DNA of 32,016 nt, taken from Verrucomicrobiaceae bacterium (lineage in GTDB: Bacteria; Verrucomicrobiota; Verrucomicrobiia; Verrucomicrobiales; V1-33). Shown here in pieces: positions 1 to 32,016 of this stretch. Every line of letters begins with the position of its first letter. Within the stretch, counting starts at the first letter, position 1. Location: contig JAIXPK010000162.1 in the NCBI GenBank assembly GCA_027486335.1, positions 1-32,016 on the forward strand. The letters run 5' to 3'. The translations under genes and the position numbers were made by a program. The notes under the pieces were generated by a model. It worked only from the letters and a program-made list of their open reading frames with translations. It did no database searches and was not told where the DNA came from.

Positions 1-81
1 GACACTGGCGAGGAGCGTCACGACGGCGAAGCCGCTGGCGATGACGATCTGCATGAGAACTGGCAGGTAATCCTTGAGCAT
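1..81 (-). CDS. nuoA: NADH-quinone oxidoreductase subunit A, N-terminal fragment
   Basis: The reverse strand from position 81 reads 27 codons off the window edge, beginning MLKDYLPVLMQIVIASGF. A short polar start followed by a long hydrophobic helix (LPVLMQIVIASGFAVVTLLASV) matches the beginning of NuoA, the small three-helix membrane subunit of respiratory complex I, which helps carry electrons from NADH to quinone and pump protons. Codons end mainly in C, as in other - strand genes here. Only the first helix is visible, so the assignment rests on resemblance of about 27 residues. The gene would run left with the rest of a nuo operon, divergent from glycyl-tRNA synthetase. Another small membrane protein is possible. 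Confidence 0.55.
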   Translation of the reverse strand, partial: MLKDYLPVLMQIVIASGFAVVTLLASV

Positions 82-141
82 GGGATCAGGGAGATGCACG
101 GGATTGCGCCGTGGGCAAGGGGATCCTCGGCGCTGGGTATT

Positions 142-369
142 TCAGGGGAGGACGACTGGCGGGGCCGCGTGGGCTGGAGGAGTGGTCGGGGAAGTGGCGG
201 GGAGGGTGGCTGGGGATGGGGTTGGGCAGGAAAGGGATGCGCCGGAGAGGGCGCAGAGACCGCCTGCGCAGGAAGGGCGTTGGGAGCGAGTGCCGACCGT
301 GCTGAGGAGAAGGGCTGCGCCGAGGACCGGGATGAGGGCCTTCGGGGTTGGACGTTGGGGTTGTTCCAT
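142..369 (-). CDS. Possible small membrane-anchored or secreted protein
   Basis: A 75-codon frame lies between the putative nuoA and glycyl-tRNA synthetase, in a stretch (82-502) otherwise without genes. It starts MEQPQRPTPK and continues with a hydrophobic stretch, ALIPVLGAALLLSTVG, that could be a signal anchor. After that it is rich in Pro, Ser, Thr and Ala with three Cys in the middle. Its third codon positions are mostly C, which is the pattern of genuine - strand genes here, but the strand is C-rich anyway, so this is weak evidence. It ends 60 bases before the nuoA start and could be cotranscribed with it. I do not recognise a family. It may be a chance frame in G-rich spacer. Confidence 0.3.
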   Translation of the reverse strand: MEQPQRPTPKALIPVLGAALLLSTVGTRSQRPSCAGGLCALSGASLSCPTPSPATLPATSPTTPPAHAAPPVVLP

Positions 370-502
370 TGGGGAGTATCAGCGGGGAAATGGGTGGCTG
401 CAAGGGCGGTGGAGGGCGGGGCAGGGAGCGTGGTTTTCCATTTGCCATCGTGTGGGCGGGCGGCATGGGTTCGGCCCACTTTTTTTCCCAGCCCCCACGA
501 AC

Positions 503-2305
503 ATGTCACAGCCCGTCAAGGAATCGCCGCTCATGGAGAAGATCTCGAGCCTCTGCAAACGGCGTGGTTTTATTTTTCAGTCGTCTGAGATTTACGGTGG
601 GATTGCGGGGTTCTGGGATTACGGCCCGATGGGGGCGGAGTTGAAGCGGAATCTGCGGGATTTGTGGTGGCGAGCGATGACTCGGGAGCGGGAGGACGTG
701 CTGGGGCTGGATGCGACGATCATCATGCATCCGGCGATCTGGAAGGCGTCGGGGCACGTGGATACCTTCAGTGATCCGATGGCTGACTGCCTGCTGACGC
801 AGAAGCGGTTCCGGGCGGACCATGTGGATCTGCAGAGCGGGATGGTGTTTCGGTTTACAGGGGCGAGCGGTGATGAGGGGACGGCTAGTGTGGTGGCGTT
901 TGCGGTGCTGGTGCCGCCGGGCAAGCCGCGGGAGAGTGCGCTGAAGGTGGCGAAGCAGTTTTACGAGCAGCGCGGGGTGAAGAATGCGGTGGTGCTGGGA
1001 GGTGAGCAGGGGGAGAAGGTGGAGAACACGCGTGGATTCAATCCTGAGAACGGGGCGCAGCTGACGGAGCCGCGGCCATTCAATCTGATGTTCAAGACGT
1101 ATGTGGGGCCGGCGGCGACGGAGGCGGATGTGGCGTATCTGCGGCCGGAGACGGCGCAGGCGATTTTTGCGCAGTTCAAGAACGTGCTAGACACGTCGCG
1201 GCAGAAAGTGCCGTTCGGGATCTGTCAGATCGGGAAAGCGTTCCGGAATGAAGTGACGCCGAAGAACTACACGTTCCGGAGCCGGGAGTTCGAGCAGATG
1301 GAGCTGGAGTTCTTCATCAAGCCGGACGAGGCGGTGGCGGCGGTGTGCGGGAGTGTGGCGGAGTGGAGTGAGAGTGCGGATTTGTCAGTGCCTGCGGACA
1401 ACTGGGGATGGGAGATGTGGCACCGGTACTGGGTGGCGCAGCGGACGGCGTTCTATCAGAGCATCGGACTGGGAGCGGACGTGCTGGATTACTACTGGCA
1501 GACGGGGGATGACCTAGCGCATTATGCGAGGGCGTGTGTGGACATTCTGTTCAAGTTTCCGTTCGGGACGGAAGAGCTGGAGGGGATTGCGGCGCGTGGT
1601 GATTTTGATCTGACGCAGCATCAGACGCATTGCGGGAAGCCGCAGGAGTTCTTTGATGAGGAGCTGAAGGCGGCGGTGTCAGGGTGGGATGATGCGAAGC
1701 GGGCAGAATTTGTGGCGGTGAAGACGGCGGAGTTCCGGGCGAAGGCGGAAGCGGCGGCTGCGAAGGCGAAGCGTGCGGCGACGGCGGAGGAACTGGCGGC
1801 GGCGGTGGCCAGGGCGGAGCACTGGAGTGCGCGGTTCTTCACGGGGAACTATGTGCCGCATGTGATCGAGCCGTCGGCTGGGCTGGACCGGCTGGCGCTG
1901 GCGGTGCTGTGTGCGGCGTTCTGTGAGGAAGACAAGGCGGATGTGAACGGGAAGGTGGAACGGCGGACGGTACTGCGATTCCATCCGCGGGTGGCACCGG
2001 TGAAGGTGGGGGTGTTTCCGTTGTTGAAGAACCGGCCGGAACTGGTGGCGAAGGCTCGCGAGGTTTACGGGATGTTGAAGCCGCTGATGAATTGCTTCTA
2101 CGATGAGACGGCGGCGATCGGGCGGCGGTATGCACGTCAGGATGAAGCGGGCACTCCGTTCGGGGTGACAATTGATTTCGAGACGCTGGGCGAGAAGGGG
2201 CCGGAACTGGCGGACACGGTGACGGTGCGGGAGCGGGATAACGGGGCGCAGCACCGGGTGAAAATTGGGGAGCTGAAGGGCTGGCTGCTGGAGCGGCTGG
2301 CTTGA
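503..2305 (+). CDS. glyQS: Glycine--tRNA ligase, alpha2 (single-chain) type
   Basis: A class II aminoacyl-tRNA synthetase of 600 residues that charges tRNA-Gly with glycine. Near the N-terminus it has the family signature KRRGFIFQSSEIYGG, then GFWDYGPMGAELKRN. Motif 2 is FRNEVTPKNYTFRSREFEQM at about residue 247. Motif 3 is EPSAGLDRLAL at 456-466. The anticodon-binding domain fills the last 110 or so residues (PVKVGVFPLLKN onward). A charged Ala/Lys-rich helical insert sits at about 413-440 before motif 3. The start at 503 follows the natural family beginning; the frame stays open upstream to 74, but that extension is low-complexity spacer with no similarity to the family. An alternative start is Met at 533. 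There is no clear Shine-Dalgarno site. Codons end strongly in G. Confidence 0.95.
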   Translation: MSQPVKESPLMEKISSLCKRRGFIFQSSEIYGGIAGFWDYGPMGAELKRNLRDLWWRAMTREREDVLGLDATIIMHPAIWKASGHVDTFSDPMADCLLTQKRFRADHVDLQSGMVFRFTGASGDEGTASVVAFAVLVPPGKPRESALKVAKQFYEQRGVKNAVVLGGEQGEKVENTRGFNPENGAQLTEPRPFNLMFKTYVGPAATEADVAYLRPETAQAIFAQFKNVLDTSRQKVPFGICQIGKAFRNEVTPKNYTFRSREFEQMELEFFIKPDEAVAAVCGSVAEWSESADLSVPADNWGWEMWHRYWVAQRTAFYQSIGLGADVLDYYWQTGDDLAHYARACVDILFKFPFGTEELEGIAARGDFDLTQHQTHCGKPQEFFDEELKAAVSGWDDAKRAEFVAVKTAEFRAKAEAAAAKAKRAATAEELAAAVARAEHWSARFFTGNYVPHVIEPSAGLDRLALAVLCAAFCEEDKADVNGKVERRTVLRFHPRVAPVKVGVFPLLKNRPELVAKAREVYGMLKPLMNCFYDETAAIGRRYARQDEAGTPFGVTIDFETLGEKGPELADTVTVRERDNGAQHRVKIGELKGWLLERLA

Positions 2306-2614
2306 GGGCCTGACGGGTCATTCACGGGTTCTGGTGAGATGCCTGCGGCCGGAAGGCTGAAAGGTTTCGATGTGGTCCCGTGGGTGAACGGGGAGGGGTG
2401 TGGGCATCCGGGAGGGAGGAGTGAGACCTCGGCGTCACGGTCTGCTGGACAAAGGCCGGCGCAGCAGGCATGATCCTGACAGTCATGAACCAGCCAGATC
2501 CTGTTGTCGTTCGAGGTGCGTGTTGCTCTGAGAGGCCGGGAGCGAGTGATCTGCGTGGCGGGGGGCACGCCGGGAGAGGGGCGGTTTTAGCTGAGACGGC
2601 TCTGACGTGAAACC
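2306..2614. other. Gene-free spacer after glyQS
   Basis: About 309 bases without a supported gene. No terminator hairpin with a T-run, tRNA or clear repeat was found. The first half is still G-rich on the + strand, while the second half approaches the even G and C content of the following cassette, so the boundary of the possibly acquired segment lies in this spacer, roughly at 2430-2520. Reverse-strand frames here show no family resemblance. Confidence 0.4.
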
Positions 2615-3421
2615 ATGAGAAAGGGACGTCCAGTGAGTCGAACCGGATCAATGACAGTCCTGACGGCCACGGGACTGGTTGCTTCGTTGGTGGTATTCAA
2701 TGTGCTGGTGGCTTACCTCAGGGGGAACAACACGAATCACACTGGTTTTGGATTGTGGATTCTGGCTCTGGTGTTTCTTCCGACGCTGCTGCTCGGCGGG
2801 TGGACTGGTTTCAAAGGTAATCGCCGCTGGATTGGGTGGTTGGCGTGTCTCGCGGGTTGCGGAGGGATGGCCTTCCTGTGGTACATTGACTACGACAACA
2901 TCCTTCGTGAGTACGAGCGGTGGAGCAAAAGAGGTGAGAAGCCGGCACCCCTTGCGAGCTGGCCACCCCTTGCTGACGAGGAGCTTTATGAGTTCAAGCC
3001 GATCTCGGAAGGCGTCCGTCGCGCGAAATGGCTAACGCTCTTCGAGGGACTTCCGCATCCCACGTGGGAGACCGGTCAACTCGACGAAGAACTCGGATCT
3101 AAGGAGACGATCATCATTCATGATTTTCCTTTCTACGAGCGTCCGTTGTCGATTGCGGCGGATGATGTCGAGCCGTTGCGCAGTCTCTGTGCCGCGGCGG
3201 ACAGCTATGCTTCATACACGGGTGAGAAGCTTTGCGGAGGTTACCACCCCGACTACTGTCTCAGGTGGGAGGATGAGACGGACACTTACGACCTGATGAT
3301 TTGTTTCGGCTGTGGCGAGATGAAGCTCTACGGCCCTGAGAACTATTTGATAGTGGACCTCAATGCTGCGTTCAAGAGGCTGCTTGAGAAGTATCGGGAT
3401 CAACGTCCGGAGCGGAAATGA
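2615..3421 (+). CDS. Unknown membrane protein, first gene of a four-gene cassette
   Basis: A 268-residue protein I cannot assign. Three hydrophobic segments fall at about residues 13-35, 45-62 and 71-90. A hydrophilic cytoplasmic or external domain of about 175 residues follows. Its C-terminal part contains KLCGGYHPDYCLRW and DLMICFGCGEMKLYG, with several Cys, and ends YLIVDLNAAFKRLLEKYR. The last part resembles small domains often annotated only as hypothetical in Planctomycetes and Verrucomicrobia. The start at 2615 is the most upstream; Met at 2651 is an alternative that would shorten the N-terminus by 12 residues. Its stop overlaps the next start in an ATGA, so the two are likely translationally coupled. 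Codon use is much less G-biased than in flanking genes. Confidence 0.75.
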   Translation: MRKGRPVSRTGSMTVLTATGLVASLVVFNVLVAYLRGNNTNHTGFGLWILALVFLPTLLLGGWTGFKGNRRWIGWLACLAGCGGMAFLWYIDYDNILREYERWSKRGEKPAPLASWPPLADEELYEFKPISEGVRRAKWLTLFEGLPHPTWETGQLDEELGSKETIIIHDFPFYERPLSIAADDVEPLRSLCAAADSYASYTGEKLCGGYHPDYCLRWEDETDTYDLMICFGCGEMKLYGPENYLIVDLNAAFKRLLEKYRDQRPERK

Positions 3422-3630
3422 ACGCGATGATGGACGGAACTTACGGGTTCAGGTCTGGTTTGCCGGCGGAGGCGACTGAGTTTGACCAGTTTGGTGAGAT
3501 GATTTTGTCCGGAGCGTGGCAGATCCTTGAAGCGGATGGCAGCGTTTCTCTGATTGCCGATGCGCCAGGATTCGTTCAGGACGGGGTCTCGTGGCGGATG
3601 ATTCCGGCGGTGCTTGAGTCGTTCGCTTGA
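3418..3630 (+). CDS. Small unknown protein, coupled second gene of the cassette
   Basis: A 70-residue acidic protein beginning MNAMMDGTYGFRSGLPAEAT. It has no membrane segment, signal peptide or motif I recognise. Its ATG overlaps the stop of the preceding membrane protein (ATGA), and its own stop is six bases before the next start, so it reads as the middle gene of a tight operon. The length, tight packing and low GC skew are shared with its neighbours. A role as a small partner or immunity-like protein is only a guess from this arrangement. Confidence 0.6.
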   Translation: MNAMMDGTYGFRSGLPAEATEFDQFGEMILSGAWQILEADGSVSLIADAPGFVQDGVSWRMIPAVLESFA

Positions 3631-3636
3631 TAAGCC

Positions 3637-4116
3637 ATGCATTCAGCCGAGTTCATCTTCGACCATCCGAGTGGATTGCGAATCTCCCGCGATCTCCTTG
3701 AGGCGGAAGTTGCGTCGATAGCTGGTGTTGGCAGGCGCGATATGGGGACGGGGTGTGTCTGGTATTCGTTGCCGAAGCTAAGCTCTGGATGCTACCACAT
3801 TTCGATGAGCCTGTGCTTCCAGTCGGGCTCTCTTGACTCGATCTCGATCGCATTGGACGATCCGGATTCAGGAGGCGGTTGGAGCGACTGGTCGGAAGAG
3901 AAGGAGCGGACGCGAGTGGATCAAACGAAGGCCTTGCTTACGGCGCAAGCGTGTCCCCCTGGAACCTACCCGTGGGGTGAGGTTTGGGCGGCTTACGATT
4001 CCAAAGGCGGATTCGGTAGTGCGGGCGTCCGATACAACCGCCAACGTGACGACAGGGGAAACCCGACTGCTGGCCCCGAGTCGGATCTTTCTTGTGATAC
4101 CGACCATAAACCGTGA
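3637..4116 (+). CDS. Unknown soluble protein, third gene of the cassette
   Basis: A 159-residue soluble protein that I do not recognise by name. The middle (SGCYHISMSLCFQSGSLDSI) looks like beta strands. A conserved-looking segment, PWGEVWAAYDSKGGFGSAGV, lies at about residues 111-130 and resembles hypothetical proteins in which this WGEVWA..D.KGGF pattern precedes the C-terminus. The last 30 residues are low in predicted structure (RQRDDRGNPTAGPESDLSC) and may be a degenerate or frameshifted tail. It starts six bases after the preceding stop. GC skew is near zero, unlike surrounding core genes. Confidence 0.65.
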   Translation: MHSAEFIFDHPSGLRISRDLLEAEVASIAGVGRRDMGTGCVWYSLPKLSSGCYHISMSLCFQSGSLDSISIALDDPDSGGGWSDWSEEKERTRVDQTKALLTAQACPPGTYPWGEVWAAYDSKGGFGSAGVRYNRQRDDRGNPTAGPESDLSCDTDHKP

Positions 4117-4172
4117 TGAAGATTGGCGTTTTCGGTAGACGCTGGTGAAGCGCGGGGTAATCACCGGGATCA

Positions 4173-4538
4173 ATGGCCTACCTCGCAATGCTTTTGATGG
4201 TGCCGGTTGGCGATGTCGTGAAGTTTCACACGCGCGAGACGATCTCGGATGCCGGGGTGGCGTCATTTATGTGCTCGCATTTCATCGCAGCGCATCCCCG
4301 GATCAAAGCGATTCTCGATGAAGGTAGACCTCTGAGTACGGAGATGTGGCATCCGATTGTGAAACCGCATTATCACCTTCCAGCCGAGCTTCCGGCAGCG
4401 GTTGCGGTCCTTGAGGATGTGGAGGCGACCGAGCCGGACATTCAGAGGGATGAGTGGGTTCTTGCGGAGATACACAAGCTTCGTGATGCGTGCCGCTATG
4501 GGATAGCCCACGGGCTGGCTATGGTCGTCATCCTGTAA
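4173..4538 (+). CDS. Unknown small protein, last gene of the cassette
   Basis: A 121-residue protein with a hydrophobic beginning (MAYLAMLLMVPVGDVV), then a mixed alpha/beta-looking body and a helical C-terminus (EIHKLRDACRYGIAHGLAM). The beginning is too short and polar at its end to be a convincing signal peptide, and Met at 4188 or 4197 could be the true start. It lies 56 bases after the previous gene and just before the repeat cluster. No known motif was found. Confidence 0.55.
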   Translation: MAYLAMLLMVPVGDVVKFHTRETISDAGVASFMCSHFIAAHPRIKAILDEGRPLSTEMWHPIVKPHYHLPAELPAAVAVLEDVEATEPDIQRDEWVLAEIHKLRDACRYGIAHGLAMVVIL

Positions 4539-4680
4539 AACACCCGGTCCAGGGCGCCCTTGGTGAACGGGGGATAGCTGGTGGTTCGTGGCGACCGGCG
4601 GTAGCGTGCAGTGCCTGCGGTTGGCTTGGGGGGAGGGAGGGGGGCTGGGCTTGGGACGTTGCCGCTGGCGTTGGTAGGCC

Positions 4681-4770
4681 GCCCTTTCAGGGCTCCGGGT
4701 TGGGGGCGCGGTTTGACCCGGGGCGTTGCCCCGGTATACGTTAGGGCGCGCCGTTGGCGCTGGGGGAGGG
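4681..4770. repeat. Hairpin repeat unit, copy 1
   Basis: It begins with a small hairpin, GCCCT-TTC-AGGGC (4681-4693), and continues with CCGGGGC, loop GTT, GCCCCGG near 4718-4734, then GGGCGCGCCGTTGGCGC. The 56 bases from 4715 are repeated at 4891 with two differences. Similar compact GC-rich palindrome units are common in intergenic DNA of Verrucomicrobia and Planctomycetes genomes; whether this one is mobilised by a REP-type transposase is not shown here. Confidence 0.75.
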
Positions 4771-4800
4771 CGGGTTTGGAGAGTGTGTGAACGGAGGGCG

Positions 4801-4866
4801 GGTAGGCGTGCTCCGCACGCAGGGAGAGCTGTGATGCTCACAGCAGTCCAGAGCCTGCGGCGCGCT
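4801..4866 (+). repeat. Two-hairpin dispersed repeat, copy A
   Basis: The first stem is GCGTGC with loop TCC and GCACGC (4806-4820). After AGGGAGA comes a second stem, GCTGTGA with loop TGC and TCACAGC. The shared tail is AGTCCAGAGCCTGCGG. The second stem is a perfect seven-base-pair match here, while other copies carry different loops. The orientation given is that of the common tail. Confidence 0.75.
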
Positions 4867-4869
4867 GTG

Positions 4870-4885
4870 GGGATTTGAGATTTGA
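4870..4885. repeat. Short direct repeat GGGATTTGAGATTTGA, copy 1
   Basis: This AT-richer 16-base word stands out in G-rich spacer and occurs again, identical, at 22821-22836, also in a repeat-filled gap. It sits directly between a two-hairpin copy and a hairpin unit. Confidence 0.55.
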
Positions 4886-4890
4886 GGTTG

Positions 4891-4946
4891 GACCCGGGGC
4901 GTTGCCCCGGTCTGCGTTAGGGCGCGCCGTTGGCGCTGGGGGAGGG
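4891..4946. repeat. Hairpin repeat unit, copy 2
   Basis: A 56-base unit nearly identical to 4715-4770; the only differences are in TATACG versus TCTGCG. It contains the same CCGGGGC/GCCCCGG stem followed by GGGCGCGCCGTTGGCGC. The close match suggests a recent duplication within this gap. Confidence 0.8.
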
Positions 4947-4960
4947 GGGGTCCGTGAATG

Positions 4961-5032
4961 GAGGGCGGGCCGCGCGCACTTTGGGCGCAGAGTGTCTGTG
5001 GTTCTAACGGCAGACCAGAGCCTGCGGTTGGC
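4961..5032 (+). repeat. Two-hairpin dispersed repeat, copy B (degenerate)
   Basis: It aligns with copies A and C through GGGCGGGCCGCGCGCACTT, GCGCAGAG and the tail CAGAGCCTGCGG, but the second stem is decayed to CTG/CAG with loop changes. It lies directly after hairpin unit copy 2, in the same order as copy A after hairpin unit copy 1. Confidence 0.55.
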
Positions 5033-5047
5033 TTCGGGGGAGGGGGG

Positions 5048-5142
5048 CAACCCCGTACGGGGTTGGGGCGATTTTTGGTGGTAAACCCGGGGTATCGCTT
5101 CGCGCCACCCCGGGCTACTAACCGGTCGTCCCTACGGGACGG
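5048..5142. repeat. Triple-palindrome repeat block
   Basis: Three inverted repeats in a row: CAACCCCGTACGGGGTTG (5048-5065, perfect palindrome), CCCGGGGT with ACCCCGGG around a 13-base loop (about 5086-5114), and CGTCCC with loop TAC and GGGACG (5128-5142). No T-run follows, so they are poor intrinsic terminators. They resemble compound palindromic intergenic repeats more than regulatory RNA. Confidence 0.7.
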
Positions 5143-5227
5143 ATGCGTGGTGGGAGAGGGCTGGTTCGGAGAGGGGCTCGCGCGAAGGCGCGGAGGGTTG
5201 GCGGGGAGGGGGCTTGTTGGGAGGGGA

Positions 5228-5294
5228 CGGGTAGGCGCACTTCGTGCGCAGGGAGAGCTGTAATTCGGACAGCAGTCCAGAGCCTGCGGCTGCT
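5228..5294 (+). repeat. Two-hairpin dispersed repeat, copy C
   Basis: The first stem is GCGCAC with loop TTC and GTGCGC. After AGGGAGA the second stem is GCTGT with loop AATTCGG and ACAGC. The tail is AGTCCAGAGCCTGCGG. The two stems differ in sequence from copy A but keep pairing, which suggests compensatory change. Confidence 0.75.
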
Positions 5295-5442
5295 TAGTCG
5301 GAGAGGCTGGTTGGGAGAGGGGGCTTACGCGGAGGGGGGAAGGGGCGGGGGAGGGCGGGTGGGGAATTGGGGTGAAGGAGAAGGCTGGACTGGGGAGTTG
5401 GGGGAGGTATGGTGACGGAAAAATCATGAAAAGGAGACAGCC

Positions 5443-8400
5443 ATGCGAGTACTGATACTGGTTCTGATGATGCTGGGGTTGGTTGGGGAGGCTGTGGCGC
5501 AGGTGAATGCGGCGCAGGGGAAGCCGGTGACGGCGAGTGGGCCGTTGTGGTCGGGGTTTCCGGTGACGAATCTGACGGATGGGTTGGTGACGACGTTCAC
5601 GCATCCTTTGGCGTCGTCGGCGACGCTGGGTTTCCGGTATGAGGTGAACCTGCAGGCGAGTCGGAACATCAGTGCGATCCGGATTTACAATCGGGACAAC
5701 TGCTGTCCGGAGCGGCTGACGAATTACCGGGTGAGTGTGCATGCGGACAATGGGGCTGGAGCGGCGGGAGCGGCGGTGTGGAGTGCGGTGGTGCGTGGGA
5801 ACGGGACGAATTCGGGGATGGGTGGGATGGATGAGGTGCTGGCGTCGGCGCATCCTGCGGGGACGTTTACGGGGCAGTGGGTGCGATTGGAGAATCTGAG
5901 CAATGCGGCGTACAATCCGCAGCTGGCGGAGATTCAGGTGTGGACGGACGATATTGCGGTGCCGAATCTGGCGTTGAACAAGCCGGTGACGGCGAGTGGG
6001 GCGGTGAATGCGGGGATGACGGCGTCGAATCTGACGGATGGGAATCCGCTGACGGCGGCGCATCCTGCGAGCGGGGTGACGACGGGGTTTTTCTGGCAGG
6101 TTGATCTGCTGAAGGTGCAGGCGCTGGACCGGGTGGTGATTTATCAGCGGTCGGATTGCTGTCCGGAGAGGTTGAGGAATTACCGGGTGACGATTCATGG
6201 TGACAACGGCGGGGTGGCTGGGCCGGCGGTGTGGACTGGGGATGTGCGGACGGATCTAACGTTTGCGGAGCCGGGGTCGGCGGATACGGTGACGGCGGCG
6301 ATGGGGTCGGGGGTGTTCAGCGGGCGGTATGTGAGGATTGCGAATCTGGGTGGTGATGCGTTCAGTCCGCAGATTGCGGAGGTGGAGGTCTATCGGGCGC
6401 CGCCGCCGCGGGTGGGGTATTTTGCGCCGGACACGGGGAATATCACGGCGACGGGGAATCCGGCGATGAAGTCGGAGGCGGTGCTTTCGTGGCGGGTGGA
6501 GGGAGCGGACAGTGTGACGATTGACCGCGGGGTGGGGGTGGTGGCGGCGAGCGGGACGGTGACGGTGCGGCCGAGTGAGCGGACGGTTTATACGCTGACG
6601 GCGGCGAATGCGGTGGGGTCGGTGACAGCGGTGGTGACGGTGGCGGTGGATGCGGTGGAGCAGCCGGTGAGGATCAATGAATTTGTCGCGGACAATGGCG
6701 GGGCGGTGCGGGATGAGGATGGGGATGCGTCGGATTGGATAGAGTTATACAATCCGAATGATTTCACTGTGAATCTTGCGGGGATGGGGTTGTCGGACAA
6801 TCCGGAGGTGTTGCGGAAGTGGGTATTTCCGTCGGTGGCGGTGGGGCCGGGTGGTTATCTGGTGGTGTATGCGTCGGGGAAGAATCGGGCGGATGGGGCG
6901 GCGGTGCTGCACACGAATTTTCAGCTGAGTCGGGCCGGGGAGACCCTGACATTGAGCGGGGCGGATGGCGTGGTGGTGGATCGGGTGCCGGAGGGATGGC
7001 CGGTGGTGACCTTGTATCCTGAGCAGTCGCCGGACACGGGTTATGGGCGGAATGCGTCGGGGGCGTGGCGATATTTCCGGCCGGCGACGCCAGGGGCGGT
7101 GAATGTTGGTGAGGGTTTTGCGGGGGTGGTGGCGGACACGAAGTTTTTGCCGCGAAGGGGCGTGTTCAGCGGGCCGCAGATGGTGGCGATTTCGTGTGAG
7201 ACGCCGGGTGCGGTGATTCGTTATACGGTGAACGGTACGGTGCCGACGGCTACGACTGGGACGGTGTACAGCGGGCCGGTGGCGGTGAATGTGAGCACGG
7301 TGATTCGGGCGGCGGCGTTTGCGGTTGGGTTGGCACCGACGAATGTGGACACGCACAGTTATATTCTGCCTGAGACGGTGGCGTCGCAGCCGGGGATGGT
7401 GGCGGCGGTGACGGGGAATGCGGTGTGGGGGCCGCAGATCCCGGCGGCATTGCGGGATTTGCCGGTGGTGTCGGTGGCGACGCCGTCGACGGCGGCGATC
7501 AACGATAATGCGGAAGTGGCGGGGAACATTGAGTGGCTGGATCCTGCGAATGGTGGGAGTGCCAGTGCGGGCATGGGCCTGACCTATTTTGGCGGGGCGT
7601 TCACGAATTTTGCGAAGAAGAGTTTCCGGCTGTATTTCCGGGACAACTATGGGGCTCCGAGGTTCGAAGCGCCGTTGTTTACGGGGGCGGATCACGGGAC
7701 GGATGCGGTGACGTCATTTGACAGCATTGAGCTGCGGAGCGGGAGTCATGACATGGTGGATCGCGGGTTTTACATGAGCAATCTGTTCACGGACCAGGCG
7801 ATGATGGAGATGGGGCATGTGTCGCCGCACGGGCGGATGGTGCATTTGTTTCTGAATGGGACGTACTGGGGGATGTACCATCTGCGGGAGCGGTGGAATG
7901 CGGCGATGATGGCGGATTATCTGGGTGGGGCGAAGGAGGAGTACGAGGCGATCAACGGGAACTACAATGTGGGCGGCTGGCCGACGCCGGGGCAGGCGTA
8001 TGACGGGACGGGGGCGGGGTGGGAGCGTGCGAAGGGGCAGCGGACGAGTTATGCGGGGATCCGGCCGCTGGTGGATGTGACGAACTACATTGATTACATG
8101 ATCACATGGATGTTCGGGAATTCGGAGGATGAGTATCGGTGTGCGGGATTTCCGGGGCCGGGGAGCGGGTTGAAATTTCTGATGAATGACGCGGACGGGT
8201 GGCTGTCGGTGAACGGGTCGAATGGGATTGCGGCATGGGACGGGAGCGATAACAACACGGCGCGGGCGTCGACCCTGACAAATGGGGTGTTTACGGCGGG
8301 GCGGTCGCCGGGGGACGGGCCGGGGGCGATTTTTGCGGGATTGCTGCTGGCGGCGGATCCTGAGTATCGGATTCTGCTGGCGGATCGGATCAATCAGCAT

Positions 8401-9723
8401 CTGGGGGCTGGCGGGGCGTTGTCGGCGGCGAGGAACACGGCGCGGTTGAATGCGATGTGCGGGGCGGTGCAGCGGGCGATGATTGCGGAGTCGGCGCGAT
8501 GGAATTACCGGCTTCCTGACAATTGGACGGGAGCGTGGAATGTGTGTCGGAATTCGTGGATGCCGGGTCGGACGACGACCGTGCTGAATCAGTTCCGGAG
8601 TGCGGGGTTGCTGCCGACGGTGAATCCGCCGGCGTTCGGGCAGGCTGGGGGGATCTACAATCCTGGGTTTACGCTGACGGTGACGGGGCCGGTGGGGGCG
8701 ACGATTTTCTACACGACGGACGGCAGTGATCCTCGGGTGGCGGGAGGGGCGCTGGCGGCGACGGCGCGGACGTACAGCGGGCCGTTGAATCTGAGCGGGA
8801 ACACATGGGTGCGGGCGCGGTGCCGGAACGGGGCGGTGTGGTCGGGAATGACGGCGGCGTTTTTCCAGCCTGCGGGGGCGACGGCGGTGCCGGCGGGGTC
8901 GCTGGTGGTGAGCGAACTGCATTTCAATCCAGCGGGGGACGATGCGAGCGAGTTCATCGAGCTGATGAATGCGTCGTCGGTGGAGTCATTAAATCTGCGA
9001 GGGTGCCGGTTTGCGGGCGGGGTTGGCTATCAGTTTTCGCCGTGGCGGGATGTGGTGTTAGCGCCGGGTCAGCGGCTGGTGCTGGCGGGGAGTGATCTGG
9101 GGTTGCGGCGGGTGTATGGCTGGGACCGGAGGATTGAAGGGAAATTCAGGGATAATCTGAGCAACGGGGGTGAGGCGCTGGTGCTGCAGGCGGCGGATGG
9201 GGCGACGGTGATGCAGGTGACTTGGGATGGGGCGTGGTCGCCGCTGGCGGACGGGGGTGGGCACAGTCTGGTGCTGGTGCGGCCGCGGGCGGGGATGGCG
9301 TTGTCGGATCCGACGAACTGGCGTGCGTCGACGGCGGCGGGCGGCGTGCCTGGGGGAGCGGATGCGGGTGTGGCGTTTGTCGGGGATGGCGGGGCGGATG
9401 GGGACGGGGACGGGTTGAGTGCGTTGATGGAGTATGCGCTGGGGAGTTCGGACGGCGTGGCGACGGGCGAGCCGGTGACGGTGGAGAGTGGCGGGCCGGT
9501 GCGGTTTCGTTATGTGAGGGCGGCGGCGGCGGACGATGCGGTGCTGGTGCCGCAGATTGGTGAGGGTCCGGCGGGGCCCTGGTTTGAAGGGCCTGCGGTG
9601 CTGCGGGTGGTGGCGGAGACGGTGCGGCCGGATGGTCGGGTGGAGGTGACGGTGGAGGCGAGGCCGGGCGTGCTGACGGCATCGCCGCGCGGATTTGTCA
9701 GACTGCGGGTGGCGGCGCGTTGA
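5443..9723 (+). CDS. Secreted CotH-kinase protein with discoidin and lamin-tail domains
   Basis: A 1426-residue exoprotein. It has a signal peptide (MRVLILVLMMLGLVGEAVAQ) and two F5/8 type C-like carbohydrate-binding repeats, at about 25-168 and 174-321, each with the same NYRV and CCPERL motifs. An Ig-like segment follows (about 325-404), then a lamin-tail domain (about 408-520, INEFVADNGG, SDWIELYNPND) and a chitobiase-type beta domain (about 570-643). The CotH kinase-like domain spans about 667-1020 (KKSFRLYF, YWGMYHLRERW). A second chitobiase-type domain (1073-1143) and second lamin-tail domain (1150-1283) follow, then an EF-hand-like DGDGDGLS loop near 1317. CotH-family kinases phosphorylate secreted proteins in Bacillus; here the role is probably at the cell surface or on a polysaccharide. 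A strong AGGAGA site (5432-5437) fixes the start. No PEP-CTERM sorting tail is visible. The 3' end overlaps miaA by 26 bases. Confidence 0.93.
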   Translation: MRVLILVLMMLGLVGEAVAQVNAAQGKPVTASGPLWSGFPVTNLTDGLVTTFTHPLASSATLGFRYEVNLQASRNISAIRIYNRDNCCPERLTNYRVSVHADNGAGAAGAAVWSAVVRGNGTNSGMGGMDEVLASAHPAGTFTGQWVRLENLSNAAYNPQLAEIQVWTDDIAVPNLALNKPVTASGAVNAGMTASNLTDGNPLTAAHPASGVTTGFFWQVDLLKVQALDRVVIYQRSDCCPERLRNYRVTIHGDNGGVAGPAVWTGDVRTDLTFAEPGSADTVTAAMGSGVFSGRYVRIANLGGDAFSPQIAEVEVYRAPPPRVGYFAPDTGNITATGNPAMKSEAVLSWRVEGADSVTIDRGVGVVAASGTVTVRPSERTVYTLTAANAVGSVTAVVTVAVDAVEQPVRINEFVADNGGAVRDEDGDASDWIELYNPNDFTVNLAGMGLSDNPEVLRKWVFPSVAVGPGGYLVVYASGKNRADGAAVLHTNFQLSRAGETLTLSGADGVVVDRVPEGWPVVTLYPEQSPDTGYGRNASGAWRYFRPATPGAVNVGEGFAGVVADTKFLPRRGVFSGPQMVAISCETPGAVIRYTVNGTVPTATTGTVYSGPVAVNVSTVIRAAAFAVGLAPTNVDTHSYILPETVASQPGMVAAVTGNAVWGPQIPAALRDLPVVSVATPSTAAINDNAEVAGNIEWLDPANGGSASAGMGLTYFGGAFTNFAKKSFRLYFRDNYGAPRFEAPLFTGADHGTDAVTSFDSIELRSGSHDMVDRGFYMSNLFTDQAMMEMGHVSPHGRMVHLFLNGTYWGMYHLRERWNAAMMADYLGGAKEEYEAINGNYNVGGWPTPGQAYDGTGAGWERAKGQRTSYAGIRPLVDVTNYIDYMITWMFGNSEDEYRCAGFPGPGSGLKFLMNDADGWLSVNGSNGIAAWDGSDNNTARASTLTNGVFTAGRSPGDGPGAIFAGLLLAADPEYRILLADRINQHLGAGGALSAARNTARLNAMCGAVQRAMIAESARWNYRLPDNWTGAWNVCRNSWMPGRTTTVLNQFRSAGLLPTVNPPAFGQAGGIYNPGFTLTVTGPVGATIFYTTDGSDPRVAGGALAATARTYSGPLNLSGNTWVRARCRNGAVWSGMTAAFFQPAGATAVPAGSLVVSELHFNPAGDDASEFIELMNASSVESLNLRGCRFAGGVGYQFSPWRDVVLAPGQRLVLAGSDLGLRRVYGWDRRIEGKFRDNLSNGGEALVLQAADGATVMQVTWDGAWSPLADGGGHSLVLVRPRAGMALSDPTNWRASTAAGGVPGGADAGVAFVGDGGADGDGDGLSALMEYALGSSDGVATGEPVTVESGGPVRFRYVRAAAADDAVLVPQIGEGPAGPWFEGPAVLRVVAETVRPDGRVEVTVEARPGVLTASPRGFVRLRVAAR

Positions 9724-10633
9724 AGGCGTCGGCGATGCGTTGGGCGATGAGATCGGGAGATTCGTCCGGGGCGGCGGTGATCGTGGTCATCCATGATTCG
9801 CGGCGGAACCATGAATCCTGACGTTTGGCGTACTGGCGGGTGGCGATGGTGACGGCTTCGATGGCGTCGGTGAGGGGGAGAGTGCCGCGGGCGGCGGCGA
9901 GGAAATCGGAGAAGCCGATGGCGCAGGTGGGGGCTGGGTTGGTGGCGGTGGCGGCGGCGGAGACCTCGTCGAGGACGCCGAGTGCGGGCATGGATTGGGT
10001 GCGGAGGGCGATGCGGTGGTGGAGGTCGGCGCGATCGCGGGTGAGGATGAGTCCGCGGGAGGCGGGGAGTGGGCCGGATTGGAAAGAGTTGCGGAGGGAG
10101 GAGGCGGGCTGGCCGGTGAGGAGGGAGATTTCGAGGGCGCGCTGGACGTGGCGGGGGTTGCGGAGATTGACGGTGGAGGAGGCGGCGGGGTCGAGGTCGA
10201 GGAGACGGGCGATGGCGGAGTCGGGCGGGAGGGCGTCGATTTCGGCGCGGAGGGCTGGGTTGGCGGGTGGGAGCGGGGCGAGGGAATGGGAGAGGGCTTT
10301 GAGGTAGAGCCCGCTGCCGCCGGTGACGATGGGGGTGTGGCCGCGGGCGAGGATGTCGGTGATGACTGGGGAGGCGAGGGAGGCGAAGCGGCCGGCGTCC
10401 ATGGGTGTGCCGAGGGGGATGGAGCCGTAGAGGTGGTGCGGGGCGGTGGCGAGGTCTGTGGCGTCGGGTTGTGCGGTGAGGATGGGGAGCCCGGCGAGGA
10501 GTTGGAAGGCGTCGGCGCAGACGACTTCGCCATGGATGGCGGCGGCGAGACGGGCGGCGGCGGCGCTTTTGCCGGAGGCGGTGGGGCCTGCGAGGAAGAG
10601 GATGGTGCCGAGGGGGAGGCGGGGGACGGGCAT
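9698..10633 (-). CDS. miaA: tRNA dimethylallyltransferase (divergent MiaA)
   Basis: A 311-residue enzyme of the MiaA family, which transfers an isopentenyl group to adenosine 37 of tRNAs reading codons that start with U. The P-loop is GPTASGKS at residues 16-23. Other family features are TPIVTGGSGLYLKAL, NPRHVQRALEI and AIGFSDFLAAARG, and the tRNA-binding end is IATRQYAKRQDSWFRRE. Differences from usual MiaA are visible: the segment normally like ADSMQVYRG reads ADAFQLLAG (residues 40-47, Ser42 position now Ala), and the usual PHHL(I/L)D has become PHHLYG. The start is Met at 10633; the frame is open far upstream, but that region is antisense to the kinase. The gene converges with the CotH gene, with overlapping ends. 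Function probably retained. Confidence 0.87.
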   Translation of the reverse strand: MPVPRLPLGTILFLAGPTASGKSAAAARLAAAIHGEVVCADAFQLLAGLPILTAQPDATDLATAPHHLYGSIPLGTPMDAGRFASLASPVITDILARGHTPIVTGGSGLYLKALSHSLAPLPPANPALRAEIDALPPDSAIARLLDLDPAASSTVNLRNPRHVQRALEISLLTGQPASSLRNSFQSGPLPASRGLILTRDRADLHHRIALRTQSMPALGVLDEVSAAATATNPAPTCAIGFSDFLAAARGTLPLTDAIEAVTIATRQYAKRQDSWFRRESWMTTITAAPDESPDLIAQRIADAFNAPPPAV

Positions 10634-10687
10634 GAAACGGGGAAGCGTGGGGTTGCGGAGGCGTGCGCTTTCCGTACGGTGGGTGAA

Positions 10688-10694
10688 GAAGGAG
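10688..10694 (+). promoter_or_regulatory. Ribosome binding site deciding the kinase start
   Basis: GAAGGAG lies eight bases before the ATG at 10703 and settles the kinase start, because the frame itself is open for about 700 bases upstream, through DNA antisense to miaA. Confidence 0.7.
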
Positions 10695-10702
10695 CAGCTG
10701 CA

Positions 10703-13114
10703 ATGCAAACCGGAGCGACGAAGCGATACCTCAACACCTGTCCGCAGTGTCAGGAGGTGGTGGATGTGACGGCAGAGGAGCCGTATGCGAAGATCGGGTG
10801 TCCGGCGTGCGGGAGTGCGATGCGGGTGCGGAATGCGTTTCATCATTTTGAGATTCGGGGGGAGATCGGGCATGGGGGGATGAGCCGGGTGTTCCGGGCG
10901 CGGGACACGGCGCTGGACCGGGATGTGGCGCTGAAGATTCTGAACCGGAGCTGCAGTCGGGATCCGGAGCGGTTGGCGCAGTTCGAGCGAGAGGCGGAGA
11001 TTACGGCGAGGATATCGCATCCTAACGTGGTGCGGGTGTTCACGGCGGGTCGGGACCAGGGATGTTTCTACATTGCGATGGAGCTGGTGACTGGGGGGAG
11101 TCTGGATGATCTGATCCGGGCGCGGAAGCGGTTGCCGGAGGGAGAGGTGCTGGCGATGGCGGGGCAGATTGTGAGGGGGTTGCGGGCGGCGCATGCGGCT
11201 GGATTGGTGCACCGGGATCTGAAGCCCGGGAACATTCTGCTGACGCAGGATGGGACGGCGAAGATTGTGGATTTCGGGCTGGCGGTGTTTGCGCGGGATG
11301 CGGACGGGAGCGGGGAGATCTGGGCGACCCCTTTTTATGTGCCGCCGGAGACGCTGGCGCATGAACCGGAGGATTTCCGGAGTGATATTTACAGCCTGGG
11401 GGCGACCTTGTTTCACGCGCTGACGGGCGTGCCGCCGTGTGATCGGGACACGGCGTCGCTGGAGGAACTGAAGGAGATCAAGGCGGCGCCGGTGAAGGTT
11501 AGGGGGAGTGGCGTGACGCTGTCGGCGGCGACGATTGAGGTTGTGGAGCGGATGCTGAGTGTGAAGCCGTCGGGGCGGCAGCAGAGTTATGATCTGCTGC
11601 TGGGGCAACTGGAGGATGCGAGGCGGGGGTTAGGGAAGCCGGTGGTGAAGAAAGGTGGGGCGAAGGGTCGATGGGTGGGAGCGGCGGCTGCGGTGGCGGC
11701 GGTGGGGGGGACGGGTTTGTGGATGGCGATGCGGCCGGAGGGCGGTGGGGGCGGGGAGGTTGCGAGGACGGGGGCGCTGGTGACGGATGCGGATCCGGTG
11801 GCGGGATCGGATAGTTCGATATCGGCGCGTTTTCTGCCGGCGCGGGATGCGATGCTGGCGGGGGATTACGGGAAGGCGCGGCAGCTTTTTGAGGAGTTAG
11901 GGGGCGAGGAGAAAGTGCGGCAGCCGACGCGGAACTGGGCGCGGTGGAATGCGGGATTGAGTGCGCTGCTGATGGGTGACGAGGCTGGGGCGCGGCGGAT
12001 GTACGGGGCGCTGGCGGCGGAGGGACGGTATTCGGAGCATCCTGCGGAGGCGGAACTGGCGGGGTTTTTTGCGTCGACGGCGGAGTGGCTGGCGGCGGAT
12101 GCGGTGGTGGGGGATGGGAAGCAGGGGGAATGTCCGGTGGAGTCGGTGCGTGCGATCGGGTTGCTGGCGGCGGCGTTGAAGAACTGGCATCGGGGTGATG
12201 CGGCGGGAGCGGCGCGGTATTTCGGGATGTTTGAGGGGGCGCGGGTGCCGGCGAGTGCGGCGTGGGTGGGGATGTGCGGGAAGCTGGTGGAGGTGGAGCG
12301 TCGGGAGGCGTCGGTGATCGCGGGGTTGCCGGGGGCGGACACGGCGGCGTTGCCTGCGGATCAGGCGGCGGCGGTGCTGGCGTCGGCGCGGGCGGCGGTG
12401 GCTGGGTTGACGACGGAGGGGGCGGCGCGGCGGGCGGCGGGGGTGGCGCTGGCGGAGCTGGAGGCGGTGCTGCGGCCGGTGTTAGGGCTTCCGGGGGATG
12501 GGACGGGTGAGGGGAAGGGGACGGATGATTTCGAGGTGCTGGCGAAGGCGAAGGAGCGGGTGGCGGAGCTGGGATTGGCGCGGCGGTTTGAGGAAGCGGC
12601 GGTGGTGATGGCTGGGTTGCCGGTGCGGGGGGCGGAGGCGCAGCGGATAGCGGCGGCGCATGCGCAGACGTGGCGGCGGGCGGGTCGGTTTGCGGTGCAG
12701 CTGGCGGAGGATCTGGCGGCGCAGCCGGTGGAGGGAGTGCTGGATGCGGCGGGGGGAGTGGTGCGTGGGCCGGTGACGGCGGCGGGGGATCAACTGGTGG
12801 TGAAGCCGAGGGGCGGGGCGGAGGTTAGGGTGGCGGTGGCGAAGGTGCCGGCGGCGACGCTGGTGGCGTTAGCGGATTCGGTGCTGGCGGGGGTGAGGGA
12901 TTCGGAGGGGTACTATCTGAGGAGTGAGTTGGTGTATGCGTTTGCGCTGCGGAGCGGGCTGGAGGCGACGGCGGCGGAGTATGGTCGGGCGTTGAGTGCG
13001 GAGTTGCGTCGGTTTAGGGAGACGCTGGCGATGCTGCGGGCGGAGGGGCCGATGGGTAAGGAGAAGGTGCCGGATGTGAAGGAGGAGGGGGCGTCGTTGT
13101 TTGAGGATCCGTGA
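10703..13114 (+). CDS. Membrane-anchored Ser/Thr protein kinase with zinc ribbon
   Basis: An 803-residue Hanks-type kinase. The N-terminus carries a putative zinc ribbon: CPQC (13-16) and CPAC (33-36). The kinase domain follows, with glycine loop GEIGHGGMSRVF, the ATP lysine at residue 78 (VALKIL), catalytic HRDLKPGN from residue 170, DFG at 190-192 and an APE-like PPE after WATPFYV. A helix at about 322-342 (WVGAAAAVAAVGG) is predicted to cross the membrane. Residues 343-803 form an Ala/Gly-rich extracytoplasmic helical region with TPR-like stretches (DYGKARQLFEELGG). All catalytic residues look intact. Zinc-ribbon kinases like this are common in Verrucomicrobia; the targets are unknown. It starts 69 bases from miaA, in the divergent direction. 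Confidence 0.93.
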   Translation: MQTGATKRYLNTCPQCQEVVDVTAEEPYAKIGCPACGSAMRVRNAFHHFEIRGEIGHGGMSRVFRARDTALDRDVALKILNRSCSRDPERLAQFEREAEITARISHPNVVRVFTAGRDQGCFYIAMELVTGGSLDDLIRARKRLPEGEVLAMAGQIVRGLRAAHAAGLVHRDLKPGNILLTQDGTAKIVDFGLAVFARDADGSGEIWATPFYVPPETLAHEPEDFRSDIYSLGATLFHALTGVPPCDRDTASLEELKEIKAAPVKVRGSGVTLSAATIEVVERMLSVKPSGRQQSYDLLLGQLEDARRGLGKPVVKKGGAKGRWVGAAAAVAAVGGTGLWMAMRPEGGGGGEVARTGALVTDADPVAGSDSSISARFLPARDAMLAGDYGKARQLFEELGGEEKVRQPTRNWARWNAGLSALLMGDEAGARRMYGALAAEGRYSEHPAEAELAGFFASTAEWLAADAVVGDGKQGECPVESVRAIGLLAAALKNWHRGDAAGAARYFGMFEGARVPASAAWVGMCGKLVEVERREASVIAGLPGADTAALPADQAAAVLASARAAVAGLTTEGAARRAAGVALAELEAVLRPVLGLPGDGTGEGKGTDDFEVLAKAKERVAELGLARRFEEAAVVMAGLPVRGAEAQRIAAAHAQTWRRAGRFAVQLAEDLAAQPVEGVLDAAGGVVRGPVTAAGDQLVVKPRGGAEVRVAVAKVPAATLVALADSVLAGVRDSEGYYLRSELVYAFALRSGLEATAAEYGRALSAELRRFRETLAMLRAEGPMGKEKVPDVKEEGASLFEDP

Positions 13115-13123
13115 GGGGGGAGG

Positions 13124-13183
13124 GAAGTGAGAAGTGGGAAGTGAGAAGTGAGAAGTGGGAAGTGGGAAGTGGGAAGTGGGAAG
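13124..13183. repeat. Heptamer tandem array GAAGTGR, 8 units
   Basis: Eight full copies of GAAGTGA or GAAGTGG and a partial ninth. Units vary only at the last base (A or G). The array begins ten bases after the kinase stop codon and runs into GGCTGGTGGGG. Similar arrays are at 21745 and 22707. Confidence 0.85.
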
Positions 13184-13218
13184 GGCTGGTGGGGAGACGG
13201 GGTGGGTTCGGAGAGGGC

Positions 13219-13285
13219 TGGCAGGCGCACTCCGTGCGCAGAGAGAGCTGTAATGCTGACAGCAGTCCAGAGCCTTTGGCTGCTG
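13219..13285 (+). repeat. Two-hairpin dispersed repeat, copy D
   Basis: The stem GCGCAC with loop TCC and GTGCGC is followed by GAGAGA and then GCTGT with loop AATGCTG and ACAGC. The tail is AGTCCAGAGCCTTTGGC. It lies 8 kb from the other copies, so the element is dispersed rather than only tandem. Confidence 0.75.
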
Positions 13286-13473
13286 GTTCGGAGAGGCTTG
13301 TTGGGTGGCGCGAGTACAGAGCCTCGCGTGCCCGGGCTTGTTGGGAGGGCTTGTGGGGAGGGGGAGATTGTTGGGGGGAGGAGAAAGGGGATTGCGGAGT
13401 GGGGAGTGTGGGTGGTAAGCGGGTGGGGGGAGTCGGCGGGTGCTGGATGGCGGCCGTGGGTTTCCGAGACGAT

Positions 13474-14451
13474 ATGAGACGAGCATTCATACTTGGGGCG
13501 GGATTGGGGACGCGGTTGAGGCCGCTGACGCATGTGCTGCCGAAGCCGCTGATTCCGGTGCATCACCGGCCGTTGATGGCGTATGCCTTGGGGCATCTGG
13601 GGGCGGCTGGGGTGGAGGAGTTTGTGGTGAACACGCATCATTTGCCGGGGGCGTATGGGGTGGCGTTTCCGGGGATGGAGTGGGAGGGGAAGCGGATGGT
13701 GTTCCGTCATGAGCCGGTGGTGCTGGAGACTGGGGGCGGGCTGGCGAATGTCAGGGATCTGCTGGAGGGCGATGAGCCGTTTGTGGTTTACAACGGGGAT
13801 GTGCTGACGGATTTGCCGATGGAGCGGGCGTTGCGGGAGCATCGGGAGCGTGGGAATCTGGTGACGCTGGTGCTGCGGAGTCGGGGGGCGGTTTGCAATG
13901 TGGCGCTGGATCGCGGGGATGGGCGGGTGGTGGATTTGAGGAATGCGCTGGGGACGGGGCATGGGGAGCAGTATCAGTTTACGGGATTGTATGTGGTGGA
14001 TCCGGCGTTTTTCGGGTGGTTGCCGGAGCGCGGGGTGGTGGAGAGTGTGGTGGCGGCGTGGTTGCGGGCGATTTCGGGTGGGGAGCGGATTGGGGGAGTG
14101 GTGATTGATGAGGGGATGTGGTTTGATCTGGGGGATCGGGCGAGTTATCTGGAGGCGCATGCGGCGACGCGGAGGGTGGCGTTTCCGGCGTGGGGGCCGA
14201 TGGGAGCGGAGGAGATGGCGGTGGTGCATCCCGGGGCGGAGGTGGGGGCGGGTGTGGTGATTGATGGCGGGAGTTCGGTGGGGCCGGGGTGTCGGGTGGG
14301 TGCGGGGGCGCGACTGGAGGGGACGGTGTTGTGGCCGGGTGCGGAAGTGGCGGCGGGGGCGAGATTGCGTGGGTGCATTGTGCTGCCTGGGGCGGTGGCG
14401 TCGGGGGAATTGGAGGGAGTGGACATTGCGGGAGCGGGCATTGGCGGTTGA
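13474..14451 (+). CDS. Sugar-phosphate nucleotidyltransferase with hexapeptide tail
   Basis: A 325-residue enzyme of the nucleotidyltransferase family that makes NDP-sugars from sugar-1-phosphates. The start, MRRAFILGAGLGTRLRPLT, is the nucleotide-binding loop, followed by PKPLIPV. LETGGGL and the metal-site stretch VVYNGDVLTD lie in the middle. The last 100 residues look like a left-handed beta-helix (AEVGAGVVIDGGSSVGPGCRVGAG). It resembles mannose-1-phosphate guanylyltransferase and MurNAc-1-phosphate uridylyltransferase (MurU) types; the substrate cannot be decided from sequence alone. Start chosen at 13474 because this is where the family begins; 13447 would add nine residues. The next gene, threonine synthase, starts 30 bases later, so the two are probably cotranscribed without an obvious pathway link. 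Confidence 0.87.
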   Translation: MRRAFILGAGLGTRLRPLTHVLPKPLIPVHHRPLMAYALGHLGAAGVEEFVVNTHHLPGAYGVAFPGMEWEGKRMVFRHEPVVLETGGGLANVRDLLEGDEPFVVYNGDVLTDLPMERALREHRERGNLVTLVLRSRGAVCNVALDRGDGRVVDLRNALGTGHGEQYQFTGLYVVDPAFFGWLPERGVVESVVAAWLRAISGGERIGGVVIDEGMWFDLGDRASYLEAHAATRRVAFPAWGPMGAEEMAVVHPGAEVGAGVVIDGGSSVGPGCRVGAGARLEGTVLWPGAEVAAGARLRGCIVLPGAVASGELEGVDIAGAGIGG

Positions 14452-14481
14452 AGGGGAGGCGGAGGGGTGATTGGAGAAGGT

Positions 14482-15843
14482 ATGAGGTACATATCGACGC
14501 GCGGCGGGTCGGCGCCGCAGAGCTTCACGCAGGCGGTGGAGATGGGCTTGGCTCCGGACGGCGGGTTGTTTCTGCCGGAGCGGCTGCCTGATTTGAGCGG
14601 GAAGCTGGCGGAGTGGTCGGAATTGCCGTATGCGGAGCTGGCGGCGGCGTTTCTGGGGGAGTTTGCGCCGGAGATTTCGGGGGAGGAATGGCGGGAGCTG
14701 ACGCGGGAGGCGTATGGCGGGTTTGCGGATGAGGACGTGGCTCCGTTAGTGCGGCTGGATGACCGGACGTGGGTGCTGGAGTTGTTTCACGGGCCGACCC
14801 TTGCGTTCAAGGATTTTGCGCTGCAGTTGCTGGGGTTGCTGTACAAGCGGCAGGTGGCGATGACGGGGAAGCGGCTGACGGTGTTAGGGGCGACGTCGGG
14901 TGACACGGGGTCGGCGGCGATTCACGGGTGCCTGGGGCGTGAGGGGATGACGATTTTCATACTTTATCCGGATGGACGCGTGGCTCCATTGCAGGAGCGG
15001 CAGATGGCGTGCACGGGGGCGGCGAATGTGTATGCGATGCCGGTGCCGGGGACGTTTGATGATGCGCAGCGGGTGGTGAAGGAGATTTTCGGGGACCGGG
15101 AGTTTGCGGAGACGATGAATCTGTCGGCGGTGAATTCGATCAACATTGCGCGGGTGCTGGCGCAGTGCGTGTATTACCTGCATGCCTGGCGGCGGCTGCC
15201 GGAAGATGTCAGGGAGAGTGTGGAATTTGTGGTGCCGACGGGGAATTTCGGAAATGTGCTAGCGGGCTGGCTGGCGCAGCGGATGGGGATGCGGTGTGGC
15301 GGGTTCCGGGTGGCGACGAACCGGAATGACATTCTGCACCGGTTTTTCGGGACGGGGCGGTATGAGGAATCGGAGGTGGCGGCGAGTCATGCGCCGAGCA
15401 TGGACATTCAGGCGGCGTCGAATTTCGAGCGGTACCTGTACTATCTGAATGGCGGGGATGCGGAGCGGACGGTGGCGGCGATGCGGGAATTGCGGTCGAG
15501 CGGGCGATTGGATGTGGGGGGCGTGCCTGCGGGGACGATTCGGGCGTCGCGGATGGATGACGAGACGATTGCGTCGACGATTCGGGCGGTGAAGGAGCGG
15601 TATGGTTATGTGGTGGATCCGCACACGGCGTGCGGGTTCGGGGAGCTGGCGGAACGGCGCGCGAGTGTGGTGCTGGCGACGGCGAGTCCGGCGAAGTTTC
15701 CGGATGTGGTGGTGGCGGCGTGCGGGGAAGAGCCGCGGGATGCGACCCTTGAGGCGCTGAAGGGGCGGGAGTTGGAGCGCTGGCCGGTGGCGGCGGAGGC
15801 GGAGGCGGTGAAGGCGTTTTTGAGGGAGCGGAGCGGTCGGTGA
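14482..15843 (+). CDS. thrC: Threonine synthase
   Basis: A 453-residue PLP enzyme that converts O-phosphohomoserine to threonine. The N-terminus MRYISTRG is typical. The PLP lysine lies in PTLAFKDFALQLLG (Lys110). GATSGDTGSAAIHG binds the phosphate region. SVNSINIARVLAQ-like (AVNSINIARVLAQ) and VPTGNFGNVLAGW are family motifs. The length matches the bacterial type. The start at ATG 14482 follows GGAGAAGG (14473-14480), and a GTG at 14467 is less likely. The gene ends one base before the convergent acyltransferase. Confidence 0.95.
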   Translation: MRYISTRGGSAPQSFTQAVEMGLAPDGGLFLPERLPDLSGKLAEWSELPYAELAAAFLGEFAPEISGEEWRELTREAYGGFADEDVAPLVRLDDRTWVLELFHGPTLAFKDFALQLLGLLYKRQVAMTGKRLTVLGATSGDTGSAAIHGCLGREGMTIFILYPDGRVAPLQERQMACTGAANVYAMPVPGTFDDAQRVVKEIFGDREFAETMNLSAVNSINIARVLAQCVYYLHAWRRLPEDVRESVEFVVPTGNFGNVLAGWLAQRMGMRCGGFRVATNRNDILHRFFGTGRYEESEVAASHAPSMDIQAASNFERYLYYLNGGDAERTVAAMRELRSSGRLDVGGVPAGTIRASRMDDETIASTIRAVKERYGYVVDPHTACGFGELAERRASVVLATASPAKFPDVVVAACGEEPRDATLEALKGRELERWPVAAEAEAVKAFLRERSGR

Positions 15844-15844
15844 G

Positions 15845-16372
15845 TCAGGATGGGCGGAGTTCGCGGGCGGGGTTGCCGGCGATGCGGGAGTGAGGCGGGA
15901 AGGATTTGGTGACGATCGAGCCGGCGCCGATTCTGGTGTGGGTGCCGATGTGGATGGGGCCGATGAGGATGGAGGAAGCGCCGACATCGACGTGGTCTTC
16001 GAGGACCGGGCAGCGGTCGTCGGACGCGCCGCGGTTGCCGAGGGTGGTGCCGTGGCGGAGGATGCAGTTGGCTCCGATGATGGAGCGGTGGTTGATGACG
16101 AGCCCCTGGCCGTGGTGGAGGGCGAGGCCGGGGCCGATTTTAGTTAGAGGAGGGATTTCGACCCCGAGGATCCATTCGATGGAGACCCTGTAGAGGACGA
16201 GGTAGGGGAGACCGAGGAGGAAGGTGAGGCGATGGCGGCAGCGGAGCCAGTGGGCGAGGCGGAAGGCGATGAGGATGAGCCGGCCTTTGGGGTTCTGGGG
16301 GTTGGCGGCCCAGTCGGCGCGTACCATGGACCAGAAGCGGGGCGGGGCCGGGGACTGGGGTTCAGCGTTCAT
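15845..16372 (-). CDS. Hexapeptide-repeat O-acyltransferase, serine acetyltransferase-like
   Basis: A 175-residue protein of the left-handed beta-helix acyltransferase family. The N-terminal part (RADWAANPQNPKGRLILIAFRLAHWL) and middle (LGVEIPPLTKIGPGLALHHGQGLVIN) resemble the short serine acetyltransferases and WcaB-like polysaccharide enzymes. The repeats include SIIGANCILRHGTTLG and IHIGTHTRIGAGSIV, and the C-terminus IAGNPARE is standard. The usual serine acetyltransferase N-terminal domain is missing or reduced, which favours a role in polysaccharide acetylation. Its start overlaps the stop of the preceding glycosyltransferase (ATGA), so the two work in one operon. Confidence 0.85.
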   Translation of the reverse strand: MNAEPQSPAPPRFWSMVRADWAANPQNPKGRLILIAFRLAHWLRCRHRLTFLLGLPYLVLYRVSIEWILGVEIPPLTKIGPGLALHHGQGLVINHRSIIGANCILRHGTTLGNRGASDDRCPVLEDHVDVGASSILIGPIHIGTHTRIGAGSIVTKSFPPHSRIAGNPARELRPS

Positions 16373-17580
16373 GGGCTGGTGGGGTTGTTAGGCGGGACGA
16401 GCAGGGCGAGGATCTGGGCGAGGTGGGATTCGAGTGTGAATCCCTTGGTGAACCATGAGCGGAGTGAGAGGAAAGGATCGGCGACGAGGGCGTCGGCGGC
16501 GAGGGCGGGGAGTTGCGTGAGATTGTCAGGGTGGGCGAGCCACGGGTAATCGGGCGGGAGTGCTTCAGGGATGCCGCGCCAGCGGGTGGAGAGGACGGGG
16601 AGACCGAAGGCGAGGGCTTCGAGGATGGTGAGGGGGAGCCCTTCGTTTTCGTAGCGGGTGGGGAAGACGAAGAGATCGGCGGCGGCGAGGAGCGCTTTTT
16701 TTTCGTCGGGGCCGGTGAAGCCGGGGAGGTTGACGGAGAAGAGAGGCTGGAGGTGGGTGGGGAGGGATGCGCGGGCGGCGGCGACGGCGTTGTGGAATTC
16801 GGTGGCGTCGGCGTCCGAGCGGAAGGGCCCGGCGACGGTGAGGGTGACGGGGCAGGCCGGGTGGCGGGAATTGAGGTGGGCGGTGAGAGCGGCGGCGGTG
16901 TCGAGGGCGTCGAAGATGCCTTTGGAGCGGACGCAGAGCCCGAGGTAGAGGAGGTGGACTGGGGCGGGCGGGGCGTCGGGGTTGGCGAGGGCGGCCTTGC
17001 GGGCGGCGAGCCTTGATTGGCGCGCGGCGAGGATGGAGGGGAAGTCGGGGCAGGGATCGGGGATGCCGTTGGGGACGATGGCGATGCGGGCGGGTTTAAG
17101 GATGGCGACGTCGGCGGCGGAGCTATTGGAGAGACAGAGACTGAGCGAGTGGTTGAGGAGGAGCCGGTGGAGACGCCGGGCCCATGGGTCGTCGGGGTGA
17201 TCGGCGAGGTAAGCGCCGAGGCCGACCGAGTGCCAGTGGAGGATGAGTCGGGAGGTGAAGGGACGAAGGATGGAGAGGAGGAGGACGTCGCGGATGACGG
17301 GACCGCGTTTTCCGGGAGCGGGGACGTAGTAGATTTCGCGGGCGCCTTTGAAGAGACAGGCGGCGATGGCTTTGAGCGTGCAGGCGGCGAGGGCGAAGAG
17401 TTTGGCGGGCCGCATGGTGCCGACGTCCTGTTCGTCGCGGGAGAGGAGGAGATTGACGTGGACGACCTTGTCCGGGAAGCGGGAGGTGGCGGCGTTGACG
17501 AGGTGGCCGACCATGACGGACTGGCCGTGGGTGGGCGGAGGGGACTGGGCGAGGATCAGGAGGCGAGGGATCCGGGGCAT
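16369..17580 (-). CDS. Glycosyltransferase, GT4-like (GT-B fold)
   Basis: A 403-residue glycosyltransferase with no membrane anchor. The N-terminal half starts with RLLILAQSPPPTHGQSVM, the sugar-acceptor side. The C-terminal half has VHLLYLGLCVRSKGIFD, then LFVFPTRYENEGLPLTILEA, which carries the E-x7-E motif (Glu313 and Glu321) that binds the nucleotide sugar in this family, then GLPVLSTRWRGIPE. It is the first gene of a two-gene operon with the acyltransferase. It probably adds a sugar to a cell surface polysaccharide; donor and acceptor are unknown. Confidence 0.9.
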   Translation of the reverse strand: MPRIPRLLILAQSPPPTHGQSVMVGHLVNAATSRFPDKVVHVNLLLSRDEQDVGTMRPAKLFALAACTLKAIAACLFKGAREIYYVPAPGKRGPVIRDVLLLSILRPFTSRLILHWHSVGLGAYLADHPDDPWARRLHRLLLNHSLSLCLSNSSAADVAILKPARIAIVPNGIPDPCPDFPSILAARQSRLAARKAALANPDAPPAPVHLLYLGLCVRSKGIFDALDTAAALTAHLNSRHPACPVTLTVAGPFRSDADATEFHNAVAAARASLPTHLQPLFSVNLPGFTGPDEKKALLAAADLFVFPTRYENEGLPLTILEALAFGLPVLSTRWRGIPEALPPDYPWLAHPDNLTQLPALAADALVADPFLSLRSWFTKGFTLESHLAQILALLVPPNNPTSP

Positions 17581-17730
17581 GGGAGAGGGAGGGCGGCGGT
17601 TGCCGGGGGGAGGGTGGGAACGTGTGGTCGCGGGTGGAGCGTGATGGTTTCGAGGGGGGAGATCAAGAGGAGTGTGGGGAGGGGATGATCGCGGCGTTGC
17701 GCGGATGCGGTGGTCGGATTAGGTGGGGGG

Positions 17731-18216
17731 ATGCAAGCAGGGAACGAGTTGATCCGGTTAGATGTGAAGGCGGTGATGCCGACGAGTGGCGGCGCGGCGG
17801 TTTTTCTGGGGGACGAGGCGAAGGTGATGGTGATTTACATTGATCATCATGTGGGGATGGCGATTGAGATGGCGATGAAGCGGGAGCCGAGGGAGCGGCC
17901 GCAGACGCATGATCTGATCAACAGTATTCTGGCTGGATTGGGGGCGCGGGTGGACCGGGTGGTGATTCACCATTTTGAGTCCGGGGTGTATTATGCGCGG
18001 TTGTTTGTGGTGGCTGAGAACGAGCTGCATGAGCGCAAGATTCTGGAGATTGATGCGCGGCCGAGTGATTCGTTTGCGCTGGCGATTGCGCATGAGGCGC
18101 CGGTTTACATGGTGAAGCCGGTTTGGGATGGGGCGGAGGATGTGAGTCCGCTGCTGAAGAGCATGGATCCGGGGAAGGGGGGAGGGGCGCGGGGGGCGAG
18201 ACGGCCGGAGGATTGA
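17731..18216 (+). CDS. Bifunctional nuclease (DUF151) family protein
   Basis: A 161-residue protein with the BFN domain. Features are VFLGDEAKVMVIYIDHHVG, then RPQTHDLINSILAGLGA, RVVIHHFESGVYYARLFVV and DARPSDSFALAIAHEAPVYM, which match the family. Family members have been linked to nuclease activity and to stress, and some have a role at DNA or RNA, but function is uncertain. The start at 17731 follows a purine-rich AGGTGGGGGG leader. The C-terminal 18 residues are a variable Gly/Arg tail. It ends 11 bases from the convergent acylphosphatase gene. Confidence 0.92.
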   Translation: MQAGNELIRLDVKAVMPTSGGAAVFLGDEAKVMVIYIDHHVGMAIEMAMKREPRERPQTHDLINSILAGLGARVDRVVIHHFESGVYYARLFVVAENELHERKILEIDARPSDSFALAIAHEAPVYMVKPVWDGAEDVSPLLKSMDPGKGGGARGARRPED

Positions 18217-18227
18217 GGGGAGGCAGG

Positions 18228-18503
18228 TCAGGCGATGGAAAATCCGGTGACGCCGGTGAGCGGGGCGATGGGGTGGGATTCTTTTTCGCGGATGTGGTTG
18301 GCGAGTTCGCTGTGTTCTTCGATTTCGGCGAGGAAGGCGTCGAGTTCGTCGGCGTCGTGGGACATTACATTGAGTTCGACGCGGCCGTCGGGGAGATTGC
18401 GGACGGAGCCGGTGACGTCGAAGCCTGCGGCGATGCTGCGGGTGGAGTAGCGGAAGCCGACGCCCTGGACGCGGCCTGAGTAGAAGATTTGTCTGGCGAC
18501 CAT
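18228..18503 (-). CDS. acyP: Acylphosphatase
   Basis: A 91-residue acylphosphatase, which hydrolyses carboxyl-phosphate bonds. The active-site loop is SGRVQGVGFRYST and the catalytic asparagine lies in VRNLPDGRVELN. The end of the domain is usual for the family (GFSIA). The start is Met of MVARQIFYSG, since upstream residues (MPTTPPPP) are proline-rich filler that lies in spacer. It follows, by 57 bases, the small anchored protein gene on the same strand. Confidence 0.93.
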   Translation of the reverse strand: MVARQIFYSGRVQGVGFRYSTRSIAAGFDVTGSVRNLPDGRVELNVMSHDADELDAFLAEIEEHSELANHIREKESHPIAPLTGVTGFSIA

Positions 18504-18542
18504 GGGATGGAAGGTGGGTGGTGGTGGCGTGGTGGGCAAGGG

Positions 18543-18566
18543 GATCGGGGGATCGGGGGATCAGGG
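18543..18566. repeat. Octamer repeat GATCGGGG, three units
   Basis: GATCGGGG, GATCGGGG and GATCAGGG in tandem, with the third unit containing the stop codon of the convergent-side gene (18561-18563, TCA on the + strand). Gain or loss of a unit would change the end of that protein. It is a short array and may be chance. Confidence 0.6.
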
Positions 18567-19004
18567 GATGTCGAGGGATGGAGCGGAGACGGAGACGAGT
18601 TGCCAGCGCCATGGTTGCCAGCCTGGGCGTTGCCATGTGAAGGTGAATTCGGCTTGGCGGGGGGAGTCGGTGCCGAGGATGGAGAGGGATTGGCGGATGG
18701 TGGCGGAGCGGCCGTTTCTGGAGATGATGGGAGGGGAGGCGGAGATGGAGAGGGAAGGGAAGGCGTAGCGGACGGCGCGCATGTTTTCTGCGACGGAATC
18801 CGGGGAGTGCTGCCATTGGTCGTGGTAGTCTGGGGAGGCGAAGGAGGATGGGAAGTCGGAGGGGCTGCCGGATTGGGCCCATGTGAGGAGGTCGGCGTGG
18901 CGGGCCTTGAGGCGGTTGGAGGGGAGGAGATCCCAGAGGGCGGCGAGGGAGGCGAGGAGGGCGAGGGAGAGGAGGATGCGGGAGCGGAAGGAGAGGGCGT
19001 TCAT
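18561..19004 (-). CDS. Small membrane-anchored protein of unknown function
   Basis: A 147-residue protein. Residues 10-25 (ILLSLALLASLAALWD) form a signal anchor. The rest is soluble and Ser/Pro-rich, with an apparent alpha/beta body and TWQRPGWQPWRWQLVSV near the C-terminus, a pattern of a small NTF2-like or cystatin-like domain, though I cannot name it. Codons end mainly in C, which supports coding. It lies upstream of the acylphosphatase gene with 57 bases between. The stop sits within an octamer repeat. Confidence 0.7.
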   Translation of the reverse strand: MNALSFRSRILLSLALLASLAALWDLLPSNRLKARHADLLTWAQSGSPSDFPSSFASPDYHDQWQHSPDSVAENMRAVRYAFPSLSISASPPIISRNGRSATIRQSLSILGTDSPRQAEFTFTWQRPGWQPWRWQLVSVSAPSLDIP

Positions 19005-19075
19005 GGGGGGAAGTGCTTAAGGATTCGGGTGGGGTGGTGGTACGATTCCTGCTTCATGGGGGTGTGGAAAAAAGG

Positions 19076-19104
19076 TTGCGGTGGCGGAATGACCGGCTGA
19101 AAAT
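19076..19104 (+). promoter_or_regulatory. Weak promoter candidate before the 3D-domain lipoprotein gene
   Basis: TTGCGG, 17 bases, then GAAAAT (about four of six matches to the -10 consensus). It is 70 bases upstream of the start codon. Similar spacing and -35 sequence occur before the pilT and TPR genes. The AT-richer stretch is what makes it stand out; this is a guess. Confidence 0.2.
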
Positions 19105-19173
19105 GCGCGACCTCGGGCCGGAGGGTTTTTAGAAACTGCCGGAGACCAACCTTAGATTCAACCAACGTACTGC

Positions 19174-19716
19174 ATGACCTACCGTAACGTGATCGCTCTG
19201 GCCTCTGTGGCCGTTGCTGCGCTTTTGAGCAGCTGCTCGTCCACCACTGACCTTGCGAGTGCGAAGACTTACAAGACGAAGGGTGGGAAGCATGTGGACA
19301 ATGCGAAGTATTATGTGGTGCGGACGACGGCGTACAGCCACGTGGAGGCGGACAGTTTGAAATACGGGAAGGGGAATGCGGCTGGTGGGACGCTGAAGCA
19401 CGGGATGGTGCGGAGTGCGGCGAGTGACTGGTCGGTGTTTCCTGTGGGGACGGTGTTCAAGATCGAGGGGCAGCCGCACATTTACCAGGTGGATGATTAT
19501 GGGAGTGCGCTGGTGGGGACGAAGACGATTGATTTGTACAAGCCTGATTTTGCTGGGATCAAGGAGTGGGGAGTGAGGAACGTGCGGATCAAGGTGCTGC
19601 GGTGGGGTTCTTACCACCGGAGCTTGGCGATTCTGAAGGATCGGACGCATCATTCGCATGTGAAGAAGATGGTGACGGGGATTCAGCAGAAGATGAAGAC
19701 TGGGGTGAGGTCCTGA
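19174..19716 (+). CDS. 3D-domain lipoprotein
   Basis: A 180-residue lipoprotein. The signal peptide ends in the lipobox LLSSC (Cys21 region), so it should be anchored in the outer or inner membrane. The body contains a 3D (Asp-Asp-Asp) domain as in MltA and RpfB-type cell wall enzymes: VVRTTAYSH, FPVGTVFKIEG, then YQVDDYGSALVGTKTIDLY. The domain is associated with peptidoglycan cleavage; catalytic acids appear kept in VDDYG and TIDLY. It could be a lytic transglycosylase-like or structural protein. The Lys/His-rich tail is unusual. It lies 22 bases before endonuclease III, so may be cotranscribed. Confidence 0.9.
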   Translation: MTYRNVIALASVAVAALLSSCSSTTDLASAKTYKTKGGKHVDNAKYYVVRTTAYSHVEADSLKYGKGNAAGGTLKHGMVRSAASDWSVFPVGTVFKIEGQPHIYQVDDYGSALVGTKTIDLYKPDFAGIKEWGVRNVRIKVLRWGSYHRSLAILKDRTHHSHVKKMVTGIQQKMKTGVRS

Positions 19717-19738
19717 GAGGGAATGGGGGAATGAGGGG

Positions 19739-20389
19739 ATGACGAAGGCGGAGCGCGCGGAACTGGTGGGGCGGGAGCTGGATCGGTTGTATCCGGAGAC
19801 TCCGGTGCCGCTGGATCACCGGGATCCGTACACGCTGCTGGTGGCGGTGCTGTTGTCGGCGCAGTGCACTGACGCGCGGGTGAATCTGGTGACGCCTGGG
19901 TTGTTTGCGCGAGCGGCGACGCCTGAGGCGATGATGGAGGTGCCGGTGGAGGAGATTCGGGAATTGATTCGGCCTTGTGGGTTATCGCCGCAGAAGTCGG
20001 TGGCGATTGCTGGGTTGTCGCGGTTGCTGGTGGAGAAGCATGGGGGGCAAGTGCCTGCGGATTTCGGGGCGCTGGAGGAGTTGCCTGGGGTGGGGCACAA
20101 GACGGCGTCGGTGGTGATGGCGCAGGCGTTCGGGGTGCCGGCGTTTCCGGTGGACACGCATATTCACCGATTGGCGCAGCGGTGGAAGCTGACGGGGGGG
20201 CGGAACGTGGTGGAGACCGAGCGGGATTTGAAGCGGTTGTTTGCGCGGGAGCGGTGGAACCGGCTGCATCTGCAGATCATTTTTTACGGGCGGGAGTACT
20301 GCACGGCGCGCGGGTGTGACGGGACGAAGTGTCCGTTGTGCCGGGAGATGTTTCCTGGGCGGAGGCCGGTGGCGGCGAAGCGGGCGTGA
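19739..20389 (+). CDS. nth: Endonuclease III
   Basis: A 216-residue DNA glycosylase/AP lyase that removes oxidised pyrimidines. The helix-hairpin-helix is ELPGVGHKTASVV with catalytic Lys121, and catalytic Asp139 lies in VDTHIHRLAQRW, matching Lys120 and Asp138 in the E. coli enzyme. The C-terminal cysteine cluster is CTARGCDGTKCPLC: four Cys with spacings of 4, 4 and 2 residues, not the usual 6, 2, 5. The iron-sulfur cluster may be altered or absent in this member. It follows the lipoprotein gene by 22 bases. Confidence 0.95.
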   Translation: MTKAERAELVGRELDRLYPETPVPLDHRDPYTLLVAVLLSAQCTDARVNLVTPGLFARAATPEAMMEVPVEEIRELIRPCGLSPQKSVAIAGLSRLLVEKHGGQVPADFGALEELPGVGHKTASVVMAQAFGVPAFPVDTHIHRLAQRWKLTGGRNVVETERDLKRLFARERWNRLHLQIIFYGREYCTARGCDGTKCPLCREMFPGRRPVAAKRA

Positions 20390-20407
20390 GGGGGGCGAGA
20401 GGAGATG

Positions 20408-21739
20408 TCAGGGAGGGAGGAGTGCGGTGACTTCGGCGGGGGAAACTGGGACGGGATCGTCGCTGATGTTGACGACCATGACGTAGCCGTCGGAGAGCTG
20501 GTGGTGTTGGAGGAGAGAGACGAGCGCGTCCTGATCGCTCGAGGTGCGGGTGCCATCGTTGGGTGACCATGATTCCATGGCGGTCAGGCAGCCGTGGGAA
20601 GGGCTGACGGGGTGCCATGAGTTAGTGGCGTACCAGTCGGGTCGGATGGTGGTGCCGTGGGCGATGATTTCGGAGCGGCCGGCGCGGCCTGCGTGGAAGG
20701 CTTCCCAGATGGGGGCCCATGAGCGCCATGATGGCGGGAGGAGGGCGGCGTAGGCGTCCTCGGTCATGGAGGTGGCGTCGGGGGAGGAGAGGAGGAAGTG
20801 GCGAGGGGGAAATTCGAAGGGGAGACTGAGCTGGAGGTTAGGAGTGGGGCCGATGAAGCGGTTGTCGGAGATCGCAAAGCCATGCCATACGAGGAGACCT
20901 TGCGGGGTATTGCCGTTAGTGATGACGCCGGGGAGCCCGCTAACGGAGCGGGCGAGTTGAGGGATGGAGAAGAGAGCGCCGTCCGGGGAGCGGGCGAAGG
21001 ATTTGTCAGGGAGACGGACGATGGCGCGGCCGCACCAGTTGCGGGAGTGGCGCTGGAGCGAGAAGATGACGGGGAAGCCGGGGGCGAAGGGCGCGTGGAG
21101 GAGGTCGGCGAGGGGAGGAGGAGCGGGAGGCGGGGATGTGCTGGCGGTGGATTCGACCTGACGGAGGATGGAGGAGAGGATGGGGTGGGAGCGGGCGTCG
21201 GGGAATCGTTCGGTGATGTGGGGGAGCCAGAGACGAGCGGCGTAGGGATTGTTACGGGTTAGGTAGTGGATGGCGATGGCGAAGGATTTGGGGGATCTGG
21301 TGGTGGTGGCGACGTGCTGGACGGAAGATGTCAGTTGGGTTGGGAAGAGGGCGACGGTGATTTCGAGGAAGGAATTGAGGAGTGGTTCGGGGAGGGGAGG
21401 CTGGTGGGTGAGGGCGGCGGCGAAGCGGGTGGCGGCGGGATCGGGAGCGGAGCGGGTGAGGCCCATGGCGTGGAGTCCGCGACGCCATGCGGTGGAGTGG
21501 GCGGGGTCGGGCGGGAGGGAGAGGGCGTGGAGGATGTCGTTCTGGAGTTGGAGGGATTCGGCGTCGCGAGAGGCGGCGGTGGTCCATGGGGCGACGACGG
21601 GGGGCTCGGGTGCGGGAGGGGCGGTGTGGGAGCGGTTGTGCTGGAGGAGGGCGGAGGTGGAGATGGCGGCGGCGAAGGCGGCGAGGAGGGCGAGCGCGGC
21701 GACGGAGTGCTGGGCTCGCGGGGTGAGCGGTCGGGGCAT
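20408..21739 (-). CDS. Secreted protein with L,D-transpeptidase-like catalytic motif
   Basis: A 443-residue protein. An N-terminal hydrophobic segment (about residues 10-30) followed by a Pro/Ser-rich linker points to export. Residues 60-200 look helical. Toward the C-terminus is IIAHGTTI (His361), followed 21 residues later by PSHGCLTAME (His382, Cys384). This resembles the YkuD catalytic motif H-x-...-SHGC. The interval is one residue longer than the usual range and Asn after CL is Thr here. If real it would cross-link peptidoglycan or lipoproteins. It lies downstream of the hydroxylase-family gene with a heptamer array between. The rest shows no family I can name. Confidence 0.75.
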   Translation of the reverse strand: MPRPLTPRAQHSVAALALLAAFAAAISTSALLQHNRSHTAPPAPEPPVVAPWTTAASRDAESLQLQNDILHALSLPPDPAHSTAWRRGLHAMGLTRSAPDPAATRFAAALTHQPPLPEPLLNSFLEITVALFPTQLTSSVQHVATTTRSPKSFAIAIHYLTRNNPYAARLWLPHITERFPDARSHPILSSILRQVESTASTSPPPAPPPLADLLHAPFAPGFPVIFSLQRHSRNWCGRAIVRLPDKSFARSPDGALFSIPQLARSVSGLPGVITNGNTPQGLLVWHGFAISDNRFIGPTPNLQLSLPFEFPPRHFLLSSPDATSMTEDAYAALLPPSWRSWAPIWEAFHAGRAGRSEIIAHGTTIRPDWYATNSWHPVSPSHGCLTAMESWSPNDGTRTSSDQDALVSLLQHHQLSDGYVMVVNISDDPVPVSPAEVTALLPP

Positions 21740-21744
21740 GAGAA

Positions 21745-21782
21745 GAAAGTGAGAAGTGAGAAGTGAGAAGTGGGAAATGAGA
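21745..21782. repeat. Heptamer array GAAGTGR, second site
   Basis: Two perfect GAAGTGA units, one GAAGTGG, and flanking near-copies (GAAAGTGA, GAAATGA). It ends in GATGGGCTGGTTCGGAG, similar to the sequence following the first array. It begins six bases upstream of the start codon of the - strand gene, so it occupies the leader. Confidence 0.75.
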
Positions 21783-21850
21783 TGGGCTGGTTCGGAGGGG
21801 TAGGGGGCGGGTCTTTTTCCCGATTCCTGTGTTGCTCCTCGGTTGCGAAT

Positions 21851-22693
21851 CTAGGGTTGGTGGCTTGAGGGTGGTTGTTGTTGAGGTTGCCGATGGTTCC
21901 GGAAGGGATGGAGCATCTGGCCCCACCAGTTGGCGGGGATTGGTTCGTGGATGCCGAAATTGGCGGGGGCTTGTCCGGAGGGGAAATAGGTGGTGTGGAA
22001 GAGCAGGTCCCAGAGAGGGAGGAGACTGGCGAAATTTCTGTCGATGGCTTCGGGGGTGCGGGAGTGGTGCCAGCGATGGAAGGCCGGGGAGACGAAGACG
22101 TAGCGGAGCGGGCCGAATGTCCAGTTCACGTCGGAGTGGACGAAGATGGTGTAGAGACCGAGGAGGGCTGGTGATAGGAAAGAGGCGGAGGGGGAGAAAC
22201 CGAGGAGGAGGAAGGGCGCGGTTAGGAAGAGATTGCCGACGATTTCGTTGACGGGATGGCTGCGGAACGTGCTGAGCCAGTCGAGTTGCCGGGAGCTGTG
22301 GTGGACGGCGTGAAACGGCCACAAGCGCCTGCGATGGAACAGGCGGTGGATCCAGTAGAGGAGGAAGTCGCCGATGATGATAGCGGCCAGGCACTGGATC
22401 CAGAGGGGTGCGGTGCCGACTGGGCCGAAGCCTTTGAACTGGCCGTTTGCATCGAGGGCGTCGACGCCGCTGATGACGAGAGGTGTGAGGATAGCGATGG
22501 CGAGGGCGAGCACGGCGACGGCGGTGAGCCAACGGGTGACGATCTGATTGAAGACGGCGTGGACGACGTCGAGGAGGAGTTCGTGCTTTCTGGGCAACTG
22601 GCCGCGTTTATTGCCGAAGACGTGTTCGATGACACCGAAGACGAAGAGGAGGAAGAGGAGACTGACAACGGCTTGAAGGAGGGGTTGGAGCAT
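21851..22693 (-). CDS. Sterol desaturase / fatty acid hydroxylase family membrane protein
   Basis: A 280-residue integral membrane di-iron enzyme. Hydrophobic helices fall at about residues 7-25, 50-78, 95-115, and 160-190. The histidine boxes are HRLFH, HAVHH and HRWHH, in the standard order and spacing of the family. Members hydroxylate or desaturate fatty acids, sterols or related lipids; substrate cannot be read from sequence. The C-terminal tail is Gln/Pro/His-rich. It is the upstream gene of a - strand pair with the L,D-transpeptidase-like protein, and both gaps around it contain heptamer arrays. Confidence 0.9.
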   Translation of the reverse strand: MLQPLLQAVVSLLFLLFVFGVIEHVFGNKRGQLPRKHELLLDVVHAVFNQIVTRWLTAVAVLALAIAILTPLVISGVDALDANGQFKGFGPVGTAPLWIQCLAAIIIGDFLLYWIHRLFHRRRLWPFHAVHHSSRQLDWLSTFRSHPVNEIVGNLFLTAPFLLLGFSPSASFLSPALLGLYTIFVHSDVNWTFGPLRYVFVSPAFHRWHHSRTPEAIDRNFASLLPLWDLLFHTTYFPSGQAPANFGIHEPIPANWWGQMLHPFRNHRQPQQQPPSSHQP

Positions 22694-22706
22694 GGTCCGG
22701 GGGAGG

Positions 22707-22734
22707 GAAGTGAGAAGTGTGAAGTGAGAAGTGT
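22707..22734. repeat. Heptamer array, third site
   Basis: Four units of GAAGTGA and GAAGTGT alternating. It lies 13 bases from the start codon of the hydroxylase-family gene, again in the leader of a - strand gene. Confidence 0.75.
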
Positions 22735-22820
22735 GAAAGGCTTGTGGGGGGGAGGGGGGAGAGGGCCGAGCGGGAGTTCGGCGTTCCCGGGGGCTGGTGG
22801 GGTGGGGAAATTTGCTGTTT

Positions 22821-22836
22821 GGGATTTGAGATTTGA
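22821..22836. repeat. Short direct repeat GGGATTTGAGATTTGA, copy 2
   Basis: Identical to 4870-4885. It is preceded by GCTGTTT here and GCTGTGG there, so similarity extends slightly upstream. Confidence 0.55.
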
Positions 22837-22962
22837 AAAGAGCGCGGGGGCCGAGGGGGGCTCAGGCGAAGATGCGAAGGCGGGCGGGCCGGGTTACGGG
22901 AAGTGGGTGTTCATCATGGGATTTTAACGGTCAGGACAATGGCGACTGGGTAAAGAAAACTC

Positions 22963-22991
22963 TTGCGGATTCCTAGGGGAAAACCCATAAA
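22963..22991 (+). promoter_or_regulatory. Possible promoter of the PilT operon
   Basis: TTGCGG, 17 bases, then CATAAA, within the AT-richer patch about 75 bases before the first PilT start. Only moderate agreement with the sigma-70 consensus. Confidence 0.22.
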
Positions 22992-23066
22992 CGACCCCTT
23001 CCCCACGATGCATTGCGGCGTGTGGGAATTCCCTTTTGTTTTCGAACCCAGTCCAGTCCCTGACCA

Positions 23067-24200
23067 ATGAGCGAGGAATCCGCCGAGCACCAAGAAGAAC
23101 ACGAGCAAGAAGCGCCGCCGGCAGAGCGGGTGCATACCCTTGGGCACGTGGACGAGTATCTGAGGCTCGGGCAGGAGTATCACTGTTCGGACATTCACCT
23201 TGCGACGTCGTCGAAGCCGATGTGGAGGCGGTTTGGACAGTTGCAGACGATCTGGGAGAATGCGGATGTTTTGAACAAGGCGGATTGCGAGCGTCTGGTG
23301 AACGGGTTTCTGGGGGAGAAGGAGATGAGGCGGTTGAAGGAGCGTGGGGATATTGACTTTGCGTATGCGACGCCGTTTGGACGGTTCCGGGCGTCGGTGG
23401 TGAAGCAGCGGCTGGGGTACGACATGGTGTTCCGGATCATCAACACGAACGTGCGGACGATGGCGGACCTTGGGTTGCCGAATTCGCTGAAGCCTTTGAC
23501 GCAGTACCACAACGGGCTGGTCCTTGTGACTGGGTCGGTGGGGTCGGGGAAGTCGACGACGCTGGCGGCGTTGATGAATGAGATCAACCATGAGCGGAAC
23601 GATCACATCATTACGCTGGAGGATCCGATTGAGTATGTGTTTGAGTCGGCAAGCTGCCACGTGAATCAGCGGGAAGTGCACACGCATACGGAGTCGTTTG
23701 CGGCGGCGTTGCGTGGGGCGTTGCGGGAGGATCCGGACGTGATCATGGTTGGTGAAATGCGGGATTTGGAGACGATTTCGCTGGCGATTACGGCGTCGGA
23801 GACTGGGCACTTGGTGCTTGGGACGCTGCATACTGGGTCTGCGGCGCGGACGCTGGACCGGGTTTTGGACGTGTTTCCGACGGACCAGCGGGATCAGATT
23901 CGGATCATGGTGAGCGAGTCTCTGCGCGGGATTGTGTCGCAGCAGCTGGTGCCGAGGGCTGATGGGAACGGCCGGGTGCTGGCGATGGAGTTGCTGGTGA
24001 ACACGCCTGCTGTGGCGAACTGTATTCGGGAGGGGAAGACCTTCATGCTGCCTGGGATCATGCAGATCGGGAAGGCTTTGGGGATGATCACGATGGATGA
24101 TTCGCTGAAGGATCTGTATGCGGCAGGGCTGGTGACGGCTGAGGACGCGTTGTTCCGTGCGATTGATCAGGAGCAGATGCGGAAGGACCTTAAAATCTGA
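23067..24200 (+). CDS. PilT/PilU-like twitching motility ATPase
   Basis: A 377-residue secretion-type ATPase. An acidic N-terminal tail of about 20 residues precedes the usual domain (HCSDIHLATSSKPMWR). Walker A is GSVGSGKS (156-163), different from the usual GPTGSGKS in two positions. The Asp box region is ITLEDPIEYVF, Walker B is VIMVGEMRD (Glu230) and the His box is LGTLHTGSAART (His255). PilT hydrolyses ATP to retract type IV pili; a second paralog is often PilU. The acidic tail and variant P-loop suggest this is the accessory copy. There is no Shine-Dalgarno site, but an AT-rich leader. It is followed after 35 bases by a second copy. Confidence 0.92.
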   Translation: MSEESAEHQEEHEQEAPPAERVHTLGHVDEYLRLGQEYHCSDIHLATSSKPMWRRFGQLQTIWENADVLNKADCERLVNGFLGEKEMRRLKERGDIDFAYATPFGRFRASVVKQRLGYDMVFRIINTNVRTMADLGLPNSLKPLTQYHNGLVLVTGSVGSGKSTTLAALMNEINHERNDHIITLEDPIEYVFESASCHVNQREVHTHTESFAAALRGALREDPDVIMVGEMRDLETISLAITASETGHLVLGTLHTGSAARTLDRVLDVFPTDQRDQIRIMVSESLRGIVSQQLVPRADGNGRVLAMELLVNTPAVANCIREGKTFMLPGIMQIGKALGMITMDDSLKDLYAAGLVTAEDALFRAIDQEQMRKDLKI

Positions 24201-24235
24201 GCGGGGCGAACAAGTAATTTTCAAATTTTCCGGCC

Positions 24236-25321
24236 ATGGCCAAAATCGACGCACTTTTTCAAGAACTGATTGCCCGCAAGGGGTCTGACCTGCATATTTC
24301 GGAGGGGCAGCCTGCGAAGATCCGGGTGCACGGGGGGATTCATGCGATCCGGGAGGAGATCCTGACGCATGATGAGATGGAGAGCATGATGACTGAGATC
24401 TGCGACCAGCGGGCGTGGGATCGGTATGCGGCGAAGGGGGATTTGGATTTTGCGTATGAGATGGATGACGACAACCGGTTCCGGTGTAACTATTTCAAGC
24501 AGAACAAGGGGTATGGGGCGGTGTTTCGGATTATTCCGACGAAGATTGCGACGCTGGAGCAGTTGGGGATTCCGCCGATTGTGAAGCGGTTTGGGGAGAT
24601 GCGGAGTGGTTTGGTGCTGGTGACTGGGCCGACTGGGTCTGGGAAGTCGACGACGCTGGCGGCGCTGATTGACTATGTGAATTCGAATTACAACCGGCAC
24701 ATCATTACGGTGGAGGAGCCGATTGAGTTTGTGCACCGGAACAAGCGGTCGATCATCACGCAGCGAGAGGTGCCGATTCAGACGCCGACGTTTGCGGACG
24801 GTTTGCGAGCGGCGTTGCGGGAGGATGCGGACATTGTGCTTGTGGGAGAGATGCGGGATTTGGAGACGATTTCGCTGGCGCTGACGGCTGCGGAGACTGG
24901 GTTGCTGGTATTTGGGACCCTGCATACGAACAATGCGCGGAAGACGGTGGACCGTTTGGTGGACGTGTTTCCGTCGGACCAGCAGTCGCAGGTGCGGACG
25001 ATGCTGTCGGCGTCATTGCGTGGGGTGGTGGCGCAGTTGCTGATGAAGAAGGCTGATGGGAAGGGGCGGGTGGCGGTGAATGAGATTCTGGTGGCGACGC
25101 CTGCGGTGTCTGCGATTATCCGTGAGGGAGCGACGCAGAAGCTGACGGATGTGATTACCGGTGGGGCGTCGCTGGGGATGCAGTTTATGGACCAGGCGAT
25201 CTGGGCGCAGCTGCAGTCTGGTGCGGTGACGCCGTTTGAGGCGTATATGAAGGCGATCGACAAGACGCGGTTCCGCAAGTTCCTACCGAAGGAGATGGCG
25301 GACACGATGAGTGATGGCTGA
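24236..25321 (+). CDS. pilT: Type IV pilus retraction ATPase PilT
   Basis: A 361-residue hexameric ATPase. The domain order is SDLHISEGQPAKIRVHG, then Walker A GPTGSGKS (131-138), TVEEPIEFVH, Walker B IVLVGEMRD (Glu205) and FGTLHTNNARKTVDR (His230). All are canonical for PilT, so this is the likely main motor. It shares the operon with the paralog just upstream, about half identical by eye over the core. The leader TTTTCAAATTTTCCGGCC has no Shine-Dalgarno site. Filament assembly genes are not in the window. Confidence 0.95.
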   Translation: MAKIDALFQELIARKGSDLHISEGQPAKIRVHGGIHAIREEILTHDEMESMMTEICDQRAWDRYAAKGDLDFAYEMDDDNRFRCNYFKQNKGYGAVFRIIPTKIATLEQLGIPPIVKRFGEMRSGLVLVTGPTGSGKSTTLAALIDYVNSNYNRHIITVEEPIEFVHRNKRSIITQREVPIQTPTFADGLRAALREDADIVLVGEMRDLETISLALTAAETGLLVFGTLHTNNARKTVDRLVDVFPSDQQSQVRTMLSASLRGVVAQLLMKKADGKGRVAVNEILVATPAVSAIIREGATQKLTDVITGGASLGMQFMDQAIWAQLQSGAVTPFEAYMKAIDKTRFRKFLPKEMADTMSDG

Positions 25322-25342
25322 GAGAAGAGGGGAAATTCATGG

Positions 25343-25371
25343 TTGCCGACTGGGGCGGCCGTCCCTTAAAT
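25343..25371 (+). promoter_or_regulatory. Possible promoter of the TPR gene
   Basis: TTGCCG, 17 bases, TTAAAT, in the 92-base gap after pilT and 42 bases before the TPR start. It matches the sigma-70 consensus at four of six positions in each box. The gene may instead be read from the upstream operon. Confidence 0.3.
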
Positions 25372-25413
25372 CCACCTTAGAAACTGTCCTCGAAATCCTC
25401 CTCAATTGAAATC

Positions 25414-26808
25414 ATGAACGAAGCCGTCGTTACGGAAAAAGAGCTCCCGCAGGGGTATAAGAACACCTATGACAAGGCCGTGGCGGCCATCAAGATGAGC
25501 AACCACGGGTATGCCGTGGAGTTGCTGCTGAGCATATTGAAGGATGTGCCGGCGTTTCTGGATGGACGGCGGGTGCTACGTCAGATGGAGGTGACGGTGA
25601 ATGGGGGGAAGAAGAAGTTTCTGGACACGAGTTCTGTGAAGCTGAGGAAGTCGGCGGCGACGGTGAAGAAGGATCCTGTGGCGGCGATCTTTGAGATTGA
25701 GGAAGTGCTTAAGGAGGATCCGATGAGCATGGCTGCGAATATGGCGTTGTTTGAGGCAGCGAATGCGGCGTCGATGCCGAGGACGGCGGCGTTTGCATTG
25801 GAGACGGCGTTGAAGGGCAAGCCTGGGGATACGAAGCTTGGGCATCGGCTGGCGGAGTTTCTGATGGCGCATGACGAACCGGAGCAGGCGATCAAGATCT
25901 ACGAGCATATCCTGAAGCATGACAATGCGGATGGGGAGGCGCGGCGCGGGTTGACGAATTCGAATGCGCGTTTGTCGATGAAGCGGACGAAGCTGGACCA
26001 GGAGGGGACGAATTTCCGGTCACTGCTGAAGAGTTCGAAGGATGCGAAGCAGCTGGAGGACATGTCGCGGGTTGGTGCGACGAAGGATCAATTGCTGGAG
26101 CAGATTGCGCACCTTGCGCCTGAGTACGAGGCGAATCCGAACGACATCAACGTGGTGCGGAAGATTGCGGATCTGTATGAGCGGATGGAGGACTGGGAGC
26201 AATCGCTGTCGTATTTCAGCTGGGCGTATCAGTTGAGCAACGGGGATTCGGCGCTGGAGAACAAAGTGCACCGGATTCAGGACCGGCTGGATGAAATTCA
26301 CATCAAGCAGCTGAGTGATTATCTGGAGGCGAATCCTGATTCTGAGGATGCGGAGGCGCGGCGGGCTGAGTTGGCGCATTTTGAGCGTCAGCGGAGTGAG
26401 AAGCTGGTGTCGGTGGCGAAGGAGCGGGTGGACCGGAATCCGACGGATCCTCAGTTGCGGTATGAATACGGGACCCATTTGTATGGGGCTGGGTATTCGC
26501 GCGAGGCGATTCCTGAGTTGCAGCGTGCGAAGAGCAATCCGCACATCCGGCACAAGGCGATGCTGATGCTGGCGCGGTGTTATGCTGGCGGGAAGATGTA
26601 CGATCTGGCGTTCAACCAGCTGCAGGAAGCTGAGAAGGAGATGGTGACGATGGACAGCACGAAGAAGGAGCTGTTGTATGAGATGGGCGGGATGATGGAG
26701 CGTCAGGGCAAGCCGACTGAGGCTCTGGAGTATTACAAACAGATCTACGCGGTGGACTACGGGTACCGCGATGTGGCGGCGCGTGTGGAAGGTGCTTACG
26801 GTGGTTGA
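25414..26808 (+). CDS. TPR-repeat protein downstream of pilT
   Basis: A 464-residue soluble protein made of tetratricopeptide-like helix pairs. Repeat-like parts include RTAAFALETALKGKPGD, PEQAIKIYEHILKHDNADG, WEQSLSYFSWAYQLSNGDS, and near the end KPTEALEYYKQIYAVDYGYRD. There is no signal peptide or membrane segment, so it should act in the cytoplasm as a scaffold. A charged helix at about 285-335 may form a coiled coil. Its position after the two PilT genes suggests a partner in pilus or motility machinery, but this is inference from context. Codons are less G-biased than in most genes here, as in the PilT genes, which often goes with high expression. The end overlaps the next gene by 13 bases, in convergent direction. 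Confidence 0.88.
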   Translation: MNEAVVTEKELPQGYKNTYDKAVAAIKMSNHGYAVELLLSILKDVPAFLDGRRVLRQMEVTVNGGKKKFLDTSSVKLRKSAATVKKDPVAAIFEIEEVLKEDPMSMAANMALFEAANAASMPRTAAFALETALKGKPGDTKLGHRLAEFLMAHDEPEQAIKIYEHILKHDNADGEARRGLTNSNARLSMKRTKLDQEGTNFRSLLKSSKDAKQLEDMSRVGATKDQLLEQIAHLAPEYEANPNDINVVRKIADLYERMEDWEQSLSYFSWAYQLSNGDSALENKVHRIQDRLDEIHIKQLSDYLEANPDSEDAEARRAELAHFERQRSEKLVSVAKERVDRNPTDPQLRYEYGTHLYGAGYSREAIPELQRAKSNPHIRHKAMLMLARCYAGGKMYDLAFNQLQEAEKEMVTMDSTKKELLYEMGGMMERQGKPTEALEYYKQIYAVDYGYRDVAARVEGAYGG

Positions 26809-27209
26809 GACCACGCGATCGTTTCGAGATTAACGCGGAGGAATTCCCCGTCGCCGGACTTCAGGTAGAGCTGAGGAGTCTGGTTGGCGGGGAGTTTTTC
26901 TGTGGTGGAGTAGAGCCGGATGGGGCAGCCGGGGAGATTGGCAGCGAACATGCGGTCGTCGCGGCGTTTGAGGGTGGGGCCGCTGGCGGGGATGATGGCG
27001 AACTGGTGCTGGCCGAGGGAGAGGGTGGGGAGTGTTGAGTCGCGGGAGTGGAACGTGGAGTCACCGACTGCGGTGGGCCATGAGACGCGGAAGGTGGCGT
27101 GTTTTTGTGAGGCGGAGAGCCATGAGGCGGCGGCGACGGCGACGGCGAGGAGGGAGAAGAGCAGGAGGACGCGGCCGGGGGTGCCGCGGGGGGAGTTCCG
27201 GGGTTTCAC
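26796..27209 (-). CDS. Small membrane-anchored protein of unknown function
   Basis: A 137-residue protein. Residues 14-30 (VLLLFSLLAVAVAAASW) form a signal anchor, and the remaining part is a beta-rich small domain, with FRVSWPTAVGDSTF and IRLYSTTEKLPANQTPQLYL, that I cannot name. Two Cys or other catalytic residues are not evident. It is the last gene of the - strand group after prfB, with a 50-base gap, and overlaps the convergent TPR gene by 13 bases. C-ending codons support coding. Confidence 0.75.
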   Translation of the reverse strand: MKPRNSPRGTPGRVLLLFSLLAVAVAAASWLSASQKHATFRVSWPTAVGDSTFHSRDSTLPTLSLGQHQFAIIPASGPTLKRRDDRMFAANLPGCPIRLYSTTEKLPANQTPQLYLKSGDGEFLRVNLETIAWSQPP

Positions 27210-27259
27210 GGGGCGGATGGGTGGCGGCGTGGTGTGAGGGCCCGCCGGGAGGGAGTTGG

Positions 27260-28406
27260 TTAGACCTCGTCGTCGCTATCGCCGTCGGCGGTCTGGCCGC
27301 GGAGTTTGGATTCGATGAAGACGTCGATATCGCCGTCCATGACGGAGGAGATGTTACCGGTTTTGCAGCCGGTGCGATGGTCCTTGACGAGTTGATAGGG
27401 TTGGAAGACGTAGGAGCGGATCTGGCTGCCCCATGCGATTTCGCCCTTCTGGTCGTAGCTGCGCTCGACTTCGGCCTTCTTTTTGTCTTCCTCGATCTGA
27501 TAGAGTTTGGCTTTGAGCATGCCCATGGCGAGGTCCTTGTTTTTGCCCTGGGAACGTTCGTTCTGGCAGGCGACGACGACGCCGGAAGGTTTGTGGGTGA
27601 TGCGGACGGCGGTTTCGACTTTATTGACGTTCTGGCCGCCTTTCCCGCCGGCGCGGTAGGTATCGACCTGGAGGTCGACGTCGCGGATTTCGATATTGAT
27701 AGTGTCGTCGATTTCTGGGACGACGTCGATGCTGCAGAACGACGTGTGGCGACGACTCTGGGAGTCGAAGGGGGAGATCCGGACGAGGCGGTGGACCCCG
27801 CGTTCGTTCTGGAGGTAGCCGTAGGCGTAGGGTCCGGAGACCTTCATGGTGACCGAGCGGAAGCCTGCGCCTTCACCTTCTGTGAAGTCGATCATTTCAG
27901 CGGAGAGCCCGTGACGGTCGGCCCAGCGAGCGAACATGCGGTAGAGCATTTCGGCCCAGTCGCAGGCCTCGGTGCCACCTGCGCCGGCGTGGACGGTGAG
28001 GAAGGCGTTGGAGTTGTCGAGACCTCCGCTCATGAGCGTGAGGATTTCGAAGTCTGCGATGGCGCGGGTGAGTTTGGGGAATTCGTCGCGGGCTTCGACG
28101 CGCATGGAGGGGTCGGAGTCTTCTGCGGCGAATTCGAGGAGGACGTCGAAGTCGTTGAGGCGAGCTTCGAGTTTGCGGAAGGTTTCGATTTTCTGGCCGA
28201 CGACGGCGCGATCGGAGCTGACGGCTCTGGCTAGGGAGGCGCGGTCCCAGAAGTCCGGGGCGGACATTTTCTGCTCGAGTTCCGCGAAGCGGGTTTCAAG
28301 GGCAGGCAAGTCAAAGATACCTCCGGAGTTCGCCCAGGCGCGCATGGAGCGCGGTGGTGTCGAACGCCTGGAGGTCGATGGTCAGAGCGTTGGTATTAGG
28401 TTCCAT
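27260..28406 (-). CDS. prfB: Peptide chain release factor 2, with programmed +1 frameshift
   Basis: Release factor 2 ends translation at UGA and UAA. The first 31 codons (28406 to 28314, [11 protein letters not shown] onward) end at an in-frame TGA (28313-28311). The ribosome must shift +1 at CTT TGA C to read on as [10 protein letters not shown]; total length is then 381 residues. After the shift the domains are normal: the stop-codon recognition tripeptide SPF (about 211-213) and the GGQ motif in [12 protein letters not shown] (about 256-258), plus [17 protein letters not shown]. An ATG at 28345 in the second frame gives an ORF without the recoding site and is not the true start. It is in the group with the sulfatase-like and mini-prepilin genes. 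Confidence 0.95.
28310..28325 (-). promoter_or_regulatory. prfB +1 frameshift recoding site
   Basis: On the - strand this reads CGGAGGTATCTTTGAC. It has the internal Shine-Dalgarno-like CGGAGG just before TAT, the CTT slippery codon and the TGA stop followed by C, the same arrangement as in E. coli prfB (AGGGGGTATCTTTGAC). Low RF2 favours frameshifting and so RF2 makes its own level: this is known for the family. A normal gene caller splits or trims the gene here. Confidence 0.95.
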
Positions 28407-28483
28407 GGAGAGAAGAGCGGGCACAGAGGAGCCGGAGAGGTGGACTGCAAGTGGGGAGTTGGGAATTCAGGGGACGTTGCAGG

Positions 28484-28654
28484 TCAGGAGGAGGCGGGGG
28501 CTTGGGAAGGGGAGGAAGCTGGGGAAGCTGGGGAAGTGGAGCGGGAGCGTTGCCAGCCTGGGAAGGCGAGGCCGACGAGGAGAGCGGAGAGGGCGAGGAG
28601 GATGAGGATTTCGATGACGGAGAGCCCTTTGGAGGAGTGGCGTGGGGCGGTCAT
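28484..28654 (-). CDS. Mini-prepilin-like protein
   Basis: A 56-residue protein with the prepilin signature: a short basic leader (MTAPRHSSKG), then LSVIEILILLALSALLVGLAF. Cleavage would fall between Gly10 and Leu11, with Glu at +5, as required by prepilin peptidase. After the helix only about 20 polar residues (WQRSRSTSPASPASS and more) follow, so no globular head. It could be a minor pseudopilin or a remnant of a longer gene. Its ATG overlaps the stop of the sulfatase-like gene (ATGA), so it is probably translated with it. It is the only pilin-like gene in the window. Confidence 0.7.
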   Translation of the reverse strand: MTAPRHSSKGLSVIEILILLALSALLVGLAFPGWQRSRSTSPASPASSPSQAPASS

Positions 28655-30825
28655 GAGGGGCGGGCTGGTTTGGGCGGAGGTTCGCCTGTGGGGAAGATTT
28701 CGGGGATGCGGGCATCGTGGTGATCGCGCATCCATGACCAGAGTTTATCCTTCATGGAGGAGAAGATTTCCGGGTAGAGCGGAGCGACATTGGTGGTGCA
28801 GCCGGGGTCGTTGCGGAGGTCGTAGAGACGGACGATGTCGAAGCGCTGGCCGGGGGTGAAGACGAGTTTCCAGTGTTCGGTGCGGAGGGCGCGTTCCTTG
28901 TGCTGGAGGGCTGGGGCGGAGAACTGGGGTTTGAGGGCGAAGCGGCCGTCTGGTGAGGGAGTGGCGGTGACGGGGAGTTCGGCGGGAGGGGAGGCGAGGG
29001 GGGATTCGCCGGGGATGGAGCGGGTGGGGAAGAGTTGAGCGGATTCGGAGAAGGCGGCGAGGCCGAGGGAGGGTGTGCCAGCGACGTAGGGCTTGAGGCT
29101 GACGCCTTCCATGGAAGGGGAAGAGGGTAGGCCGCAGAGGTCGAGGAGGGTGGGGGCGAAGTCGATGGTGCGGACGAGGTGGGGAATGGCGGCGGGGGTG
29201 GTGGTGCCGGGGAGGTGGAGGATGGCTGGGACGTGGAGGGATTCCTCACCGGTGCAGCTGGCACCTGAGCCGAGGGAGCGGAGGTTTTCGAGGAGTTCGA
29301 CCCCGTGATCGCCGGTGACGAGGACGATGGTGTGGTCCCATGCGCCGGAGTCGCGGAGTTTGGCGATGACCCTTGTGACGCAGTCGTCGAGCCGGTTGAT
29401 GCCGCCGGCGTAGAGGGCGCGGACGAATTCTTTATCGCGCGGGGAGAGAGGGGAGGCGTTGGGATTGGCGGCTAGGTTCTGGATCCATGTATCCGGGTTG
29501 AAGCCGAGAGAGCCGAGCTGGTGGTTGAGACCGTTGCGGCGGAGTTGTCTGGGGCTGTTAGTGAAGGGGAGACGGGTGCAGGAGTAGTAGACGGTCCAGA
29601 AGAACGGAGGCGCGTCGGCGGGTCGGGAGTCGAGGCGTTGGACGACGCGGTCGGTGGTTGATTCCGGGCTGATGAGCGTGGCGCTGCGGGCGAGGGTAGG
29701 GAGGAGGGAGCGGCCGAGAGGTGAGAGGAGCCAGAGCGGGAGGATGGGGTGGGCGGCGCAGAGTGATTCGCTGAGGACGGCCCGGGCGCAGCCGCCGTCG
29801 GCGGTTTCGATGGAGTCGAAGCCGAGGGGGAGGGAGTCGAACATGCCGGCCCCGGCGTCGCCGAGGACTGCGGTTTCGTAGCCGTGGCTGCGGAGGGCGA
29901 GGGCGAGGCTAGGGGAGGATGGGGAGAGGTCTGACGGGGAGGGGAAATCGTGGCGGAGCCCGTGGGTGTGGGGGTATTGGCCGGTTAGGAGGGAGGCCAT
30001 GCCGGGGACGCTGCCGTTGATGGGTGCGAAGCATTGGCGGAAGCTAACGCCTTTGTCGGCGAGATGGCGGAGGGTTGGGGCGAGCTGGTCCGTGGAGTCT
30101 GGGCCTGCGAAGTCGGCGCGGAGGGAGTCGCTGGCGATGACGAGGACGTTAGGGCGTGAGGGGGTTGGGGCGGGAGTGGGGGAGTCGTCTGGAAGGGGAG
30201 CGGAGGCGAGTTGGAGGGCTCCGAAGGAGGCGGCGACGAGGGCGGAGGCGGTGGCGGCGTTGGTGCCGTCGCTCCATGCTGGGCGGAGACGGCGGAGGGC
30301 GCGGACGAGGTACCACGAGGCGCTGAAGGCGGCGGCGGTGATGGGGAGGGCGCGGAGGAGGAAGGGGAGGGTGCGGTTGCGGAGCCAGTCGGGCGCGAGT
30401 TGCTGTAGTGAGAAGTACCAGTGATTGGCGTCCATGCCTTGCATGAGCCATGGTTTGAACTGGACCATGGAAGCGGAGGCGATGAGCGCGGCGAGGGAGC
30501 AGAGGAGGAACGTGCGCCATGCGACGCTCCATGAGGAGGGGCGAGGGGCGGACCAGATGGAGACGAGCGGGTGGAGGAGGAGGGCGAGGAGGACGCTAGC
30601 GGGGAGGTGTGCGAGGAAGAAGACGGAGGCGTGGCCGCGGATGATATCGGAGCGGATGGCGGCGGAGGCCATGCCATCGAAGCCTGCTTTGGCGACTGGC
30701 CAGAGACTGATGAAGGAGAGGAGACCGCCGGCGAACTGGAGGGTTTGCCAGATCAGGACGAAGGCGAGCACGCGAGGGAAGATCCGCGAGGTGGGAGGCG
30801 GAGAAGTGCGGTCGGGCGTGGTCAT
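28651..30825 (-). CDS. Membrane-anchored sulfatase-like (alkaline phosphatase superfamily) protein
   Basis: A 724-residue protein. Five or so hydrophobic segments lie in the first 210 residues (about 18-42, 67-90, 104-120, 155-175 and 192-208). The catalytic domain follows: NVLVIASDSLRADF with metal ligand Asp233, nucleophile region GSVPGMASLLTGQYPHTHG and second metal site VTGDHGVEL (Asp506, His507). In normal sulfatases the nucleophile stretch is C/S-x-P-S-R; here it is Ser272-V-P-G-Met276, so the Arg is missing. This points to a phospho- or phosphoglycerol-transferase-like enzyme rather than a formylglycine sulfatase. Its gene is coupled to a mini-prepilin and precedes prfB. The start at 30825 is the first Met in the frame. 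Confidence 0.88.
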   Translation of the reverse strand: MTTPDRTSPPPTSRIFPRVLAFVLIWQTLQFAGGLLSFISLWPVAKAGFDGMASAAIRSDIIRGHASVFFLAHLPASVLLALLLHPLVSIWSAPRPSSWSVAWRTFLLCSLAALIASASMVQFKPWLMQGMDANHWYFSLQQLAPDWLRNRTLPFLLRALPITAAAFSASWYLVRALRRLRPAWSDGTNAATASALVAASFGALQLASAPLPDDSPTPAPTPSRPNVLVIASDSLRADFAGPDSTDQLAPTLRHLADKGVSFRQCFAPINGSVPGMASLLTGQYPHTHGLRHDFPSPSDLSPSSPSLALALRSHGYETAVLGDAGAGMFDSLPLGFDSIETADGGCARAVLSESLCAAHPILPLWLLSPLGRSLLPTLARSATLISPESTTDRVVQRLDSRPADAPPFFWTVYYSCTRLPFTNSPRQLRRNGLNHQLGSLGFNPDTWIQNLAANPNASPLSPRDKEFVRALYAGGINRLDDCVTRVIAKLRDSGAWDHTIVLVTGDHGVELLENLRSLGSGASCTGEESLHVPAILHLPGTTTPAAIPHLVRTIDFAPTLLDLCGLPSSPSMEGVSLKPYVAGTPSLGLAAFSESAQLFPTRSIPGESPLASPPAELPVTATPSPDGRFALKPQFSAPALQHKERALRTEHWKLVFTPGQRFDIVRLYDLRNDPGCTTNVAPLYPEIFSSMKDKLWSWMRDHHDARIPEIFPTGEPPPKPARPS

Positions 30826-31000
30826 GGGCGGGGCTGCGGTTAAGTGTCCCGCGGGGCGGTTGATTGCAACGGCAATCGGGGAGCAGGAGGTGTGCCCTTG
30901 GCGTGTGGTGAGTGGGGTTCGAGGAGCCTGCGGCAGGAGGGTTTGCGGGCTAGGACCACGGATTTCGCGGATGGGAGTGGATCGGCGGCGGCAGAAAAAG

Positions 31001-31035
31001 AAAAACCCCCTTCCGGCCCTGTGGCCGGAAGGGGG
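31001..31035 (-). terminator. Intrinsic terminator of the porin gene
   Basis: A perfect 13-base-pair stem: CCCCCTTCCGGCC (31006-31018), loop of four (CTGT), GGCCGGAAGGGGG (31023-31035). On the - strand it is followed by TTTTTCTTTTTC, the T-run that releases transcription. It sits 40 bases after the porin stop. It is the only clearly intrinsic terminator found in the window. Confidence 0.93.
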
Positions 31036-31074
31036 AACCTGAACAAAACAACCTAACAGACTAAACGGATCGAA

Positions 31075-31950
31075 TCAGAAGGAGACGCTGAGTTTCACGC
31101 CGCCGTAGACATCGTTTCTGCCTTTGACCGTGTTGATCTGGTCGCGGGCATCGAGGGAGAAGTTTCCGGCGATGTATGGGGTGAGGATCGCGCTCTTGGT
31201 GAGTTGGATGGGAGCGGAGAGGGCGACACGGACGTGGGTCCAGCCGTCATCGACGCCGGTGACTTGGGTGTAGGTGTAGTAGTCGATGCCATAGCCGATG
31301 GCGGCGGCTGGGACGAGAGTGAGCCAGTTGTTGACCTTGACTGGGTAGTCGAAGGCGGCTTCGATGTACTGGCCGTCGATTTTGAAGTCGTACCAGTAAC
31401 CGACGGTGGCGTTGAGGCCGAACAAGGATTTGGCGACGGTGAAGCCGAGGTCCTGGGCACCTGTGATGGTGGAGTCCGGGGCGTTGGGGAATCCGAAGGT
31501 GGTGCCGTCGACGGAACCGGAGAAGGTGTCGAAGAAGTTGTAGTAGGTGTAGACGAGGCCGAGTTTAGCGAAGCCAGCGTCGTAGGAGAGGCCTGCGAAG
31601 AGGTCGAGTTCGGAGTATTCGAAGGAACCAGGGACGTCGGTGTCGACGGAGGAAGTGTAGAGGGCGCCGGGTGTGAGGGTGAGTTTATCGGCGAGGGGGA
31701 TACTGAGGGTGGCACCGGTCCAGACGTTGTTGCTGGAGAACCAGAGACCGCGGAAGTAGTATTCGGAGTCGTAGCCGGCTTCGAGGGTCATGCCGACGGA
31801 GTCGAAGAGACCGACAGTTTCTGCTGGTGGCGGGACTGGTACTGGGCCTTTAGGGGCGGTGGTGGTGGTGGTGCCTGCGACAGCGGACGCGGCGAGCATC
31901 AGGGAACCGGCGGCGCCGGCTGCGAGGGAACGGAACGTGAGTTTGGTCAT
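31075..31950 (-). CDS. Outer-membrane beta-barrel (porin-like) protein
   Basis: A 291-residue protein. The signal peptide ends near LMLAASAVAG, then a Thr/Pro linker (TTTTTAPKGPVPVPPP), which probably spans the periplasm. The remaining part alternates polar and hydrophobic residues as in beta-barrels, with aromatic girdles (GYDSEYYFRGLWF, YTYYNFFDTFSG, GYGIDYYTYT). The last residue is Phe in VKLSVSF, the usual outer-membrane assembly signal. The EYYFRG motif near the N-terminus is common in porins of unknown substrate. The group resembles TorF/putative porin families, and function may be transport or structural. The gene ends in a strong terminator, and its codon bias is closer to high-expression genes than its neighbours. 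Confidence 0.88.
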   Translation of the reverse strand: MTKLTFRSLAAGAAGSLMLAASAVAGTTTTTAPKGPVPVPPPAETVGLFDSVGMTLEAGYDSEYYFRGLWFSSNNVWTGATLSIPLADKLTLTPGALYTSSVDTDVPGSFEYSELDLFAGLSYDAGFAKLGLVYTYYNFFDTFSGSVDGTTFGFPNAPDSTITGAQDLGFTVAKSLFGLNATVGYWYDFKIDGQYIEAAFDYPVKVNNWLTLVPAAAIGYGIDYYTYTQVTGVDDGWTHVRVALSAPIQLTKSAILTPYIAGNFSLDARDQINTVKGRNDVYGGVKLSVSF

Positions 31951-32016
31951 TGGTGGTTTGGTTGTGGACTGGGCTCCGGGGAGACAGGCCGATGGTTTGC
32001 TGCCCGCCGTAATGGC

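What the first reader, a model, noticed from the sequence alone, without database searches (positions are those of the whole stretch)
2430..4540. Skew-free four-gene cassette, likely acquired
Bases 3001-3060 have 18 G and 19 C, whereas 1741-1800 (+ gene) have 31 G and 14 C, and 17041-17100 (- gene) have 31 G and 9 C. The four genes at 2615-4538 are packed (ATGA overlap, 6-base gap, 56-base gap), unrecognised and bordered by repeats. One is a membrane protein with a Cys-rich domain, one is a 70-residue protein. The arrangement would suit an accessory system such as toxin-immunity, but no function is shown.
Basis: partly seen in the sequence, partly recalled or inferred. Interest (0 to 1): 0.6.

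Follow-up and report, generated by a model that had tools for sequence, protein, structure and literature searches.

The report
Foreign gene block at variable site
A 2.1-kb block of small unknown genes in a strongly strand-skewed Verrucomicrobia genome is foreign DNA: a sister species carries the same block at another locus and holds unrelated foreign DNA, an integron-type gene array, at this one, so these look like ordinary swap sites for accessory genes.

Summary
2397-4540 is the least skewed, lower-GC stretch of the window (1.9-kb G-C skew 0.156; window mean 0.38). Third-codon skew is 0.10-0.40, against 0.51-0.81 in 14 core genes; integron cassettes of the same genus have at most 0.25 in size.

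Acquisition is supported by synteny. In congener G001, similarity to the glyS flank (95%) ends at window 2398, where similarity to the cassette begins, and the cassette lies on a different contig. Downstream of G001's glyS is a different low-skew segment, an attI-like leader plus cassettes with an attC site. G000's version of G001's cassette locus also carries a different low-skew, attI-led segment. The two loci therefore hold swapped, unrelated contents.

The block itself has no attC or attI, so it is not shown to be an integron cassette. Its left edge is a promoter-like leader repeated at about ten places. The g3 family occurs in two integron-type arrays and beside barstar/SUKH-type genes on a plasmid. 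The g1 domain is an undescribed membrane-anchored Cys/His family. g2 looks degenerate and g4 is an orphan. A toxin-immunity pair is not supported. This is a new member of a known kind, an accessory gene block at a variable site.

The parts
2397..2614 (+). Left edge and leader: dispersed promoter-like repeat (invariant TGCTSGACA ... CATGAT-like, about 17 nt apart); only 72-75% identical to the leader of the congener copy
   Evidence: Similarity to G001 glyS flank ends at 2398, to the G001 cassette begins at 2397; about ten copies in G000/G001/G003 by nhmmer
2615..3421 (+). g1: 268 aa, three predicted N-terminal membrane helices plus a C-terminal domain (about residues 130-262) with C-x-GFH-x-D and C-x-G-C-x-E motifs
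   Evidence: AlphaFold2 model helices 10-37, 43-63, 70-105, domain pLDDT 55-91; 91% aa identical copy in G001; dN/dS about 0.2-0.3
3418..3630 (+). g2: 70 aa; matches only the C-terminal half of a 112-aa homolog in another G001 island; probably a shortened remnant
   Evidence: dN 0.077, dS 0.044 against the G001 copy
3637..4116 (+). g3: 159 aa; family of small soluble proteins (W-x-x-[WF]-[ST]-E-x-x-E motif); residues 135-159 lie beyond the end of most homologs
   Evidence: homologs in two integron-type arrays and on Hymenobacter plasmids
4173..4538 (+). g4: 121 aa orphan; linkage to g1-g3 not shown outside this genome
   Evidence: No match in 289 phylum genomes other than its own, nor in plasmids
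4600..5430 (.). Right border: array of GC-rich hairpin repeats found at many places in the genomes of the order

Best explanation
The stretch 2397 to about 4540 is a horizontally acquired block of accessory genes in a variable interval between glyS and a CotH-type gene. Shown: it has foreign composition; its left junction is within a base or two of 2397; it sits at another locus in a congener; and both loci carry unrelated low-skew inserts in the two species. Inferred: it was acquired before the two species split (most of the core is 90-98% identical, like glyS at 95%), moved afterwards, and recombined at its 5' end (leader and first 30 codons of g1 are only 72-79% identical). Inferred: it is expressed from its own promoter-bearing leader, which is a repeat shared by other low-skew genes, and it moved by recombination between dispersed repeats at its borders rather than by a site-specific recombinase. 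Proposed function, weakly supported: g1 anchors a metal- or disulfide-stabilised Cys/His domain on the outer face of the inner membrane, and g3 is a small binding protein of the immunity-like sort that travels in integron arrays and plasmid islands.
For: Composition. Junction and relocation: glyS flank 95% to window 2398, cassette match from 2397 on G001 C327. C327 belongs to the genus: 5.4 kb matches G000 C421 at 95%, and after the end of that match G000 carries other genes with third-position skew -0.14 to 0.16 behind an attI-like leader at C421:2404-2334. G001's glyS-side insert has an attI-like segment and an attC site. The G001 CotH ortholog starts a contig and its glyS faces a contig end, which fits one shared interval. 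The leader is repeated at about ten places, and genes after three other copies have third-position skew of only 0.27-0.43 in size. g1 is under purifying selection. The g3 family sits in the G312 integron and a G098 integron-like array, and near barstar, SMI1/KNR4 and DUF5063 genes on a Hymenobacter plasmid.
Against: Both genomes are fragmented metagenome bins. The congener contig ends inside g3, so the right end and g4 are unproven, and glyS-CotH adjacency in G001 is not shown. No recombinase, target-site duplication or empty site was found for this block. Skew is intermediate (0.15), so an old native region that escaped strand bias is not strictly excluded. No function is demonstrated for any gene; the g3 model was useless (pLDDT 34) and the g1 domain's best PDB match is marginal (4r7r, E 0.025).
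Confidence: 0.72

Rival explanations
1. The block is an integron gene-cassette segment whose attC sites have decayed: the genus's own integron captured the genes and scattered them.
For: G000, G001 and G003 have integron integrases over the NCBIfam cut-off and attC arrays. G001's own glyS-side insert is such an array. g3 relatives are cassette genes in G312 and probably G098. Scattered low-skew arrays with attC exist in all three genomes.
Against: No attC or attI in the block by sequence search, by an R/L-box scanner that recovers most known sites in the positive-control arrays, or by folding: real attC z -3.6 to -3.9, block segments z -0.7 to +1.6. g1 and g2 overlap and g2-g3 are 6 bases apart, unlike one-gene cassettes. 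The leader is a different repeat.
Confidence: 0.2
2. A toxin-immunity or defence module: g1 or g4 a toxin or effector, g3 its immunity protein.
For: Small packed genes; g3 relatives lie among barstar and SMI1/KNR4 genes on a Hymenobacter plasmid; the G001 copy lies beside an AAA_21/AAA_15 ATPase gene of low skew.
Against: No credible hit in PADLOC, Pfam, NCBIfam or PHROGs for any of the four. The g1 domain family is mostly a lone lipoprotein or membrane protein in ordinary loci. g2 shows no purifying selection. The ATPase gene is absent from the window.
Confidence: 0.1
3. A native region that keeps low skew because of its protein composition or local mutation, not because it was acquired.
For: prfB, a core gene, has total skew 0.18; identity of the cassette core to the congener is like that of core genes.
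Against: Third-position skew of prfB is 0.64, of the cassette genes 0.10-0.40. The block lies at different loci in the two species, and its genes are patchy in the phylum.
Confidence: 0.05

Closest known systems
Integron gene cassettes and attC clusters without integrase (CALIN)
   Same: Small orphan genes of foreign composition, one orientation, at variable sites; the g3 family itself occurs in integron-type arrays; the same site in the congener holds such an array
   Different: No attC, no attI, overlapping genes, a different repeated leader
Chromosomal integration hotspots with swapped accessory islands
   Same: Conserved flanks, non-homologous contents in sister species, at two loci reciprocally
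   Different: Very short (about 2 kb), no integrase, tRNA or transposase seen at the site
Poly-immunity islands of polymorphic-toxin systems (from general knowledge)
   Same: Runs of small single-domain proteins; g3 relatives beside barstar and SUKH-type genes on a Hymenobacter plasmid
   Different: No toxin, no recognised immunity family here

Membership tests
Integron gene cassette | attC recombination site downstream of the gene | tested here: not met
   none, while the positive-control arrays are largely recovered
Integron gene cassette | Lies in an array at attI next to intI, or in an attC cluster | tested here: not met
   No attI-like match in the window by blastn or nhmmer; intI is on another contig
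Integron gene cassette | Cargo genes known from other cassette arrays | tested here: met
   g3 homolog in the G312 array and an integron-like G098 array
Horizontally acquired accessory island | Composition differs from host | tested here: met
Horizontally acquired accessory island | Conserved flanks with different or no insert in close relatives | tested here: met
   Left flank at glyS and reciprocal locus C421/C327; right flank inconclusive because G001 contigs break
Transposon or integrase-borne island | Recombinase gene, terminal inverted repeats or target duplications | tested here: not met
   No such gene recognised among g1-g4 and no inverted repeats in 2200-5600
Toxin-immunity pair | Recognisable toxin or immunity domain | tested here: not met
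Toxin-immunity pair | Toxicity of one gene neutralised by its neighbour | not testable with these tools
   Needs expression in a laboratory strain

The most novel reading that the evidence does not exclude
A family of short promoter-bearing leader repeats marks the left edge of separately acquired genes across this genus, and acts, alone or with an unknown recombinase, as the landing or moving signal of leader-tagged gene blocks, parallel to but distinct from the genus's integron.
Probability: 0.1. Interest if true: 0.65.

Novelty: new member of a known kind. Interest (0 to 1): 0.4.

Why it matters
In these strongly skewed genomes, third-codon skew flags imported genes directly: the integron cassette genes checked here have a third-codon skew of 0.25 or less in size, while the core genes checked exceed 0.5. 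That gives a simple ruler for finding accessory genes without databases, and it exposes two loci whose cargo differs reciprocally between sister species. The g1 Cys/His domain and the g3 family are undescribed protein families that could be defined from these alignments.

Tried and rejected
attC/attI in the block: rejected by four methods. g1 as MerC or DUF4131: E 0.04 and 0.01, below cut-off, in its membrane segment only. PDB sequence relatives of g1 and g3: none credible. Viral relatives of g1 and g3: none. Structure of g3 from a single sequence: unusable. Acido-Lenti-1 RNA in the right-hand repeats: 24 bits against a gathering score of 37, not accepted. A conserved short ORF (MKQPDPVVVR...) in the leader repeat: codon-position differences 121/192/205 give only a weak coding signal, not claimed. 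Contig-end overlap to join G001 C251 and C112: none found. Literature on integrons in this group: nothing specific found. Single-60-mer counts were rejected as the test because they are too noisy.

Full report
What is there. Four ORFs lie at 2615-3421, 3418-3630, 3637-4116 and 4173-4538 on the plus strand, with an ATGA overlap, a 6-base gap and a 56-base gap. The 1.9-kb window with the lowest G-C skew starts at 2601 (0.156 against a mean of 0.382, sd 0.077), and GC drops to about 0.57. Total skew can mislead: prfB at 27260-28345 has total skew 0.18 but third-position skew 0.64. Third-position skew is the sounder measure. It is 0.51-0.81 in 14 core genes of the window (glyS 0.60 in its correct frame), -0.72 and -0.76 in two core genes of the opposite replichore, within |0.01-0.25| in 17 integron cassette genes of the genus, and 0.16/0.40/0.10/0.29 in g1-g4. 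The block therefore lies between fresh cassettes and native genes.

Where it is in relatives. The only other close copy of the block found in 57 relatives is in congener G001, the MAG D1_MAG_00053 of a pond Verrucomicrobiaceae. The match begins at window 2397 and runs to 3745, where the G001 contig ends. G001's glyS region matches the window at 95% up to window 2398 and then continues into other DNA on another contig. Thus the same base or two is the end of one homology and the start of the other. In G001 the DNA beyond glyS is low-skew and contains an attI-like segment, two small genes and an attC site. G001's CotH ortholog (95%) starts a contig, which fits a shared glyS-insert-CotH interval, but adjacency is not shown and no contig-end overlap was found.

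The reverse test. The G001 contig bearing the cassette matches G000 contig C421 at 95% over 5.4 kb, so it is a genuine contig of this genus. The match stops at C421:2404. From there G000 carries different genes of third-position skew -0.03, -0.14 and 0.16, starting with an attI-like leader at C421:2404-2334. So at two loci the sister species hold different low-skew inserts, and the window's block is at one locus in one species and at the other in the second.

Age and 5' mosaic. From 2697 to 3745 blocks are 90-98% identical between the copies, similar to glyS (95%); the leader and the first 30 codons of g1 are only 72-79% identical. The likeliest reading is acquisition before the split, later relocation, and exchange of the 5' end; this is inference. 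g1 is under purifying selection (codons 31-268: dN 0.033, dS 0.16), whereas g2 is not (dN 0.077, dS 0.044).

The leader. The segment 2397-2614 belongs to a dispersed repeat with about ten copies in G000, G001 and G003, with a conserved TGCTSGACA and a CATGAT-like hexamer about 17 bases apart, resembling a promoter. Genes after three of the other copies have third-position skew of 0.27, 0.43 and -0.30 (the last on the other replichore), lower in size than core genes.

Is it an integron cassette? The genus has integrons: integrases over the cut-off in G000, G001 and G003, and 94-base attC sites. The block has neither attC nor attI by sequence, by an R/L-box scan that recovers most positive-control sites, or by folding (real attC z -3.6 to -3.9; block segments z -0.7 to +1.6), nor does it match the attI profile. 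It fails the membership test. The kinship of its cargo is nevertheless suggestive: a g3 homolog is a cassette in the integron of G312, and another lies in a G098 contig of small genes with repeated attC-like gaps and a group II intron reverse transcriptase, in a genome with four integron integrases.

The proteins. g1 has three predicted membrane helices and a C-terminal domain found in about 10 of 289 phylum genomes, one Planctomycetes and one Rubritalea MAG. Eleven columns are invariant in 13 members, including C, H and D of C-x-GFH-x-D and C, C and E of C-x-G-C-x-E. Most relatives have an N-terminal lipoprotein-like or membrane segment and lie in ordinary contexts. The fold model of the domain is fair (pLDDT 55-91); the best PDB match is a Clostridium lipoprotein, 4r7r, E 0.025, TM 0.53 by target. 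A metal or disulfide role for the Cys/His residues is inference. g3 relatives share a W/E-rich motif; in the window the gene runs about 25 codons past the end of most relatives. On Hymenobacter plasmids they lie among orphan genes, in one case with barstar, SMI1/KNR4 and DUF5063. g4 has no relatives in the sets searched.

Verdict. The acquired status is well supported, the toxin-immunity idea is not, and the mechanism of movement is unresolved between repeat-mediated recombination and decayed integron cargo. The block is a new member of a known kind.

Noticed in passing
L094, L096, L098, L026, L024, L135, L058 (G000, G001, G003): attI/Pc-like leader segments (profile E 1e-31 to 1e-8) precede small-gene islands, mostly of low skew, at seven or more places without a nearby integrase seen; only two copies sit beside intI (L087, L088). 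Dispersed attI-led arrays of this sort may be unusual.
   Followed up: partly
L087:228-1625, L105:1-3070, L099:926-2124, L098:492-2268, L094:906-2744: Integron cassettes in a genome with skew of about 0.4 have total skew near zero, which makes skew a clean marker of imported genes.
   Followed up: yes
window 1-32016; compare L027, L028, L029: Extreme G-C skew (third position 0.5-0.8, both gene strands) in G000, with similarly strong total skew in G001 and G003, but near zero in the stretches read from congener G002 and other genera of the family: strand asymmetry seems to have changed sharply within one genus.
   Followed up: partly
L025:6027-7829 (minus): Low-skew AAA_21/AAA_15 ATPase gene with a TOPRIM-like EGSTDVD stretch (OLD-like) directly beside the cassette in G001; possible defence gene.
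   Followed up: partly
window 27260-28420 (minus): prfB with the usual in-frame CTT-TGA-C programmed frameshift site.
   Followed up: partly
window 4600-5430: GC-rich hairpin repeats dispersed in the order; two copies give sub-threshold matches to Acido-Lenti-1 RNA (24 and 18 bits, gathering 37).
   Followed up: partly
L119:2960-4318: Group II intron-type reverse transcriptase, apparently split into two frames, inside an integron-like array of G098.
   Followed up: no
L065:5290-7311 (minus): A 673-aa protein with three tandem copies of the g1 Cys/His domain; the third copy has lost the cysteines.
   Followed up: no
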